Assembly: GCA_902577575.1 (NCBI GenBank)
Contig: CACGZQ010000003.1
Location: forward strand, 28,084 to 92,083
Direction of reading: 5' to 3'
Source: an uncultured Pelagibacteraceae bacterium
Lineage (GTDB): Bacteria; Pseudomonadota; Alphaproteobacteria; Pelagibacterales; Pelagibacteraceae
DNA: 64,000 nt
Every line of letters starts with the position of its first letter. The stretch's first letter is position 1. The notes beneath the pieces were generated by a model. The model searched no databases and was not told the origin of the DNA. It saw only the letters and a list, made by a program, of their open reading frames with translations. Made by a program: the position numbers and the translations under genes. Shown here piece after piece: positions 1-64,000 of this stretch.

Positions 1-77
1 GCTAAATGAAAAGGTCTACTCATGGCGTTTATATATATTCTTCTTTAAATTTATCAAGTAGTCATTATATACATCTT

Positions 78-653
78 ATGAATGATTATTTAGAATCTAT
101 AAAAAAAAGAGACCCTGCGGCAAAATCAATAATAAGTATCATTCTCACATACCCTGGTGTAAAGGCAGTTTTCTTTCATCAAATATCAAACTTTTTTTAC
201 AAAGCTGGATTTGACTTAATAGCTAGAATTATTTCACAAACAATAAGATTTTTTACAGGTATTGAAATTCATCCCGGGGCCAAGATAGGTAAAAATTTAT
301 TTATTGATCATGGTATGGGGGTAGTAGTCGGCGAAACTTCTGAAATCGGAGACAACGTTACTATATATCACAACGTCACTTTAGGTGGGAGTTCTCCCAG
401 TATAGATAGCGAGAGACAACGACATGAAAAAAGACATCCTACGATTGGCAATGATGTTGTGATCGGGTCTGGCGCACAAATAATTGGGCCAATTAAAGTT
501 GGTAACAATGCAAGAATTGCAGCTAACGCAGTTGTAGTAAAAGATGTTCCAGAAAACGCAACGATGGTTGGCATCCCTGCTAGAGCAGTCAAGTTGGAAA
601 ATAAAGGTAGCTTTAGACCTTATGGTGTAGACGATAAAGTAAAAGATGAGTAA
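78..653 (+). CDS. cysE: Serine O-acetyltransferase
   Basis: Transfers acetyl from acetyl-CoA to L-serine, giving O-acetylserine, the carbon acceptor for cysteine synthesis in the cytoplasm. The C-terminal two thirds is a left-handed beta-helix made of hexapeptide repeats (IGKNLF, IGDNVT, IGNDVV type). The [11 protein letters not shown] segment carries the catalytic His, near residue 78 of the 191-residue form. This is a short bacterial CysE without the long N-terminal helical domain of the E. coli enzyme. The frame is open from position 6, but the first 24 codons do not resemble the family and the ATG at 78 gives the natural start. Its 3' end overlaps msrB by 8 nt, so the two are probably co-transcribed. 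Function is secure; the start is an inference. Confidence 0.9.
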
Positions 654-1023
654 AGATTGGGATCCAAATTTAACTCCAGAACAAAATTATGTTTTAAAAC
701 AAGAGGGAACAGAGTCTCCAGGTAGCAGTCCTTTAAATCAAGAAAAAAGAGAGGGCTCTTATCACTGTGTAGGGTGTGGAACAAAATTATTTGAGTCTAC
801 AACTAAATATGAAAGTGGTTCAGGCTGGCCTTCTTTTTTCGAATCTATTCCAGGAGTATTCGAAGAAAAAAAAGATATGCATATTGGTTATCCAAGAACT
901 GAGTATCATTGCAAAAAATGCGGAGGTCATCACGGTCATGTTTTTGATGATGGTCCAAAACCTACTGGAAAACGATATTGTAACAATGGTATTTGTTTAG
1001 TTTTTAAACCAAAAGGCGAGTAG
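646..1023 (+). CDS. msrB: Peptide-methionine (R)-S-oxide reductase, cytoplasmic
   Basis: Reduces the R-epimer of methionine sulfoxide in proteins. The 125-residue protein is a single SelR/MsrB domain. Two CxxC pairs (C41/C44 and C89/C92) form the structural zinc site. The catalytic Cys lies in the RYCNNG motif (C112), and the GSGWPSF segment lines the pocket. There is no signal peptide, unlike the second MsrB at 3709-4161. The start lies inside cysE (8-nt overlap), which suggests translational coupling of cysteine synthesis and methionine repair. The usual resolving Cys in the GSGWPSF region is not obvious; C117 may serve instead. Confidence 0.93.
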
Positions 1024-1078
1024 TTATACACAAACCAATTAAGTGTTTTAATACAACTTATCAAAAAATTATAATTTA

Positions 1079-1113
1079 ACTTGTCATGTCCTCTAGACCA
1101 AGGCGACACAAGT
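1079..1113 (+). other. Possible stem-loop in the leader of the histidine phosphatase gene
   Basis: ACTTGT (1079-1084) and ACAAGT (1108-1113) are inverted repeats. Between them TGTC/GACA and CCT/AGG can also pair, giving a bulged stem just upstream of the gene at 1139. The segment is richer in G and C than its surroundings. It may be a leader structure or chance; nothing else recognisable is seen in the 115-base gap 1024-1138. Confidence 0.2.
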
Positions 1114-1138
1114 TTGTAAGATTATCATTTCATCCACC

Positions 1139-1696
1139 ATGAAGAAGCAAATTATTTCCCTACCTATAATTATATTCTCGTTAATTTCATTTCATACTTA
1201 CGCATCAGATTTAAATTGGAAACCAGCTCAGGATGGAGATAAAATTATTTTAATAAGACACGCCAAAGCTCCGGGTGGCGGTGATCCAGAAGGATTTAAA
1301 ATTGATGATTGTAAAACTCAAAGAAATCTCGACATTATGGGCATTAATCAAGCAAAAAAAATTGGCAAACTTTTTAGAGAAAAAAAAGTTAAAATTAATC
1401 AAGTTTTATCAAGCCAGTGGTGTAGGTGCAAAGATACAGCAAAATATGCTTTTGGCAATTTCAATGAATTTTCTGCGTTAAATTCTACTTATACTCCGCC
1501 ATATGATCAAAATGAAAAACAGCAGATTAAGGATTTAAAAAAATATGTAAATAATTGGAATGGTAAAGGGGGAAACCTAGTTTTAGTTACGCATTATGTA
1601 ATTATCTTGGCGATAACAGGAGAAACAACACGATCTGGTGAAGTAGTCATCACTGATAAAAATTTTAAAGTTTTATCTACAATTAATACTTTTTAA
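1139..1696 (+). CDS. Secreted histidine phosphatase superfamily protein
   Basis: A phosphoglycerate-mutase-like phosphatase, probably periplasmic. Residues 1-22 form a signal peptide ending in TYA-S. The RHAK motif at 39-42 supplies the nucleophilic His. SSQWCRCKDTA near 91-101 matches the second conserved Arg/substrate region, and VTHYVII near 150-156 carries the second catalytic His. At 185 residues it is the length of the SixA/short phosphatase branch. The substrate cannot be read from the sequence. Its last four bases overlap the end of the convergent gene at 1693-2037. Family assignment is confident; biological role is unknown. Confidence 0.8.
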   Translation: MKKQIISLPIIIFSLISFHTYASDLNWKPAQDGDKIILIRHAKAPGGGDPEGFKIDDCKTQRNLDIMGINQAKKIGKLFREKKVKINQVLSSQWCRCKDTAKYAFGNFNEFSALNSTYTPPYDQNEKQQIKDLKKYVNNWNGKGGNLVLVTHYVIILAITGETTRSGEVVITDKNFKVLSTINTF

Positions 1697-2037
1697 AAAA
1701 ATATAAAATATCCAACTGTTATTAAAATTAAATATTCAATAAATGTTTTAATTTTTAAAAGAGTTTTCTTATCCTGAAATTTGTTATTGATGAATAAAGT
1801 TAATCGAGAAAAAGCCAGGTGAACCAAAATAACACTTAAAGCTATACCAAGTAAAGTATGGTAAAAGCTAAAATTTTTAAGGCCATAAAAGCAAGCTGCG
1901 ATAAATGTGAACCAGGATATATTGGTTACAAATAAAGTAATTAAAATACCTGATCCTTTTTTAAAAATACTTTGAGACTTGATGAAAGTATATGACCACA
2001 AAAGAGTGAATAAAAAACCTGCGTATTTAATTATCAT
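1693..2037 (-). CDS. Small integral membrane protein, unknown function
   Basis: I do not recognise this family. The 114-residue protein is almost entirely hydrophobic, with about four predicted membrane segments (roughly residues 3-18, 30-52, 58-83 and 98-114) separated by short Lys-rich loops. It converges on the histidine phosphatase gene with a 4-nt overlap and is divergent from the ccdA-like gene at 2088, so the 50-base gap 2038-2087 must hold both promoters. The reading frame has the AT-rich codon use of its neighbours and no obvious fault. Confidence 0.55.
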   Translation of the reverse strand: MIIKYAGFLFTLLWSYTFIKSQSIFKKGSGILITLFVTNISWFTFIAACFYGLKNFSFYHTLLGIALSVILVHLAFSRLTLFINNKFQDKKTLLKIKTFIEYLILITVGYFIFF

Positions 2038-2087
2038 GAGCCAATATTGTAATTGCGGTAAAGTTCAAAGGCAAATATAAACGTTAT

Positions 2088-2804
2088 ATGATCATTAAAC
2101 TTGTGTTTGCTTTTGGGGCTGGATTTATAAGTTTTCTCACCCCTTGCGTACTTCCAATTATCCCGGGTTATATTTCATATATTACTGGAAAAGATTTAGG
2201 GGAAATAGATAAAGACAAATCAATAGTTTTGACTAAAACTATTCTTTTTTCACTTGGTTTTTCATTTGTTTTTATAACACTTGGAGCTGCTGCCTCTGCA
2301 ATAGGAAACGTACTTCTTTTCTTTTCAAATGAATTACGAATTGTTGCAGGATTAATAATTATTGTTTTTTCATTACAAATGTTAGGTTTTTTAAATTTTT
2401 CTTTTTTAAATACTGAAAAAAGAATTCAAACTAATTCAAATTATAAAGATAATTATGCATTTCCATTTATAGTTGGTGCGGCTTTTGCATTTGGCTGGAC
2501 ACCATGTATTGGTCCGGTTTTAGGATCCATAATTGCTTTGTCGGCTACTGAGGCTACAATTAGTAAAGGGATTTTATTATTATCATTTTATTCTTTAGGA
2601 TTAGCTATCCCATTTATATTATCCGGATACTATATGAGTAGATTTTTAAATTCTAAAAAAGGTTTTGGTAAATATTATGGAACTATTACAAAATCTGGCG
2701 GAGCCATTCTTTTAATTACAGGCATCTTGATTACTACAAATTATATTCAAGTTATAAGTTATTATATTTTGACGACCTTTCCAATTCTCGCTAAAGTTGG
2801 TTAA
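2088..2804 (+). CDS. ccdA: CcdA/DsbD-family transmembrane thiol-disulfide transporter
   Basis: Carries reducing power across the inner membrane to periplasmic thioredoxin-like proteins, as in cytochrome c maturation. The 238-residue protein has six predicted membrane spans. Paired Cys residues sit in the pseudo-repeated motifs FLTPCVLP (C20) and GWTPCIGP (C140), the signature of the DsbD membrane domain. There is no N- or C-terminal periplasmic domain, so it is CcdA-like rather than full DsbD. It overlaps the following PfkB kinase by one base (TAATG). The secreted MsrB at 3709-4161 and cytochromes near 19 kb are plausible users of the electrons, but this is inference. Confidence 0.85.
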   Translation: MIIKLVFAFGAGFISFLTPCVLPIIPGYISYITGKDLGEIDKDKSIVLTKTILFSLGFSFVFITLGAAASAIGNVLLFFSNELRIVAGLIIIVFSLQMLGFLNFSFLNTEKRIQTNSNYKDNYAFPFIVGAAFAFGWTPCIGPVLGSIIALSATEATISKGILLLSFYSLGLAIPFILSGYYMSRFLNSKKGFGKYYGTITKSGGAILLITGILITTNYIQVISYYILTTFPILAKVG

Positions 2805-3706
2805 TGAGCGAAATAACAGTCTTAGGAATTTTTGTTGCTGACATAAGTTTTTCTGGACCTAAAATCCCATCAATAGGTGAAACTATTTTGGGAAAAAAAT
2901 ATAATGTAGGTCCAGGAGGAAAAGGTTGCAATCAAGCCATAGCAATTGCCAGACTCGGTGGAAATACAAACTTTATAAGTAAAATTGGTAAAGACGCATA
3001 CGGAGAGTTAGCTCTTAAAACTCTTGAAAAAAATAAAATTTCTACAGAAAATATAATTCAAGATGGCAATCAACAAACTGGCGTAGCAGGAATTTTAGTT
3101 GATCAAAATACTGGAAAAAATGCAATAAATGTAATTGTAGGTGCCCCAAGTTCTTTAAAAATAAGTGAAATTGAAAAACAAATTAATTTAATAAAAAAAT
3201 CAAAAATTTTTTTAACTCAATTAGAAGTTCCAAAAGATGTTACCTTACATTGTTTGAAAACTGCTAAAGAAAATGGATGCACTACAATTTTAAATCCTGC
3301 ACCAGCATCTGAAATTTCAAATGAGTTTTATAATAATATCGATTTTTTTACACCTAATGAAACCGAGGCCGAATTTTATACTGGAATAAAGATTACTAGC
3401 GAGAAAGAGGCAAAGCAGGCAGCAGATAAACTTTTAAATTTAGGAATAAAAAAAATAATAATTACGCTTGGAGAAAAAGGTCTCTTTTATTCTGATGGAA
3501 AAGAAGAAACTTATTTAAAAGCTAATGCAGTAAAAGCTATTGATACTACTGGCGCAGGAGATGCTTTTAATGGGGGTTTAGCTTTTGGGTTATCTAGAGA
3601 AAAACCAATAAAAGAGTGTTTAGAATTAGCAAATAAAGTTGCTGGAATATCTACAACTAAACTTGGAGCAGGGGATGCGATGCCTTTTATCCAAGATATT
3701 AGATAA
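2804..3706 (+). CDS. rbsK: PfkB-family carbohydrate kinase, probable ribokinase
   Basis: ATP-dependent sugar kinase of 300 residues, best fit ribokinase. The N-terminal signature GPGGKGCNQA is near residues 36-45 and the C-terminal signature DTTGAGDAFNGG, holding the catalytic Asp and anion hole, near 245-257. The PAPASE segment and the TPNETEAE stretch are typical of RbsK. No ribose transporter gene adjoins it, so the sugar is not proven; related PfkB kinases act on other pentoses or nucleosides. It overlaps ccdA by one base. It ends just before the convergent msrB gene at 3709. Confidence 0.82.
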   Translation: MSEITVLGIFVADISFSGPKIPSIGETILGKKYNVGPGGKGCNQAIAIARLGGNTNFISKIGKDAYGELALKTLEKNKISTENIIQDGNQQTGVAGILVDQNTGKNAINVIVGAPSSLKISEIEKQINLIKKSKIFLTQLEVPKDVTLHCLKTAKENGCTTILNPAPASEISNEFYNNIDFFTPNETEAEFYTGIKITSEKEAKQAADKLLNLGIKKIIITLGEKGLFYSDGKEETYLKANAVKAIDTTGAGDAFNGGLAFGLSREKPIKECLELANKVAGISTTKLGAGDAMPFIQDIR

Positions 3707-3708
3707 TT

Positions 3709-4161
3709 TTACTCAGGCCTGAAAATTAAACAAAGACCATTATTACAAAATCTTTTACCACTTTTAGTTGGCCCATCATTAAAGACATGTCCATGATGTG
3801 CACCGCATTTAGCACAATGATATTCTGTTCTTTTCATGCCAAATTTATAATCTATCTTAGTTTTAAATGCTCCAGGTAAAGCCTCTGAAAATGATGGCCA
3901 CCCAGTACCACTATCGAATTTACTAGTAGAAGCAAAAAGTTTGTTTCCACAATTAGCGCAATGATAAAAACCCTTTCTGCTTTCTCTTAGTAAATCACTA
4001 GAAAAGGGTCTTTCAGTACCCTCGTTAAACATTATTTCTTTTTGTTTTTTTGTAAGATTTTTATTGATAATTTTCTTTGTATTCGCAAGTAGTGAGTTTA
4101 AAGGAAGAATAAAAGATGAAAAAATTGTTAAGCTTAAATATTTTAAAAAATTTCTCCTCAT
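3709..4161 (-). CDS. msrB: Peptide-methionine (R)-S-oxide reductase, exported
   Basis: Second MsrB in the window, with an N-terminal export signal. The start MRRNFLK followed by a hydrophobic stretch to about residue 26 resembles a twin-arginine (Tat) signal. The MsrB domain follows: zinc CxxC pairs in HCANCGNKLF and HCAKCGAHHGH, and the catalytic Cys in RFCNNG. It shares the (Y/F)CNNG(I/L)CL ending with the cytoplasmic copy at 646-1023, suggesting an old duplication. It probably repairs oxidised periplasmic proteins, with reductant from a CcdA-type system. Its start overlaps the end of grxC by 4 nt, so grxC and msrB are one unit. Confidence 0.9.
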   Translation of the reverse strand: MRRNFLKYLSLTIFSSFILPLNSLLANTKKIINKNLTKKQKEIMFNEGTERPFSSDLLRESRKGFYHCANCGNKLFASTSKFDSGTGWPSFSEALPGAFKTKIDYKFGMKRTEYHCAKCGAHHGHVFNDGPTKSGKRFCNNGLCLIFRPE

Positions 4162-4418
4162 TCTCCTTTTAAAATATTATCTAATTCACCGTTTCTGTTC
4201 GCTTCCTGAAGTTTATCATTACCACCAATGTAATGATCGCCGATAAAAATTTGAGGAATAGTTCTTACACCATTAGTTCTTTGAAGCATTTCTTTAGCGT
4301 TTGCTGGATCTGCCCAAATATCTATTTCCTCTATCTCAACATTTTTTGTTTTTAATAATGCTTTAGCTGCTGCACAAAATGAGCAAGGATTGCCAGTATA
4401 CATTGTGACTTTTTTCAT
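4158..4418 (-). CDS. grxC: Glutaredoxin 3
   Basis: Small cytoplasmic glutathione-dependent disulfide reductase of 86 residues. The active site is C12-S-F-C15, a variant of the usual CPYC, and the family's cis-Pro (RTIPQIF) and GGNDKL glutathione-binding motif follow. It sits between the TIGR03643 gene upstream (2-base gap) and exported msrB downstream (4-nt overlap), suggesting a redox operon. The CSFC variant lacks the Pro that normally tunes redox potential; such variants are known in alphaproteobacteria. Confidence 0.92.
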   Translation of the reverse strand: MKKVTMYTGNPCSFCAAAKALLKTKNVEIEEIDIWADPANAKEMLQRTNGVRTIPQIFIGDHYIGGNDKLQEANRNGELDNILKGE

Positions 4419-4420
4419 AA

Positions 4421-4717
4421 TTAATATATATCAGTTAATTTAATTTTTTCTCTAAGTTTTTTTCTTCCTAATTGAAACTTTTTCCTATGTTTGATGCTTG
4501 TATTATGCACTCTTTTTCTCCATAAACGAAACGAACCTGGTTTTAAATTTTTTCGCATTATTTTAATGACTTGAGACTCATTTTTTCCAGTTTTTTCTTT
4601 TATCTCTTCAAAAGTAATCCTATCCGCCCAAGCAGCCCAAATAATCCAATTATCATCCTTTTCTTTAGGCTCAGGGTTTTTAACTCTTGTTTTAGGGATA
4701 AAACTTTTTTTCTTCAT
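4421..4717 (-). CDS. TIGR03643/DUF2805-family small basic protein
   Basis: A 98-residue, strongly basic protein. The core, roughly residues 22-75, fits the TIGR03643 (DUF2805) family: WIIWAAWADRITFEEI, then a helix-turn-helix-like segment KTGKNESQVIKIMR and LKPGSFRLWRKRV. The family function is not established; the fold prediction suggests nucleic-acid binding. It heads a minus-strand unit with grxC and exported msrB and diverges from the LysE-type transporter at 4731, with only 13 bases between start codons. Confidence 0.75.
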   Translation of the reverse strand: MKKKSFIPKTRVKNPEPKEKDDNWIIWAAWADRITFEEIKEKTGKNESQVIKIMRKNLKPGSFRLWRKRVHNTSIKHRKKFQLGRKKLREKIKLTDIY

Positions 4718-4730
4718 AAATTTATATATA

Positions 4731-5357
4731 GTGACTAATCAAATGTTTCCAACAGACTATATAATATTTTTGCAAATCATTTTATTTTTATTTATTTCTC
4801 CAGGTCCGCCCAGAGTTGTAATAGTTTCACACACATTAAACTATGGATTAAATAGATCTGTTTGGACTGCTTTAGGAGATATATCTGCAAATACTATCCA
4901 AGCTATTTTAGTAGTTTTTTTAATTGGCTCTTTTTTAAGTGATAACCCTCAAGTCCTTTACTATTTAAAATGGGCAGGGATATTTTATATAGTTTATTTA
5001 GCCTATGACACTTTTAATTCTAAAATAAAAAGTTTTAATTCTAAAGATCGAAATTTAAAATCACCACTATCGTTTTATAAAGATGGATTATTAGTTGCAG
5101 GTTTAAGCCCAAAAGCACTTTTATTTTTTGGAACAATTTTTCCTACTTTTATTAATTTCGGATCAAATATCATTTCACAGTTTGTAATCTTATTAATCAC
5201 TTATGTAGTTTTAGATTTTTTAACGCTAATGATTTATGGATTGGCAGCTGAAAAAATTTCAGTGTGGTTAAGAAGTAAACCAAAGCTATTAAATACAATT
5301 TCTGCGTGTGTTCTTTTAATTTTAGCAGTTTACATCGCTGCGACACAGAATTTTTAA
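4731..5357 (+). CDS. LysE/RhtB-family amino-acid efflux protein
   Basis: Inner-membrane exporter of amino acids or similar metabolites, 208 residues with about six membrane spans. The N-terminal SPGPPRVVIVSHTLNYG region matches the family's GPG(P)NN signature, in slightly altered form, and SPKALLFFGTIFPTFI is the second conserved segment. The frame opens with GTG at 4731; an in-frame ATG four codons later (4743) is an alternative start. A second LysE-family gene lies at 20327-20914. The substrate cannot be told from sequence. Confidence 0.8.
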   Translation: MTNQMFPTDYIIFLQIILFLFISPGPPRVVIVSHTLNYGLNRSVWTALGDISANTIQAILVVFLIGSFLSDNPQVLYYLKWAGIFYIVYLAYDTFNSKIKSFNSKDRNLKSPLSFYKDGLLVAGLSPKALLFFGTIFPTFINFGSNIISQFVILLITYVVLDFLTLMIYGLAAEKISVWLRSKPKLLNTISACVLLILAVYIAATQNF

Positions 5358-5370
5358 TCAATTCTAACTG

Positions 5371-5399
5371 TTGTCAAAATCTTTATTTCTTGTTTTAAT
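5371..5399 (+). promoter_or_regulatory. Promoter of the ABC-transporter binding-protein gene
   Basis: TTGTCA (5371-5376) and TTTAAT (5394-5399) are separated by exactly 17 bases and match a sigma-70 -35/-10 pair. A run of AATTAATTAATTAA follows in the leader, and CTTGTT (5389-5394) is repeated in inverted form as AACAAG (5419-5424), which could be an operator or a leader hairpin. The same spacing and -10 hexamer occur before the TctC gene at 12217-12245. Confidence 0.6.
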
Positions 5400-5435
5400 T
5401 AATCATTAATTAATTAATTAACAAGAAGGGAAATA

Positions 5436-6677
5436 ATGAATAAAATAGCAAAACTATTTGTTACATTTATTTCAGCAATAACTTTAGCACTTGTATCTTT
5501 TACTTCTTCTTTTGCAAAAGTAGAAGGTGAATACATTGTGTTAGGTTCTGCAATATCTCTTACAGGTAAATACTCTTCAAATGGAGTTCATACTCAAAAT
5601 GGTTATAACATGGCCGTTGAAAGAATTAACAAAATGGGTGGAGTAGAAGTACAAGGTAAGAAATATAAGTTTGAGATCATTTACTATGATGATGAGTCAA
5701 ACCCAAAAAGAGCCGCTCAGTTAGCTGAAAGACTAATTAAACAAGATGGCGTTCATTACATGCTTGGACCATATAGTTCAGGTTTAACGAAAGCCATTGC
5801 ACCAGTAACCGAGAAATATAAAATTCCTATGGTTGAAGCGAATGGTGCATCTAGATCTTTATTTACAAAAGGATACAAATATTTGTTTGCGGTGTTATCA
5901 CCAGCTAACCAATACCTTGAAGTAGCTATCGATTTAGCGGTAGAAAAAAACGGTGGTAAAGGAGTAAAAATTGCTCAAGCATTTGAACAAGATGCTTTCT
6001 CACAAGACGTGAGACTTGGTATTTTAGATGCAGCGAAAAGAACTGGATCTGAGATAATCATCGATGACAAGCTACCAAAAGAACTTAATGATATGGCAGC
6101 TACATTGGCTAAAGTAAAAGCTGTTAAGCCAGATGTACTTGTTGTATCAGGTCACACAAAAGGCGCATTAACTGCAATCAGACAAATTTCTGAAATGAAA
6201 GTTGATGTTCCTATGTTAGCGATGACACACTGTGATGCTGCAAAACTTTCTAAACAACACGGAAAGAAATCAGAATTCGCATTGTGTGCTTCTCAGTGGC
6301 ACAAAAATTTATCTTACAAAGATAAATTCTTTGGCTCTGGTAAGAAATACGCTAAAGACTTCCAAAAAGAATTTGGATATGACCCGCCATATCAATCAGC
6401 AGAGTCTTCTGCAGCATTGTTAGTATTTAAGGATGCGTTCGAAAGAGCAAATTCTTTTGACAGAGATGCAGTTAGAGATGCGCTAGTTGATACAGAAATG
6501 CAAACTTTCTATGGAAACATTAAATTTGGACCTGGTGGCCAAAACGTTGCCAAGCCAATGATCTTGTTCCAAGTAAGATGTAAAGGCGATGATTGTGAGA
6601 ATAGAGTAGTAGCTCCAACAAAATGGGCTTCTGACAAGTTCTATCATCCAATCCCGAAATGGTCTGAAAGAAGCTAA
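5436..6677 (+). CDS. Branched-chain-type amino acid/amide ABC transporter, periplasmic binding protein
   Basis: High-affinity periplasmic receptor for the ABC importer encoded by the next four genes. A signal peptide occupies about residues 1-27 (ending SFA-K). The mature part is a type-I periplasmic binding fold of the LivK/peripla_BP_6 family: IVLGSAISLTGKYSSNG at the start, DDESNPKRAAQLAERLI, and a YQSAESSAALL segment near the end. At 413 residues it is longer than LivJ/LivK and closer to amide/urea or aromatic-acid binding relatives, so leucine is not assured as ligand. A strong promoter precedes it and a perfect hairpin follows (6696-6723), as expected for a receptor made in excess over the permease. 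Confidence 0.85.
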   Translation: MNKIAKLFVTFISAITLALVSFTSSFAKVEGEYIVLGSAISLTGKYSSNGVHTQNGYNMAVERINKMGGVEVQGKKYKFEIIYYDDESNPKRAAQLAERLIKQDGVHYMLGPYSSGLTKAIAPVTEKYKIPMVEANGASRSLFTKGYKYLFAVLSPANQYLEVAIDLAVEKNGGKGVKIAQAFEQDAFSQDVRLGILDAAKRTGSEIIIDDKLPKELNDMAATLAKVKAVKPDVLVVSGHTKGALTAIRQISEMKVDVPMLAMTHCDAAKLSKQHGKKSEFALCASQWHKNLSYKDKFFGSGKKYAKDFQKEFGYDPPYQSAESSAALLVFKDAFERANSFDRDAVRDALVDTEMQTFYGNIKFGPGGQNVAKPMILFQVRCKGDDCENRVVAPTKWASDKFYHPIPKWSERS

Positions 6678-6695
6678 TAACTTCTGAATAATTTG

Positions 6696-6723
6696 AAAAG
6701 CCCCTAGTTTTCTAGGGGCTTTT
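6696..6723 (+). terminator. Hairpin between the binding-protein and permease genes
   Basis: Perfect 12-bp stem AAAAGCCCCTAG / CTAGGGGCTTTT with a TTTT loop, followed by CTTTT. It probably acts as a partial terminator or mRNA-stabilising stem that raises the binding protein over livHMGF, a layout common in ABC operons. The same site could work in both directions. Confidence 0.8.
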
Positions 6724-6744
6724 CTTTTATAAGATTTAAAATTT

Positions 6745-7638
6745 ATGGACTTTCTTATTTTTAAAGCTCCAATGTTAATGGTCCAGGCATCACTGGATGG
6801 GATTCTTTTAGGCATATTATTTGCGTTGATCGCATACGGCATGGCTCTTCAATGGGGTGTGATGAATATAATCAATATTGCACAGGGTGATCTAGTAATT
6901 CTCGGAGGTTATATTGCATACACTATCTATCTTTGGGGAATTCATCCTGCTTGGGGAGTTATCATTTCTCCCATAATAATGTTTTTTGTGGGATGGGGGC
7001 TTTACAAACTTGTGATTAATAAAGTTGTAGACCGAGATTTATTTATTTCAATTTTAGCAACTTTTGGTATTGCCATTGTATTCCAACAGCTAATGAATTT
7101 TATTTTTGGTGCTGACGTTGTTGTTGCACAGTCTGAATACGGAACAACAATGTTATTTGATAATTCAGTAACCTTACCAAATTCAAAAATATTCTCTGCT
7201 TTTATCAGCGTGTTATACGCAATAGCTCTAGTTATTTACATGAGGAAATCTAAACTTGGACGAGCTATAAGAGCTACAGCACAAAATGCAAGAGCTGCAA
7301 AAATTTTAGGTGTAGATACAGAAAAAGTTTACGCTGCAACTTTTGGAATTAACGCTGCATTATGTGGGATTGCGGGTGCTTTAATTTCAATCACTCTAAC
7401 ACTTCACCCTTATGTAGGCCTTCCATATACTGTAAGATCTTTCATGATAGTTATTGTTGCAGGTCTTGGAAATTTACCAGCAGTAGCAGTTTCAGGGATG
7501 GGGTTAGGACTTTTTGAGGAATTTGCTGATTATATTTTAGGTACAGAATTTAGAATAGGAGCAGTATTTTTATTGCTAGTCTTAATATTAGTTTACAGAA
7601 GATTTAAACTTTCGAGAAAAAGGGAATATCTGAAATAA
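6745..7638 (+). CDS. livH: ABC transporter permease, LivH family
   Basis: First of two membrane subunits of the importer; 297 residues with about eight hydrophobic spans. The segments GILFALIAYGMALQWGVMNIINIAQGDLV and later ATAQNARAAKILGVD (the EAA-like loop touching the ATPases) are typical of LivH. It follows the hairpin after the binding protein and abuts livM, whose ATG comes directly after its stop. No truncation is seen. Confidence 0.88.
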   Translation: MDFLIFKAPMLMVQASLDGILLGILFALIAYGMALQWGVMNIINIAQGDLVILGGYIAYTIYLWGIHPAWGVIISPIIMFFVGWGLYKLVINKVVDRDLFISILATFGIAIVFQQLMNFIFGADVVVAQSEYGTTMLFDNSVTLPNSKIFSAFISVLYAIALVIYMRKSKLGRAIRATAQNARAAKILGVDTEKVYAATFGINAALCGIAGALISITLTLHPYVGLPYTVRSFMIVIVAGLGNLPAVAVSGMGLGLFEEFADYILGTEFRIGAVFLLLVLILVYRRFKLSRKREYLK

Positions 7639-8703
7639 ATGGAAAAAGTAAAACAAAAAGATTTAATTTTATACTCTGGCTTAATTATTTTAGGTTTAGC
7701 CGCACCATATTTATTTTCCGCTTTTAAAGTTCAGCTTACGTATCTTTGTGTTTTGATCGTTCTAGCGATGACATGGAACTTGCAAGGTGGAGAAATGGGC
7801 TACAACACCTTCGGAAATATTCTTTTCTACGGTCTAGGAATGTATTTAACTGCCTCGGTTCAGGTTGGTATGTTTTTTCCATTAGCAGAATGGACGGAGA
7901 GTGGTGGAGAAAAAACATTCGTACATACTACGGCGCAATATTTTCAAGGAATAGGTGTCGGATTATTAGTTGCAGCAATTATCCCAACTATTATAGCGGG
8001 CGCTATAGGTTACGCTATTTTAGGTTTAAGAGGCCACTACTTTGCTATTTGTACTTTAGGTTTGGGGATAGCAGCAGGTGAAATTGCCGGAGGAATAGAA
8101 ATTATTGGAGCCGGTCAAGGTTTCACCACACCACCTTTTCCTGCTGAAATCGTTGACGCTGAAGCAAGAGGAAAGTTTTTCTACTTTTTAAGTTTTGCAT
8201 TATTAATCGGAACATTTGTATTTGTTAAATATATTTACGGTTCTAGATTTAGATTAATTTTAAATGCGATAAGAGACAACGAAGATAAAGCAGAAGCTAT
8301 GGGTATTCAAACAATGAAATATAAAATTGTTGGTTGGATGTGTTCTGCATTCTTCTGTGGTCTTGCTGGTGGAATTATGGGCGGACTAATTGGGTATATA
8401 GACTCTACTGATGTTGCTTTTGACGGAAGAGAGATGGGAGTCTTCATGGTTCTGATGGCAATACTTGGCGGTAAAGGAACTTTGTGGGGTCCAGTGATTG
8501 GTGCAACTTTATTCCACTTCTTCAAAGAAGGTCTTTGGACATTAATTTTAGGCTGGCAGTATGTTGCACTAGGAGTTTTAATTGTTGTAATCGTAGTTTA
8601 TTTCCCAGAAGGGCTAATGGGTTGGTTGCGAGAAAAATACCCTGAAAGATTTGGTGAAGTGATAGATGAAAAAGATCGGAAAGCACAGGTAGAATTAAAA
8701 TGA
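7639..8703 (+). CDS. livM: ABC transporter permease, LivM family
   Basis: Second membrane subunit, 354 residues and about ten spans. It carries the LivM cytoplasmic loop motif (AIRDNEDKAEAMGI, near 213-226) and the conserved GLRGHYFAICTLG segment. It is somewhat longer than most LivM proteins, with a charged C-terminal tail (DEKDRKAQVELK). It is contiguous with livH (no gap) and overlaps livG by four bases (ATGA), so the complex is translated as a coupled set. Confidence 0.88.
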   Translation: MEKVKQKDLILYSGLIILGLAAPYLFSAFKVQLTYLCVLIVLAMTWNLQGGEMGYNTFGNILFYGLGMYLTASVQVGMFFPLAEWTESGGEKTFVHTTAQYFQGIGVGLLVAAIIPTIIAGAIGYAILGLRGHYFAICTLGLGIAAGEIAGGIEIIGAGQGFTTPPFPAEIVDAEARGKFFYFLSFALLIGTFVFVKYIYGSRFRLILNAIRDNEDKAEAMGIQTMKYKIVGWMCSAFFCGLAGGIMGGLIGYIDSTDVAFDGREMGVFMVLMAILGGKGTLWGPVIGATLFHFFKEGLWTLILGWQYVALGVLIVVIVVYFPEGLMGWLREKYPERFGEVIDEKDRKAQVELK

Positions 8704-9434
8704 GTATTTTACAAGTTAAAAATGTGAGTAAATCTTTTGGCGGTGTTCAAGCTAACGTGGATATTTCTGTTTCGGTAGAACAGGGATCTATAGTTGGTTT
8801 AATAGGACCTAATGGCTCAGGTAAAACTACTTTATTCAATTCTATTGTCGGAACTCATCCGATCGATAAAGGATCAATTGTTTTTGATAGTACAGAAGTT
8901 TCCGAAATGCCAGTGCCAGCAGTCGCTAAACTTGGTTTGCTAAGAACCTTTCAACAAACAAGAATTTATTCAAAACTTAATTGTGTAGAGAATATGCTAA
9001 TAAGTCACAAAGCTAGTGACTCAGGATTTATTTTTGCAAAAGTACCTGTTGAACTTACTGAGAAAGCAGAAAATATTTTAAACTTTGTAGGTCTTTTTCA
9101 AAAAAGAAATTTGAGAGCAGGTGATTTATCATTTGGACAACAAAAATTACTAGAATTAGCAATGGCCTTGATGAATGAGCCTAAAATGCTTTTATTAGAC
9201 GAGCCTACAGCTGGAATCAACCCAACTTTAATTAACGGAATTATAGATAGACTAATCAAAATAAATAAAGATTATGGAATTACTTTATTAGTCATAGAAC
9301 ACAATATGAAAGTAATTATGAGTTTAGCACAAAAAATTTTCTGTTTAGCCCACGGTAAAATGCTAGCAGAGGGTTCTCCAGATCAAATTAAGAATGATAA
9401 GCGAGTTGTTGATGCTTATTTAGGAGCGCAGTAA
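8700..9434 (+). CDS. livG: ABC transporter ATP-binding protein, LivG family
   Basis: Cytoplasmic ATPase subunit, 244 residues. Walker A GPNGSGKTT is at 36-44, the ABC signature LSFGQQKLLELA near 145, and Walker B MLLLDEPTAGINP after it, with a switch His in VIEHNMKV. LSFGQ replaces the canonical LSGGQ, as is common in LivG. It overlaps livM by four bases and livF by one. Confidence 0.9.
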   Translation: MSILQVKNVSKSFGGVQANVDISVSVEQGSIVGLIGPNGSGKTTLFNSIVGTHPIDKGSIVFDSTEVSEMPVPAVAKLGLLRTFQQTRIYSKLNCVENMLISHKASDSGFIFAKVPVELTEKAENILNFVGLFQKRNLRAGDLSFGQQKLLELAMALMNEPKMLLLDEPTAGINPTLINGIIDRLIKINKDYGITLLVIEHNMKVIMSLAQKIFCLAHGKMLAEGSPDQIKNDKRVVDAYLGAQ

Positions 9435-10219
9435 TGGCAAATCAATACGATGTTTTAGGTAAAGCACCTGGTTTAGAAGATTTAAATAAATTATCACCTA
9501 ACGATGTTCATCTAACCATAAGAGGCTTAAATGCAGGTTATGGAAAAATGGAGATACTACATAATTTTGATTTAACAGTCAGTAAGGCTCAATCTTTATG
9601 TTTAATAGGTCCTAACGGAGCAGGAAAATCTACAATTCTTCACTCGATATACGGTTTCACAAATATTTTCGATGGAAAAATTGAATTAGAAGGAAATGAA
9701 ATTACAACATTAACTCCTGCTCAGAAACTTAGTAAAGTGGGCATAGCTTATATTTTACAAGATAACTCAGTATTTCCTGATATGACAGTTGAGGAAAATC
9801 TTTTAATGGGTGGATACATTAAAGATAAACAGGACGAAGCCTATGAGGAAGCTGAGAGAATTTTCCAAAAATATGAGAGATTAAGAAATAGAAGGAATCA
9901 ACCTGCAAAAGTTTTATCAGGCGGTGAGAGAAGGTTATTAGAAATCTCAAGAGCGTTGGTCATGAAGCCCTCTGTTTTATTAGTAGACGAGCCATCAATA
10001 GGCCTGGAACCAAAATATATAAATATGGTTTTTGAAATTTTAGAAGATCTTCAAAAAGCAGAGAAGAAAACAATAATACTTGTGGAACAAAATGCAAAAA
10101 AAGGTTTAGAGTTTGCAGATATAGGATACGTGTTAGTATCTGGTCAAACGGCTATCGCAGGTAAAGGGGATGATCTTTTAAAAAATCCAGATGTAGGAAG
10201 ATTATTCCTTGGTGGATGA
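9434..10219 (+). CDS. livF: ABC transporter ATP-binding protein, LivF family
   Basis: Partner ATPase of LivG, 261 residues. Walker A GPNGAGKST, signature LSGGERRLLEIS and Walker B VLLVDEPSIGLEP are all intact. It has an extra N-terminal arm of about 25 residues (MANQYDVLGKAPGLEDL and following) before the usual LivF start, which is often seen in relatives from urea/amide-type systems. It overlaps azlC by four bases, tying the importer to the AzlCD exporter in one transcript. Confidence 0.88.
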   Translation: MANQYDVLGKAPGLEDLNKLSPNDVHLTIRGLNAGYGKMEILHNFDLTVSKAQSLCLIGPNGAGKSTILHSIYGFTNIFDGKIELEGNEITTLTPAQKLSKVGIAYILQDNSVFPDMTVEENLLMGGYIKDKQDEAYEEAERIFQKYERLRNRRNQPAKVLSGGERRLLEISRALVMKPSVLLVDEPSIGLEPKYINMVFEILEDLQKAEKKTIILVEQNAKKGLEFADIGYVLVSGQTAIAGKGDDLLKNPDVGRLFLGG

Positions 10220-10920
10220 TTAACTCACAAGCTTTCTTCACAGGTTTAAAATCTTTAAAAGGTGCAAGAAGTCCAGCGTTACCTTTGGCGGCATGTTTTG
10301 TTGCTTTAGGAGCTTTACTTAAAGATGCCGGATTTAACATTCAACAAAGTGCAGCCTCAAGTTTTTTTACATACGCATTGCCCGGACAATTAGTAATGGC
10401 GGAGTCATTATTATTAGGCGCATCTATTGTAAATATTTTTTTAGCAGTTTGGTTAGTTAATTTTAGACTTTATCCAATGACAGTTTCTTTATTCCCTTTA
10501 CTTGAGCATAAATCACAACCTAAGTGGAAATATTATTTGTCTTGTCACTTTCTTGCAGTTTCGTCATGGTTAATTGCTAAAGACACTTACAAAAAGATAA
10601 ATGCCAAATATCGGATAGATTTTTGGATAGGTATTGGTACTGGAACTTGGTTAACAGCTGTTTTTATGACAGTTATTGGGTATTTAGCAGCAGATCTTTT
10701 AAATAAAGAAATGTTAATTGGGTTAGCAATTGTAAATCCAATCTATTTTTTTTGTATGATGATAGGCGCTATGAAAAACTTAGCTGTATCTATTGCAGTT
10801 GTTTTAGGCACAACTTTAGGACCAGTTATTTATTTATTTTCTACTGAGTGGTCGTTATTATTTGCCGGATTGATCGCTGGATCTATAGCTTTTTTGTTTG
10901 GAGAAAAAAATGGGAAGTAG
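10216..10920 (+). CDS. azlC: AzlC-family branched-chain amino acid exporter, large subunit
   Basis: Membrane protein of 234 residues, the large half of the AzlCD/YgaZH exporter of branched-chain amino acids. The N-terminal segment GARSPALPLAACFVALGALLKDAGF and FFTYALPGQLVMAESLL match the family, and several further spans follow. It overlaps livF upstream by four bases and azlD downstream by 23 bases. Its place inside an importer operon is uncommon: the same transcript would encode uptake and release of related solutes. Confidence 0.82.
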   Translation: MINSQAFFTGLKSLKGARSPALPLAACFVALGALLKDAGFNIQQSAASSFFTYALPGQLVMAESLLLGASIVNIFLAVWLVNFRLYPMTVSLFPLLEHKSQPKWKYYLSCHFLAVSSWLIAKDTYKKINAKYRIDFWIGIGTGTWLTAVFMTVIGYLAADLLNKEMLIGLAIVNPIYFFCMMIGAMKNLAVSIAVVLGTTLGPVIYLFSTEWSLLFAGLIAGSIAFLFGEKNGK

Positions 10921-11236
10921 TGGAATTATTATATTAGCTATTATAGCAACATCAACAGCTACATACATTTCTAGATTTATGGGAGCATTAACTTCAGAAA
11001 AAGTAAGCGTAAATTCAAAAATATTTAAATGGTTTAACTGTGTCGCCTATTCAACTTTAGCAGCTTTACTTGGGAGAATGATAATATTTCCTGCAGGAGT
11101 TTTAGCAGACTCAGAACTTATAATGAGACTAATAGTATTCTTTACTTGCATTGCGATATTTATAATATCTAAAAAAAACTTAGTAATACCCACGGTTACC
11201 TCTGCAATTTTACTAAGCTTTTTGACTAACATTTGA
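10898..11236 (+). CDS. azlD: AzlD-family branched-chain amino acid exporter, small subunit
   Basis: 112-residue hydrophobic protein with three to four spans, the small partner of AzlC. The pattern ATYISRFMGAL near the start and WFNCVAYSTLAALLGRMIIFPAG matches AzlD. The 23-nt overlap with azlC is long, but both frames encode good family sequence, so both are real. The initiator could also be a later codon; the next in-frame ATG, at 10910, would shorten the overlap. Confidence 0.78.
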   Translation: MEKKMGSSGIIILAIIATSTATYISRFMGALTSEKVSVNSKIFKWFNCVAYSTLAALLGRMIIFPAGVLADSELIMRLIVFFTCIAIFIISKKNLVIPTVTSAILLSFLTNI

Positions 11237-11255
11237 TTTATGGTAAAATTACAAA

Positions 11256-11312
11256 ATGGAACCAATACTAGCAATTTTAATTGTTTTGTGGATCATGGGT
11301 AATATTGAGTAA
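11256..11312 (+). CDS. Possible 18-residue hydrophobic micropeptide
   Basis: A tiny frame between azlD and the glutarate hydroxylase gene: ATG at 11256, TAA at 11310-11312, directly followed by the ATG of the next gene. It would encode MEPILAILIVLWIMGNIE, a short Glu-capped hydrophobic helix. No clear ribosome binding site precedes it. It might be a small membrane peptide, a leader coupling translation into the next gene, or chance in AT-rich DNA. Confidence 0.25.
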   Translation: MEPILAILIVLWIMGNIE

Positions 11313-12209
11313 ATGAGCTTTGCACTTTCAGATCATAATAATTCGAAGAGAGTACGAGTAATTAACTTAAACGAAAGTGATCTCGACAGGTTAATTTTTC
11401 CTTTTAAAAAACATTCAATTTTATCATTAGAATACAAACCATTTTCAAGATTTAGCCTTGCGAAAAGCTTGGATGAAGTATTTCAAAATAAGTTAAGTAA
11501 AACTTTAAATGATATTCTTAATGACCGTAATACAGGAACTGCGATTGTTAAACCCGATATAAGTAATAAAAAATTTGATAAAGATTTTTTAGTCAAGCTC
11601 TCAACAGGTCTTGCTTATTTAGTTGGTAATCCAAACTTTGACTCCATGACAGGGAAATACTATGCAAGATTTTATGTAAAGCACCAGGACAGTAGTGATT
11701 CTTATCTTAGAAAAGCCTATACAAATTTAGATCTTCATACCGATGGAACTTACGTGAAAGAGAAAACTGATTGGATTATAATGACAAAAATGGAGGAACA
11801 GAATGTAGGTGGAGGAGAAAGTGTAATTTTACATTTAGACGATTGGGAACATTTGGAAGATTTAAGTAATGATCCTGTGGGTCAAGAAAATTTTGTTTGG
11901 GGATCACCGAAAAGTAAGAATGTTGATTATAAAGTTGAACATCCAGTATTTTCAAAAGATAAAAATGGAAAACCAATTATTTCTTATATTGATCAATTTC
12001 CTGAGCCAAAAAATATGAAACAGGGTTTGTTTTTACAAAAACTATCAGACGCTTTAGAACAAAGTAAAAATAAAATAAGCTTTCCTTTACCTGTTGGATC
12101 GACAATTTTCTCTAATAACTATTTTTGGTTGCATGGAAGAAAAGCTTTTAAAGAGCATTCTGGGCTATCTAGAGAATTACTTAGAATTAGAGGAACTTTT
12201 TTTCACTAA
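11313..12209 (+). CDS. glaH: Glutarate 2-hydroxylase (CsiD/GlaH family, Fe(II)/2-oxoglutarate dioxygenase)
   Basis: Hydroxylates glutarate to L-2-hydroxyglutarate using 2-oxoglutarate and O2, a step of lysine/glutarate catabolism in E. coli. The 298-residue protein matches CsiD/GlaH along its length. The iron-binding HxD is in LHTDGTY (H142, D144), the distal His in FWLHGRK (H274), and the 2-oxoglutarate-binding Arg in RELLRIRG near 288-293. No lhgO, gabT or gabD is adjacent, but a complete tripartite carboxylate transporter follows 66 bases later, which may bring in a C5 dicarboxylate or related acid. Family is confident; exact substrate in this organism is inferred. Confidence 0.85.
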   Translation: MSFALSDHNNSKRVRVINLNESDLDRLIFPFKKHSILSLEYKPFSRFSLAKSLDEVFQNKLSKTLNDILNDRNTGTAIVKPDISNKKFDKDFLVKLSTGLAYLVGNPNFDSMTGKYYARFYVKHQDSSDSYLRKAYTNLDLHTDGTYVKEKTDWIIMTKMEEQNVGGGESVILHLDDWEHLEDLSNDPVGQENFVWGSPKSKNVDYKVEHPVFSKDKNGKPIISYIDQFPEPKNMKQGLFLQKLSDALEQSKNKISFPLPVGSTIFSNNYFWLHGRKAFKEHSGLSRELLRIRGTFFH

Positions 12210-12216
12210 TACCTAG

Positions 12217-12245
12217 TTGACTCTAGATTAGATATTTATTTTAAT
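12217..12245 (+). promoter_or_regulatory. Promoter of the tripartite carboxylate transporter operon
   Basis: TTGACT (12217-12222), a 17-base spacer, and TTTAAT (12240-12245) form a good sigma-70 promoter 31 bases before the TctC start. A purine-rich AGGGGGAA ribosome binding site precedes the ATG at 12276. The promoter separates this operon from the upstream hydroxylase gene. Confidence 0.65.
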
Positions 12246-12275
12246 AAGTACAATTAATAAACACAGGGGGAAATA

Positions 12276-13268
12276 ATGTTAAATAAGTTCAAAAAACTTA
12301 TCAGCCTAGTTTTCGCAACTGTTCTTTTAACTGCAATTTCAAACACATCTTTCGCTGCTGACAAATTACACTTTGTAATTGGTGGCGGTGCTGGTGGTGG
12401 TTGGGATGGAACTGCTAGGGGAACTGGTGAAGCTTTAACTAAAGCTGGTTTTTTAAATAGTGCATCATTTGAAAATATGTCAGGTGGTGGTGGAGGAAAA
12501 GCTTTATCATATATGATAAATACTAAACCTTCAGATACGATTTTAGTTCAATCTACTCCATTAGTTCTTAGATCAATAACTAGACACTCTGGTTATGTAG
12601 ATAAAAAGAACGCAGCTAAGGTTACATCTTATAAAGATGTTGTGCCAATAGCTGGTGTGATAGGTGATTACGGTGCAATTGTTGCAGCTAAAAACTCACC
12701 TTACAATTCATGGAAAGATGTAGTCGCTGCTTATAAAGCAAATCCTAAATCAGTAAAAATGGCTGGTGGATCTGTTAGAGGAAGCATGGACCATTTAATT
12801 GGTGCCTTAGCTTTTAAGGAAGCCGGTGCTAATCCAAATGATGTTGTCTACATTCCTTATGATGCAGGTGGTAAAGCTCTAGCAGGACTTTTATCAGGTG
12901 AAACTCAAATTCTTTCAACAGGTTTGGGAGAAGTTATGGGTGCAAGAGACCAAGTAAAAATTCTTGGTATTACAGCTCCAAAAAGAGTGGCTGATGCTCC
13001 AGATGTTCCAACCTTAAAAGAACAAGGAACTAATGCAATTTTTGTAAATTGGAGAGGTTTCTTTGGCCCTCCAGGTATGAGTGATGGTGAAAGAAAGAAA
13101 ATTGCTAAAATGTTAGGTGATGTTCAAAAAACACCTGAATGGGAAGCAGTCAGAAAGAGAAATGCTTGGGTAAATATTTATAACCCAGATAAAAAATTCG
13201 TTAAATTTTTAGAAAAACAAACAGTTGAAATGACTGGTTTGTTAAAAAATTTAGGCGTAATTAAATAA
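12276..13268 (+). CDS. tctC: Tripartite tricarboxylate transporter substrate-binding protein, TctC family
   Basis: Periplasmic receptor of a TTT-type secondary importer, 330 residues. A signal peptide (residues 1 to about 27, ending SFA-A) precedes a Bug/TctC fold: VIGGGAGGGWDGTARGTG (the glycine-rich ligand loop), AAKNSPYNSWKDVVAAYKANP, and the C-terminal RGFFGPPGMS. TctC proteins bind carboxylates such as citrate, tartrate, glutarate or aromatic acids; the ligand is not visible in the sequence. It begins a three-gene operon with tctB and tctA and has its own promoter and strong ribosome binding site. Confidence 0.87.
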   Translation: MLNKFKKLISLVFATVLLTAISNTSFAADKLHFVIGGGAGGGWDGTARGTGEALTKAGFLNSASFENMSGGGGGKALSYMINTKPSDTILVQSTPLVLRSITRHSGYVDKKNAAKVTSYKDVVPIAGVIGDYGAIVAAKNSPYNSWKDVVAAYKANPKSVKMAGGSVRGSMDHLIGALAFKEAGANPNDVVYIPYDAGGKALAGLLSGETQILSTGLGEVMGARDQVKILGITAPKRVADAPDVPTLKEQGTNAIFVNWRGFFGPPGMSDGERKKIAKMLGDVQKTPEWEAVRKRNAWVNIYNPDKKFVKFLEKQTVEMTGLLKNLGVIK

Positions 13269-13286
13269 ATTATTAAAGGAAGAGCG

Positions 13287-13757
13287 GTGAAAATTAGTCC
13301 TTCAAAGATTATTTCACTGCTCTTTTTTATATTCTCAGGTTTTTATCTCTATACAGCTCATCAAATCCAAGTTTTTACATTTGACGAAAACGCAGCTTTC
13401 AATGCAAAAACGTTTCCAATTTATTTAGGTTACGCGGGTTTATTATTTTCGGCTCTTTATATTATTTTACCAGAGACAAAGCCCTCAAATGTAAATTTAA
13501 AAGTTTTGGATTACAAGAAAACAATCACATTAGTAATTCTTATGATTTTATACGGACTAACTATTTTAAGAGTAGGATATTTCCTCTCGACCTCAATTTT
13601 TTTAGTTTTATCTTACATTGTTCTTGGAGAAAAAAAATGGACTTGGATATTTATTTTATCTTTTCCTTTTGTGGCGATATTTATGTATCTTCTACATGGA
13701 TTATTAAATATTTATCTTCGTGATCCGTTTTTACAATATATAGGAATAATGGGATGA
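13287..13757 (+). CDS. tctB: Tripartite tricarboxylate transporter small membrane subunit, TctB family
   Basis: 156-residue membrane protein with four predicted spans, the small subunit that completes TctA. Start is GTG at 13287, preceded by AAAGGAAGAG. The sequence is poorly conserved, as usual for TctB, so the call rests on length, topology and position between tctC and tctA. It overlaps tctA by four bases. Confidence 0.8.
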   Translation: MKISPSKIISLLFFIFSGFYLYTAHQIQVFTFDENAAFNAKTFPIYLGYAGLLFSALYIILPETKPSNVNLKVLDYKKTITLVILMILYGLTILRVGYFLSTSIFLVLSYIVLGEKKWTWIFILSFPFVAIFMYLLHGLLNIYLRDPFLQYIGIMG

Positions 13758-15253
13758 TAGAAGGCATACTCATTGGACTTGAAACAGCTTTATCACTAAA
13801 AAATTTAATGATGGTTATGATTGGTTGTTTTGCAGGAACCATTATTGGAATGCTACCTGGTTTAGGTCCGATGACAGCAATTGCATTGATGATACCAATT
13901 ACTTACGGTTTCGAACCATCAACTGGATTAATTTTAATGGCTGGAGTTTATTATGGAGCAGTTTTTGGGGGCTCTACATCCTCAATTTTAATAAATGCAC
14001 CTGGAATACCTGGGACTGTTGCTACATCTTTCGATGGATATCCGATGGCTCAACAAGGCAAGGCAGGTAAAGCGCTAGCAATAGCTGCCTATAGTTCTTT
14101 TGCCGGGGGAACAATTGCAGCGATTTTCTTATTAATAGCCGCTCCAAGTCTATCAAAAGTAAGTTTAGCTTTTAGGTCTCCTGATTATTTTGGTTTAATG
14201 ATTTTAGGTTTGACTGCTGTGTCGGCTTTTTCGGCTAAGGGCCATTTTTTAAAAGCAATGATGATGGTAGTTTTAGGGCTAATGCTGGCAAGTGTTGGTC
14301 AAGATACACTTTCAGATATACCTAGATTTACTTTTCAAAATATGAACTTATCTGATGGAATTAGCTTTGTTTTAGTCGTTATGGCGACTTTTGCTATGAG
14401 TGAAGCACTAACAATTATATTTAAAGCAAACGATCCAACAAGAGTAGCTAAACAAATTTCTCTATCGCAATTAGGTTCAATAAAATTAGATAAAATAGAA
14501 ACAAAAAAAATGATTACAACAATCCCAAGATCTTCGGTTTTAGGATTTATTATAGGCGTGTTACCAGGCGCCGGTTCTACAATAGCCTCCTTTTTAGCTT
14601 ACGGTATGGAAAGAAACTTTGTGAGTGATGAGGAAAAACAAAAATTTGGAAAAGGAAGTGTTAATGGATTAGCAGCACCTGAAACAGCTAACAATGCTGC
14701 ATGTTCTGGATCTTTTGTTCCCTTACTTACTTTAGGTATACCTGGTAGCGGCACAACTGCGGTAATGTTAGGAGCATTATTAGGTTTTGGAATTCAACCT
14801 GGACCTAGATTGTATCAAACTAATCCTGAAATTTTTTGGTCAGTTATTATGTCAATGTATATAGGTATGGTTATTCTTTTAATTTTAAATCTTCCTTTAA
14901 TCCCTTACATAGCTCGGGTTTTAGCTACTCCACGAACTTTTTTAATTCCATTAATACTTTTCTTTTCCGTGACAGGGATTTATTTAATGTCATTTAATAA
15001 TTTTGATATTTACTTAATGATAGGTATTGCAGTTTTTGCAACAATTTTGAGGCTTTACGATTTTCCAATGCCTCCTTTAATACTAGCATTTGTTTTGGGC
15101 GGACTAATGGAAGAGAATTTACGGAGATCATTATTAATTAGTGATGGATCATGGTCATTTTTGTGGGATAGGCCGCTAACAATGATAATAATGTTCATTA
15201 TTTTCACTATTGTAGGATGGCAAATTTATAAGAGTTTTTCTCAAAAAAACTAA
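13754..15253 (+). CDS. tctA: Tripartite tricarboxylate transporter large membrane subunit, TctA family
   Basis: The solute channel of the TTT system, 499 residues and about twelve spans. Family hallmarks are visible: GTIIGMLPGLGPMTAIALMIP, the YYGAVFGGSTSSILINAPG segment near 76-95, and the mirrored IIGVLPGAGSTIASFLAYG and GIPGSGTTAVMLGALL of the second half, showing the internal repeat. Transport is driven by an ion gradient, with substrate handed over by TctC. The gene is complete, and a weak hairpin plus T-rich stretch follows. Confidence 0.92.
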   Translation: MIEGILIGLETALSLKNLMMVMIGCFAGTIIGMLPGLGPMTAIALMIPITYGFEPSTGLILMAGVYYGAVFGGSTSSILINAPGIPGTVATSFDGYPMAQQGKAGKALAIAAYSSFAGGTIAAIFLLIAAPSLSKVSLAFRSPDYFGLMILGLTAVSAFSAKGHFLKAMMMVVLGLMLASVGQDTLSDIPRFTFQNMNLSDGISFVLVVMATFAMSEALTIIFKANDPTRVAKQISLSQLGSIKLDKIETKKMITTIPRSSVLGFIIGVLPGAGSTIASFLAYGMERNFVSDEEKQKFGKGSVNGLAAPETANNAACSGSFVPLLTLGIPGSGTTAVMLGALLGFGIQPGPRLYQTNPEIFWSVIMSMYIGMVILLILNLPLIPYIARVLATPRTFLIPLILFFSVTGIYLMSFNNFDIYLMIGIAVFATILRLYDFPMPPLILAFVLGGLMEENLRRSLLISDGSWSFLWDRPLTMIIMFIIFTIVGWQIYKSFSQKN

Positions 15254-15310
15254 AGGGTGTTGTTAAAATGCAACAATAAAAACCCCTATTTTATTGTTTT
15301 ATTGTTAATT
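15254..15310 (+). terminator. Weak terminator-like stem after tctA
   Basis: TGTTG and CAACA (about 15259-15275) can pair, flanked by GGG and CCC that extend the pairing loosely, followed by a T-rich stretch with TTTTATTG repeated twice (about 15290-15307). It could end the tctCBA transcript, but the stem is imperfect. Confidence 0.3.
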
Positions 15311-15326
15311 CTATTACAAATGGAAA

Positions 15327-15354
15327 TTGACGACAGATAGTTAATTAGTTAAAT
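15327..15354 (+). promoter_or_regulatory. Probable promoter of the beta-barrel protein gene
   Basis: TTGACG (15327-15332) and TTAAAT (15349-15354) lie 16 bases apart, 35 bases before the start codon at 15390. A short TTAATA repeat follows in the leader. Confidence 0.45.
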
Positions 15355-15389
15355 AGACTCATTAATATTAATATTAAACTAGGACAACT

Positions 15390-16043
15390 ATGAAAAAGAT
15401 AATCGCGATATTTTTGTCTTTAACATTTTTATCAATCCAAGCAGTAAAGGCTGAAGGCTTTGGTATGGGAATTTCTGGAGCAGTACACATGTTTGATGTA
15501 TCTGGTACGGAAACAACTAGACAAAGCAGTGAGAAAAATTCAGGTAGTCACGACGATCAAGCTATTGTTCCGGAAATTTTTGTTGAAACATTTATGGATG
15601 GAGGTTTAACATTAGGTCTTGCTTACATACCAACAAGAGAAATGGGAAGTAAATCTAGAACTGATTCTAATAGTGCAGGTGATAGTGGTACTTACAAAGC
15701 TGAAGCTGAATTAGACAACGTAATTCAAATCTACGCAGACATCCCTGTTGGGAGTTTTGGTGGACGTGATGTTTATGGTAAAGTTGGAATTCAACATGCA
15801 ACAATTTCGACTTTAGAGTCTTTAAACTCTGGTTCAACTTATCCTGATGAAGACGTGCTTGGCTTAACTTTAGGTTTAGGTACAAAAGGTGATTTACCTG
15901 CAGCTAACGCGTACTACAAAGCTGAGTTGACTTACACTAATTTTGAGGATTACGAAGCAGAATCAAGCTCAACACTTCCGAATAAAGTTGAAGCTGAGCT
16001 AGAGGACATTGCTGCTAGATTTTCAATTGGATATAAATTTTAA
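15390..16043 (+). CDS. Predicted outer-membrane beta-barrel protein
   Basis: 217 residues with a clear signal peptide (1 to about 21, ending VKA-E). The mature part alternates polar and hydrophobic residues in short strands (LTLGLAYIP, VYGKVGIQHA, LGLTLGLGTK, ARFSIGYKF), and the last residue is Phe, the usual outer-membrane insertion signal. Acidic, Ser-rich loops separate the strands. Eight strands would fit the length. No specific family is recognised. The gene stands alone, with its own promoter and a strong terminator shared with the convergent doxX, so it is probably well expressed. Confidence 0.7.
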   Translation: MKKIIAIFLSLTFLSIQAVKAEGFGMGISGAVHMFDVSGTETTRQSSEKNSGSHDDQAIVPEIFVETFMDGGLTLGLAYIPTREMGSKSRTDSNSAGDSGTYKAEAELDNVIQIYADIPVGSFGGRDVYGKVGIQHATISTLESLNSGSTYPDEDVLGLTLGLGTKGDLPAANAYYKAELTYTNFEDYEAESSSTLPNKVEAELEDIAARFSIGYKF

Positions 16044-16067
16044 ATAGAAAATATTTTATAAAATATT

Positions 16068-16102
16068 AAAAAAACCCGCAGGGAACTGCGGGTTTTTTTT
16101 TT
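16068..16102. terminator. Bidirectional rho-independent terminator
   Basis: Perfect stem AACCCGCAG / CTGCGGGTT with a GGAA loop, flanked by seven A and ten T residues, so it can stop transcripts from both the beta-barrel gene (+) and the converging doxX gene (-). Confidence 0.92.
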
Positions 16103-16487
16103 ACAACCTTACATATTTTTTTTCTCTATCTACTGACCAGTCTCTTGTTCCATTAGCTACTATGAATAAAAATCCGCCAGCTAATCCAATATTTTTTAAA
16201 AAGGAAACAAGTTGCATCTGATTTGAAAAATCTAAATGAAATATAAAAGCTGTTGCTAAACAAAAAATTGCAAGTAGACCAGCTGAAACTCTAGCTCTAT
16301 ATCCAACTATAACAAATATAGGTAAAATTATTTCCAATATAATTGCAGGATAAATTAAAAAACCTGGAACTCCAAATCCTTCCATCCAATTCATAGATCC
16401 ATCTATACTAAAAATTTTATTAAAGGCAGATACAAGAAAAAGGCTAGAAATTAAAACTCTACCAATTAAATCCAATACATTGCTCAT
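16101..16487 (-). CDS. DoxX-family membrane protein
   Basis: 128 residues with four hydrophobic spans. The start LIGRVLISSLFLVSAFNKIFSIDGSMNWM and the GVPGFLIYPAIILEIILPIFVIVGYR segment are typical of the DoxX/SURF4-like family. The function of most members is uncertain; some belong to quinone/thiosulfate-linked or redox membrane complexes. Its stop codon overlaps the T-run of the bidirectional terminator. The gap of 50 bases to the upstream AbrB-type gene suggests a separate or loosely joined unit. Confidence 0.75.
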   Translation of the reverse strand: MSNVLDLIGRVLISSLFLVSAFNKIFSIDGSMNWMEGFGVPGFLIYPAIILEIILPIFVIVGYRARVSAGLLAIFCLATAFIFHLDFSNQMQLVSFLKNIGLAGGFLFIVANGTRDWSVDREKKYVRL

Positions 16488-16537
16488 ACCTAAATTTAAG
16501 ATGAACTTAGTTTAAAGTCAAAATATGATTGTTTAAA

Positions 16538-17614
16538 TCAGGTTTTTTTCATAAATCTCAATATTATAGGAACTAAAAACAGTATCATTAATAATCTGAT
16601 TATATGATGAAAAGAGACAAACTCTGGATCCAAGTCAAAGAAAATAGCAATAACTGCAACTTCATAAATTCCTCCGGGGCAATACGAGAGAAGTAAAGTA
16701 AAAAAATTCTTGTCAATTATTAAGCCAGCTAAGATTGCCGCAATAATACCCAAGACTACAAGTAATAGTGTAGCAACAAAGCTATGCAATGAATTTTTAA
16801 CTATCTCATTAAAAGTCTTATCAGCAAATCTACAACCTACCGACGCCCCAAGAATTAATAGACAATAGTCTATTATATTTGCTGGCAGTTGATAGTATGC
16901 GATATCTGCAATCTGCAGAACCCCGCTTGCTATTAGAGTTCCAGATAATAGCGCAGCAGGCACTCTTAATTTATCGAATAAAAATATCAATAAAATAGAA
17001 ACAAAGATTAGTAAAAATAAATCTGAAATATTTTGATTATTTATTGTTTCATAATTAACTTTAATCGTGTCTACCTCATAAAAACCTTGAACCAAGAAAG
17101 GAAATACAGTGATTATTATTATCAATCTTATTAGATGTGAGGTTGCTACATGACTCAAATCAGTTTTTTTCTCGTCCTCAGCAAGTATCATTAATGGACC
17201 CAGAGCGCCTGGTGCAGCAGAAAAAATTGAAGTTTTTTTCTCATAACCTGAAAACTTTTGTAAATATTTTGAAACTATAAAAATACTGACAATTATGTAA
17301 AAGAACATTATTAATGACGTAAAAAACCATTCGTGAATTTGAGAAAAAAGTTCTTTGTCAATATAATTACCAATATAAAGGCCCAATAATATTAAGATCG
17401 ATGATAAGACTAATTTTGGAGTCCTGATTTTTACACCTAACAAAGAAGCTATAGAGGTAGCCAACATTGGGCCTAAAAACCATGCTAGAGGTATTTTAAA
17501 ATAATCTGCAATTAGCGCACTAGGTATAGAAATTATAATCATTAATACAAAAGCAAATGAGAATATTTGATTAAAATTTTCTTTATTAAAAGGGATTGCT
17601 TGTTTATTCTTCAT
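16538..17614 (-). CDS. AbrB-family (DUF-type) membrane transporter
   Basis: 358 residues and about ten spans arranged as two repeats, matching the AbrB/COG3180 family of putative transporters or ammonia-monooxygenase-like membrane proteins. Visible signatures are PLAWFLGPMLATSIASLLGVKIR in the first repeat and ILGASVGCRFADKTFNEI with APGALGPLMILAEDE between. Family members have been linked with resistance or export, without proven substrate. The five-base gap to the divergent gene at 17620 means the promoter of each must lie in the other's coding sequence or they are weakly expressed. Confidence 0.72.
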   Translation of the reverse strand: MKNKQAIPFNKENFNQIFSFAFVLMIIISIPSALIADYFKIPLAWFLGPMLATSIASLLGVKIRTPKLVLSSILILLGLYIGNYIDKELFSQIHEWFFTSLIMFFYIIVSIFIVSKYLQKFSGYEKKTSIFSAAPGALGPLMILAEDEKKTDLSHVATSHLIRLIIIITVFPFLVQGFYEVDTIKVNYETINNQNISDLFLLIFVSILLIFLFDKLRVPAALLSGTLIASGVLQIADIAYYQLPANIIDYCLLILGASVGCRFADKTFNEIVKNSLHSFVATLLLVVLGIIAAILAGLIIDKNFFTLLLSYCPGGIYEVAVIAIFFDLDPEFVSFHHIIRLLMILFLVPIILRFMKKT

Positions 17615-17619
17615 AGTTA

Positions 17620-18384
17620 ATGATTCTTGGATTTATAGGCACTGGTAAAATATCGTCATCTATTATTTACGGTATTTTTAACTCAAAATTAAAAGTTAAA
17701 AGAATTTATATCTCCTCAAGAAACAGAAGCATAGCTAAAAAGTTAGAAAAAAAATATAGGCAAGTAAAAAGGATTCGCAATAACCAAGAAATTATCAATA
17801 AATCCTCAACTATTATATTAGGAGTTACTCCAAATGTTGGCAATATTATCTTATCAAAATTAAAATTTCCAAAAAATAAAAAAATCATTAGTTTAATTTC
17901 AACTATAAAATTAGATAAATTAAGAAAATTAACTCGTAATAAAAATATTGTTAGGGCTACCCCTTTACCACCTATTGAAATAAATAAAGGGCCAATCATA
18001 ATTTGTCCGCCTAATAAAAGTGTAAAAAATTTTTTTAAGTATTTAGGAGAAGTGATTGAGATAAGAAATGAGAAACTGAGCTATAAATTTTGGTCAACGG
18101 CTTCTTTAATGGCCGCATACTATGAAATTCTTAATATAAGCTCTAGCTGGTTAGTTAAAAAAGGTATCAATAAAAAAATGGCGGATAAATATATTTCTGA
18201 ATTATTTTTATCTTTAAGCCAAGATGCTGTAAAAAAACATGCTCAAGGATTTAAGAAACTTGTCGCAGACTCTCAAACCCCAAAAGGTTTAAATATGCAG
18301 GTTTTAAAGGAATTAAGAAGATCAAAATTTTATAAAAATTTTGTAAAATCTCTTGAAAATGTTAATAAGCGAGTAAGCAGATAA
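17620..18384 (+). CDS. Pyrroline-5-carboxylate reductase-like protein
   Basis: 254 residues with an N-terminal Rossmann fold (LGFIGTGKISSSII, residues 3-16) and a ProC-type C-terminal dimerisation domain. RATPLPPIEINKGP corresponds to the RxMPN loop of ProC, in which Met is replaced and the Asn lost (P-L-P-P). Because of this, and its very basic, AT-driven composition, catalysis of P5C to proline is not certain; it may be a diverged paralogue acting on another imine. The DUF4396 gene follows after 15 bases. Confidence 0.65.
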   Translation: MILGFIGTGKISSSIIYGIFNSKLKVKRIYISSRNRSIAKKLEKKYRQVKRIRNNQEIINKSSTIILGVTPNVGNIILSKLKFPKNKKIISLISTIKLDKLRKLTRNKNIVRATPLPPIEINKGPIIICPPNKSVKNFFKYLGEVIEIRNEKLSYKFWSTASLMAAYYEILNISSSWLVKKGINKKMADKYISELFLSLSQDAVKKHAQGFKKLVADSQTPKGLNMQVLKELRRSKFYKNFVKSLENVNKRVSR

Positions 18385-18399
18385 ATTAAAAAATTTTTT

Positions 18400-18837
18400 A
18401 TGAGTTCAGAGACTTTTAATTGGACATGCAATCACACTTGGTCAAAAAGTGCCAAAAATACTTTCTGGTGTTTATTAGGTTGTGCTATTGGAGATTTCGG
18501 AACAATTTTATTTTTTCAATTAACTAAAATTCCTTTTCCTGTTTTGGGAATAATGGTTTTGGCTATAATTAATGGTATAATTACAAGTATAATTTTAGAG
18601 ACAATTATTTTATTAAGACAGAACTTTTCTTTTAAGCTAGCTTTTAAAACTGCGATAGGTATGAGTTTAATCTCAATGGTAAGCATGGAAATTGCTATGA
18701 ATGCTACTGACTATTTCCTTACAGGAGGAGCTATCCTAACCTGGTGGGTTGTCCCAATAATGTTAGCTGTTGGTTTCGTTACGCCTTGGCCATATAATTA
18801 TTGGAGATTAAAAAAATTCAACGAAGCTTGCCACTAA
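18400..18837 (+). CDS. DUF4396-family membrane protein
   Basis: 145 residues with about four spans and the DUF4396 pattern: WSKSAKNTFWCLLGCAIGDFGTI near the start and AMNATDYFLTGGAILTWWVVPIMLAVGFVTPWPYNYW at the end. The Trp-rich ending and Met/His/Cys residues suggest a metal (perhaps copper) connection, in keeping with the DUF411 and cytochrome genes nearby, but the function is unknown. It converges on the cytochrome b561 gene with a 4-nt overlap. Confidence 0.75.
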   Translation: MSSETFNWTCNHTWSKSAKNTFWCLLGCAIGDFGTILFFQLTKIPFPVLGIMVLAIINGIITSIILETIILLRQNFSFKLAFKTAIGMSLISMVSMEIAMNATDYFLTGGAILTWWVVPIMLAVGFVTPWPYNYWRLKKFNEACH

Positions 18838-19364
18838 ATAATTTTGTTTAAGATTTTATCCTTAAAAATAAAATGATGGACAATCACTGCAACTATATGC
18901 AGAGCTACAAGCGTTAATAGTAAATAATTTGCGTAAATATGAACTTCATAATAAGCATCAGCTAAAACAAAGTTATCTTTTTCAAATCCATATTTAAAAA
19001 ATATAAAATTAAGCGTTTCCCCCATATAAAGTTTCTTAAGAATTCCAGAAATAGTTATTGTAAAAATACTTAAATAAAGTAAAAAATGGTTAGCCTTTCC
19101 AATGAAGACTTGTCCTTTGAAAAAACTTTTAGTTTCAGATGGACTTGGGTTAAAAAATTTCCAAATTAGTCTAAACAAAGTTACATAGAAAACGCTTATT
19201 CCAACTAGGATATGTATATTTTCAAGTTCAATTCTTTCATCAGAAAATTCAAGCCCTACTAAATAAAATCCAAAAGGAACCTGGGCTATTAAGACTATGA
19301 ATGTAACCCAGTGGAACAATTTGGCCAATAGCCCATATTCATTTTGACTGTTAAAAATTTTCAC
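18834..19364 (-). CDS. Cytochrome b561-family membrane cytochrome
   Basis: 176 residues and four main spans of the bacterial di-haem b561 family. Candidate haem ligands are H18 (LFHW), H51 (NIHI), H142 (EVHIYANY) and H156 (LHIVAV), the expected two-per-side arrangement. Such proteins oxidise membrane quinol or superoxide and pass electrons to periplasmic or membrane partners. It diverges from the DUF411 and cytochrome c'-like genes at 19383, an arrangement often seen where b561 serves a periplasmic c-type cytochrome. Confidence 0.83.
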   Translation of the reverse strand: MKIFNSQNEYGLLAKLFHWVTFIVLIAQVPFGFYLVGLEFSDERIELENIHILVGISVFYVTLFRLIWKFFNPSPSETKSFFKGQVFIGKANHFLLYLSIFTITISGILKKLYMGETLNFIFFKYGFEKDNFVLADAYYEVHIYANYLLLTLVALHIVAVIVHHFIFKDKILNKII

Positions 19365-19382
19365 AATTAATTATAATTTATT

Positions 19383-19865
19383 ATGTTATACAAAAACACT
19401 ATAAATAAATTAGCAATTTTTACAGTAGTGCTATTCTCTGTTTTTTATATCTTTAATTTTGTCACAGATAAAAAAGATGCTTTAGCTAATATTGAAAATA
19501 AAAAAATTGTCGAAGTTTTTAAGACTCCATCATGCGGATGTTGTTATGGGTACGTTTTATTTTTAGAAGAAGAAAAATTCAAAGTAAAACAAACAGATAT
19601 GAGAAGCCTTCATACAATAAAACAAAAATATAATATTCCAGTAGAAATGCAGTCTTGCCATACTACTATCATGGGAAAGTACTTTATTGAAGGACATGTC
19701 CCATTTGAAGCGGTTAATAAATTATTAAAAGAGCAACCTGATATTGATGGTATAGCTTTGCCTGGAATGCCAATTGGCACACCAGGAATGCCAGGCGATA
19801 AAGATGAGCCCTATATTATTTATCAACTTAAAGATGGGAAATCTTCGGTATTCATGACAATTTAA
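19383..19865 (+). CDS. DUF411-family periplasmic metal-binding protein
   Basis: 160 residues. An N-terminal hydrophobic anchor or signal (about 8-26) is followed by a thioredoxin-like DUF411 domain whose hallmark is the C51-G-C53-C54 cluster in TPSCGCCYG. A second conserved Cys and His lie in MQSCHTT, and the GHVP and ALPGMPIGTPGMPG segments are also typical. DUF411 proteins are found in copper and metal resistance loci and are thought to bind metal or thiols. Divergent from cytochrome b561 and six bases before a c-type cytochrome, it may support haem or copper handling. Confidence 0.85.
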   Translation: MLYKNTINKLAIFTVVLFSVFYIFNFVTDKKDALANIENKKIVEVFKTPSCGCCYGYVLFLEEEKFKVKQTDMRSLHTIKQKYNIPVEMQSCHTTIMGKYFIEGHVPFEAVNKLLKEQPDIDGIALPGMPIGTPGMPGDKDEPYIIYQLKDGKSSVFMTI

Positions 19866-19870
19866 TTTTT

Positions 19871-20320
19871 ATGATAGAAAAGATAAAAATAATCAAAACA
19901 CTTATTATTATTTTTTCTTTAAGCTTCCCTTTTTCTGCCAATGCTCAAACCGTAGAAGAAATTATTAAAGGCAGAAAAGCAATGTTTAGTGAAAATTATC
20001 AAAACGCTAAAAAAATATCTATTCTGTTGAAATCTAAAAGAATTGAGGAGGCCAAACCTTTAATGAAAAAAATTTCAGATAATTACAAAAAACTTTTAAA
20101 TTATTTTCCTGAAAATACAAAAGAAGGCTTTAAAACAGGGTCGCTACCAAGCATATGGGAAAATAAAGATGAGTTTAATGCTTTAATGAAAAAAGCATCA
20201 GAGGATATGATAAAACTTGCAAAAGCAATTGAAACTGCAGAAGACCTTAGAGCAGTGCAGAAAGAACTAATGTGGAGCAACTGCACAGCCTGTCATAGTA
20301 AGTTTAGAGCGCCTCATTAA
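19871..20320 (+). CDS. Cytochrome c'/c556-like periplasmic cytochrome
   Basis: 149 residues: signal peptide to about residue 26 (SANA-Q), an all-helical body of the four-helix-bundle type, and a single haem motif C138-T-A-C-H142 near the C-terminus. That placement is the mark of cytochrome c' and c556. Such proteins bind NO or act as small electron carriers. It sits between DUF411 and a LysE-type gene and opposite cytochrome b561, which may be its redox partner. Confidence 0.83.
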   Translation: MIEKIKIIKTLIIIFSLSFPFSANAQTVEEIIKGRKAMFSENYQNAKKISILLKSKRIEEAKPLMKKISDNYKKLLNYFPENTKEGFKTGSLPSIWENKDEFNALMKKASEDMIKLAKAIETAEDLRAVQKELMWSNCTACHSKFRAPH

Positions 20321-20326
20321 ATTTTA

Positions 20327-20914
20327 ATGCAACTTTTTCCGCTAATTTTATTCGGTATTGCAACCGCGTTTTCTCCTGGTCCAAATAATATCATGACATC
20401 TTATACAGCTTTCAATTTTGGTTTTAGGAAAGCTATTCCTACAATGTTAGGAGTTATTATTGGATGGACACTTTTAATTGTACTTTTGCAATTAACCTCG
20501 GTTGCAATTTTTCAAAAGTTTGAATTTATTCAAACTACAATTAAAATATTAGGATCAATTTACCTTTTTTATATGGCATACAAATTATCCTTTGCAGGGC
20601 AAAAAAAAAATCAAAAAATTGATCCAAAACCAGTTACTTTTTTAAATACTTTTTGGTTTCAATTTGTAAATCCTAAAAGCATTATAGTTGGACTAACCTC
20701 AATTTCATTGTTTATTGATACACAAAATAATTACTTAAGAGACTCGATTGTTTTAACATTTGTTTGGTTTTTAATGGCTGTTGGAAGCCAAACTGCATGG
20801 TGTTTAATGGGTAAATACATGAGAAAATTCGCCACAAGTGATAAATTTATTAAGAATTTTAATTATACAATGTCTTTTTTACTTATAGTTTGTGTGATTT
20901 TGTTCTATGTATAG
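20327..20914 (+). CDS. LysE/RhtB-family exporter
   Basis: 195 residues, six spans. The signature FSPGPNNIMTSYTAFNFGFRKAIPTMLG is nearly canonical, more so than in the related gene at 4731. The second half carries FWFQFVNPKSIIVGLTSI. It probably exports an amino acid or homoserine-like compound. It lies six bases after the cytochrome c'-like gene and four bases before aconitase, so it could share a transcript with either. Confidence 0.85.
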   Translation: MQLFPLILFGIATAFSPGPNNIMTSYTAFNFGFRKAIPTMLGVIIGWTLLIVLLQLTSVAIFQKFEFIQTTIKILGSIYLFYMAYKLSFAGQKKNQKIDPKPVTFLNTFWFQFVNPKSIIVGLTSISLFIDTQNNYLRDSIVLTFVWFLMAVGSQTAWCLMGKYMRKFATSDKFIKNFNYTMSFLLIVCVILFYV

Positions 20915-20917
20915 CGC

Positions 20918-23590
20918 ATGAAATTTAATAGTAAAAATTCCTTTAATTCATTAGATAATATTTCATCATCTGGTAAAAACTATAAAATCTTCAATTTAAA
21001 AAAAGCTGAAAAGCATGGTTTAAACGGAATTTCAAAACTACCAAAATCTCTCAAAGTTTTATTAGAAAATTTACTAAGATGTGAAGATGATTTAACTGTC
21101 GATAAAAAACAGATTTTAGCAATCAAAGAATGGTTAAAAAATAAAAAATCTAATACTGAAATAGCTTACAGACCAGCAAGAGTTTTAATGCAGGACTATA
21201 CAGGAATTCCAGCGGTAGCGGATTTAGCTGCTATGAGAGATGCTGTAAAAGATAAAAATAAAGATCCAGAAAAAATAAACCCCTTATCAACTGTAGACTT
21301 AGTAATTGATCACTCTGTAATGGTTGATGAATATGCTTCAGGAAAATCATTTGACAAAAATGTAGAAAGAGAATTTTCTAGAAACGGGGAACGATACTCT
21401 TTTTTAAAATGGGGACAAAAAGCTTTTGATAATTTTAGAGTTGTGCCACCAGGAACAGGTATTTGCCATCAAGTAAACTTAGAATATTTATCTAAAGTTG
21501 TCTGGTCATCTAAAAGCGAGAACGATCTTTATGCTTACCCAGATACTTTAGTTGGAACAGACAGCCACACAACAATGGTTAACGGTTTGTCAGTATTAGG
21601 CTGGGGAGTTGGTGGTATTGAAGCTGAAGCTGCTATGTTAGGACAACCAATTTCAATGTTAATTCCAGAAGTTGTTGGAGTTGAAATAAAAGGTAAACTT
21701 AAAGAGGGAACAACCGCAACTGATTTAGTCTTAACAATTGTGGAAATGTTAAGAAAAAAAGGTGTTGTAGGAAAATTTGTAGAATTTTATGGAGAAGGAC
21801 TTAAAAACTTAACTTTAGCTGATAGAGCTACTATTGCAAACATGGCGCCCGAATATGGAGCAACATGTGGTTTCTTTCCTGTTGATGATGAGTCATTAAA
21901 ATATTTAAAATTATCTGGAAGAGACGATGCTACTATTGCTTTGGTAGAAAAATATTCTAAAGAGCAGGGCCTATGGGCGAGCAATGATGTGGAATTTACT
22001 GATACAGTCTCTCTAGATGTAAGTACCGTCGTGACAAGTATCTCTGGACCTAAACGACCTCAAGATAAAGTTTTACTAACCGAGGCAGCAAGTTCTTTCG
22101 CTAAAGTTTATAAAGAAAACACTAAAAGATCTACAATTGTTGAATCTGATGTTACAGGAGTAGATTTTAAATTAAAAGATGGAGACATTGTTATCGCAGC
22201 AATCACTTCATGTACCAATACCTCAAATCCAAGCGTTTTAATCGGAGCTGGACTTCTTGCTAAAAAAGCTCATGAGAAGGGATTAAAAGTGAAACCGTGG
22301 GTCAAAACTTCTTTAGCACCAGGGTCTCAAGTTGTTACTGACTATCTAGAAAAAGCTGGTTTAAATAAATATTTAGATGAGTTAGGTTTTAATCTTGTGG
22401 GATATGGCTGTACTACATGTATTGGAAACTCAGGACCATTAAATGAAAATATATCAGATGCAATTAACAAAAAAGATTTATATGCAGTTTCAGTTTTATC
22501 TGGAAACAGAAACTTTGAAGGCAGAATCAATCCTGATGTAAAAGCAAATTATTTAGCGTCACCTCCTTTAGTCGTTGCTTATGCTTTAGCCGGGAATATG
22601 AATTTTGATTTATACAAATCTTCTCTAGGTAAAGATAAAGAGGGAAAAGATGTTTTTTTAAAAGATATCTGGCCAAGCAATAAAGAAATTGAGGATATTA
22701 TGCTTACCTCTTTAAATGCAGACATGTTCAAGAAAAGATATTCTAATGTTTCAGAAGGTCCAAAAGAATGGAGAGAAATAAACACAGTTGACAGTGATAT
22801 TTATAATTGGGAACAAAACTCAACATATGTAAAAAGGCCACCTTTTTTCGATAATCTTCCTGATAAACCTGAGGGTTTTAAAGCAATCAATGATGCTAGG
22901 ATACTTTTGTTATTAGGAGACACAGTAACTACGGACCACATTTCACCAGCAGGAAGCATTAAGAAAGATAGTCCTACAGGAAATTATTTTATGGAGCATC
23001 AAATTCAACAAAAAGACTTTAACTCTTATGGATCTAGAAGAGGAAATCATGAAGTAATGATGAGAGGAACATTTGGTAATATCAAAATTAGAAATGAAAT
23101 GGCGCCTGGAACAGAGGGTGGATTTACTACTTTACAACCTGATGGCAAAGTTATGAGTGTTTATGAAGCTGCAATGGAATATAAAAAAAGAAAAAACGAT
23201 CTAGTTGTCATTGCTGGTAAAGAATATGGAACAGGCTCCTCTAGAGACTGGGCAGCAAAAGGAACAAAACTGTTAGGTATTAAAGCTGTTTTAGCTGAAA
23301 GTTTTGAAAGAATTCATAGATCAAATTTAGTAGGTATGGGTGTTTTGCCACTACAATTTCAAGAAGGTTTTGATAGAAAAAAATTAAAAATAACAGGAGC
23401 TGAACTCATTACAATAGTTGATATTGAAAAAGGAATTAAACCAAGAGCAGAGGTATCTTGTGAAATAAAATATAAAGATGGAACAATTAAGAAGATTCAA
23501 GCTTTGAGTAGAATAGATACTGAAAATGAAATAGAATATTACAAAAATGGAGGAATTCTTCAGTATGTTTTACGTAACATGCTCAATTAA
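20918..23590 (+). CDS. acnA: Aconitate hydratase A
   Basis: TCA-cycle enzyme interconverting citrate and isocitrate, 890 residues, full length for AcnA/IRP-type aconitase. The [4Fe-4S] ligands are C432 ([10 protein letters not shown]) and C498/C501 ([11 protein letters not shown]). Upstream [10 protein letters not shown] and downstream [13 protein letters not shown] and [13 protein letters not shown] (swivel domain, substrate Arg/Ser) are intact. It overlaps the following PrpD-family gene by a single base (TAATG). With PrpD alongside, methylcitrate or methylaconitate chemistry is also conceivable. Confidence 0.96.
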
Positions 23591-25095
23591 TGAGAAATAT
23601 AACAGTAAAAGTTCACCCATCTAAAGTGAATTTAAAAAAGAAAGAACAACTAGCATGGAAAATTGCAGAAATCTCATCAGATAAAGCAAAATTAAATAAA
23701 GAAGCAATCGAGATGGTTATCAATAGAATTATTGATAATGCGTCGGTAGCAATAGCATCTTATAATAGGAAGCCCGTTGTTTCTGCAAGACAGATGGCTT
23801 TAGCACATCCTAGAAAGAATGGAGCAAACGTTTTTGGTTTAAATCCTAAAGTAAAAGTAGATTGTGAGTGGGCTGCTTGGGCAAATGGTACTGCAGTAAG
23901 GGAACTTGACTATCATGATACTTTTTTAGCAGCAGATTACAGCCATCCTGGAGATAATATACCTGCAATTTTAGCAGTGGCTCAACAAAAAGGATGCAAT
24001 GGAATGGATCTTATAAGAGGAATTTTAACAGGATATGAAGTTCAAGTTAATTTAGTTAAAGGGATTTGTTTACATGAACATAAAATAGATCACATAGCGC
24101 ATTTAGGTCCTAGTGTTGCAGCAGGTTTAGGAAGTTTGTTAAGATTAAATACAGATACGATCTTTCAATCAGTTCAACAAGCACTGCATACTACAATCTC
24201 AACTAGACAATCAAGAAAAGGAGAAATTTCTAGCTGGAAAGCTTTTGCACCTGCACATGCTGGAAAATTAGCGGTCGAAGCAGTTGATAGATGTATGAGA
24301 GGTGAGGGAGCTCCAAGTCCGATTTATGAAGGTGAAGACAGTGTTATAGCCTATGTTTTATCAGGTCCTGGCAAAAAATATATTGTGCCTTTACCTAGAG
24401 TCAATGAGCCCAAAAAAGCAATATTAGAAACTTATACCAAAGAGCATTCTGCTGAGTACCAATCGCAGGCGTTAATTGATTTAGCGAGAAGTTTAAATAA
24501 GAAAATTAAAAATTTGAATAATATAAAAAAAATTACAATCGAAACTAGTCACCATACACATTACGTAATAGGAACCGGAGCTAACGATCCTCAAAAAATG
24601 GATCCTTATGCAAGTAGAGAAACCTTAGATCACTCTATTATGTATATTTTTGCGGTAGCTTTAGAGGATGGAGCCTGGCACCATGTAAAATCTTACACAC
24701 CTCAAAGAGCTAGACGTAAAAGCACCGTTCAACTTTGGCGAAAAATAGTAACTAAAGAGAATAAGAAATGGACAAAAAAATATCATAACAGAGACCCTAA
24801 AAAGAAATGTTTTGGTGGGAAAGTTGTCGTAAAAATGAAAAATGGTTCCACAATTTCGGAAGAAATCAATGTAGCAGACGCTCACCCAGCTGGAAAAAGA
24901 CCATTCGGTAGAAAAGAATATATAAATAAATTTAAAATACTTACTGATAATATTATTTCAAAAAAAGAGTCACAAAGATTTCTAAGATGTGTCCAAAATT
25001 TAAGAAAATTAAAACCTAAAGATTTAAAAGGACTTAACGTTGAAATTTTACCTAAAATGAGAAAAAAAAATAAAAAGGTTAAAGGTATTTTTTAA
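23590..25095 (+). CDS. MmgE/PrpD-family dehydratase
   Basis: 501 residues, the length of 2-methylcitrate dehydratase PrpD. Characteristic segments are [31 protein letters not shown], the [11 protein letters not shown] helix, and a [16 protein letters not shown]-terminal motif. PrpD turns 2-methylcitrate to cis-2-methylaconitate; other family members act on citrate (citrate dehydratase), aconitate or iminodisuccinate. It overlaps acnA by one base, so the pair would give dehydration and rehydration of a C6/C7 tricarboxylate. No prpB or prpC is seen in the window, so the substrate is open. Confidence 0.83.
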
Positions 25096-26058
25096 TTATT
25101 TGATTTTCTTTGCTAAGTCATTAGCACTTAACCAGGCATTTTCAACCTTAGGACCAATAAACCAATCAGCACACAATCCTAACCTTAACTTTTTATTCCA
25201 ATAACTTTTAAAAGGTGATCCATGTAAATTATAAGAATATTTCCATCCATGTGTTTTTTTAAAAATAATCTTATTTTTTTTGTATCCGGTAAAGTTCAGA
25301 AATTTTGAAATCAAAGTATTTTCAACTTTTTTATTTTCTTTATAATTATTTATATTTTTCCTAGCCCATTTAATTGATGACTGTAATGTCCAAAGTGAAT
25401 TTGAGGAATTAAATCTATTCTTACTATTTTCGTAGGCAGCCCATATTAAAATGTCATCATTAAATTTTATACTACTAATCGGTACAGTTTTTTGATTTTT
25501 AAAAGCCAGCATTGTTGTAATATTAGGTTCCATATAAATCTTTAAATTTGATATTTTTTTTTCAAGATATTTTCCTGCAATTTTTTTCAATTGTGGAAAA
25601 GGACAAGTTAAAATTAGCGATTTAGCTTGGATATTTTCATTATTATTCAGTTTTATTTCCCAAAAGTATTTATTTTTAAAAATTGATTTGACTGGAGATT
25701 GAAAACTTTTTTTAATTTTTTTTGTATAGTACTTAGAAATAAAATTATTTCCTTTCGTACCAATAAATTTTTTAGATTTGTCTTTTTTTTCGAATGTAAA
25801 ATCTAAGTGAATTCCGCTCCAAATTTTAGCATGTTTTTTTTTACAAAGAATTTTTATAAGATTTCTAAATTCCTTTGATTTTGGAGATATATATTGAACT
25901 CCGTGGTCAAAGCTTAAATTTTGTTTAAACCTTTTATTTGATGCACGTCCGCCTGGACCTCTAGCTTTATCAAGAATGTGTACTGAATATTTTTTTGAAA
26001 GAAGGTGAGCTATTGTAGAGCCAGAAACACCTGACCCTATAATACAAAAATCTACCAT
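25096..26058 (-). CDS. Renalase-like NAD/FAD-dependent oxidoreductase (COG3380)
   Basis: 320 residues. An FAD-binding dinucleotide motif IIGSGVSGSTIAHLL (residues 6-20) is followed by LDKARGPGGRASNKRF, the hallmark of the photolyase-associated oxidoreductases related to renalase. The C-terminal GLCADWFIGPKVENAWLSANDLA stretch completes the FAD site. Bacterial renalases oxidise off-pathway dihydronicotinamide isomers; whether this member does so is unknown. It shares one base with the upstream terC gene, and its stop abuts that of the convergent prpD gene. Confidence 0.78.
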   Translation of the reverse strand: MVDFCIIGSGVSGSTIAHLLSKKYSVHILDKARGPGGRASNKRFKQNLSFDHGVQYISPKSKEFRNLIKILCKKKHAKIWSGIHLDFTFEKKDKSKKFIGTKGNNFISKYYTKKIKKSFQSPVKSIFKNKYFWEIKLNNNENIQAKSLILTCPFPQLKKIAGKYLEKKISNLKIYMEPNITTMLAFKNQKTVPISSIKFNDDILIWAAYENSKNRFNSSNSLWTLQSSIKWARKNINNYKENKKVENTLISKFLNFTGYKKNKIIFKKTHGWKYSYNLHGSPFKSYWNKKLRLGLCADWFIGPKVENAWLSANDLAKKIK

Positions 26059-26675
26059 TACAAGAATAAAAATTTATATTTTTCGTTAATCGATAGAACA
26101 TCATAACTTACTAGCCCACCAATTATTAACTGTATTGAAATCACTAAAATTACTAATAATCCCAAATATCCAAGCCACATATGTTTTTTGATATATTCTG
26201 CAAAATAACTTGCAAGTGTAGCTATTAAAAATACTGATAATAATAATCCTATAACCATTAAATGAAAATTTCCTTTTGAAGCTGCTACAACTGCAATAGT
26301 GTTATCAAAACTTAACGTAAGATCTGCAATTAAAACTTGATAAACTCCCATACTAAAACTTTTAGTTTCAGCTGATTTTACTTGTGGAGTTTTAATCTTG
26401 TTTTTACCAAAAAAGTCTTGTCTTAAATTATTTATAACCCATAAAAGTAAAACTCCTCCTAGGATTTTAATCCAAGCAAATTCAAATAAATAATTAGCTC
26501 CGGATGCAAAAACAATTCTAAATAAGAATGCCGCTGCAACACCCCATGCTATAATCTTTCTTCTATTATCTGTTGCAAATCCTGCAGCAATTAAACCTAT
26601 TATGATCGCGTTATCTGCGGCCATAACTATGTCTATTAATATGATTTGTACTGAAATAATTACTTGCTCTAACAT
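26058..26675 (-). CDS. TerC-family integral membrane protein (YjbE type)
   Basis: 205 residues, seven spans. The acidic membrane motifs MAADNAIIIG in the second span and LSFDNTIAV later are the Asp-containing metal-ion sites of TerC/YjbE/Alx proteins. Members export manganese or other divalent cations, often to load secreted enzymes or to protect cells in alkaline or oxidant stress. The central loop (residues 87-105) is Lys-rich. It overlaps the renalase-like gene by one base. Confidence 0.82.
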   Translation of the reverse strand: MLEQVIISVQIILIDIVMAADNAIIIGLIAAGFATDNRRKIIAWGVAAAFLFRIVFASGANYLFEFAWIKILGGVLLLWVINNLRQDFFGKNKIKTPQVKSAETKSFSMGVYQVLIADLTLSFDNTIAVVAASKGNFHLMVIGLLLSVFLIATLASYFAEYIKKHMWLGYLGLLVILVISIQLIIGGLVSYDVLSINEKYKFLFL

Positions 26676-26722
26676 TCGAGAATCAATGTATATAAGGTTC
26701 TTAAGATATATTAAAGAATAAA

Positions 26723-28048
26723 ATGGAATTGTTTAAAAGCTCATCAAAATTTTCAAAAAAACAAATAATTTTGTTGTCCATACCGGTTTTTTTTTCAAAC
26801 ATAGCTATCCCTTTAGTAGGAATGGTAGATACAGGTTTAATGGGAAATCTGGGTGAAACAAAGTACTTAGCTGCAACTAGTATAGCAACTTCAGTAATGA
26901 CAATGATAATTTGGAGTTTTGGATTTTTACGAATGGGAACTGTTGGAATTGTATCACAAGCTTATGGAAGAAGTGATTATAGAGAAATAATTAAAACAAT
27001 ACTAAGAAATTTGATAATTGCCTTGATAGTTGCATTTATTATACTTATTTTTTTACCATCTTTAAAAATTGCAATAAAATATTTTTTTTCTCCCAGTGAT
27101 GAAACAGAAGTTTTAGTAAATACATATTTGAATGTTAGAGTTTTTTCTGTTCCTGCTGAATTAATTATTTATGTTTTAGTAGGTTTTTATTTAGGAATTC
27201 AAAAAACTAAAATATCAAGTCTTTTAATAATAATTTTATCGGGTCTAAATATTGTTTTCAGTTCTTTATTAGTTCTGACTTTTGACTTAAAAGTATTTGG
27301 TGTTGCTTTAGGAACACTTATTTCAAGTTATATTACGCTGATAATATTTCTAATATATACTTATAGTTTTTTTGTTAAAAAATTTAAAATTATTCCTAAA
27401 TTTGAAAATTTGTTGGTAAAATCTAAACTAATTAAACTTTTTAATATAAATTTAGATATTTTTATAAGAACTGTATTTCTAACTTTTGCTTTTCTTTGGG
27501 TTACGTACCTTGGATCAAAGATTGGAGAAGATTATTTAGCAGTTAATACAATATTACTACAATTTATAATTTTATCTTCTTTTTTTTTAGACGCTTACGC
27601 TTTTTCTACGGAGGGAATAATCGGGTTTGCGATTGGTAGAAGAAATAAGAATTCTTTTCTAGAGGTAGTAAAAAACTCAATTCAAGTTAGTTTTGTTACT
27701 GCAATAATAATTTCTTTTTTATTTTTAATCTTTTATAGAGAAATAATTTTTGTTATTACTGATATTGAAATCTTAAGATTTATAGCTTTTCAGCATATAT
27801 TATGGATAATCATTATACCGCCAATTGCTTGTTTTTGTTATCAATTAGATGGAATTTTTATAGGAGCATCTCAAACAAAAGAAATTAGAAATGCGATGGT
27901 AGTTTCTGTATTGGGTTATATTTTATTTTCAATTTTTTTAACTAGACACTTAGATAACCACGGAATATGGTTTTCTCTTTTACTTTTTATGATATTAAGA
28001 TCCTTAACTTTAGGGTTTTATTTTAAGAATATTCTTAAAAAATTTTAA
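26723..28048 (+). CDS. MATE-family efflux transporter (DinF-like)
   Basis: 441 residues and twelve spans. The early PLVGMVDTGLMGNLGETKYLAA and GFLRMGTVGIVSQAYG match the DinF/NorM branch of MATE proteins, which use Na+ or H+ gradients to expel cationic or organic compounds. The gene is directly followed, without a gap, by an EamA-family transporter. Substrate unknown. Confidence 0.85.
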   Translation: MELFKSSSKFSKKQIILLSIPVFFSNIAIPLVGMVDTGLMGNLGETKYLAATSIATSVMTMIIWSFGFLRMGTVGIVSQAYGRSDYREIIKTILRNLIIALIVAFIILIFLPSLKIAIKYFFSPSDETEVLVNTYLNVRVFSVPAELIIYVLVGFYLGIQKTKISSLLIIILSGLNIVFSSLLVLTFDLKVFGVALGTLISSYITLIIFLIYTYSFFVKKFKIIPKFENLLVKSKLIKLFNINLDIFIRTVFLTFAFLWVTYLGSKIGEDYLAVNTILLQFIILSSFFLDAYAFSTEGIIGFAIGRRNKNSFLEVVKNSIQVSFVTAIIISFLFLIFYREIIFVITDIEILRFIAFQHILWIIIIPPIACFCYQLDGIFIGASQTKEIRNAMVVSVLGYILFSIFLTRHLDNHGIWFSLLLFMILRSLTLGFYFKNILKKF

Positions 28049-28915
28049 ATGCAGATTCTATATAAAGTACCAGGTTATATTCTTGTTTGTTTTGGAGGCT
28101 TTTGTTTAAGTTGGGGAGGATTTATAATAAGGTCCTTCGAGCAAGCTACAGTATGGCAGATTTTATTCTTAAGATCTTTTTTCTTCTTACTGGGATTAAC
28201 TGTTTTTTTATTTATTGTTTATAAGAAAAATACTTTAATAAAGATTAAAACTTCTGGATTACCTGCTTTACTAGGAGGATTTGTACTTTCTTTTAGTTTT
28301 ATAGCCTTCGTTGTTGCAATGAGCAATACCACAGTTGCTAATGTCGTATTTATAATTAGTACTCAAACAATGTTTCTCGCTTTATTTGGTTTTATTTACC
28401 TTAAAGAGAAAGTTTCATTAATTGGTGGTTTGTCAATTTTTCTTGCTATGAGTGGAATATTAGTAATGGTAGGAGACTCTGTTTCTTCAGGTTCGCTATT
28501 TGGAAATCTTGTTGCTTTGGCTATCCCAATAAATTTTGCAGTATTAGTAATGATAATAAGGAAATATAAAAACCTTGATATGGTTCCTGCTATTTTTTAC
28601 TCAGGTATTTTTAGTTGTTTGTACGGAATAATTTTATCTGAGTCTTTTAGTTTTACTTTTAATGATATTTTTATGGGTTTTTTACTTGGTGTCCCTCAGC
28701 TGGCTCTCGGGTTTATTTGCATAACAATTGGTTCAAGAACTACACCATCAGCAACTATTGGCCTATTAATGCTATCAGAAACATTATTCGCACCCATTTG
28801 GGTTTGGATATTTTTAGGTGAAATTCCACCCTTGAGTGTTTTTATAGGTGGTTTAGTTATAATTTTAGCGATAATTTTAAAAAGCTTTGATAAAAAACAG
28901 GTTACTTACAATTAA
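28049..28915 (+). CDS. DMT-superfamily (EamA) transporter
   Basis: 288 residues, ten spans made of two EamA repeats (about 8-140 and 150-282), each ending in the usual KE(K)VSLIGG or GEIPPLSVFIGG segment. EamA proteins export amino acids or other metabolites, or import nutrients in some marine bacteria; direction is unknown here. The gene abuts the MATE gene and is followed by the riboswitch of the glycine cleavage operon. Confidence 0.83.
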   Translation: MQILYKVPGYILVCFGGFCLSWGGFIIRSFEQATVWQILFLRSFFFLLGLTVFLFIVYKKNTLIKIKTSGLPALLGGFVLSFSFIAFVVAMSNTTVANVVFIISTQTMFLALFGFIYLKEKVSLIGGLSIFLAMSGILVMVGDSVSSGSLFGNLVALAIPINFAVLVMIIRKYKNLDMVPAIFYSGIFSCLYGIILSESFSFTFNDIFMGFLLGVPQLALGFICITIGSRTTPSATIGLLMLSETLFAPIWVWIFLGEIPPLSVFIGGLVIILAIILKSFDKKQVTYN

Positions 28916-28954
28916 TAATAATTGACATTTAAGGATATTTGGAACAATGTCCTG

Positions 28955-29108
28955 TTTGTAACGGGAGAGACCAATTTAGGCGCCGAAGGAGCAACCACCC
29001 CGGAAACTCTCAGGCAAAAGGACCGTTACCGTAATAACTCTGGAAAGCAGGCTTAGGCCTCACCGAAGGATTAAATCTCTCAGGTACACAGACAGATGGG
29101 GTCAAAAA
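28955..29108 (+). promoter_or_regulatory. Tandem glycine riboswitch upstream of gcvT
   Basis: Two glycine aptamers in series. Aptamer 1 (about 28957-29033) has GGGAGAGACC, CCGAAGGAGCAA and ACTCTCAGGCAAAAGGACCG. Aptamer 2 (about 29035-29103) has ACTCTGGAAAGC, CACCGAAGGATTAAA and CTCTCAGGTACACAGACAG. The linker is very short, as needed for contacts between aptamers. A TTGACA at 28922-28927 may be the -35 element. In most bacteria, glycine binding turns on the glycine cleavage genes. A glycine riboswitch at gcvT is known in SAR11, supporting the taxonomic call. Confidence 0.95.
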
Positions 29109-29116
29109 GAGTTATT

Positions 29117-30211
29117 ATGGAAGTGCAAAAAACAGCTTTATACAATTATCATAAAAACTTGGGAGCAAAATTTGTTCCTTTTGCTGGATATGAAATGCCT
29201 ATTCAATATAAAGATGGTATTGTTAAAGAACATATTTCTACAAGAACACACGCTGGATTTTTTGATGTCTCACATATGGGGCAATTTTTTTTAGAAGGGG
29301 ATGAAACATTAATAACTGCTTTAGAAAAAATTATACCAGCAGATTTAAAAAATTTGAAAATTAATCATTCAAAATATTCTTTTTTACTTAATAATGAAGG
29401 TGGAATAATTGATGATTTAATTATTACAAGAACAGAAAAAGGTTTTTGTATAATCTTAAACGCAGCTTGTAAGGAAAATGATATAAAACAAATTTCTCAA
29501 TTTTTAAAAAAAAACCACAAACATCTTTTAAACAATGATTTATCTTTAATAGCGTTACAAGGACCTAAATCTGTAGAGATTTTAGAAAAATTAATTCCGG
29601 GCGTTACTAATTTAAAATTTATGACAGGAAACAATTTTGAGTATGAAGATGAAAATCTATATGTAACAAGATCTGGATATACAGGTGAAGATGGTTTTGA
29701 AATCTCGATTTCAAACAAAAAAGTTGAAAAGCTTATCGATTATTTAATTTCAAATGAAGTTAAACCGATAGGTTTAGGAGCTAGAGATACATTAAGATTA
29801 GAAGCTGGTCTCTGTTTATATGGTCATGACTTAAATGAAAAAATAAATCCAGTAGAGGCTAATTTAAGATGGGCTATAGCAAAAAAAAGGAAAGAAGTTG
29901 GCGGCTTTAATGGATGGGAAAAAATAAAAGATTTATTAGCCAACGGAAGTGAAAAAATTAGAGTTGGTATAAAGCCAGATGGAAAAGTTATAGCCAGAGA
30001 AAATACAAAAATCTTTTCATCAGATAATAATGAAATAGGATTCGTTACTAGCGGTACTTTTGGCCCGAGTGTGAACGCTCCAGTTGCAATGGGATATGTT
30101 AAATCAGAATTTTCTGAAGTAGGTACATCTATTCAGCTTGAAGTAAGAGGAAAAAAATATGGGGGTAAGATTTCTGAACTTCCATTTTATAAAAAAAGTT
30201 ATGTTAAATAA
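29117..30211 (+). CDS. gcvT: Glycine cleavage system T protein (aminomethyltransferase)
   Basis: Transfers the methylene group from the lipoyl-bound aminomethyl of H protein to tetrahydrofolate, releasing ammonia. Family segments include FAGYEMPIQYKDGIVKEH, FDVSHMGQFF (folate pocket), TRSGYTGEDGFEIS and GLGARDTLRLEAGLCLYGHDL. The frame is open from an ATG at 29096, but that codon lies in the closing stem of the second glycine aptamer; the ATG at 29117, preceded by AAGAG, gives a 364-residue protein beginning MEVQKTALYN and is preferred. First gene of gcvT-gcvH-gcvP. Confidence 0.93.
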   Translation: MEVQKTALYNYHKNLGAKFVPFAGYEMPIQYKDGIVKEHISTRTHAGFFDVSHMGQFFLEGDETLITALEKIIPADLKNLKINHSKYSFLLNNEGGIIDDLIITRTEKGFCIILNAACKENDIKQISQFLKKNHKHLLNNDLSLIALQGPKSVEILEKLIPGVTNLKFMTGNNFEYEDENLYVTRSGYTGEDGFEISISNKKVEKLIDYLISNEVKPIGLGARDTLRLEAGLCLYGHDLNEKINPVEANLRWAIAKKRKEVGGFNGWEKIKDLLANGSEKIRVGIKPDGKVIARENTKIFSSDNNEIGFVTSGTFGPSVNAPVAMGYVKSEFSEVGTSIQLEVRGKKYGGKISELPFYKKSYVK

Positions 30212-30223
30212 GGGTAAATAAAT

Positions 30224-30604
30224 ATGAGTGAAAAAAAATTTTCTAAAAAACATGAATGGGTTTCACTAGATGGAGACGTTGCTACAGTAGGAATAACTAA
30301 GCATGCAACAGAAATGCTCGGTGACATTGTTTTTGTGGAGGTTCCAGATGCAGGTAAAGCTGTAGAAAAAGAAGGTCAAGCAGCTGTTGTAGAGTCAACT
30401 AAAGCTGCGAGTGATGTTTATTCTCCTATTTCTGGAGAAATAACTGAGGGAAATAAAGCCATTGCAGATGATCCCGGGAGCGTAAATACTGACCCTGAAG
30501 GTGCCAGCTGGTTTTTTAAGTTAAAGATAAAAGATAAAGGTGAGTATGAATCCCTAATGTCAAAAGACGAATATGATAAATTTTGTAAGGAGAACCCTAG
30601 CTAA
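30224..30604 (+). CDS. gcvH: Glycine cleavage system H protein
   Basis: Lipoyl carrier of the glycine cleavage complex, 126 residues. The lipoylated Lys is K60 in [14 protein letters not shown], with the usual KKHEWV start and GEITEGN and [21 protein letters not shown] segments. It lies 12 bases after gcvT and is contiguous with gcvP, all under the glycine riboswitch. Confidence 0.97.
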
Positions 30605-33472
30605 ATGATTGACGATAATTCAAAAGAATTTATTAAAAGACATATTGGTCCTTCTGAAGAAGATCAGTACAAAATGTTACAATACGTTGGCTATAAATCA
30701 TTAGAGGATCTAATGAGCAATACTGTGCCAGAAAAAATCTTATTAAAAGATGATCTTAAAATCGATCAGCCAATGTCAGAGAACGATGCTTTAAAAAAAT
30801 TAAAATTTATATCCAAAAAAAATAAAATCTTTAAAAACTTCATTGGAATGGGATACTATAATTCTATTACACCTAATGTAATTCTTAGAAATATTTTAGA
30901 AAATCCAGGATGGTATACATCTTATACACCTTACCAACCTGAAGTGGCGCAAGGTCGTCTTGAAATGCTTTTAAATTTTCAACAATCAATAATTGACTTA
31001 ACGGGCATGGATATAGCTAATGCTTCTTTGTTAGATGAAGCAACAGCAACAGCAGAGGCAGTAGGATTAAGCCAGAGATTAGATAAGACTAATTCAAAAA
31101 AAATATTTATTTCAAGCAATTGTAATCCTCAGACAATTGATCTCATAAAGACTAGAACAAATCCTTTTGGTTTAGAATTGATCATTGGTGACGAAAAAAA
31201 AGATCTTTCAAAAATTAATGAAGATATAATTTGCGGTGTTTTATCTTATCCGGGAACTTTAGGTGAGATAAACGATCCTAGTGAAAGCATCAGTCAAATT
31301 CACAAAAAAAACGGAAAAGCTATTTTGGTTTGTGACTTATTGGCTTTAGCAAGATTAAAAACCCCAGCTGAACTTGGAGCTGACATTGCTGTCGGTAGTG
31401 CTCAAAGATTTGGTATCCCAATGGGTTACGGCGGGCCTCACGCAGCATTTTTTGCTACAAAAGAGGAATTTAAAAGATCAATGCCAGGAAGAATAATAGG
31501 GGTTTCAAAAGATAGACATGGAAAAAAAGCTTACAGGCTTTCATTACAAACTAGGGAGCAACACATTCGAAGAGACAAAGCAACGAGTAATATTTGTACT
31601 GCTCAAGCTTTATTGGCTATCATTTCTGCTGCTTTTGCAATTTATCATGGACCTGAAGGAATACTTAAAATAGCGAATAGAACTTCTAAATTAGCAAAAA
31701 TCTTTGCTGATAATATTAAAGCAAGCGGTTATAAAATTCTATCAGATCATTTCTTCGATACCGTTACAATTAAAACCAATGAAAAAACAAATCCTATTTT
31801 TGAGGCTGCACTAAAAGAGAATATAAACCTCAGAAAAATCGATAAAGATCATTTATCTGTTGCGTTTGATGAAGCAAAAAAACTTGATGATGTTAACTTA
31901 TTGTTAAAAATATTTGGAATATCTAAAGTAATTAAACAAGACGTGAAGGTTGAACTAGATAATCTTCCAAAAAATCTTTTAAGAACATCAAAATACTTAA
32001 CTCATCCAGTTTTTAACAAATACCATTCTGAAACTGAGATGCTAAGATATTTAAAGAAACTAGAAGATTGTGATATTGCACTAAATAGATCAATGATTGC
32101 TTTAGGATCTTGTACAATGAAACTAAATGCAACAGCAGAATTAATTCCTATTACCTGGAAAGAGTTTTCACTTCCACATCCTTTTGTTCCTACAAATCAA
32201 ATGGAGGGTTACAAAATACTTTTTAATGATCTAATAAACGATTTGAAAGAAATTACTGGATATGACGCAGTTTCTTTACAACCTAACTCTGGGGCTCAAG
32301 GAGAGTATGCAGGTCTAATGACTATAAGAAAATTTCATAAAAATAACAAACAAGAAAATCGTAATGTTTGTCTAATTCCGGACTCAGCTCATGGAACTAA
32401 TCCAGCAAGTGCCCAAATGTGTGGGATGAAAGTGGTTGTAGTCAATTGTGACGACGATGGAAACGTGGACATAGACGATCTTAAAAATAAAGCTGAAAAA
32501 CACTCAAAAGATTTAGCTGCTTTAATGGTTACTTACCCCTCTACTCATGGAGTATTTGAAGAAAAAATCATGGATATTTGCGAAGTTATTCATAAGCATG
32601 GCGGACAAGTTTATATGGATGGAGCCAATCTAAACGCACTTGTGGGTGTCGCAAAACCAGGAAAATTTGGACCTGATGTTTGCCATATTAATTTACATAA
32701 AACATTCTGCATACCTCACGGCGGAGGTGGACCAGGAATGGGCCCAATCGCTTGCGCTAAGCATCTAGCAGATTTTTTACCAACACATGAAATTATTAAA
32801 GAGGCAGGTCCTAAGAATGGAATGGGAGCTGTATCAGCTGCACCCTGGGGTAGTTCAAGCATACTTCCAATATCCTGGATGTATATAAAGATGATGGGCG
32901 CTGAAGGATTGAAAAAAGCCTCACAAGTCTCAATTTTAAATGCAAATTATATTTCAAAAAAATTATCCAAAGATTACAAAGTTCTTTATACTGGTAAAAA
33001 TGGAAATGTTGCACATGAGTGTATAATTGATATCCGACCAATAAAAGCAAGTTCAGGAATCTCTGAGGAGGATTTAGCAAAAAGACTGATTGACTTTGGC
33101 TATCATGCTCCAACAATGTCATGGCCTGTTGCTGGTACAATTATGATTGAGCCAACTGAAAGTGAAAATTTGGAGGAGATTGATAAATTTTGTAATGCAC
33201 TTATAAAAATTAAAAAAGAAATTAATTTAGTGGAGTCATCAAAGTTTGACAAAATAGATAACCCGCTAAAAAATGCACCTCATACTTATGTCGAATTGGC
33301 CTCAAGTGAGTGGAAGCATGCTTACTCGAGAGAGGAAGCAGCTTTTCCCACTGAGTATGTAAAAAATAATAAATATTGGGCACCTGTTGCTAGAGTAGAT
33401 AACGTTTTTGGAGATAGAAATTTAGTATGTTCATGTCCTTCAATGGATGAATATAAAGATGAAGCTGCTTAA
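30605..33472 (+). CDS. gcvP: Glycine dehydrogenase (decarboxylating), P protein
   Basis: PLP enzyme that decarboxylates glycine and loads the aminomethyl onto GcvH. At 955 residues it is the single-chain fused form. The cofactor Lys is K699 in NLHKTFCIPHGGGGPG. N-terminal RHIGPSEEDQYKML and GMGYYN plus SLLDEATATAEA are intact. It starts immediately after the gcvH stop. With gcvT and gcvH it feeds one-carbon units and NADH from glycine, a notable nutrient for SAR11. Confidence 0.97.
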   Translation: MIDDNSKEFIKRHIGPSEEDQYKMLQYVGYKSLEDLMSNTVPEKILLKDDLKIDQPMSENDALKKLKFISKKNKIFKNFIGMGYYNSITPNVILRNILENPGWYTSYTPYQPEVAQGRLEMLLNFQQSIIDLTGMDIANASLLDEATATAEAVGLSQRLDKTNSKKIFISSNCNPQTIDLIKTRTNPFGLELIIGDEKKDLSKINEDIICGVLSYPGTLGEINDPSESISQIHKKNGKAILVCDLLALARLKTPAELGADIAVGSAQRFGIPMGYGGPHAAFFATKEEFKRSMPGRIIGVSKDRHGKKAYRLSLQTREQHIRRDKATSNICTAQALLAIISAAFAIYHGPEGILKIANRTSKLAKIFADNIKASGYKILSDHFFDTVTIKTNEKTNPIFEAALKENINLRKIDKDHLSVAFDEAKKLDDVNLLLKIFGISKVIKQDVKVELDNLPKNLLRTSKYLTHPVFNKYHSETEMLRYLKKLEDCDIALNRSMIALGSCTMKLNATAELIPITWKEFSLPHPFVPTNQMEGYKILFNDLINDLKEITGYDAVSLQPNSGAQGEYAGLMTIRKFHKNNKQENRNVCLIPDSAHGTNPASAQMCGMKVVVVNCDDDGNVDIDDLKNKAEKHSKDLAALMVTYPSTHGVFEEKIMDICEVIHKHGGQVYMDGANLNALVGVAKPGKFGPDVCHINLHKTFCIPHGGGGPGMGPIACAKHLADFLPTHEIIKEAGPKNGMGAVSAAPWGSSSILPISWMYIKMMGAEGLKKASQVSILNANYISKKLSKDYKVLYTGKNGNVAHECIIDIRPIKASSGISEEDLAKRLIDFGYHAPTMSWPVAGTIMIEPTESENLEEIDKFCNALIKIKKEINLVESSKFDKIDNPLKNAPHTYVELASSEWKHAYSREEAAFPTEYVKNNKYWAPVARVDNVFGDRNLVCSCPSMDEYKDEAA

Positions 33473-33481
33473 TCTCTTTTA

Positions 33482-34708
33482 ATGAAAATTGCTGTTATCG
33501 GCTCAGGTATCTCAGGATTATCTTCCGCATATTTTCTCTCAAAAAAATATAAAGTTGACCTATACGAAAAAGAAGATCACTTTGGAGGTCATTCTTTTAC
33601 CTATGAGATAAAAGAAGATGATAGAATTGTTCCAGTAGATCTAGGCTTTATTGTTTTTAATGAGGTTACTTATCCAAATTTAGTAAATTTTTTTAATGAA
33701 TTAAAAGTTCCTTATGAAAAAAGTGACATGTCATTTTCTGTATCAATTAAGAATAGTAATGTTGAATATAGCGGAAGTGGTTTAGGAGGTATTTTTGCTA
33801 ATAAATTAAATCTTCTTAATTTAAAATTTTTATACATGATTAGAGAGATAATTTCATTTTATAAAACTGCTCCAAAATTACTTGAAAGTGAGATTAAAGA
33901 AGAGACTCTAGGAAATTTTCTTAATAAAAAAAAATTATCAAAATACTTCATCGAGTATCACTTAATTCCCATGGTAGCTGCTATCTGGTCCATGCCATTT
34001 AATAAAGCAAAGGAAATGCCATTAAAATTTTTTTTAAATTTTTTTACTAATCATGGTTTATTTAAATTTAAAAATAGACCTCAATGGTACACAGTTTCAA
34101 ATAGAAGTAGAGCTTATGTAAAAAAAGTAACGGATAAAATTAGTGGGGAAATTTTTAAAAATTATAAAGTGGATAAGTTAATTAGAAGCGATGACAATAT
34201 CAGGGTAATTATTGGCAATGAATATGTTGACTATGATCAAGTAGTTCTAGCTTCCCATGCAGACCAAAGTTTAAGAATGTTAGAAAAACCGACAGAACAA
34301 GAAAAAAATATATTGGAAAAATTTAATTACGTGAAGAATGAGGCTTACTTACATACTGATAAGAGATTGATGCCTCACAAAAAAAGGGCCTGGTCTAGTT
34401 GGAATTCTGTTTCAGATGGAGAAAAGACATGCATTACCTATTGGTTAAATAAACTACAAAATTTAAATACATCTAAAGACTATTTTTTAACTTTAAACCC
34501 TATTTATAAAATTAACGAAAATTCTGTTATAAAAAAAGTTGATTTTACACACCCATATTTGAATTCAAAGAATACCGCACTTCAAAAAGATCTAAGATTA
34601 ATACAAGGAAAAAAAAGAACTTGGTTTTGTGGAAGTTATTTTGGTTACGGATTTCATGAAGATGGATTAAAATCATCTATAGATTTGATAAATAACTTTA
34701 AAATTTGA
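33482..34708 (+). CDS. FAD-dependent amine-oxidase-like protein (COG2907)
   Basis: 408 residues. The N-terminal dinucleotide fold (IAVIGSGISGLSSAYFLS, residues 3-20) and LYEKEDHFGGHSFTY identify the COG2907 flavoprotein group. FCGSYFGYGFHEDGLKSS near the C-terminus closes the FAD site. In many proteobacteria this gene precedes DUF1365 and a cyclopropane fatty acid synthase-like methylase, and the set belongs to singlet-oxygen (RpoE-ChrR) responses; a role in fatty-acyl modification is suspected rather than shown. It meets the next gene at TGATG. Confidence 0.82.
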   Translation: MKIAVIGSGISGLSSAYFLSKKYKVDLYEKEDHFGGHSFTYEIKEDDRIVPVDLGFIVFNEVTYPNLVNFFNELKVPYEKSDMSFSVSIKNSNVEYSGSGLGGIFANKLNLLNLKFLYMIREIISFYKTAPKLLESEIKEETLGNFLNKKKLSKYFIEYHLIPMVAAIWSMPFNKAKEMPLKFFLNFFTNHGLFKFKNRPQWYTVSNRSRAYVKKVTDKISGEIFKNYKVDKLIRSDDNIRVIIGNEYVDYDQVVLASHADQSLRMLEKPTEQEKNILEKFNYVKNEAYLHTDKRLMPHKKRAWSSWNSVSDGEKTCITYWLNKLQNLNTSKDYFLTLNPIYKINENSVIKKVDFTHPYLNSKNTALQKDLRLIQGKKRTWFCGSYFGYGFHEDGLKSSIDLINNFKI

Positions 34709-35466
34709 TGAATTCCTGCATTTACAACGGTGAAGTAACTCACACAAGATTTAAACCTGTAAGACATTTTTTAAAATATAAAACTTTTTCATTTTTAATT
34801 GATTTAGATGAAATCAATCAATTAGACAGTTCAATAAATATTTTCTCTCATAATAAATTTAACATTTTTAGCTTTTACGATAAAGATCATGGTGAACGTG
34901 ACGGAAGTGATTTAAAAGAGTGGGTTCTTAAAAACATTAGTAAGTTCAATATAAAAGGTAAAATTAATAAAGTTAAAATACTTTGTTATCCAAGAATTTT
35001 TGGCTATGTGTTCAACCCTTTAAGCATTTTTTACTGCTACGAGGATAATCAATTGAGGGCAATTTTTTACGAAGTAAAGAATACTTTTAATGAGCAACAC
35101 ACATATATTTTTGAAATTAAAGATAGTGAAGAAATAGCTCAAAAATGCAGAAAAAAGTTTTACGTTTCACCATTTATGGATATGGAAACTTACTATAATT
35201 TTAAATTACTTAACCCCAGTGATAAACTCTTAGTCTTTATAAAACAAACAGACTCGAAAGGAACAGTTTTAACAGCTACCCAAACAGGAGAAAGAAAAGA
35301 ATTCAGCCCAAAACAACTCATGCTTAACTTTTTTAAGTATCCCCTAATGACAATTAAAATTATTAGTTCGATACATTTTGAAGCATTTCTTTTGTGGAAA
35401 AAAGGGGCAATATATAGAAAAAGAAATATCAAATTAAAAAATAATTTAAGTTACGAGGAATATTAA
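34708..35466 (+). CDS. DUF1365-family protein
   Basis: 252 residues. Family signatures are CIYNGEVTHTRFKPVRHFLKYK at the start, YPRIFGYVFNPLSIFYCY in the middle and YVSPFMDMETYYNF later. Function unknown, but it is almost always next to COG2907 and CFA-like genes, as here. A TTG codon at 34705 lies in frame one codon upstream; the ATG at 34708, overlapping the previous stop as TGATG, is the more natural start. It overlaps the next gene by one base. Confidence 0.85.
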   Translation: MNSCIYNGEVTHTRFKPVRHFLKYKTFSFLIDLDEINQLDSSINIFSHNKFNIFSFYDKDHGERDGSDLKEWVLKNISKFNIKGKINKVKILCYPRIFGYVFNPLSIFYCYEDNQLRAIFYEVKNTFNEQHTYIFEIKDSEEIAQKCRKKFYVSPFMDMETYYNFKLLNPSDKLLVFIKQTDSKGTVLTATQTGERKEFSPKQLMLNFFKYPLMTIKIISSIHFEAFLLWKKGAIYRKRNIKLKNNLSYEEY

Positions 35467-36656
35467 TGAGTTTAATAAAAATTTCAGAAAGATTCGTACT
35501 AAATAAATTGAAAAAAATCTCACAAGGAAATCTAAAGCTCATAAATTATGATGGAAAAGTTTTTCATTTTGGTGACTTAGAGAGTAAATTATCATCAGAT
35601 ATCAAAATTAATAAACCTAATTTTTACCTAAATGTCATTATGGGTGGAAGCTCAGCTTTAGGTGAAGCTCACATGAAAAAAGATTTTTATTCCTCAAATT
35701 TAACAAATTTAATTGAACTTACAGCGAGAAATATTAATACAATCTATTCTTTTTCAGGAAGTTTAAAATTACAAAAAATCAAAAATTTTCTAAAAAAAAT
35801 ATTTGCATCAAATACAAAATCTAAAAGTAAAAAATATATTTCAAAACATTATGATTTAGGGAATGAATTTTTTTCGTCGTGGCTTGATAAATCTCTTACT
35901 TATTCAAGCGCAGTCTATAAAAACGAGAAAGATGATTTAGAAATCGCTCAAAGAAATAAATTTCAAGAGCTTATAAATTTAATGAATATTAAAGATGGAA
36001 ACAAGGTTTTAGAGATAGGGTGTGGTTGGGGCGGATTTGCAGAATTTTTAGCTAAAAATTATGATGTGAGTGTTGACTGTATCACAATTTCTAAAAATCA
36101 ATACGAGTTTACAAAAAAGAGGATTTTTAACTCAGGACTAAACAATAAAGTTAATGTTAAATTTTTAGATTACAGAGATCTCAAGGAAAAATATGATCAC
36201 GTAGCTTCGATAGAAATGATAGAAGCTGTTGGTGAAAAATACATGGACCAATATTTTGGTACAATTAAAAATGTTCTTAATTATGGGGGAACTGCTGCAA
36301 TTCAAGGTATCGTGATAAAAGATGACTTATTTGAAAGATATAGAGCAAATGAGGATTTTATTCAAAAATATATATTTCCAGGGGGGTTTTTACCCTCAAT
36401 TCAATTTATGGAAAATCTAATTAAAAAAAATGGTCTAAAACTAGAAAAAATTAATACCTACTCCGACGATTATGCCAGAACTTTAGCAACTTGGAGAAAA
36501 AATTTTTTAGGTGCTTGGGAAAAAATTAGCCCTCTTGGTTTTGATGAATATTTTAAGCGTATGTGGGAATTTTACTTATCTTATTGTGAAGGCGGTTTTA
36601 AGTCTAGAAACATTAACTTGATTCAATTCTCTATGTCTAATAGATATTCGTCATGA
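35466..36656 (+). CDS. cfa: Cyclopropane-fatty-acyl-phospholipid synthase-family methyltransferase
   Basis: 396 residues. After an N-terminal domain come KHYDLGNEFF (128-136), SLTYSSAVY (143-151), the SAM-binding VLEIGCGWGGFAEF (181-194), IEMIEAVGEKYM, and the C-terminal YLSYCEGGF whose Cys corresponds to the active-site Cys of E. coli Cfa. It methylates double bonds of membrane phospholipid acyl chains. Its partners here (COG2907, DUF1365, DUF3833) point to a specialised acyl modification linked to light or oxidant stress instead of the stationary-phase role; relatives in Rhodobacter act in furan fatty acid formation. Confidence 0.88.
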   Translation: MSLIKISERFVLNKLKKISQGNLKLINYDGKVFHFGDLESKLSSDIKINKPNFYLNVIMGGSSALGEAHMKKDFYSSNLTNLIELTARNINTIYSFSGSLKLQKIKNFLKKIFASNTKSKSKKYISKHYDLGNEFFSSWLDKSLTYSSAVYKNEKDDLEIAQRNKFQELINLMNIKDGNKVLEIGCGWGGFAEFLAKNYDVSVDCITISKNQYEFTKKRIFNSGLNNKVNVKFLDYRDLKEKYDHVASIEMIEAVGEKYMDQYFGTIKNVLNYGGTAAIQGIVIKDDLFERYRANEDFIQKYIFPGGFLPSIQFMENLIKKNGLKLEKINTYSDDYARTLATWRKNFLGAWEKISPLGFDEYFKRMWEFYLSYCEGGFKSRNINLIQFSMSNRYSS

Positions 36657-37177
36657 AAAAATTTATAGTACTAATTTTACTAATTTTAACAACAGGATGT
36701 GCAAACAAAATGAAACCGACAGATTTTAAAGATCAAAAACCAAGACTATTTATCGAAAATTATTTATCGGGTAATGTCAAAGCTTGGGGAGTATTACAAA
36801 ATAGATCTGGAAAAGTTACAAGACAATTTAAAGCTGATTTAAATGGAAAATGGGATGGTTCTCAATTAATTTTAGACGAAGTTTTTGATTGGAATGATGG
36901 GGAAAGGCAAACTCGTCAATGGACTATTAAAAAAATTGATGAACATAACTACGAGGGAACAGCCTCTGATGTAGTTGGAACAGCTAAAGGATATTCATAT
37001 GGTCCAGCTTTTAAATTTGAATATGTATTGCTGGTGCCCGTCAAAGGCAAAAATATTAAAATTACTTTTGATGATTGGATTTTCATGCAGGATGATCGCG
37101 TAGCAATAAACAGAGCGACAATGACTAAATTTGGAATTAAAGTAGCAGAATTAACCGTAATGTTTGTAAAAGATTGA
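36653..37177 (+). CDS. DUF3833-family lipoprotein
   Basis: 174 residues. The N-terminus (MKKFIVLILLILTTGC) is a lipoprotein signal with the lipidated Cys at 16. The body is a lipocalin-like DUF3833 domain: LSGNVKAWGVLQNRSGKVTRQF, FDWNDGERQTRQW and GTAKGYSYGPAF. It is the fourth member of the COG2907-DUF1365-CFA set and overlaps cfa by four bases. Probably a periplasm-facing lipid-binding protein; not tested in any member I know of. Confidence 0.83.
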   Translation: MKKFIVLILLILTTGCANKMKPTDFKDQKPRLFIENYLSGNVKAWGVLQNRSGKVTRQFKADLNGKWDGSQLILDEVFDWNDGERQTRQWTIKKIDEHNYEGTASDVVGTAKGYSYGPAFKFEYVLLVPVKGKNIKITFDDWIFMQDDRVAINRATMTKFGIKVAELTVMFVKD

Positions 37178-37178
37178 T

Positions 37179-37763
37179 ATGTTTGAGCTTCCTAAATTAG
37201 ATTACAATAATTCAGCTCTTTCTCCAATAATGTCAGAGCAAACTTTGGATTTACATCATGGCAAACATCATCAAACATATATTACAAATCTAAATAATTT
37301 CATAAAAGGTACTGATTATGAAAAATTATCTTTGGAAGATATAATTAAAAAATCATCAAATGAAAAAAAAGCAGGAATTTTCAACAATGCAAGCCAACAT
37401 TGGAATCATAATCTTTTTTGGAAGTGCATAAAACCTAATGGCGGAGGAAATGTTCCATCTAAGCTTGAAAGTAAAATTAAAGAAGATTTTGGAGATTTTG
37501 AAAAATTTAGGGAGGAATTTATCAATGCTGGAGTTACTCAGTTTGGATCTGGATGGTGTTGGTTGTCTTTAAAAGAAGATAAGCTCGTAGTAACTAAATC
37601 ACCAAATGCTGAAAACCCAATAATTCATAATATGAAACCTATACTAGGTTGTGATGTGTGGGAGCACTCGTATTACTTAGATTACAGAAATAAAAGACCA
37701 GCTTATTTAGAAAATTTTTTTGATAAATTAATCAATTGGGAATACGTTAACTCTCTTCTTTAA
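37179..37763 (+). CDS. sodB: Iron-type superoxide dismutase
   Basis: Cytoplasmic SOD of 194 residues. Metal ligands lie in LDLHHGKHHQTYI (first His), ASQHWNHNLFW (second His) and DVWEHSYYLDY (Asp and His). FNNASQHWNH with the Gln before HWNH fits the iron-type enzyme; the metal is inferred. It begins one base after the DUF3833 gene, so superoxide removal and membrane modification are on one transcript. Converges with the SDR gene at 37764. Confidence 0.93.
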   Translation: MFELPKLDYNNSALSPIMSEQTLDLHHGKHHQTYITNLNNFIKGTDYEKLSLEDIIKKSSNEKKAGIFNNASQHWNHNLFWKCIKPNGGGNVPSKLESKIKEDFGDFEKFREEFINAGVTQFGSGWCWLSLKEDKLVVTKSPNAENPIIHNMKPILGCDVWEHSYYLDYRNKRPAYLENFFDKLINWEYVNSLL

Positions 37764-38516
37764 TTATCGTTTAACAAGTTTATCAACTAGAAATAAATAA
37801 AGTCTATAAGGTAATATTCTTAAAAATTTTAAAGTTAAAGTTAATCCTTTTGGGAAATGGATTTCAAAAGCATTTCCTTTCACCAAGCCATTATAAATTT
37901 TATCTGCGGCGTATTCAGGAGTTTTTAAAAACGGCATAGGAAACTCGTTTTTATCGGTCAAGGGAGTTTTGATGAAACCTGGTGATACAACTGAGACCCT
38001 CACTCCAAATTTTTTAAAATCAAAGTAAATACTTTCGCTAAAATTAGTTAAAGCAGCTTTTGAAGGACCGTAACCACTTGAATTTGGCAGACCTCTGTAA
38101 CCTGCAATTGAAGAAACTATCGAAATGTGTCCAGATTTCTTATTTTTAAAATAATCTTCAACAACTTTTACGCAATCAATAACCCCTAAAAAATTAACAT
38201 TAATTACATTTTTAATTTTATCTGGATCTATATTTTGCTCATCTTTTGGCTCGTAAGTTCCACTGGAGAACAAACAAATGTCAATATCACCAAAAGTATT
38301 TAAAATATCTTTAAAAACATTATTTATTTGGGATTTGCTCGTTACATCTAGAGGAAATGAACTTATGTTGTTATGCTCAGCTAACTTATCCAAAAGTTCT
38401 TTTCTTCTTGCAGATACTGCAACTTTCCAACCCTCGTTAGCAAATTTTTCAGCTACTGCCTTTCCAATTCCGCTACTTGCACCTGTAATCCATATTTTTT
38501 TCTGATTTTCAGACAT
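37764..38516 (-). CDS. Short-chain dehydrogenase/reductase
   Basis: 250 residues of the classical SDR fold: cofactor motif TGASSGIGKAVAEKF (11-25), NVINVNFLG, catalytic Ser in SIVSSIAGYRG and YGPSK as the catalytic Tyr/Lys. The Arg in VSARRK suggests NADPH. The C-terminal part ends in a hydrophobic helix (LKFLRILPYRLYLFLVDKL) that may touch the membrane. SDR genes of this type accompany COG2907/CFA clusters elsewhere, so an acyl or sterol-like substrate is possible. Confidence 0.82.
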   Translation of the reverse strand: MSENQKKIWITGASSGIGKAVAEKFANEGWKVAVSARRKELLDKLAEHNNISSFPLDVTSKSQINNVFKDILNTFGDIDICLFSSGTYEPKDEQNIDPDKIKNVINVNFLGVIDCVKVVEDYFKNKKSGHISIVSSIAGYRGLPNSSGYGPSKAALTNFSESIYFDFKKFGVRVSVVSPGFIKTPLTDKNEFPMPFLKTPEYAADKIYNGLVKGNAFEIHFPKGLTLTLKFLRILPYRLYLFLVDKLVKR

Positions 38517-38537
38517 AAATTAGTTATACCTTAATTT

Positions 38538-39002
38538 ATGACTAAGAATAAATATTTATCTCTTACATTCATTCTTTTAATAACATTTTTGGCATCTGGG
38601 ATTGGTGGATTTACTACTTCGACTTTTAAAGAGCCTTGGTATTCTCAGATAATTCTTCCAAGTTTTAATCCTCCGAGCTGGGTGTTTGGGCCTGTTTGGA
38701 CAGTTTTGTATATCTTAATGTCAGTAGCAATTTGGCGTATTTGGATAAACTACTATGATAATAAAATTTTAAATTTATATTTTTTACACCTCTTTTTTAA
38801 TATGATTTGGAGTATTATTTTTTTTGGTTTTCATCAAATAGGACTAGCATTACTAGATTTAGTTTTAATTCTCATATTTATAGTTATCTTAATGAAAATT
38901 TATTACTTGAAGGATAAGATTAGTTTTTCTTTAATGGTCCCTTACTTTTTATGGAGCGGTTATGCCTTAGTTTTAAATTTTAATATTTTTATTTTAAACT
39001 AA
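38538..39002 (+). CDS. tspO: TspO/MBR-family membrane protein
   Basis: 154 residues and five spans. Typical residues include KEPWYSQIILPSFNPPSWVFGPVWTVLYILMSVAIW and the second-half NMIWSIIFFG (W/F-rich helix). TspO proteins bind porphyrins and degrade them with light and oxygen, and in Rhodobacter act as oxygen-dependent regulators. Its presence among SOD, photolyase and methionine sulfoxide reductase genes fits a photo-oxidative defence theme. It diverges from the SDR gene. Confidence 0.88.
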   Translation: MTKNKYLSLTFILLITFLASGIGGFTTSTFKEPWYSQIILPSFNPPSWVFGPVWTVLYILMSVAIWRIWINYYDNKILNLYFLHLFFNMIWSIIFFGFHQIGLALLDLVLILIFIVILMKIYYLKDKISFSLMVPYFLWSGYALVLNFNIFILN

Positions 39003-39020
39003 ATTAAGCTATACACACGC

Positions 39021-39815
39021 ATGAATTACAAAAAAACTTTTAATTTTTTAAAATCTTTACCTATAAAATTAAATTCGTTTTACAAAAAAAAATCAAAATC
39101 CTTAATTAAAGTAAACAACAAGTCAAAAGATAAGAAAGATTTTGATCCGGTAACTAATTTTGATAAATCTTTTGAAAAATATATAAGATCATTAATTCAA
39201 AAAAAATTTCCTAAGGATTCTATCATTGGAGAAGAGTTTGACGATAAAAAGTCTGATAATCATTTTCAATGGTCAATCGATCCGATAGACGGAACAAGAG
39301 CTTTTGTTATTGGAGCGCCGACTTGGTCCAATTTAATAGGCCTTTCTTTTAAGGAAAAATCAAAAGTTGGATTAGCAAATTTTCCAGAATTAAATAAATT
39401 TTATATAAATGATCAAACAAAATCCTATATTTTTAAAAATAATAAAAAAAAAATTCTTAAATCCTCTAATAACAGCAATTTAGAAACAGTTAAAATTATC
39501 GGAAACTTTCATGGGACCTTAAGTTATGAAAGACAAAGAAAGGTTATAAAGAAATTTGGATGGTCATTTAGATTAGCTGGTTTTGATGCCTTGAATTATT
39601 GTTTATTAGCTGAAGGAACAGTTGATGCTGTAATAGAAGCTAACTTAAAGCCTTACGATATTTTACCTTTAATACCCATCATCAAAAACTCAGGTGCAAT
39701 TGTGACTAATTGGAATAATGAACCTGCAGAAATAGGAGGTAATATTATTGCTTCATCTAATAAAGCTTTACATAACAAGATTCTAAGATTACTAAAACCT
39801 TTTACAAAAAAATGA
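39021..39815 (+). CDS. hisN: Inositol-monophosphatase-family protein, probable histidinol-phosphatase
   Basis: 264 residues. Metal-binding motifs are GEEF, SIDPIDGTRAFVIGAPTWSN and a late AGFDALNYCLLAEGTVDAVIEANLKPYDILPLIPII. The RAFV(I/S)G(A/x)P-W pattern after DPIDGT is typical of the HisN branch, which removes phosphate from histidinol phosphate. The hisI gene at 47.3 kb shows histidine synthesis is present. An IMPase or CysQ role cannot be excluded, but a separate CysQ-like gene lies at 57971. It overlaps the Yip1 gene by four bases. Confidence 0.75.
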   Translation: MNYKKTFNFLKSLPIKLNSFYKKKSKSLIKVNNKSKDKKDFDPVTNFDKSFEKYIRSLIQKKFPKDSIIGEEFDDKKSDNHFQWSIDPIDGTRAFVIGAPTWSNLIGLSFKEKSKVGLANFPELNKFYINDQTKSYIFKNNKKKILKSSNNSNLETVKIIGNFHGTLSYERQRKVIKKFGWSFRLAGFDALNYCLLAEGTVDAVIEANLKPYDILPLIPIIKNSGAIVTNWNNEPAEIGGNIIASSNKALHNKILRLLKPFTKK

Positions 39816-40333
39816 TTAATTTGTTTATAAATAGAGTTTTTAGAGCTATTAAAATAGATATAGATCTTTACGAAGAAGTTGAAAAAGATAAAAAAGCAAC
39901 TTTTCAAGCTGGTATAGTAGTTGTTTTATCTAGTTTAGCCGCAGGAGTTGGCTCAATACATTTAGGTGCTTCAAATTTTTTAGTTGCACCTGCATTATCT
40001 TTGCTAAGTTGGTATGTTTGGGCTTATGTTATTTACTTTGTTGGGGTTAAATTATTTAGAGATCCAAACACGAAAAGTGATCATGGAGAACTTTTAAGGA
40101 CTATAGGTTTTTCTAGTGCACCTGGTTTGATAAGGGTTTTTGGAGTTACACCTGAGTTAATGACTGTAACTTTTGTAGGTTCTGCATTTTGGATGTTAGC
40201 CTGTATGGTCGTAGCTGTAAAATCTGCGTTAGATTATGAAAGTCTGTGGAAGGCTTTCGGAGTTGTTGTTGTTTCTTGGTTGTTTCAAGCGTTCTTCTTA
40301 TTCTTGATAATCGTTTTATTTAAAGGCTTTTAA
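39812..40333 (+). CDS. Yip1-domain membrane protein
   Basis: 173 residues, with a short amphipathic start (INLFINRVFRAIKIDIDLYEEVEKD) and four to five spans of the Yip1 family common in alphaproteobacteria. The conserved GFSSAPGLIRVFGV segment is at about 103-116. Function unknown. It overlaps hisN by four bases and the convergent CxxC protein at 40330 by four bases. Confidence 0.72.
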   Translation: MINLFINRVFRAIKIDIDLYEEVEKDKKATFQAGIVVVLSSLAAGVGSIHLGASNFLVAPALSLLSWYVWAYVIYFVGVKLFRDPNTKSDHGELLRTIGFSSAPGLIRVFGVTPELMTVTFVGSAFWMLACMVVAVKSALDYESLWKAFGVVVVSWLFQAFFLFLIIVLFKGF

Positions 40334-40644
40334 ATTGGAAATATTGTTTTAGCTAAATTACAGCTCGTACAAATCTTGTAGCTATACATGATTAAGTTTT
40401 GTTTTACGCTCTCATCCTCTTTTTTACACTCTTCGCAAACATTATTAAGTTCAATATTCTTACTTATTACCCAAGCTCTATGATAAAAATTATCAATATT
40501 TTTTTGAATTAATCCTTTAGCTACTTTATTAGCCTCTTCTTTATTATATGGACCGTGAACAACTTTTGTTTGCTCATCTAATGTATCAATTTTATTGGGG
40601 TTTTTGTGAATTCCTTCTATGACAATAAATCCATCGTTTTTCAT
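40330..40644 (-). CDS. Small protein with two CxxC motifs, unknown function
   Basis: 104 residues, soluble. Two CxxC pairs (VCEECKK near 69-74 and ICTSCNL near 91-96) could bind one zinc or iron ion. The N-terminal half (GFIVIEGIHKNPNKID... HGPYNKEEANKVAKGLI) looks like a small alpha/beta domain. I do not recognise the family. It converges on the Yip1 gene (4-nt overlap) and diverges from msrA. Confidence 0.55.
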   Translation of the reverse strand: MKNDGFIVIEGIHKNPNKIDTLDEQTKVVHGPYNKEEANKVAKGLIQKNIDNFYHRAWVISKNIELNNVCEECKKEDESVKQNLIMYSYKICTSCNLAKTIFPI

Positions 40645-40669
40645 AATTATTGATATATCATTTTTTTAT

Positions 40670-41239
40670 ATGAAAAAAATTTTACTTTTTGTCACTATAT
40701 TCTTCATTGAACATAATTCTTACGCCTTGGAAAAAAAAGCTTATTTTGCTGGCGGTTGCTTTTGGTGCATGGAAGAGTCATTTGATCAAGTAGAGGGAGT
40801 AATCTCATCAATTTCTGGATATTCAGGAGGTCACTTAAAAAACCCTACTTATCAAGATGTAATTTATAAAGATACTGGCCACGTAGAGGCTATAGAAATC
40901 ACGTATGACTCAAATATTGTTAGCTATGAGAGTCTTTTAAATGTTTATTGGAGAAATATAGATCCTTTCGATTCGGAAGGTCAGTTTTGCGATAAAGGTA
41001 AAAGCTATAGATCAGTAATTTTTTTTCAGAATCAACTAGAGAAAGAATTTATTAATAAATCTTTTAAAAATTTAGAAAGTAAATTCGATAGGGAAATAGT
41101 AACTTTAGTTTGGAAATTCAAGGAATTCTATCCAGCGGAAGATTATCACCAAGATTATTATGAAAAAAATTTTATTCGTTATTTAATGTATAAAAAGGCG
41201 TGTAAAAGAGAAGATACCTTGAAAAACATATGGAACTAA
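40670..41239 (+). CDS. msrA: Peptide-methionine (S)-S-oxide reductase, exported
   Basis: Reduces the S-epimer of methionine sulfoxide. From the ATG at 40670 the protein has a signal peptide (MKKILLFVTIFFIEHNSYA) followed by the MsrA domain with catalytic Cys in YFAGGCFWCMEESFDQ, GYSGGHLKNPTYQDV, and the EDYHQDYYEKN C-terminal motif. The frame is open from 40619, but the added residues would bury the signal peptide. With the Tat-like exported MsrB at 3.7 kb it would cover both sulfoxide forms in the periplasm. It overlaps the next gene by 10 bases. Confidence 0.9.
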   Translation: MKKILLFVTIFFIEHNSYALEKKAYFAGGCFWCMEESFDQVEGVISSISGYSGGHLKNPTYQDVIYKDTGHVEAIEITYDSNIVSYESLLNVYWRNIDPFDSEGQFCDKGKSYRSVIFFQNQLEKEFINKSFKNLESKFDREIVTLVWKFKEFYPAEDYHQDYYEKNFIRYLMYKKACKREDTLKNIWN

Positions 41240-41685
41240 AAAAAATAATTTTAGCAATTTTTTTTCTGGGTTTTGTTAGCTCAGCGAATGCAGAAATGAT
41301 AAAACCAGCGGAAAATTTATCTGCTTATGATGTTATTAAAATACAATTAGATGCTTTAAAAAATAATGATGACAAAGATAATGGCATAAAACAAACATGG
41401 ATATTCGCTCATCCTGATAATAAAAAAATGACTGGCCCATATCCCAGATTTAGAATTATGCTCTATGATGTTCATTATAGAATACTGTTAAACCATTTTT
41501 CACATAAGATAGATTTAATTACGAATACTGAAAATAAATTTGTTTATGGAGTAAAAGTTTTAAGCGATGAGAAGCAACAATTTTTTTATGAATGGCATGT
41601 AAGTAAAGGCAATGAGGAAAATTGTACAAATTGTTGGTTTACCACAGCAGTTTCAATGCCACTTGATCAAGGAAATTCAATTTGA
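41230..41685 (+). CDS. Exported DUF4864-like protein
   Basis: 151 residues with a signal peptide to about residue 21 (SANA-E). The body, with DVIKIQLDALKNND, TWIFAHPDNKKMTGPYPRF and an aromatic-rich EWHVSKGNEENCTNCWFTTAVSMP end, resembles the DUF4864 group of NTF2-like exported proteins, but the assignment is tentative. It overlaps msrA by 10 bases and the next small gene by four, placing it in the msrA-photolyase unit. Confidence 0.55.
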   Translation: MELKKIILAIFFLGFVSSANAEMIKPAENLSAYDVIKIQLDALKNNDDKDNGIKQTWIFAHPDNKKMTGPYPRFRIMLYDVHYRILLNHFSHKIDLITNTENKFVYGVKVLSDEKQQFFYEWHVSKGNEENCTNCWFTTAVSMPLDQGNSI

Positions 41686-41882
41686 AAAGACCACCTTTTG
41701 CTATTCGATACTTAATTATTGGTGCAATATTAGTAGTACCACCAATTCTCAGCACTCATTATGGAACAATATATTTAGGTAAGCATAATGGTGTCCTTCT
41801 TGGTTTTTGCGTTGGAATAGTCTGTGTATCTTTTGCATGTTGGAAGCTTTTTATTGATGAGTGGAGGGATGACGAGGACTAA
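41682..41882 (+). CDS. Small two-span membrane protein
   Basis: 66 residues starting at a TTG codon that overlaps the stop of the preceding gene; no in-frame ATG exists. Two hydrophobic spans (about 10-21 and 37-55) are followed by an acidic tail IDEWRDDED. It shares one base with the photolyase-like gene (TAATG). Unknown function; its tight place in the operon supports it being real. Confidence 0.5.
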   Translation: MKRPPFAIRYLIIGAILVVPPILSTHYGTIYLGKHNGVLLGFCVGIVCVSFACWKLFIDEWRDDED

Positions 41883-43018
41883 TGAAATTCGAAATCTCAA
41901 GAGAAGGAGCGTTAAAGCAGCTCGATGATTTTATAAACAGTGAACTTACAAATTATAGTTTCAAAAGAAATTTTGATTTAGGACCAAAAGACAAATCAAA
42001 TGTATCTTGCTTATCACCGTACATCTCTCATAGATTAATAACTGAATATGAAGTCGCAAAGATAGTTTTAGCAAAATTTCCATATCAAAAAGTTGAAAAA
42101 TATATCCAAGAAATATTTTGGAGAGTTTACTGGAAAGGTTGGTTAGAACTTAGACCTCAAGTTTGGACTGACTTTATAGAGGATTTAAAAGGATTAAAGG
42201 AAGATAACAATTATAAAAAAGCTATTAACGGTGAAACTCAAATTGAATGTTTTAATGATTGGGTAAAAGAGCTTAAAGAAAATAATTATTTACATAATCA
42301 TACTAGAATGTGGTTTGCTAGCATTTGGATATTTACTTTAAATCTACCTTGGCAAAAAGGCGCTGAATTCTTTATGAAACATTTATTTGATGGTGACGCT
42401 GCTTCTAACACCTTGAGTTGGAGATGGGTTGCTGGACTTCAAACTAGAGGAAAGCACTACGTTGCTCAGTCATGGAATATAAGCAAGTTTACAAATAATA
42501 AATATAAGAATGTTAAATTAAACGAGAACGCTTTGCCTTTAATAGATAAAAAAGAATATAAATTAAATCCACTTAATTTTAATGTAGAAGATAATTCAAA
42601 TGAAAATTTATTACTTTTCGAGAACGAATTAAATTTAGAGAATAAAAATTTAAAAAAATATAAAAATATTTACCTAGTTTTGCTAAGAAATAATGTTCGA
42701 AAGCTAAAGCTTGGACAAAAGGTACTAGACTATAAATCAGAAATAATTAATGATCAAAAAAAAAGATTTAAAGATTTACAAATCATAGATGAGGTAAAAT
42801 TTCAAACTCTTGTAGATGAAATTAACTCATTTGATGTTGTCCACCCATGCATTGGAGAGAATTTTTCTTTTTTAAATACTGTTAGAAAAAAGCAAAATTT
42901 AGAATTAAACTTCGTTTTGAGTGAGGAAGATAAATTTTCTTGGCAGTTTTCTAATAAAGGGTATTTTAATTTTAAAAATAATATTCCTAAAATTTTAACT
43001 AGTTTTAATTTGCAATAA
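41882..43018 (+). CDS. Photolyase/cryptochrome-like protein with FAD domain at the N-terminus
   Basis: 378 residues. Residues about 1-205 are a photolyase-type FAD-binding domain: CLSPYISHRLIT (43-54), YWKGWLELR (83-91), LHNHTRMWFASIW (137-149) and FMKHLFDGDAASNTLSWRWVAG (164-185). The antenna alpha/beta domain that normally precedes this is missing. Instead, residues about 240-378 begin LLLFENELNLENKNL, which recalls the L(V)WFRxDLRLxDN start of a photolyase antenna domain, so the domains may be in swapped order. DNA repair or light sensing are both possible. Two genes later on the other strand come DUF2256 and a second photolyase homologue. Confidence 0.75.
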   Translation: MKFEISREGALKQLDDFINSELTNYSFKRNFDLGPKDKSNVSCLSPYISHRLITEYEVAKIVLAKFPYQKVEKYIQEIFWRVYWKGWLELRPQVWTDFIEDLKGLKEDNNYKKAINGETQIECFNDWVKELKENNYLHNHTRMWFASIWIFTLNLPWQKGAEFFMKHLFDGDAASNTLSWRWVAGLQTRGKHYVAQSWNISKFTNNKYKNVKLNENALPLIDKKEYKLNPLNFNVEDNSNENLLLFENELNLENKNLKKYKNIYLVLLRNNVRKLKLGQKVLDYKSEIINDQKKRFKDLQIIDEVKFQTLVDEINSFDVVHPCIGENFSFLNTVRKKQNLELNFVLSEEDKFSWQFSNKGYFNFKNNIPKILTSFNLQ

Positions 43019-43019
43019 T

Positions 43020-43145
43020 CTATTTAGAAGAACACTTTTTTGAGCAATATTTTACTTTGTCCCAATTAAGCCTCCATTTTTTTCTCCAAGTAAAAGGTTT
43101 ATTACAAACCGTACAAGTTTTTTTAGGCAAATTAGCTTTTTTCAT
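43020..43145 (-). CDS. DUF2256-family small zinc-binding protein
   Basis: A 41-residue protein, MKKANLPKKTCTVCNKPF and on, with CxxC at C11/C14 and YCSKKC at C34/C38, plus a WRKKWRLNWDKV centre. This is the DUF2256 signature, a tiny likely zinc ribbon usually found next to cryptochrome/photolyase genes, as here. It overlaps the start region of the photolyase-like gene's 3' flank closely (2 bases after its stop) and its start overlaps the DUF393 gene by 14 bases. Confidence 0.88.
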   Translation of the reverse strand: MKKANLPKKTCTVCNKPFTWRKKWRLNWDKVKYCSKKCSSK

Positions 43146-43491
43146 CGTTCAGAAGGTGTTTATTTTTTATAAATAGAAAATAAGCTGCGATCTCATAAAA
43201 AATATTTAATATGAAAAATAGAGGCTTAATTTTAAATATTTTATATAAAAAATTATATTTAGGAACATTTTTCCAAATTATTAAAAAAGACTCTGCTCCA
43301 TCAATTACTCTACCATCTTGTATAACATGCATTCTTCTTAATAGTTCTCTGTATGATTTTGAGGTAACTTTCTGAGCTTCTTCATTATTAGTTACATCTA
43401 TCCATTCTACACTGTTATCACTATGTTTTTTGTAATGATTGATTTCGGCTCTACAAATATTACATGAATTGTTAAAAAAAACTTTAACCAT
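43132..43491 (-). CDS. DUF393 (DCC-family) thiol-disulfide-like protein
   Basis: 119 residues. The N-terminal FFNNSCNICRAEINHYKKH holds a CxxC (C10, C13), the mark of the DCC/DUF393 family with a predicted thioredoxin fold. GAESFLIIWKNVPKY and a hydrophobic tail follow. It overlaps the cryptochrome gene upstream by eight bases and DUF2256 downstream, forming a minus-strand three-gene unit. DCC proteins are frequent photolyase neighbours; the reaction is unknown. Confidence 0.82.
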   Translation of the reverse strand: MVKVFFNNSCNICRAEINHYKKHSDNSVEWIDVTNNEEAQKVTSKSYRELLRRMHVIQDGRVIDGAESFLIIWKNVPKYNFLYKIFKIKPLFFILNIFYEIAAYFLFIKNKHLLNDEKS

Positions 43492-44965
43492 TAGTATTTT
43501 CTTTTATAAAATTATTGGCAGCTTTAAAAATTCTTGTTTTTCTCTCTTTATTCATTTTTTCAGAAACTCTAACCATCATTGCAAGGCGTGGATTTTTTAA
43601 GAAGAATTTCCTATGTCTGTCTATAAATTTCCAATATAATCCATCCATGACATCACACCAGGGACCTTTTTTAAAATGCATCATTTTAAGAAAATAACTA
43701 GATCCACAAATATAAGGTTTAGTTGCAAAAATCCCCCCGTCACTAAACAATCCCATTCCATAAACATTTGGCGCCATCACCCAGTCAGATGAGTCCACAA
43801 ACATTTCCATAAACCATTTGTAAATTTGTTTAGGATTTATCTCACAAAGATTCATTATGTTAGCCAATATCATTAGTCTTTCTATGTGATGTGACCAGCC
43901 AAAGTTTTTAGCATTATTGATCGCATGGTCTAACGGATCTAAACCAGTGTTTCCATCATACCAAGATTTTTTCATTTTTCTTTTATGATTAAAAAAATTA
44001 GAGTTATCTAATCGTTGATCATAGTTTTGATAAATTCCTCTCATAAACTCTCTCCAACCAATAATCTGCCTGATATAACCTTCTAAGGAATTCATAGGTA
44101 TTTTATTTTCAATCTTTCTTAATTTCTCTATTATTTCATCTGGAGCTATTAAACCTAAGTTTATTATTGGACTTAACGCGCTATGAAAAACAGTATTAGA
44201 TTTGTCTGTTACTGCGTCTTCATAATCTCCAAACAGCTTTATTCTCTCTTTCAAAAATTCATCTAGCCACTTAGTTGCGTCTTTTCGTGTTGTTGGAAAC
44301 CAAAACTTATCAGTATTTCCTGGATGATCTTTAAAATTAGAATTTATAAATTTTTTGAGAGCAGCAGTATCCTTTGTCTCTTTTACCTTAGAAATTATTG
44401 GGACTTTAATAGTATTTGGAAGCTTTTTTCTATTTTCTTCATCAAAACTCCATTTATTTCCTTTTGGAGTTCCGTTTTTATTCATTAATAAATTCATTTT
44501 TGTTCTTACAATTTTATAAAAATTTGCCATGAAAGGTCGCTTGTTTTTAGAAAGGTAATCTTTGAATTCTTGTCTTTCCATTAAAAACATTGGAGACTTA
44601 ATCTGATTAATTTTAAGTGAATTTTTTTTTCCTAAATTTAATATTCTTTTTTCAAAAAATTTATCCTCAATTTCAAAAAAAGTAATTTCCTTTATCTTTT
44701 TTTCTTTAATAGTTTTTTCTAATTTTTTTTCATAGGACAATTTAAAATCTTTATTAACATCTTTATATATTAAATTAAAATTTTTAGATTTTAGCTCATC
44801 CTTAAATGATCTCATTGAAGACAGAAATAACAGTATTTTTAATTTATGATGTTTTTCAAAAGTACATAGTCCATAGTCTTCTGCCATAAAGAAGGTATGG
44901 TCTTTATATTCAGAGAGATATTTTGGGTTAAATAGTTGATTTCCTAAAATTATAAAAAGCTTCAT
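43484..44965 (-). CDS. Cryptochrome/photolyase-family protein (COG3046, FeS-BCP/PhrB type)
   Basis: 493 residues, the length of bacterial (6-4) photolyases/CryB. The N-terminal antenna domain starts MKLFIILGNQL; the FAD domain includes HSALSPIINLGLI, EGYIRQIIGWREFMRG and SSDWVMAPNVYGMGLFSDGGIFATKPY. In PhrB a [4Fe-4S] cluster is held by four Cys, two in a CxxC after the KPY segment. Here that place reads HFKKGPWCDVMDGLYW, without a CxxC, and the first-ligand region (NTGLDPLDHAIN) has no Cys. So the cluster is probably absent. It may repair (6-4) lesions or sense blue light. Confidence 0.82.
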   Translation of the reverse strand: MKLFIILGNQLFNPKYLSEYKDHTFFMAEDYGLCTFEKHHKLKILLFLSSMRSFKDELKSKNFNLIYKDVNKDFKLSYEKKLEKTIKEKKIKEITFFEIEDKFFEKRILNLGKKNSLKINQIKSPMFLMERQEFKDYLSKNKRPFMANFYKIVRTKMNLLMNKNGTPKGNKWSFDEENRKKLPNTIKVPIISKVKETKDTAALKKFINSNFKDHPGNTDKFWFPTTRKDATKWLDEFLKERIKLFGDYEDAVTDKSNTVFHSALSPIINLGLIAPDEIIEKLRKIENKIPMNSLEGYIRQIIGWREFMRGIYQNYDQRLDNSNFFNHKRKMKKSWYDGNTGLDPLDHAINNAKNFGWSHHIERLMILANIMNLCEINPKQIYKWFMEMFVDSSDWVMAPNVYGMGLFSDGGIFATKPYICGSSYFLKMMHFKKGPWCDVMDGLYWKFIDRHRKFFLKNPRLAMMVRVSEKMNKERKTRIFKAANNFIKENTNG

Positions 44966-45049
44966 AAGTAATAAAATACATATTTTATTAAGATATTACA
45001 CGCGTCATTATTTGCATGTAAATAAGCTTTAATAATGTTATTTTTAATT

Positions 45050-45760
45050 ATGAAAAAAGTAATTTTAGGTGCAACTGGATCAATAGGTTCTTCTTTGGCA
45101 AAAAAATTAGTTGACAGTGGAGAGCAGGTGCACTTAGTAGGCAGAGATGAGACTAGTCTATCGGAGTTAGCAAAAAATTTAAATTCCAAGTTTACAGTTT
45201 GTGATGTCTTAGAGGAAAATTTTTCTGAAAAAATACTAAATGATTTGAAAGACGAGCCAATTAATGGTTTAGCTTTTTGTGTAGGATCAATTGATTTAAA
45301 ACCATTAAAGTTAACAAAAAAAAGTGACTTCATGCAATCATTCAATTTAAATCTTATTTCTGCAACAGAGGTAATTAAAAGCTTAGCAGATAACTTAAAA
45401 AAAAATAAAGGTTCAGTTGTTTTATTTTCAACGGTAGCAGTAAAACAAGGCTTTCCAAACCATGCAATAGTTTCATCAGCAAAAGGTGCCATAGAGGGCC
45501 TTACTTTAGCTTTAGCAGCTGAGTTCGCACCTAATGTGCGTGTCAATTGTATTGCACCTAGTTTGACAAATTCCAAGATTTCAAATTTTTTACTTAAAAA
45601 TGAAAAAGTAGTCGAAGGTATTGCCAAAATGCACCCAATGAAAAGAATAGGTGAAGGGGGAGACTCAGCATCTGTTGCTAAGTTTCTACTTACAGATGAA
45701 AGTTCTTGGATAACAGGTCAAATTTTAGGCGTTGATGGAGGAAGATCATCTGTCGCATAA
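45050..45760 (+). CDS. Atypical SDR-family protein
   Basis: 236 residues from the ATG at 45050; the frame opens 15 bases earlier but MKKVILGATGSIG is the natural start. The cofactor motif GATGSIGSSLA and a Ser in VLFSTVAV are present, and the C-terminus has the GQILGVDGGRSSV ending of SDRs. The catalytic YxxxK is altered: the sequence reads NHAIVSSAKGAIEGL, so Val stands where Tyr is expected. It may be a non-canonical reductase or a binding protein. It diverges from the cryptochrome gene. Confidence 0.78.
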   Translation: MKKVILGATGSIGSSLAKKLVDSGEQVHLVGRDETSLSELAKNLNSKFTVCDVLEENFSEKILNDLKDEPINGLAFCVGSIDLKPLKLTKKSDFMQSFNLNLISATEVIKSLADNLKKNKGSVVLFSTVAVKQGFPNHAIVSSAKGAIEGLTLALAAEFAPNVRVNCIAPSLTNSKISNFLLKNEKVVEGIAKMHPMKRIGEGGDSASVAKFLLTDESSWITGQILGVDGGRSSVA

Positions 45761-45791
45761 CAATTATTTTAAAAACAATTAAATAGGCCAT

Positions 45792-46286
45792 ATGAAAAAA
45801 ATTTTAATAATAGTTTTATCTCTTTTTTTTAGTTCGACTTTAATGGCTGCAGGAAGTGATAGTAGTAGTGGATCATCTTCTTCTATGGGCGATTCTTTAT
45901 ATGAAGATGCAGTTAAATTAGTTAAGAGAGCAGGAAAATTAGAAAAAAAAGATAAAACTGATAAAGCTAAAAAACTATACGCTCAAGCTTTTGACAAGCT
46001 AGAAAAAGCTTACAAATCAGACAAAAATAATCCAGATATTCTTAATTACATGGGATTTACAACTAGAAAAACTGGAAATTTTGAAAAAGCTGAAAAGTTT
46101 TATTTAAAAGGTTTAAGTTTAAAACCTAATCATAATGGTATTAATGAATATTTAGGTGAACTTTATGTGCAAACTAATAGAATAGATAAAGCTAACGAAA
46201 GATTAGAAGTTCTGAAGAATTGCAATTGTAAAGAATATGGTGAACTTGAGTTAATTATTAAAACTAAAGGCTCTAAAGTTTACTAA
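45792..46286 (+). CDS. Exported tetratricopeptide-repeat protein
   Basis: 164 residues: signal peptide (to about residue 19, LMA-A), a Ser/Gly-rich linker GSDSSSGSSSSMGDS, then two to three TPR units, best seen in PDILNYMGFTTRKTGNFEKAEKFYLKGLSLKP and NEYLGELYVQTNRIDKA. It probably acts as a periplasmic scaffold. Lys-rich segments (about 40-65) suggest a charged first repeat. It converges on the DUF2237 gene with a 4-nt overlap. Confidence 0.78.
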   Translation: MKKILIIVLSLFFSSTLMAAGSDSSSGSSSSMGDSLYEDAVKLVKRAGKLEKKDKTDKAKKLYAQAFDKLEKAYKSDKNNPDILNYMGFTTRKTGNFEKAEKFYLKGLSLKPNHNGINEYLGELYVQTNRIDKANERLEVLKNCNCKEYGELELIIKTKGSKVY

Positions 46287-46660
46287 GATAAATCTACAGC
46301 AAACTTTTTTAATTTTTCAATTGGTATAAGTTCTAAGGTCTTAATATTTGTCTTTTTCAAATAAACTGAGCAAGCTGCATCCTCTTCGATAGCTCTAGCG
46401 TACCAAGTTGCACAAACACACCAGCAGTCACCTTCTTTTAATCCTGGAAATCCAAATTCAGGATGAGGTGTAATCAAATCATTACCAACCTTCTTTGACC
46501 AAAGTAAAAATTTATCTGTCACTTTTGCACAAACTGTGTGAACCCCTCTATCATTTTTATCTGTATTACAACATCCATCCCTAAACCAACCTGTTAATGG
46601 GTTATTAGAACATGGTTCTAAAGGCTCACCGAAAACATTTTTTTGAATTTCATTACTCAT
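46283..46660 (-). CDS. DUF2237-family protein
   Basis: 125 residues. Family signature residues are NVFGEPLEPCSNNPLTGWFRDGCC, DRGVHTVCAKVTDKFL, and the DCWCVCATWYARAIEEDAA stretch with conserved Cys. The family is soluble and of unknown function, perhaps metal or ligand binding. It overlaps the 2OG-Fe(II) oxygenase gene upstream by four bases. Confidence 0.87.
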   Translation of the reverse strand: MSNEIQKNVFGEPLEPCSNNPLTGWFRDGCCNTDKNDRGVHTVCAKVTDKFLLWSKKVGNDLITPHPEFGFPGLKEGDCWCVCATWYARAIEEDAACSVYLKKTNIKTLELIPIEKLKKFAVDLS

Positions 46661-47265
46661 CTTGAAAAAACATTAGCAATTTTTTTATCTATTTCTAGAT
46701 TAAATGAAAAGGATCTTCTCTCTCCACTTGATTTAAATGGATATGCTGTATGCATTAAATAATGCGGAAAAAGAATTACATCTCCTACTTTTGGTTGATG
46801 GTTATAAATACTATCGCTTAAGAACATTTTATTTCCATTGATGAAATCAATCGTACCATCAACTCCTGTTTTTTTATTAGTTTTTGAGATAAATTTAGGA
46901 ATTTTCAAATAACCTACACCTGATATATGACCATCGTGATAATGTATAGGATTATACTCATTGTTAAATTGTCTAACTACCCAAAAATTTTTTAATGAAA
47001 TTCTATTTACATTTTTTCCAATAGTTTTATAGATATATTTTTTTACTTCATTAGAAATTACTTTTTCTAAATTTTTTTTTACAAAAGATTTTGGTAATTG
47101 AAATTCTTGTTTTACCTGTCCAACTAACTTTTTCGAATAATCTAATTTTTTTAATAAACTCCTTTTATTTAAAATTTGGTCAACTTCATTATTAATTTTT
47201 TTTATTAATTTATTTGAAAATTTTAATTTAGCTATTTTTGGACCAAAAGGGCTTATTACTTTCAT
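46657..47265 (-). CDS. Putative 2OG-Fe(II) oxygenase (TIGR02466-like)
   Basis: 202 residues. The double-stranded beta-helix core has an HxD iron motif in PIHYHDGHISGVGYL (about 107-121) and a distal His in LFPHYLMHTAYPF, followed by the 2-oxoglutarate Arg in GERRSFSFNLEI. Relatives in TIGR02466 are uncharacterised hydroxylases common in marine bacteria and phages. It lies two bases after hisI on the same strand and overlaps DUF2237, forming hisI-oxygenase-DUF2237. Confidence 0.78.
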   Translation of the reverse strand: MKVISPFGPKIAKLKFSNKLIKKINNEVDQILNKRSLLKKLDYSKKLVGQVKQEFQLPKSFVKKNLEKVISNEVKKYIYKTIGKNVNRISLKNFWVVRQFNNEYNPIHYHDGHISGVGYLKIPKFISKTNKKTGVDGTIDFINGNKMFLSDSIYNHQPKVGDVILFPHYLMHTAYPFKSSGERRSFSFNLEIDKKIANVFSR

Positions 47266-47267
47266 AA

Positions 47268-47735
47268 TTATAGTTTTGTCGGATTAGGTTGACCTTTATA
47301 AACTTTTTCAGGATCAAATTTTTTTTCTTTTTCTTTGAATTCTAATTTAATTTCTTCAGAATTTTCAATTTTTCCTAAAGGTATTGATCTATAAAAGCAT
47401 GATTTATATCCCACATGGCAGCTTGATCCGTTTCCTATATCTACTGACATCCACAATGCATCCTGATCATCATCAATTCTTAGATCAATAACTTTTTGTA
47501 CAAAACCGCTCGTTTTTCCTTTGTGCCATATATCTTTTCTAGATCTACTCCAATAATGAGCTTCTTTAGTTTCAATAGTTTTTTTTAAAGCTTCTTCATT
47601 CATGTAACCATGCATTAATAATTCACCGGAGCCACTGTCAGAAGTGGTTACTGGAATAAGTCCATCTTTATCAAATTTAGGAGATAGAAATTTTCCTTCT
47701 TCTACCTCAAAAACGCTTTCTCTCTTTTTGAACAT
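47268..47735 (-). CDS. hisI: Phosphoribosyl-AMP cyclohydrolase
   Basis: Third step of histidine synthesis, opening the adenine ring of PR-AMP. From the ATG at 47735 the protein has 155 residues; an upstream in-frame ATG at 47777 would add 14 hydrophobic residues not typical for HisI. Zinc/magnesium motifs are RIDDDQDALWM and SSCHVGYKSCFYRSI. The first motif has DDD where many HisI have DCD, so one zinc ligand of the archetype is changed; this form also occurs in other alphaproteobacteria. No hisE domain is fused. Confidence 0.9.
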   Translation of the reverse strand: MFKKRESVFEVEEGKFLSPKFDKDGLIPVTTSDSGSGELLMHGYMNEEALKKTIETKEAHYWSRSRKDIWHKGKTSGFVQKVIDLRIDDDQDALWMSVDIGNGSSCHVGYKSCFYRSIPLGKIENSEEIKLEFKEKEKKFDPEKVYKGQPNPTKL

Positions 47736-47809
47736 GAGGGTAAAATAATGAAAAAAAGACAAAATAGCAATTTGCATTAATCAAATATGTCCTATAAAAC
47801 CTTGTAACG

Positions 47810-48418
47810 ATGAAGTTAGTTAAAGACGCAGATAAAACATCCTCAAAAAAGCCTGAAGTTTCGGATAAACAGGCTGAAGAGGCATTTAAAACTATTCTTG
47901 AATGGATAGGAGAAGATCCAAACAGAGAAGGTCTTGTTGAGACACCAAAAAGAGTAATTAAAGCATTTAAGGAATATTTTAAAGGCTATCATCAAGATGC
48001 TGAAGCTGATTTATCTAAAACATTTGGAGACGTGGAGGGTTATGACGATATGGTAGTGGAAAAAAATATCACACTTGAAAGCCATTGTGAACATCATATG
48101 GCACCTATAATTGGAGTTGCGCATGTTGCTTATATTCCTAACAAAAAGGTTGTAGGCTTAAGCAAGTTAGCGAGAACGGTAGAAATATTCTCCAAAAGAC
48201 TTCAAACTCAAGAAAGACTTACAATGCAGATAGCTAAAACTTTAATGAATTCATTAGACGCGAAAGGAGTAGCAGTTACCATTGATGCTGCTCATCAATG
48301 TATGACCATGAGAGGTGTTAAAAAAGAAAGAGCAACAACGGTTACTAACTATTTTTTAGGTTCTTTCAGAGAAGACTTAAGTATTCAAAATAGATATTTA
48401 AGATATATTAAAAAATAA
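47810..48418 (+). CDS. folE: GTP cyclohydrolase I
   Basis: First step of tetrahydrofolate synthesis, turning GTP into dihydroneopterin triphosphate. 202 residues; zinc ligands C93 and H96 in ESHCEHHMAPI and C164 in AAHQCMTMRGV; substrate-binding GLSKLARTVEIFSKRLQTQERL is intact. The following AcuI/YhdH gene starts directly after the stop. The CADD-family gene at the window end would act in the pABA branch of the same pathway. Confidence 0.95.
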   Translation: MKLVKDADKTSSKKPEVSDKQAEEAFKTILEWIGEDPNREGLVETPKRVIKAFKEYFKGYHQDAEADLSKTFGDVEGYDDMVVEKNITLESHCEHHMAPIIGVAHVAYIPNKKVVGLSKLARTVEIFSKRLQTQERLTMQIAKTLMNSLDAKGVAVTIDAAHQCMTMRGVKKERATTVTNYFLGSFREDLSIQNRYLRYIKK

Positions 48419-49420
48419 ATGTCTCAAAAATTTAAAGCTGTAGTCATAGATAATCAAAACGAAAAATTTACAAGAGAAATTAAAGAAATTGACACAAGTC
48501 ATCTTAAAGATGGAAACGTTTTAGTAAAAATAGATTATTCAAGTCTTAATTATAAAGATGCATTAATTTTAAATAATGGAGGCAAGATTGTAAGAAAATT
48601 TCCTTTCGTTCCAGGTATAGATTTTTCAGGCACTGTAGTTGAGAGTGAAGATAATAAATTTAAAAAGGATGATAAAGTCATTTTGACTGGTTTTAGAGTA
48701 GGAGAAGCTTTCTTTGGTGGTTTTGCTCAGTACGCTAAAGTAGACGCAAACTTTTTAATCAAAATACCAAAAGATTTAGATACTCATAAGTCTATGATGC
48801 TTGGTACAGCAGGTTTTACAGCCCTTTTATGTTCTTTTGCAGTTAAAGCTAAAGAGGAATTGCTGCTAGGTGAAAAAGTAAAAGATGTTTTGGTAACTGG
48901 TGCTACGGGCGGAGTTGGAAGTATTACTGTAATGATTTTATCTAAAATGGGATATGACGTTCATGCTGTGACAGGAAAAAAAGATAAAAATAATTATCTA
49001 AAAGGTTTAGGTGCAAAAAATATTATAGACAGAAAAGAATTTGAGGGAGAAAGTAAGCTTCTAGAAAAAGGAGTTTGGGACGGAGTTGTTGACACTGTTG
49101 GTGGCGCTGCTTTAACAAAAATATTCGCACAAACTAAACCAGGAGGAATAGTTGCTGCGTGTGGAAATGCGGGTGGAATAAAGATTAATACCAATGTAAT
49201 GCCTTTCATAATTAGGGGTGTTAAATTGTGGGGTATCGATTCGTCTGGCTCCTCAATAAAAAGAAGAGAGTTTGTCTGGGGCGAAGCAGCAAAATTGATT
49301 GATTTTTCAAAAGTTCAATCATTTACTAAAGAGCTCTCGTTTACTGAACTTTTAGATACTTACCCTAAGCTTTTAAAAGGCGAGTTTTCTGGAAGGGCTA
49401 TAGTAAATCCAAATAAATAA
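48419..49420 (+). CDS. acuI: AcuI/YhdH-family NADPH-dependent acryloyl-CoA reductase
   Basis: Medium-chain reductase of 333 residues. The catalytic domain has SLNYKDALI and FPFVPGIDFSGTVV; the NADPH-binding Rossmann motif is VTGATGGVGSITVMIL (about 157-172). LKLWGIDSSGSSIKRR type C-terminal segment (here VKLWGIDSS) is diagnostic for YhdH/AcuI. These enzymes reduce toxic acryloyl-CoA, notably from the algal osmolyte DMSP, to propionyl-CoA. No DMSP demethylase or lyase gene is in the window, so the DMSP link is inference. Confidence 0.85.
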   Translation: MSQKFKAVVIDNQNEKFTREIKEIDTSHLKDGNVLVKIDYSSLNYKDALILNNGGKIVRKFPFVPGIDFSGTVVESEDNKFKKDDKVILTGFRVGEAFFGGFAQYAKVDANFLIKIPKDLDTHKSMMLGTAGFTALLCSFAVKAKEELLLGEKVKDVLVTGATGGVGSITVMILSKMGYDVHAVTGKKDKNNYLKGLGAKNIIDRKEFEGESKLLEKGVWDGVVDTVGGAALTKIFAQTKPGGIVAACGNAGGIKINTNVMPFIIRGVKLWGIDSSGSSIKRREFVWGEAAKLIDFSKVQSFTKELSFTELLDTYPKLLKGEFSGRAIVNPNK

Positions 49421-49437
49421 ACTATAATCAATAAATA

Positions 49438-50328
49438 ATGGATTGGGACAAATTAAAAATTTTTCATACTGTTGCTGAGGCATCGAGTTTCACAAAAGCA
49501 TCAACAATTTTAAATTTAAGCCAATCAGCTATTAGCCGCCAAATTCAAGGTTTAGAGACCGATTTAAAGGTTCAATTATTTGAACGTCATGCCAGGGGTT
49601 TAGTTCTTACTGAAAATGGCGAATATCTTTTTAAATCAGCCCACGAAGTTATTTCTAAGTTGAAAGACGTTGAGTCAAACTTAAGCGGTCACAAAGATAA
49701 ACTTAATGGAAGACTTGTAGTAACTACCGTAGTAAGTTTTGGAACAACTTGGCTTACTCCAAGGATAAAAGAATTTATGGATCTTCACCCAGGTATAGAA
49801 ATTGAATTAATATTTGATGATAGAGAGCTCGATTTAGCGACTCGAGAAGCAGATGTTGCTATTAGAATGAGACGACCTAAACAATTAAATTTAATACAGA
49901 AAAAATTTGTAGATTTTAATTATCATATTTATGGTTCAAATGAATATTTAGAAAGAAATGGTTATCCAAAAACACTTAAAGATTTAGATAAACATAAATT
50001 CATTACCTATGGTAAAGGAGCTCCGTCTCCTGTTTATAATCCTGATTGGGTATTGAAAGTTGGTTCGAAAGAAGGAAAAAAAAGAAGATCTTTAATGAAA
50101 GTAAATAGTGTTTACGGCCTGTTACTAGCTGTTCAAAGTGGAGTAGGTTTAGCTGCACTCCCAGATTATATCACCCATAACATTAGTGGTATCACTAGAG
50201 TTTTACCAAATGAACCAGGCAAACCAACCGAAACACATTTTGTTTACCCATCTTCTCTAAAAAATAATGCAAGACTTATGGCATTTAGAAACTTTCTTTT
50301 TAGTAAGGTTAACGAATGGAAATTTTAA
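49438..50328 (+). CDS. LysR-family transcriptional regulator
   Basis: 296 residues: N-terminal winged helix-turn-helix (WDKLKIFHTVAEASSFTKASTILNLSQSAISRQI, about residues 2-36) and a C-terminal effector domain (from about 90, LVVTTVVSFGTTWLTPRI). It overlaps the downstream rseP by 13 bases. The upstream neighbour AcuI/YhdH could be a target, but LysR genes usually control divergent neighbours and none is divergent here, so targets are unknown. Confidence 0.87.
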   Translation: MDWDKLKIFHTVAEASSFTKASTILNLSQSAISRQIQGLETDLKVQLFERHARGLVLTENGEYLFKSAHEVISKLKDVESNLSGHKDKLNGRLVVTTVVSFGTTWLTPRIKEFMDLHPGIEIELIFDDRELDLATREADVAIRMRRPKQLNLIQKKFVDFNYHIYGSNEYLERNGYPKTLKDLDKHKFITYGKGAPSPVYNPDWVLKVGSKEGKKRRSLMKVNSVYGLLLAVQSGVGLAALPDYITHNISGITRVLPNEPGKPTETHFVYPSSLKNNARLMAFRNFLFSKVNEWKF

Positions 50329-51434
50329 TATCTTTTATAATACCTTTTATTATACTACTAACAGTTGTAGTATTTATCCATGAATATGGCCACTATTACT
50401 ATGCTAAGAAGTATGGAGTAGGAGTTACAGATTTTTCTATTGGATTTGGAAGAGAAATATTTGGTTTTAACGATAAGTCAGGAACCCGTTGGAAGTTCTG
50501 TCTTATACCATTAGGTGGATACGTAAAGTTTTTTGGTGATAGAAATGTTTTTAGTCAAGCAGAGCAAGAGGAATTATTAAAAAAATATAGTAAAGAAGAT
50601 CAGGAAAAACTATTTGTTGTTAAACCTTTATATCAAAGATCTTTAATAGTTGCTGCAGGTCCATTTGCTAATTTCCTGTTAGCAATATTGATTTTTGCAT
50701 TTATTTACATGTTTGCAGGAAAAGATTTTACACCAGCCCAAATTCAAGAAGTTCAGCCAGAAAGCCCAGCATACGAAGTTGGCATAAAATCTGGAGATAT
50801 AATTAAATCAATAAATGATAAAGAAATTAAAAGCATAATGGAGGTTTCTGCCTTCATAAACTCCTCCTCTTCAAATGTGATAAATATTGGCATTTTAAGA
50901 AACGATAATGAACTCAAATTTTCTGTAGAACCAAAAATTATTAAAAGTGAAGATGCTTTTGGAAATAAAGCAAATAAAAAAATAATCGGAATTAAAATTG
51001 CACCTTTGAATGACGAAATTAAAAGGCAAAGATTGGGTCCTGCGACAGCTATATTTTATGCAATAAAAGAAACATGGTTTGTAATTGATGCTTCTTGGAA
51101 TTTTATTATATCAATGTTTGAAGGCACTGGAGATACCACTCAATTAGGTGGCCCAATTAAAATAGCAAAAATTACAGGACAAGTGGCTAAACTTGGTTTT
51201 ATAGCCTTTTTAAGCATTATGGCCTACATATCAATTAGCTTAGGATTTATAAATTTATTACCAATTCCCATGCTAGATGGAGGGCATTTGATGTTTTATG
51301 CTTTTGAGAAGGTTTTAGGCAGACCTTTAACACAAAGAACACAGGAGGGATTTTTCCGAATCGGTCTTTTTTTGCTACTTTCTCTAATGTTTTTCACAAC
51401 ATTTAATGACTTAAAAGATTTAGGTTTGTTTTAA
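50316..51434 (+). CDS. rseP: Site-2 intramembrane metalloprotease RseP
   Basis: 372 residues. The zinc-binding HEYGH is at 22-26 within the first membrane span; a single PDZ domain follows (about 128-200, ESPAYEVGIKSGDIIKSIN); the second metal ligand is in NLLPIPMLDGGHLMFY near 308-323. RseP cleaves anti-sigma factors and leftover signal peptides in the membrane. It is the single-PDZ, shorter alphaproteobacterial form. Its start lies inside lysR (13-base overlap), not next to dxr/cdsA/bamA as usual. Confidence 0.9.
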   Translation: MEILISFIIPFIILLTVVVFIHEYGHYYYAKKYGVGVTDFSIGFGREIFGFNDKSGTRWKFCLIPLGGYVKFFGDRNVFSQAEQEELLKKYSKEDQEKLFVVKPLYQRSLIVAAGPFANFLLAILIFAFIYMFAGKDFTPAQIQEVQPESPAYEVGIKSGDIIKSINDKEIKSIMEVSAFINSSSSNVINIGILRNDNELKFSVEPKIIKSEDAFGNKANKKIIGIKIAPLNDEIKRQRLGPATAIFYAIKETWFVIDASWNFIISMFEGTGDTTQLGGPIKIAKITGQVAKLGFIAFLSIMAYISISLGFINLLPIPMLDGGHLMFYAFEKVLGRPLTQRTQEGFFRIGLFLLLSLMFFTTFNDLKDLGLF

Positions 51435-51457
51435 GCCATTTTTTAATTAAAAAAAGT

Positions 51458-51538
51458 CAATAAAATCAACACTTTTAAGGTACACAATATATTGTGTTGA
51501 TATTTACGTGAAACACCAAAAAAATGTTGATTTTATTG
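51458..51538. promoter_or_regulatory. Nested inverted repeats upstream of HU
   Basis: CAATAAAATCAACA (51458-51471) is repeated exactly inverted as TGTTGATTTTATTG (51525-51538). Between them lies a perfect 16-base palindrome ACACAATATATTGTGT (51482-51497). The heptamer TGTTGAT occurs three times: inverted in the left arm, once running out of the palindrome (51495-51501), and in the right arm. The layout looks like an operator with several sites, 39 bases before the HU start. The factor is unknown. Confidence 0.6.
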
Positions 51539-51576
51539 GATTTTTATAGAGATTGGTAAATAACTAAGGGGCATAA

Positions 51577-51852
51577 ATGAATAAAAAACAATTAGTAGCA
51601 AAAATATCGTCCACACTGGGTCAAAGCAAGGCTGATGCTGAGAGAACGTTTGATTCAATAACGACTATTATTTTGGATGCTTTAAAGAATGACGATACTG
51701 TAAAAATAGCTGGTTTTGGTACATATAAGGTGGCAAAAAGAAAAGCTAGAGTAGGAAGAAATCCACGAACAGGTGAGTCAATTCAAATCGCTGCATCCCA
51801 AAAAGTTAAGTTTTTACCTGCTAAAAGCTTAAAAGAAATGTTTAACAGATAA
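51577..51852 (+). CDS. hup: DNA-binding protein HU
   Basis: Histone-like DNA-bending protein, 91 residues. N-terminal helices MNKKQLVAKISSTLGQSKADAE, the VKIAGFGTYKV core and the DNA arm RVGRNPRTGESIQI are intact. A strong AAGGGG ribosome binding site and a large upstream repeat structure suggest high, controlled expression. It could be an IHF subunit, but the length and arm sequence (RNPRTGE) fit HU. A strong hairpin follows. Confidence 0.93.
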   Translation: MNKKQLVAKISSTLGQSKADAERTFDSITTIILDALKNDDTVKIAGFGTYKVAKRKARVGRNPRTGESIQIAASQKVKFLPAKSLKEMFNR

Positions 51853-51861
51853 ACGTTTTAT

Positions 51862-51896
51862 TTAGCCCTTATTTGAAATCCTCAAATAAGGGCTAA
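51862..51896 (+). terminator. Hairpin after HU
   Basis: Perfect 14-bp stem TTAGCCCTTATTTG / CAAATAAGGGCTAA with a 7-base loop. No T-run follows, so it may act as a processing/stability stem or a terminator of unusual form. It separates HU from the ammonium transporter. Confidence 0.7.
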
Positions 51897-51990
51897 CTAC
51901 TTGCAAAAACTGCATAGCTCAAATCAAGACAATTCAATTCTTTTTAGATAGTTAAAACCCTATAACGCACGCTTAACAAGGGAGTTAGTT

Positions 51991-53283
51991 ATGAAAAAAT
52001 ACTTAGGATACTTTCTAGCAGGTACAGCCATTTATTTTGGCTTTGCTGGTCTTGGATATGCTGAGACTACAGTGTCTGCAGAGGTACAATACATTTTTAA
52101 TACCCTATTATTTTTAATGTCAGGTTTCTTGGTCATGTGGATGGCTGCAGGTTTCGCTATGTTAGAGTCAGGATTAGTAACATCAAAATCTGTTTCAGCA
52201 ATCTGTGCAAAAAATATAGGTTTATACTCAATCGCCGGAGTAATGTTCTGGTTGGTTGGTTACAATTTAGCTTATGGTATTCCAGAAGGTGGATATATTG
52301 GTTCATTTACACCTTGGAGTGACAATTCATCATTAGAAACAGGATATTCTGATGGTTCTGATTGGTTCTTCCAAATGGTGTTCTGTGCAACTACAATGTC
52401 AATCGTATCTGGCACATTAGCTGAAAGAATTAAGATCTGGCCATTTTTCTTATTTGCCGCAATTTTAACTGGAATTATATATCCAATTTCAATGGGTTGG
52501 CAGTGGGGTGGCGGATGGTTATCGGTAGCTGGTTTCTCAGACTTTGCTGGTTCAACATTAGTACATGCTGCTGGAGGAGCTGCGGCTCTTGCAGGTGCAA
52601 TCGTATTAGGCGCTAGAACTGGTAGATTTTCAGGAAAAGGCGAGGCTAAACCGATGGCACCATTTGCTGCATCATCAATTCCGTTAGCAACATTAGGAGT
52701 ATTTATACTTTGGTTAGGTTGGTTCGGATTTAATGGTGGATCTCAATTAGCTTCTGGAACGCTAGAAGACGTTTCAGCAGTAGCAACAATTTATATTAAT
52801 ACGAACTTAGCTGCAGGTGGTGGTGTATTAGCTGCTGCAACAGTATCAAGAGTTATTGGTGGAAAAACTGACGTTGTTATGATGCTAAACGGCGCAATTG
52901 CTGGATTAGTAGGTATTACCGCAGAACCACTAACACCAAGTCCGTTAGCTGCAATCTTCATTGGAGCAATAGCAGGAGTATTAATGTACTTCTCAACAAA
53001 ACTATTGTTCAAAATGAAAATTGATGACGTAGTTGGAGCCATCCCAGCACACTTAGTAGCTGGAGTATGGGGTACATTAGCAGTGCCATTAACAAATGGA
53101 GATGTTACTTTCGGAGCACAATTCTTAGGAACTATCTCAGTTGTGGTATTCGTATTCGTAGTCTCACTAATTGTTTTCCAAATAATAAAAAACACAATTG
53201 GATTAAGAATTAGTAAAGAAGCTGAAAGGTTAGGAACTGACAAAGCAGAAGTCGGTGTAATAGCTTACGGTATCAGAGACTAA
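51991..53283 (+). CDS. amt: Ammonium transporter (first copy)
   Basis: Inner-membrane ammonium channel of 430 residues, eleven spans after a signal peptide (to about residue 24, GYA-E). Hallmarks: MAAGFAMLESGLV, NLAYGIPEGGYIG, WGGGWLSVAGFSDFAGSTLVHAAGG (channel His at 192), LGWFGFNGGSQLA and a second channel His in AIPAHLVAGVWGTL. It ends in RISKEAERLGTDKAEVGVIAYGIRD, the signature tail for PII-type control. A paralogue follows at 53438. No glnK gene adjoins. A TATAAC at 51961-51966 could be the -10 element. Confidence 0.95.
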   Translation: MKKYLGYFLAGTAIYFGFAGLGYAETTVSAEVQYIFNTLLFLMSGFLVMWMAAGFAMLESGLVTSKSVSAICAKNIGLYSIAGVMFWLVGYNLAYGIPEGGYIGSFTPWSDNSSLETGYSDGSDWFFQMVFCATTMSIVSGTLAERIKIWPFFLFAAILTGIIYPISMGWQWGGGWLSVAGFSDFAGSTLVHAAGGAAALAGAIVLGARTGRFSGKGEAKPMAPFAASSIPLATLGVFILWLGWFGFNGGSQLASGTLEDVSAVATIYINTNLAAGGGVLAAATVSRVIGGKTDVVMMLNGAIAGLVGITAEPLTPSPLAAIFIGAIAGVLMYFSTKLLFKMKIDDVVGAIPAHLVAGVWGTLAVPLTNGDVTFGAQFLGTISVVVFVFVVSLIVFQIIKNTIGLRISKEAERLGTDKAEVGVIAYGIRD

Positions 53284-53318
53284 TTAAAAGTTCCCTCCCT
53301 CGTTAGTTGGGAAAAATT

Positions 53319-53360
53319 ATAAGGCCTGCAGGTTTCCCCCTTCAGGCCTTATTTATTTTA
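53319..53360 (+). terminator. Terminator after the first amt gene
   Basis: Stem ATAAGGCCTG (53319-53328) / CAGGCCTTAT (53343-53352) with a 14-base loop, followed by TTATTTTA. The core AAGGCCTG is shared with the terminator of the second amt gene. Confidence 0.82.
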
Positions 53361-53437
53361 CAAACCTCGTATGCATTAAATTCATGCTTCAAAACTTTTA
53401 AATTTGATATCAACTCATCAAAAAAAAGGGGGGAAAC

Positions 53438-54727
53438 ATGAAAAAATTAACTTTCATTTTAATAGGTTGTATTTCTGCTTTACTAATTAGCTCTCAAAGC
53501 TTTGCAGAAACAACTATGTCTCAAGAGGGACAATATATTTTTAACTCATTAGGATTTTATTTGGGTGGAGTGCTAGTTGCTTTCATGGCAGCAGGTTTCT
53601 GTATGCTTGAGAGTGGATTAGTGACGACGAAAAGTGTATCGACAATTGCCGCGAAAAATATAGGTAAATTTGCTATATGCTCACTCGTTTTCTTTTTGGT
53701 AGGCTATAATTTAGCTTATGGCGTACCAGAGGGTGGTTATGTAGGCTCATTTACCATTTGGACAGACTCGTCCGACGCTGAAACAGGTTACTCAGGCTAT
53801 TCAGATTGGTTCTTTCAAACAATGTTTGTGTGTGCAACAGCTTCAATAGTATCTGGAGCAGTAGCAGAGAGAATTAAGATCTGGCCATTCTTCATTTTTG
53901 CAGCAATTATGGCAGGAGTTATTTATCCAATTTCAATGGGATGGCAATGGGGAGGCGGCTGGTTAGCTAGCGGAGGCTTTTCTGATTTTGCAGGTTCAAC
54001 TTTAGTTCATGGATGTGGTGGCGCAGCAGCGCTCGCTGGAGTTATAGTTCTCGGAGCTAGAGAGGGCAGATTTGGACGAAAAGGTGAAAAGAGATCAATG
54101 CAACCTTTTGCAGCTTCAAGTATTCCATTGGTAACACTTGGAACTTTTTTACTTTGGTTTGGATGGTTTGGTTTTAACGGCTTTAGTCAACTAGCAATGG
54201 GAACTTTTGACGATGTAAATGCAATTTCTAAAATTGCAGTTAATACACATTTAGCAGGTGCAGCAGGAACTTTTACCGGAGCTGCTATTACAAGATTAAT
54301 TGGAGGTAAGACCGATATTGTTATGATGCTGAATGGTGCTCTAGCTGGATTAGTAGCTATAACTGCAGAACCTCTAACACCTGGTCCAATTACGGCTATG
54401 TTTATTGGATCCATAGGTGCAATCATTATGTATTTTGGTACAAAAATGTTAGAGAGCTATGGTTTAGATGATGTAGTTGGGGCTATTCCAGTACATATGT
54501 TTGCCGGAATATTTGGAACTTTAGTAGTTCCTTTAACAAATCCTGATACATCCTTTGGCACTCAATTTATTGGGACTGCATCCGTTTGTATTTTTAGTTT
54601 TGGATTGTCTTGGCTGACTTTCACAGCTCTTAAATCAACTATTGGATTAAGAATTAGTAAAGCCGCTGAGAAATTAGGAACTGATAAAGCTGAGGTAGGA
54701 GTTACCGCTTATTCTATAAGAGACTAA
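53438..54727 (+). CDS. amt: Ammonium transporter (second copy)
   Basis: 429 residues, a clear paralogue of the previous gene along the whole length, including the signal peptide (to about residue 23, SFA-E), MAAGFCMLESGLV, DFAGSTLVHGCGGAAAL (channel His), VGAIPVHMFAGIFGTLVV and the LRISKAAEKLGTDKAEVGVTAYSIRD tail. Cys residues and some loops differ, so affinity or regulation may differ. It has its own leader (154-base gap) with an AAAGGGGGGAAAC ribosome binding site, and its own terminator; the two copies are separately controlled. Confidence 0.95.
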   Translation: MKKLTFILIGCISALLISSQSFAETTMSQEGQYIFNSLGFYLGGVLVAFMAAGFCMLESGLVTTKSVSTIAAKNIGKFAICSLVFFLVGYNLAYGVPEGGYVGSFTIWTDSSDAETGYSGYSDWFFQTMFVCATASIVSGAVAERIKIWPFFIFAAIMAGVIYPISMGWQWGGGWLASGGFSDFAGSTLVHGCGGAAALAGVIVLGAREGRFGRKGEKRSMQPFAASSIPLVTLGTFLLWFGWFGFNGFSQLAMGTFDDVNAISKIAVNTHLAGAAGTFTGAAITRLIGGKTDIVMMLNGALAGLVAITAEPLTPGPITAMFIGSIGAIIMYFGTKMLESYGLDDVVGAIPVHMFAGIFGTLVVPLTNPDTSFGTQFIGTASVCIFSFGLSWLTFTALKSTIGLRISKAAEKLGTDKAEVGVTAYSIRD

Positions 54728-54737
54728 AAAAAACTTA

Positions 54738-54767
54738 AATAAAGGCCTGATCAATCAGGCCTTTATT
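54738..54767. terminator. Terminator after the second amt gene
   Basis: Perfect 13-bp stem AATAAAGGCCTGA / TCAGGCCTTTATT with a TCAA loop, followed by ACTTGTTTTTTT. The stop codon of the convergent glycosyltransferase-like gene lies at the edge of the stem, so it may serve both directions. Confidence 0.9.
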
Positions 54768-55785
54768 ACTTGTTTTTTTCCCATAAATTTTTCACATCAA
54801 TCATTGGGGATACTCCAAAAATTGAATTAATATTTGCGCAATGAATAGCTAAACTTGGAATCGGAGATAAACAAGAATGTGATTTGTAGATATTATGAAG
54901 CGGTTGTTCCCAAGGGTCTTTCCATTCTAATCCCATTTTTTCTAACTCATTAAAGTATTTATCTATTAAATTTTTACTAGTCATAAAAGTTACAAGGCTT
55001 TCTGATACAGTCCTCCAATGATACTTTTCTCCAAGATATATTTTTGTATCTTCATCTTTTGTATACAAATAAGGATAATCGGATGGTAGTAATATTATTT
55101 CATCTGAAAAAAAAGAGGAAAACTTTTCATAACTAAAAATCATTTCTGTAATTGCATTAGGTGTATGCAAATAATCATCTTCTACAAAATATATTAAATC
55201 GGCATTTTCATTTTTTGCAATTAATAAAGAATTATAAAAATTTGCCATATTTGAAAATTTAGCCTTAGAGTAATGACCTTTAATTTTATCTTTAAATTTT
55301 TCCACTTCAATTGAAATTAAATCATTTTTAGTGTCCGAACTTCTTAAAATTTCGCGGATTTTTGCTAAATCTTTTTCAGAAGAGTTTGTATCAGTAATAA
55401 TTATTTCAAAATTTGAATTTGGAAAATTTTTTTTGGCAATATTTATAGAGTTAATTAATGATTTCAAAGTTCTAAAAGTATATTCATTTTTTTCACAATC
55501 AAATATTCTTTTCTTATTTTGGTCCATTATTAATTCTGAAGTACAAGTTCTAAGAATAATCTTAAGAGAATTAACTTTTCTCTTAATATTAATTTGGCCC
55601 AATGGAATAGTTACTGATTTTTTGCCTGGAATACTAAGAGTTTCACTTAAGCTTTTATTTAAAGTCGGGGAGCTAAAATCTGATTGATTAATAATTTCAT
55701 AGCCAAGTAATCTACAAATCTTAATAAATATTCTTTTTAAAAAACTAGATTTTTTTGTATTTTCTATTTTTTTCATTCTGGTCAA
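54766..55785 (-). CDS. Predicted GT-A-type glycosyltransferase
   Basis: 339 residues. After a Lys-rich, Ser-rich N-terminus (1 to about 100), the part from about 100 looks like a nucleotide-sugar-binding alpha/beta fold: SLKIILRTC at the start, EIIITDTNSSEKD, and a metal-binding acidic motif DLIYFVEDDYLHTPNAI near 192-208. DPWEQPLHNIY and the following HCANIN fit the acceptor side. The family is not firmly placed. It is a single gene between the amt terminator and the rhodanese gene and may act on cell-surface glycans. Confidence 0.55.
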   Translation of the reverse strand: MTRMKKIENTKKSSFLKRIFIKICRLLGYEIINQSDFSSPTLNKSLSETLSIPGKKSVTIPLGQINIKRKVNSLKIILRTCTSELIMDQNKKRIFDCEKNEYTFRTLKSLINSINIAKKNFPNSNFEIIITDTNSSEKDLAKIREILRSSDTKNDLISIEVEKFKDKIKGHYSKAKFSNMANFYNSLLIAKNENADLIYFVEDDYLHTPNAITEMIFSYEKFSSFFSDEIILLPSDYPYLYTKDEDTKIYLGEKYHWRTVSESLVTFMTSKNLIDKYFNELEKMGLEWKDPWEQPLHNIYKSHSCLSPIPSLAIHCANINSIFGVSPMIDVKNLWEKNK

Positions 55786-55814
55786 ATTTATATATTAGTT
55801 TATATTCTACTTCT

Positions 55815-56213
55815 ATGAACATTAAATCTTCTCAAGAATTAGTAGCAGAAGCTGAAAAAAAAATTGAAACTTTGAGCGCAAAAGAGGCTAAAATCTTAGT
55901 CGATAAAAAGGAAATAACTCTAATTGATGTAAGGGATATTAGGGAGCTTTGGAAAGAAGGCACTCTAGAAAATTCAATACATATACCGAGAGGCATGTTG
56001 GAATTCTGGCTTGATCCTCAAAGCTCATATTACAATTCAAATAAAATTAAAGAAGTAAAGAAAATGGTATTATTTTGTGCATTAGGTTTTCGCTCTGCAT
56101 TAGCAACAAAAAGCTTAGTTGATATGGGATTTAAAAATGTTGCTCACGTTAGCGGGGGATTTGATGCTTTAAAAAATGCAGGTGTTAAAGTAATCAATAA
56201 AGATAAGAAATAA
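55815..56213 (+). CDS. Rhodanese-domain protein
   Basis: 132 residues from the ATG at 55815 (an in-frame ATG at 55755 would add a hydrophobic, unrelated-looking 20 residues and overlap the divergent gene). A single rhodanese domain: LIDVRDIRELWKEG, the active-site loop C88-A-L-G-F-R-S, and NVAHVSGGFDALKNAG. It may carry sulfur as a persulfide. Single-domain forms serve thiosulfate/cyanide or sulfur-relay chemistry; the partner is unknown. Confidence 0.85.
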   Translation: MNIKSSQELVAEAEKKIETLSAKEAKILVDKKEITLIDVRDIRELWKEGTLENSIHIPRGMLEFWLDPQSSYYNSNKIKEVKKMVLFCALGFRSALATKSLVDMGFKNVAHVSGGFDALKNAGVKVINKDKK

Positions 56214-56214
56214 T

Positions 56215-56802
56215 TTATTTACTTGCTTCTTTCAAGACAAACTCAATTCTATCTTGTCCCCAAAAGATTTTATTATTTGAAACAAAAGTTGGAGCTCCAA
56301 AAATACCCTTTTCATAGGCCTCACTTGTTCTTTTTTTTAGTGTATCCTTGATAGATGACGAAGTGGCTCTTAAAGCAAAAGTTTTAGGATTTACGTTTAA
56401 ATTTTTAAGGACTTTTTGAACGATATTATCATCATTCATATTCAAACCATCTTGCCAAATAGAATCAAAAATATTGTCTATATAATAACTTTTGAAATTA
56501 TCTTCTTCAGCTACAAAGACACCTCTCATTAAATTTAAGCTTCTTATTGGAAAATAAGAATTAAATTTAAATTTAACATTATTTCTTTCTGCAATTAGCT
56601 TACAGTCTCTTATCATATGTTTTGCTTTAGCAGGAATAAAAGCTGGAGCTTTAATCCCATGTAAATTATGTAATCCACCTAAAAGAATAGGCTTATAACT
56701 AATCTTTATTGAAGCTTTACGCTCAATTTTTTTTATTTCTTTATGTGCTAGAAAAGAATATGGACTTACAAAGTCAAAATAAAAATCAAATGGTTTAATC
56801 AT
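56215..56802 (-). CDS. 2-hydroxychromene-2-carboxylate isomerase-like DsbA-family protein
   Basis: 195 residues from the ATG at 56802; a longer frame begins at 56823. The start FDFYFDFVSPYSFLAHKEI, with SPYS in place of a CxxC, and GGLHNLHGIKAP, plus the C-terminal GIFGAPTFVSNNKIFWGQDRIEF, match the glutathione-dependent HCCA isomerase/kappa-GST branch. In naphthalene pathways it isomerises a ring compound; here it may be a GST-like enzyme of unknown substrate. It overlaps the upstream membrane gene by eight bases. Confidence 0.82.
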   Translation of the reverse strand: MIKPFDFYFDFVSPYSFLAHKEIKKIERKASIKISYKPILLGGLHNLHGIKAPAFIPAKAKHMIRDCKLIAERNNVKFKFNSYFPIRSLNLMRGVFVAEEDNFKSYYIDNIFDSIWQDGLNMNDDNIVQKVLKNLNVNPKTFALRATSSSIKDTLKKRTSEAYEKGIFGAPTFVSNNKIFWGQDRIEFVLKEASK

Positions 56803-57265
56803 TAAAGCTGATTTTTTTTGCAAAAAGAATTCTTAAAAACCAATAAAAGATTAATCCTACGGGACCAGTAAAATAGGTTAAGATTAAAGACGGGATCGTA
56901 ATTATTCTTGGAATTAGATATCTTTTAGAGTCTCTCACAATCCATGCCCCAGCAAACAAACTTATCGATAGAAAATGTATCCAAAATATTAAAAGTAAAA
57001 TTTCACTTGAAAACATTGAATATAAAGAGTCTAATCCGTAGTATAATTCAAAACCAGATAGGATATTATTTTCCAAGTATAGGTTGAAAGACAAATAGGC
57101 GTAAGCAATCGCTAGGAGTAATAAAGGTATAATTGATTGTGCAAAAAAATTTGTTATCGGGTGATAAGGAATAAAGATTAGTAGCAACCAGAAAGGAATT
57201 ACCCCCCAATTTGTAATCAAATAAATAATTTCTGGATTAATAATTTCTAATAGATCATTTATCAT
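56795..57265 (-). CDS. Integral membrane protein, unknown function
   Basis: 156 residues, four to five spans, including WGVIPFWLLLIFIPYHPITNFFAQSIIPLLLLAIAYAYLSF split over two spans. The Tyr/Phe-rich ending IPSLILTYFTGPVGLIFYWFLRILFAKK is like the small ABA4-type (DUF4281) membrane proteins; this match is by eye and uncertain. It overlaps the isomerase gene by eight bases and diverges from recX. Confidence 0.55.
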   Translation of the reverse strand: MINDLLEIINPEIIYLITNWGVIPFWLLLIFIPYHPITNFFAQSIIPLLLLAIAYAYLSFNLYLENNILSGFELYYGLDSLYSMFSSEILLLIFWIHFLSISLFAGAWIVRDSKRYLIPRIITIPSLILTYFTGPVGLIFYWFLRILFAKKISFND

Positions 57266-57291
57266 AAAAAATAATATAGTATATTAAAATA

Positions 57292-57852
57292 ATGAATCCC
57301 ACATCAAATAAAAGTGATTTTGAAGATCTAACTACCAATTTAAAAGACTTGGCATATTCATATCTTGAGAAATATAATCCTTCCAAACAACAATTAAAAA
57401 TTTACTTACTAAAGAAATATTTGACTAAAATTAAAGGAACCAAGTCAAAAAAAGAGGTAACATCAATTATTGATGAAATAGTCATTAATTTAGAAAAAAA
57501 TAAAATTTTGAGTGATGAATTATATTCAGACTCTAAAGCAAGAATGTATCTAAGAAGGGGTTATTCTTTAAATAAGATAAATCAATCTTTAAGAAGTAAA
57601 GGAATAGATGAAAAATTCGTAAAACAAAGCTTAGAAAAAATTAAAGAAAATCAAATCGAACCTGATTTCGTCTCTGCGTTAAAACTTTGTAAGAGGAGAA
57701 GGATAGGGCCTGTTCGTCCAGAAAATAACCGTGAATTATTCTATAAAAAAGATATGGGCATTTTAGCTAGAGGCGGATTTAGTTTCGATTTATCAAAGAG
57801 AGTCTTAGATCTTGATGTTAAAGAATTTAATAAGTTAATTAGACTTATTTGA
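57292..57852 (+). CDS. recX: Regulatory protein RecX
   Basis: 186 residues. Three-helix repeats typical of RecX are seen in KQQLKIYLLKKYL, DEIVINLEKNKILSDELYSDSKARMYLRRGYSLNKI and KFVKQSLEKIKENQ. RecX modulates RecA filaments. The last part (RRRIGPVRPENNRELFYKKDMGILARGGFSFDLSKRVLDLD) fits the family's third repeat. recA is not adjacent. The 3' end overlaps a small minus-strand gene by 18 bases. Confidence 0.83.
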   Translation: MNPTSNKSDFEDLTTNLKDLAYSYLEKYNPSKQQLKIYLLKKYLTKIKGTKSKKEVTSIIDEIVINLEKNKILSDELYSDSKARMYLRRGYSLNKINQSLRSKGIDEKFVKQSLEKIKENQIEPDFVSALKLCKRRRIGPVRPENNRELFYKKDMGILARGGFSFDLSKRVLDLDVKEFNKLIRLI

Positions 57853-57978
57853 TTTCTTTTTTTTTTCTTCTTCCACAAGAAAATCAATTTTTCTTTTAAG
57901 TGCATTTCTTACCAAAATAAAGAATAAGACACCAAAAATAGTAACTGATATAATAATTATTAAAATTGTTTTAATCAT
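57835..57978 (-). CDS. 47-residue single-span membrane protein
   Basis: A short frame reading MIKTILIIIISVTIFGVLFF and on, with one membrane helix (about residues 4-23) and a basic/acidic cytoplasmic tail RNALKRKIDF and LVEEEKKKKSNKSN. It begins inside the end of cysQ (8-nt overlap, ATGATTAA), a typical coupled start, and its end overlaps recX on the other strand. Unknown function. Proper topology and the coupled start suggest it is a real gene. Confidence 0.6.
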   Translation of the reverse strand: MIKTILIIIISVTIFGVLFFILVRNALKRKIDFLVEEEKKKKSNKSN

Positions 57979-58750
57979 TCAAATTCTCAGATCGTTTAAT
58001 TAATAGACTTGGATTTCTATAGTCTGCTTTTCCGTATAAGAATGGTTTCTCATCTAAAGTTTTAATAATAGCTCCAGCGTTTTGAGCAATAGCATGTCCC
58101 GCAGCATAATCCCACTCATTTGCCCTTTCTCTTGCAGCATAAATATCATATTCACCTGTAGCAATAACACAAAATTTATACGAGCTAGCCATTTTAACTA
58201 TAGAGTTTACATTGTTTTCTTTTAGTTTATTCAAAATCAGATCTGATGGTTTTATCACACTAGATAAGGCAACAATTTTTCCTTTTGGTTGTTTTTTTTT
58301 ACAACTTATTTTGTTCGTTTTACCGTTTTCAATTAAAAAACTTTCACCTGGTCCATATGAGAAGAAAAGTCTATTCTTTTTTGGTACACCAACTAGCCCT
58401 AAAACAGGAACTTTATCAATTATTAGTGCAGCATTAATTGTATATTCATCTTTTCCAGCAATATATTCTTTAGTTCCATCGATAGGATCAATAAGCCAAA
58501 AAACTTTTGAAGTATTCTTTACCTTCAAATCAACTGTTTCCTCGGAAATAATTTTGATATTCGGTGTTAGTTCTGAAATTTTTTTAGAAATTATCTCATT
58601 TACTAATAAATCCCCATTGCTGACAGGCGATTTATCTTCTTTAATTTCTATTTTCAAACCTTCATTATAAAGCCTTATTGACTCTTTTCCTGCATATTCA
58701 AAAGTTTTTATCAAATTTTCTGCAATAACTTTAAGTTCATTACTATTCAT
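57971..58750 (-). CDS. cysQ: 3'(2'),5'-bisphosphate nucleotidase
   Basis: 259 residues of the inositol-monophosphatase superfamily. Motifs: EDKSPVSNGD, ISEETVD, WLIDPIDGTKEYIAGKDEYTINAAL, and ANEWDYAAGHAIAQNAGA. DGTKEY with the SGDTKF-free start is the CysQ pattern. It removes phosphate from PAP, a by-product of sulfur transfer. SAR11 mostly lack assimilatory sulfate reduction, so the enzyme may serve PAP or inositol-phosphate-type substrates. It overlaps the DUF3553 gene upstream by eight bases. Confidence 0.85.
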   Translation of the reverse strand: MNSNELKVIAENLIKTFEYAGKESIRLYNEGLKIEIKEDKSPVSNGDLLVNEIISKKISELTPNIKIISEETVDLKVKNTSKVFWLIDPIDGTKEYIAGKDEYTINAALIIDKVPVLGLVGVPKKNRLFFSYGPGESFLIENGKTNKISCKKKQPKGKIVALSSVIKPSDLILNKLKENNVNSIVKMASSYKFCVIATGEYDIYAARERANEWDYAAGHAIAQNAGAIIKTLDEKPFLYGKADYRNPSLLIKRSENLND

Positions 58751-58916
58751 GTTCTATTTTTTCTAATGTTACATTTTCAATATTTATTACTCGTTTTCCA
58801 AAATTTTCGAAATTTACTGTGACTTTGTTACCTATGATCGATTGCACTTGACCTATCCCCCAATCGTTATTTGCAGGATTCTTAACATAATCACCTGGTT
58901 CAAAGTCAATAAGCAT
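58743..58916 (-). CDS. DUF3553-family small protein
   Basis: A 57-residue protein beginning MLIDFEPGDYVKNPANNDWG, then IGQVQSIIGNKVTVNFENFGKR. This PGD(Y/W)V-NP--DWGIGQVQS pattern is the DUF3553 signature, a small SH3-like beta-barrel also seen at the C-terminus of some UvrD helicases. It is too short for most gene finders. It overlaps cysQ by eight bases, suggesting coupled translation. Confidence 0.85.
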   Translation of the reverse strand: MLIDFEPGDYVKNPANNDWGIGQVQSIIGNKVTVNFENFGKRVINIENVTLEKIEHE

Positions 58917-58956
58917 TATGGAAAAAAAATATTAAATATACTATACACTCTTAATT

Positions 58957-60084
58957 ATGAATTCTCTAGGAATTAATAAAACAAATAAACAAACTAGAGT
59001 AGTAGTCGCTATGTCAGGAGGTGTTGACTCATCTGTTGTTGCAGCTTTGATGAAAGAAGAAGGTTACGATGTTACTGGTATTACATTAAAATTATACGAT
59101 GATACTAAACAATCTAGGGAGGGGAGACAATGTTGTGCTGGTCAAGATATTATGGATGCAAAAAGAGTTTCAGAGAAAATAAGTATAAAACATGAAATTT
59201 TGTATTATCAAAAAAAATTTAAGACCGAAGTAATTGACTCTTTTATAGATAGTTATGCAGCGGGAGAAACGCCGATCCCTTGTGTTCAGTGTAATCAAAC
59301 AGTTAAATTTAGAGATTTATTTAAATATGCTAAGGATTTAAATGCGGACGCATTAATAACTGGTCATTATGTATCTAGAATTCAACAAAATGGAAACGCC
59401 AGCATGTATCGCGCCAAGGATCACAATAGGGATCAAAGTTATTTTTTATTTAGTACTACACAAGAGCAATTAAATTTTTTGAGATTCCCTCTTGGCGAAA
59501 TAGATAAAGCAGAAACAAGATCTATAGCGAAAAAATTAAATTTAAACGTAGCAGATAAACCGGATAGCCAAGATATTTGTTTCGTACCAAATGGAGATTA
59601 CAGTGCTGTAATAAAAAAATTTAGACCAGACTCTTTTAAAAGTGGTAAAATTATTGATTTGGATGGAAATCAAATAGGTGAGCATGAAGGAATTATTAAT
59701 TATACAATTGGCCAAAGAAAAGGAATTAAAATAGCAAGTAATAAACCATTATACGTTGTAAACATAAATTCCGATAACAATACAGTTGTAGTAGGCAATA
59801 AAGAAAATTTAGAAATTAAAGAAATCAGGCTTAGAGAATTAAATATTTTGGCTGATAAAAAAGAATTTGATAAAGCAATAAATATCAAAGTGAGATCTAC
59901 TGGCAGACTTTTAAAAGCTAAAATCAATTTAGAAAATAATTATGCAAAAGTTGAAATTTTAGATAAAGAAATTGGAATTTCACCAGGTCAAGCTTGTGTT
60001 TTTTATTCTCAAGATGAATATGGGGATAAGGTTTTAGGTGGAGGGTGGATTGATAAGACTTTCAATAATTATTTATCCACTTAA
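58957..60084 (+). CDS. mnmA: tRNA-specific 2-thiouridylase
   Basis: Adds sulfur to U34 of tRNAs for Lys, Glu and Gln. 375 residues. The PP-loop is [10 protein letters not shown] (18-27); the two redox/catalytic Cys are C112 (in TPIPCVQCN) and C208 (in [10 protein letters not shown]); the SYFLFS and [10 protein letters not shown] segments and the C-terminal [11 protein letters not shown] beta-barrel are intact. The PxPC-xxCN form has an extra Cys (C109). An unidentified RNA candidate lies just downstream. Confidence 0.94.
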
Positions 60085-60145
60085 TTAACAACCTATATCA
60101 AGACACGCATTTAGTGATTATAATTTTTTCAGAATATGATTTAAT

Positions 60146-60325
60146 AGAATTAATTAAGAGGCAACTCTTAACTGGCCATTTAGGGAAAAACCGAGAGGTT
60201 CAAGCTTAAAGGGCAGAAAGGTGAACCTAGTAGCGCTAGAATAGTTCATCGGGACGGCTTGGCGGTAGCGCCTAAAACGACGAGCCAAAACTACTAAATT
60301 TCTGGGCGAAAGCCTAGAAATTTAA
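60146..60325 (+). ncRNA. Candidate structured non-coding RNA, family not identified
   Basis: A 180-base, locally GC-richer segment in an AT-rich gap, with many paired elements: stem TTAAGAG(GCAA)CTCTTAA at 60154-60171; GGTTC (60197-60201) with GAACC (60223-60227); GGCT/AGCC (60256-60259, 60283-60286) enclosing GGCG(GTAG)CGCC (60261-60272); and a 12-bp stem capped by GAAA at 60296-60323. Two stems carry GNRA loops on the plus strand only, which fixes the strand. A TATGAT at 60135-60140 may be a -10 box. It lacks the signatures of tmRNA, RNase P RNA, SRP RNA or known riboswitches that I can recall. Confidence 0.6.
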
Positions 60326-61023
60326 GTGGTTCTTCTCCAAAAAAATCTAGATAATAAATAAAATAAAATTACACCAACAAAATAATTCCATTCTAATGCA
60401 TGTTTAAAATGAGTATTTCCTTTAGTTACTAAAATAGGCAGACTTAATATTGCTATAATAACTAAAATACTAACGAGTAAAAATTTTACAACCAAAACTT
60501 TTTTCAATATAAATTTTTCTAATTTTTCTCTCAATTTATAAAAATGATATACTAAATAGCCTTGAGCAATTAATTCAAAAATAATGAACAATAAAAGAAC
60601 AACCCTTCTAAATAATTTGTAAATCTGTATGTCAAATTTTATACCTAGAAAAATTGAATGAATAGCCAAAAAAATTGCTGATAAAATTCCAAAAGTTTTA
60701 AATTTATAATTTGTATTTGTAGAGTAAAGTTTATTTACTAAATTATTATTATTGTTCCAGTAATAATATAAAAGTATTGCAGTAAAAATCATTGAAGGTT
60801 TAAAGATCAAGTATTGGGGAAAAGTTCTTGAAGCCCTACTAATAGATAAACTTCCATCTAAATATGGAATAGAGAAAGCAGATCTACCTATTTGATCTAC
60901 AGTAAAAATTGTTTCTTCTAACAATTCAGGATTTTGAGATATGTAAAGACATAAATTTATGGCTAGCAACGGAATAAAAAATATCCATATACTCAATTTC
61001 CTTATTTGAGTTATTTCTGGCAT
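60322..61023 (-). CDS. Multi-span membrane protein, unknown function
   Basis: 233 residues, six or so spans (including about 12-28, 75-90, 108-128, 140-160, 178-198 and 215-228). A polar N-terminal loop (LEETIFTVDQIGRSAF) lies between the first two spans. The N-rich WNNNNNLVNKLY stretch lies in a loop. I do not recognise a family. Its 3' end lies in the terminal stem of the RNA candidate, and the small basic-protein gene lies upstream on the same strand. Confidence 0.5.
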   Translation of the reverse strand: MPEITQIRKLSIWIFFIPLLAINLCLYISQNPELLEETIFTVDQIGRSAFSIPYLDGSLSISRASRTFPQYLIFKPSMIFTAILLYYYWNNNNNLVNKLYSTNTNYKFKTFGILSAIFLAIHSIFLGIKFDIQIYKLFRRVVLLLFIIFELIAQGYLVYHFYKLREKLEKFILKKVLVVKFLLVSILVIIAILSLPILVTKGNTHFKHALEWNYFVGVILFYLLSRFFWRRTT

Positions 61024-61037
61024 AAATGATTTACTGA

Positions 61038-61121
61038 TTATTTCTTTTTATTTCTTTTTCTAGCTCTTCTCTTTTTTGAGCCAATTTTTCTTCTTCCTCG
61101 GTGCTTTTTTGGATAACCCAT
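61038..61121 (-). CDS. 27-residue very basic protein with a strong ribosome binding site
   Basis: Reads MGYPKKHRGRRKIGSKKRRA followed by RKRNKKK: 17 of 27 residues are Lys or Arg. The ribosome binding site is AAAGGAGG (61129-61136), seven bases before the ATG, far stronger than most in this window, where many genes overlap or have weak sites. Such composition suits a ribosome- or nucleic-acid-binding peptide, like the tiny bTHX-type ribosomal proteins, though the sequence does not match bTHX. Family not recognised. Confidence 0.65.
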   Translation of the reverse strand: MGYPKKHRGRRKIGSKKRRARKRNKKK

Positions 61122-61187
61122 ATTTTTGCCTCCTTTTTTATATCTTAATTAGTAAAGTACTATATAAAAGTCAGATATACTTATTTT

Positions 61188-62384
61188 ATGAAAAAGTCTA
61201 TAAGCACATTTTTAAAACACCCAACAAAAGACAATACTAATAGATCAGCAAACCCGCCGGTAACAAGAGTCTCAACAATTTTATTTAATTCAATGCAAGA
61301 AATGTATCAGCATGAATTAAAAATAAAAAAACATAAAAAAGTATCTCATTATACATATGGACGATACGGCAGCACTACTACCATTGAATTAGAAAATATT
61401 CTTAAAGAACTAGAGCAGGCATACCACGTTTTTTTGACTGGAACAGGGTTTGGAGGAATAGCTCTGGCATTGATGTCTTTATGTAGACCAGGAGATGAAA
61501 TTTTAGTTTCAGATAATGTTTATGGTCCTACGAAAGAAATATCTCAAGAACTTATGAGGGAGTTTAATGTAAATGCAAAATTCTATAATCCAGATTCTTT
61601 TGCAGATTTAAAAAATAAAATTTCAAAAAAAACTAAAATGATTTTAGTAGAAAATCCGGGGAGTAATACATTTGAATTTCAAGATTTATCTAAAATTACC
61701 AATTTAGCGAAAAAGAGAAAAATTTTCACTTTATTAGATAACACTTGGGGTACACCATTATATTTGAAACCACTAAAAATTGGTTTTGATATGTCTTTTT
61801 GTTCTGCTACAAAATATTTCTCAGGGCATTCTGATGCAATGGGCGGATCTTTAGCAGTAAATAAAAAAGTTTTTAAAAAAATTATGTTTTTTTACAAATT
61901 ATCAGGTTATCGAATGTCTGCTGATGAAGCTTACTTGATCATTAGAGGCTTAAGAACATTAGACACTAGACTAAAACAACATGCCGAAAATACTAAAATG
62001 ATAATAAATTTTCTTAAAAAACAAAAAAAAATTAAAGAAATTCTATACCCACATAATCCAGCTAGTAAAAATTATAAACTTTGGAAAAAATATTATTCTG
62101 GAGCAACGGGGTTATTATCAATCGTTGTTAAAAGTAAAAATAAATCTTCAGTGATTAAATTTGTAAATTCTCTCGAATTATTTGGTATTGGTTATAGTTG
62201 GGGTGGATTTGAAAGTTTGGCAATACTTCAAGAGATTAAAAGCCAAAAAAAAGACGAGTATTTAAAAGGGAGACAATTTTACAAATTTAAAAAAGATGAA
62301 CATATTGTTAGGTTGCATATAGGGTTAGAGGACCCAAAAGATTTGATTAATGATTTAAAACAAGGTTTAAAAAAAATAAAGTAA
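61188..62384 (+). CDS. metC: Cystathionine beta-lyase
   Basis: PLP enzyme of the Cys/Met metabolism family, 398 residues. The cofactor Lys is K209 in SFCSATKYFSGHSDAMGG; YTYGRYGSTTTIELE and the TGTGFGGIALAL and DNTWGTP segments are typical of MetC, which splits cystathionine to homocysteine. A cystathionine gamma-synthase role is possible but the gene matches the beta-lyase group (Tyr/Gly-rich active-site entrance, SATKY-x-SGHSD). It shares one base with the MFS gene (TAATG). Confidence 0.87.
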   Translation: MKKSISTFLKHPTKDNTNRSANPPVTRVSTILFNSMQEMYQHELKIKKHKKVSHYTYGRYGSTTTIELENILKELEQAYHVFLTGTGFGGIALALMSLCRPGDEILVSDNVYGPTKEISQELMREFNVNAKFYNPDSFADLKNKISKKTKMILVENPGSNTFEFQDLSKITNLAKKRKIFTLLDNTWGTPLYLKPLKIGFDMSFCSATKYFSGHSDAMGGSLAVNKKVFKKIMFFYKLSGYRMSADEAYLIIRGLRTLDTRLKQHAENTKMIINFLKKQKKIKEILYPHNPASKNYKLWKKYYSGATGLLSIVVKSKNKSSVIKFVNSLELFGIGYSWGGFESLAILQEIKSQKKDEYLKGRQFYKFKKDEHIVRLHIGLEDPKDLINDLKQGLKKIK

Positions 62385-63607
62385 TGAAAAATTTTTTTCC
62401 TAACAAAACTGCACTTTACGCTTTGATTGCAGCATGCTTTGTAGTTTGTGTTACTATGGGTGTTAGGCAAACTTTTGGTCTTTACTCAAGCGAGTTCGAA
62501 ACATCTGGAGGAACTTCTAATACTCAGTTTGGTCTGGCAGTTGCCTTACATGCAATATTTTGGGGTATTTTTACTCCAATTTTTGGAAGAGTTTCCGATA
62601 AGTTAGGAGGTTATGTTGTCATAATACCAGCTTTAATTTTTTATTCTGCTGCGATGTTATTAATGGGAAATAACTATATTTCTGGAATATGGCTTCAAAT
62701 GAATCTTGGTTTATTCGTCGGTTTAGGTTTAGCTGGAGCGGCAGGAACAATCTTAACACCAATGATCTCAAAACATTTTCCTAATGAGAATAGAAGCAAG
62801 GCTGCAGGTATTGTTACTGCTTGTGGAGGATTAGGAATGTTTATATTTCCTATAATAGCAAATACTTTTAAAAATATTTCTACTTGGCAAAGTTCATTTA
62901 TTTTGTTTTCAATCATATTATTTTTAATGTGTATACCTGGTTTCTTTGTAAAATTACCAAAGAATACGGTCACTATTGAAAATTCTAACGTAGATAATCG
63001 TAGTTTGACTGAAGTTTTAAAAGAGTCATTTGCACATAAAGGTTTTCGCTTATTAATATTAGGATTTTTTGTTTGTGGTTTTCAAATTACTTTAATTGCA
63101 ACTCATGTTCCAAGGTACGTCCAAGATAAAGGATTAGCTGACTGGACAGGGATGGCAATTTTAGCATTAATAGGTTTTTTTAATATAATTGGAACTCTAA
63201 TAATGGGTTACTTAGGTGACAAATATAGCAAGAAAATTCTTTTAAGCGGCTTATATTTTTTAAGAGGGATAGCTCTTATACTTTTTATATTTTTACCAGC
63301 CTCAAATCTTTCTGCAATTTTGTTCGGCACATCATTTGGACTTCTTTGGCTTGCAACTGTTCCAGCTACAAATGGTATAGTCGCACAGATATTTGGAACA
63401 AGAAATTTGACGCTTTTATTCGGTATTGTATTTTTGAATCATCAATTCGGATCTTTCTTAGGAGCCTATTTAGGAGGTTATTTTTATGATAATTTTGGTA
63501 GTTTTGATTACGCTTGGTACTTAGCAATCGTTTTATCATTTATAGCTACAGCGGTGCATCTACCAATTGATGAGAGACCTTTGACTACTGTGGATAAAAC
63601 TATCTAA
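62384..63607 (+). CDS. MFS transporter
   Basis: 407 residues, twelve spans. The N-terminal ALIAACFVVCVTMGVRQTFGLYSSEFET and FGRVSDKLGGYVV (the loop 2-3 motif) plus FNIIGTLIMGYLGDKYSKK identify a major facilitator, close in pattern to the oxalate/formate and monocarboxylate-type antiporters. The R31 in span 1 (GVRQTFG) may bind an organic anion. The substrate is not defined. It overlaps metC by one base. Confidence 0.83.
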   Translation: MKNFFPNKTALYALIAACFVVCVTMGVRQTFGLYSSEFETSGGTSNTQFGLAVALHAIFWGIFTPIFGRVSDKLGGYVVIIPALIFYSAAMLLMGNNYISGIWLQMNLGLFVGLGLAGAAGTILTPMISKHFPNENRSKAAGIVTACGGLGMFIFPIIANTFKNISTWQSSFILFSIILFLMCIPGFFVKLPKNTVTIENSNVDNRSLTEVLKESFAHKGFRLLILGFFVCGFQITLIATHVPRYVQDKGLADWTGMAILALIGFFNIIGTLIMGYLGDKYSKKILLSGLYFLRGIALILFIFLPASNLSAILFGTSFGLLWLATVPATNGIVAQIFGTRNLTLLFGIVFLNHQFGSFLGAYLGGYFYDNFGSFDYAWYLAIVLSFIATAVHLPIDERPLTTVDKTI

Positions 63608-63618
63608 GGTTGTATTTT

Positions 63619-63690
63619 GAGTCCCAAAATGAATCAAAAGTGAATCAAAACATGAACATTTAATATTGCACAACTGTTAATTGTGGATAA
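63619..63690. promoter_or_regulatory. GANTC cluster and DnaA-box-like site upstream of the CADD-family gene
   Basis: Three GANTC sequences (63619-63623, 63631-63635, 63642-63646) fall within 28 bases; two are part of the direct repeat TGAATCAAAA (63630-63639 and 63641-63650), 11 bases apart. TGTGGATAA (63682-63690) is the exact complement of the DnaA box TTATCCACA. GANTC is the CcrM methylation target in alphaproteobacteria. Whether this SAR11-like organism has CcrM is not known from this window. Confidence 0.4.
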
Positions 63691-63748
63691 TTTTTTTATT
63701 TAATCATAAGGGGATATTTTATAGGCTCTAGATAACAAAGGAGCAAAA

Positions 63749-64000
63749 ATGTTTTCACAAAAATTAGGAAAAAAATTAGACAGATACCATTTACTCAAAC
63801 ATCCTTTTTATCAGATATATTGGAATGAAGGAAAACTTAACAGGGAAATAATAAAAGATTACGCTGAACAATACTACCAACATGTTAAAGCTTTTCCAAG
63901 ATACATTAGCGCAACTCATTCGATCTGCGAAGACATTGAGAAAAGAAGAATTCTTTTAGAAAATTTGCAAGATGAGGAAAACAAAGATGGCGATCATCCA
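63749..64000 (+). CDS. CADD-family protein (likely pABA/folate synthesis), partial at the window end
   Basis: The first 84 residues of a haem-oxygenase-like (TenA/PqqC fold) protein. The pattern FYQIYWNEGKLN, DYAEQYYQHVKAFPRYISATHS and RRILLENLQDEE fits the CADD family (TIGR04305), whose chlamydial member makes p-aminobenzoate by a self-sacrificing di-metal mechanism. A good AAAGGAG ribosome binding site precedes the ATG. The gene runs off the end of the window, so the second half of the active site is not seen. folE in this window is in the same pathway. Confidence 0.82.
   Translation, partial: MFSQKLGKKLDRYHLLKHPFYQIYWNEGKLNREIIKDYAEQYYQHVKAFPRYISATHSICEDIEKRRILLENLQDEENKDGDHP

Follow-up and report, generated by a model that had tools for sequence, protein, structure and literature searches.

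A probable NewPHL-class photolyase of SAR11 with inverted domain order and a C-terminal domain related to photolyase antennas

One gene in a 64,000-nucleotide stretch of Pelagibacterales (SAR11) DNA, hereafter the window, very probably encodes a CPD photolyase of the NewPHL class, composed of an N-terminal catalytic domain and a C-terminal Rossmann-like homologue of the photolyase antenna. Because they seem to have no antenna, NewPHL and SPL proteins have been put forward as the simplest, ancestral type within the photolyase/cryptochrome family. The main added value of our analysis is evidence that the C-terminal 'Z' domain is a displaced antenna, and that the same holds for the domain which short photolyases had seemed to lack. 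With the supposedly unrelated lid domain linked to the antenna and an antenna-like gene found downstream of all nine split relatives examined, 'primitive absence' and 'permutation and decay' become testable against each other. SAR11 bacteria are among the most abundant organisms of sunlit seawater; they often retain the NewPHL-type enzyme in a streamlined genome, beside other photolyases.

Domain layout of the SAR11 protein

The initial annotation had described a plus-strand photolyase-like frame with no space for an N-terminal antenna and an antenna-like opening behind the FAD domain, and this observation is confirmed. Alignment with solved photolyases equated residues 4-193 with residues 201-395 of the E. 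coli enzyme and residues 8-186 with residues 228-409 of the Agrobacterium class III photolyase; catalytic homology thus starts from residue ~4 and leaves no room for an antenna in front. The FAD-binding motifs, which had been placed between residues ~40 and ~200, are present, but over a slightly different range, the FAD/active-site positions extending from Y25 to W182. The opening of the C-terminal domain was borne out by a modelled hydrophobic strand at residues 242-246 (LLLFE), followed by NELNLENKNL.

FAD_binding_7 is the sole Pfam domain of the protein (residues 75-197, E 3.7e-16), and it is incomplete, covering only profile positions 2-129 of 203. NCBIfam photolyase models matched over residues ~2-206, far under their cut-offs; the DASH cryptochrome model TIGR02765 gave 48.6 bits against a cut-off of 317. 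Pfam returned no match in the protein to either PF00875 (the N-terminal antenna) or PF04244 (DPRP), and the ~180 residues after the catalytic domain are named by no domain library. In the PDB search, 40 of 40 matches belonged to classical families and covered the catalytic half only, with no NewPHL structure among them. Features are collected in Table 1.

Table 1. Coordinates of the photolyase gene, its domains and motifs, and the neighbouring genes in the window.
Feature	Position	Strand	Remarks
NewPHL-type photolyase with inverted domain order	41882..43018	+	CDS, 378 aa
Catalytic FAD domain, N-terminal	41882..42496	+	residues 1-205; counterpart of E. coli photolyase ~200-395
E77-I-F-W80-R81	42110..42124	+	E. 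coli E274/W277/R278 by alignment; invariant in compared sequences
H138-N139-H-T-R142-M143	42293..42310	+	E. coli N341/R344/M345 by alignment; CPD-photolyase active site
D170, D172, N176, W180, W182	42389..42427	+	FAD-binding Asp/Asn and electron-transfer/substrate Trp, by alignment
Inter-domain linker	42497..42598	+	residues 206-239; largely irregular in the model; at the site of the classical last helices
Antenna-like ('Z') domain, C-terminal	42599..43015	+	residues 240-378; five strands alternating with helices
NewPHL Z-domain C-terminal motif D350...W354...KG(Y/F)F(N/K)FKxxIP	42929..42988	+	residues 350-369; conserved
DUF2256 (PF10013) Cys-rich protein	43020..43145	-	41 aa; convergent; E 8.1e-19
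DCC1-like thiol-disulfide oxidoreductase	43132..43491	-
Second photolyase, DPRP/PhrB type	43484..44965	-	normal domain order; conserved beside the NewPHL gene in SAR11

Active site and electron-transfer chain

The motifs of Table 1 were read against E. coli photolyase, in which E274, W277 and R278 contact the CPD and N341, R344, M345, D372, D374, N378, W382 and W384 have FAD or active-site roles. The last five of these align with D170, D172, N176, W180 and W182, respectively. Across the 24 NewPHL-type sequences compared, the FAD positions Y25, S42, L44 and S45 are identical, and E77/W80/R81, H138-N139, R142-M143, D170, D172, N176, W180 and W182 are invariant, one W182Q excepted; class I CPD photolyases agree with the SAR11 protein at nearly all FAD/active-site positions checked. 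The Trp chain is reduced to a dyad, W180 and W157 (equivalent to E. coli W359), the position of W306 being occupied by Glu107. A 'mere Trp dyad' has likewise been described for the NewPHL of Dinoroseobacter shibae (PMC8948257). The FAD-proximal Asn (CraCRY N395 equivalent), reported as kept in NewPHL (PMC12083526), corresponds to the invariant N176. None of the 24 sequences has the Fe-S CxxC...CP motif found in Deinococcus and some split relatives.

These active-site residues are compatible with light-dependent repair of CPDs in single-stranded DNA. By analogy with the family, FAD would be photoreduced through the two-Trp chain of W180 and W157; blue or near-UV light would excite FADH-, an electron would pass to the CPD and the dimer would split. 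To judge by the class and by which residues are conserved, the CPD would be held by E77, W80, N139, M143 and W182, and single-stranded DNA would probably be preferred, as in the family.

Comparison with known photolyase classes

The initial annotation's statement that photolyases place the antenna first has published exceptions in NewPHL and Phr6. The inverted order is therefore not new, being already known from NewPHL/SPL photolyases, Prochlorococcus Phr7 and the inverted Synechococcus Phr4/5/6. As described in PMC9426592 and PMC13274461, NewPHLs (Emmerich 2020) consist of an N-terminal FAD domain and a C-terminal Z-domain and repair CPDs in single-stranded DNA; the Z-domain has been termed an 'atypical, short photolyase domain' (PMC9426592). 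By sequence, the SAR11 protein has the NewPHL features checked, namely inverted order, a CPD-type active site, a Trp dyad and no Fe-S cysteines. It shares these with the NewPHLs of D. shibae and Methylobacterium mesophilicum and with Prochlorococcus Phr7, along with the N-terminal FAD domain, the short C-terminal Z-domain and the absence of an N-terminal antenna, but its own Z-domain is very divergent and AT-rich, and the likeness is judged from class descriptions.

The Synechococcus/Cyanobium proteins Phr4/Phr5 (split) and Phr6 (fused) (PMC9426592) similarly have the FAD domain first and the antenna behind, and belong to the sister clade. Phr4 and Phr6 differ in bearing Fe-S cysteines and a recognisable antenna, both of which are missing from the SAR11 protein, whose two domains always form one chain. 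SPL proteins, described as possible family ancestors (Xu 2021, as cited in PMC9649867), resemble it in having no N-terminal alpha/beta domain; in the descriptions cited in PMC9649867 and PMC9178010, however, they contain an Fe-S cluster and no alpha/beta domain, which sets apart the SAR11 protein, with its modelled C-terminal alpha/beta domain and no Fe-S cysteines. Class I CPD photolyases (E. coli PhrB and the SAR11 copy at G000:C1) share the catalytic domain and active-site residues, but place the antenna first and have ~75 more C-terminal FAD-domain residues and the third Trp (W306). The prokaryotic (6-4)/FeS-BCP/DPRP proteins, neighbours of the NewPHL-type gene in SAR11 genomes, have a '(K)PY...N...K' stretch in common with the SAR11 protein, behind the catalytic core; they differ in their N-terminal DPRP (PF04244) antenna and other active-site residues, and the SAR11 protein falls outside this group by the absence of a PF04244 match and of the four-cysteine Fe-S motif.

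Relation of the C-terminal domain to photolyase antennas

An AlphaFold2 model of the whole protein, built with 30 SAR11 sequences, reached a pLDDT of 90.5 and a pTM of 0.89. It predicts the C-terminal ~140 residues to be a five-stranded, Rossmann-like alpha/beta domain (strands E, helices H: E242-246, E262-266, H279-295, E299-302, H304-313, E316-320, H325-338, E341-345, then helices), with strands and helices alternating in the order seen in photolyase antennas. The Z-domain folded alone had a pLDDT of 80.9. When this isolated model was compared with the PDB using Foldseek, the highest TM-scores by query length, among the matches listed, were those of photolyases (0.51-0.54), including the antenna-half matches 5kcm (TMq 0.54) and 2j07/1iqr (TMq 0.52, rmsd 3.5 Å). 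With antennas among the top PDB matches, the C-terminal fold did not prove unrelated to the Rossmann-like antenna, and the permutation suggested by the initial annotation survived this comparison. The HUP-type Rossmann fold is common to photolyase antennas and phosphopantetheine adenylyltransferases (PPATs), and PPATs came first by Foldseek E-value (7.1e-4). Because they rank ahead of photolyases by this measure, structural similarity by itself is not specific; the predicted fold is compatible with an antenna.

A profile of the SAR11 Z-domain by itself gave no significant match to antennas (E 0.1-0.5; hhalign E-values throughout are for single comparisons), and intermediate families were therefore used. 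The first link is the alignment of the SAR11 Z-domain with alphaproteobacterial Z-domains, on which its relation to antennas rests. Alphaproteobacterial Z-domains matched small antenna-like (Phr5-like) proteins end to end and collinearly (E 3e-5; reversed control 0.38); with gap-trimmed input the same pair gave E 2.8e-4, with none of 100 column shuffles as good and a z of 7.5. The Phr5-like family in turn matched diverse classical antennas end to end (E 6.8e-10; 0 of 60 shuffles as good). An antenna profile made from SAR11-order photolyases only was too narrow and non-collinear on gap-trimmed input, which the diverse profile solved. Compared directly, Z-domains and antennas match weakly (E 0.006-0.05), yet in register, with 0 of 60 shuffles as good. 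In the Deinococcus relative, the PF00875 antenna model itself matches behind the FAD domain (residues 300-395, E 7e-4). At the level of profiles, the Z-domain is thus shown to be homologous, via intermediates, to the N-terminal antenna of other photolyases, and the inverted-order reading of the SAR11 photolyase is supported. Of the proposed circular permutation, the fold and the profile chain sustain the inversion of domain order; a residue-exact permutation does not hold, the usual FAD domain having lost ~75 residues at its end.

As for its role, the Z-domain would mainly close the FAD pocket, standing in for the last helices that are absent here, and its antenna chromophore may be gone. Alternatively, instead of being a mere lid, it could still harvest light as an antenna with a bound chromophore (flavin, deazaflavin, folate or lumazine). 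Homology to antennas and the strong conservation of the C-terminal motif D...W...KGFFxFKxxIP would suit such a role; we nevertheless regard it as unlikely, given that the NewPHL Z-domain is reportedly described in Emmerich 2020 as sealing the FAD site, and that the sequence here is too divergent for chromophore-pocket residues to be mapped.

More doubtful still is an origin outside the photolyase family, by which a Rossmann/HUP-fold domain, derived for example from a nucleotidyltransferase, was joined to an ancestral FAD domain that had no antenna and came to resemble an antenna by convergence. The first rank of PPATs, the non-significant direct comparison of the SAR11 Z-domain with antennas, and the view that short photolyases are ancestral and without an alpha/beta domain (Xu 2021, as cited in PMC9649867) all point that way. 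The best PPAT matches, however, superpose with an rmsd of ~10 Å and a TM-score of 0.46, below those of the photolyases; the profile chain runs end to end from alphaproteobacterial Z-domains through Phr5-like proteins to classical antennas; and the sister clade has a PF00875 antenna at the same place, behind the FAD domain. Homology to the antenna is the reading that we retain.

Split and fused relatives

In the nine alphaproteobacterial genomes examined here, the match ended after the FAD domain, in open frames mostly of 246-309 aa. For all nine of these 'FAD-only' relatives (INTERMEDIATES; L145/L163, L146 and L164-L170), the adjacent same-strand downstream ORF encodes an antenna-like protein (131-180 aa), often in overlap with the FAD-only gene; some pairs share an ATGA (1426/1429 in L145, 2196/2199 in L146). 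These split pairs correspond, in Alphaproteobacteria, to Synechococcus phr4/phr5 (PMC9426592), and the presence of the second gene in nine of nine argues against short photolyases as primitively antenna-less. If that gene is overlooked, such pairs could pass for 'short photolyases'. The Deinococcus relative joins both domains in one protein, with the FAD domain leading, and has an Fe-S-type CxxC...CP motif; a Persicobacter protein is also FAD-first. On the Persicobacter plasmid (L116), the gene for an inverted-order photolyase (1863-3038) overlaps that for a normal-order photolyase/cryptochrome-like protein (2971-4494), in an unannotated stretch.

In a catalytic-domain tree, the sampling of which excludes the characterised NewPHLs A8LJA9, M7YZC8, Q2N8F4 and B6IPR5, the NewPHL-type proteins group together (99/99), with the split and inverted proteins as their sister group (91/85). 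The protein of Ruegeria TM1040 (P0003), an organism of D. shibae's order, shares a clade with the SAR11 protein (99/99). Both groups stand apart from class I and DPRP photolyases; the deeper branching order is uncertain because DPRP and one further sequence sit on long branches.

The following history would accommodate these forms. An antenna-first photolyase may have split into a catalytic gene and a downstream antenna gene, the state seen in the relatives; the two genes would then have been re-fused in inverted order, and the antenna would have diverged into the Z-domain. We lean, by a modest degree, towards regarding short and inverted photolyases (NewPHL, SPL, Phr4-6) as derived forms, permuted via a split-gene stage, in which the antenna decayed into the NewPHL flavin lid, rather than as antenna-less ancestors. 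For the 'short' photolyases put forward as ancestors of the family, the data point to something other than a simple lack of the antenna.

Occurrence and selection

We searched for homologues to see how far the domain order extends. An intact full-length ORF, 52-93% identical and with no internal stops, was present in 50 of the 101 SAR11-order genomes searched, a lower bound since many of these genomes are incomplete. The nearest named genomes for the protein are those of uncultured Pelagibacteraceae (92-93% protein identity), in keeping with a window from Pelagibacterales. Other Alphaproteobacteria also have the gene: Ruegeria TM1040 and Peteryoungia encode full-length homologues, as do ~7% of 385 sampled Alphaproteobacteria (28 full-length places). 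A frame length of 370-390 aa is kept across the 50 SAR11-order genomes and Rhodobacterales, Rhizobiales, Caulobacterales and Sphingomonadales. No relatives were found in the viral contigs searched; phage matches and most plasmid matches were ordinary photolyases, aligning with residues ~3-193 only, and were set aside.

Both halves of the gene are under purifying selection: within SAR11 (12 pairs), pN/pS lies between 0.05 and 0.20 in the catalytic half and between 0.10 and 0.29 in the C-terminal half. This has a bearing on whether the protein still repairs DNA. Three FAD_binding_7 proteins are encoded in the genome (a class I enzyme, the NewPHL-type protein and a DPRP), so redundancy is possible, and with the electron-transfer chain down to two Trp the protein could have lost repair and now serve as a cryptochrome-type blue-light receptor, or be a degenerate paralogue. 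Such a loss seems very improbable to us in view of the strong selection on the catalytic domain and the retention of the CPD active-site set E77, W80, N139, M143 and W182, and characterised NewPHLs do repair CPDs (PMC9426592, PMC13274461). A prediction or assembly artefact, in which a truncated photolyase runs into an unrelated ORF, or a pseudogene, can be dismissed: no supporting point was found, and the same frame recurs in the 50 SAR11-order genomes and in other orders, with selection on both halves. The intact frame in 50 of 101 genomes, together with purifying selection on the C-terminal domain, also makes the ORF more than a chance one.

Genomic neighbourhood

The usual order in SAR11 is the NewPHL gene followed by the convergent DUF2256 gene, the DCC1-like oxidoreductase gene and the DPRP-type photolyase gene, a DPRP match being found at 102 of 144 loci. 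The DUF2256 gene lies one base from the photolyase stop codon and is under the size cut of most ORF lists. The DPRP photolyase of the window has 'YFLKMMHFKKGPWC' at the position where Fe-S (6-4) photolyases bear a CxxC pair, and with this replacement it is probably without an Fe-S cluster, like Prochlorococcus PromaPL. Some SAR11 strains (L037, L049 and L053) have an insert of ~2.7 kb between the photolyase and DCC1 genes; the insert in L037 includes an 869-aa ORF, parts of which, by eye, resemble cyclic-nucleotide-binding, acyltransferase and SGNH-hydrolase sequences. In Peteryoungia and Ruegeria (L111, L112), the NewPHL gene adjoins a gene of the AarF/ABC1/UbiB kinase family.
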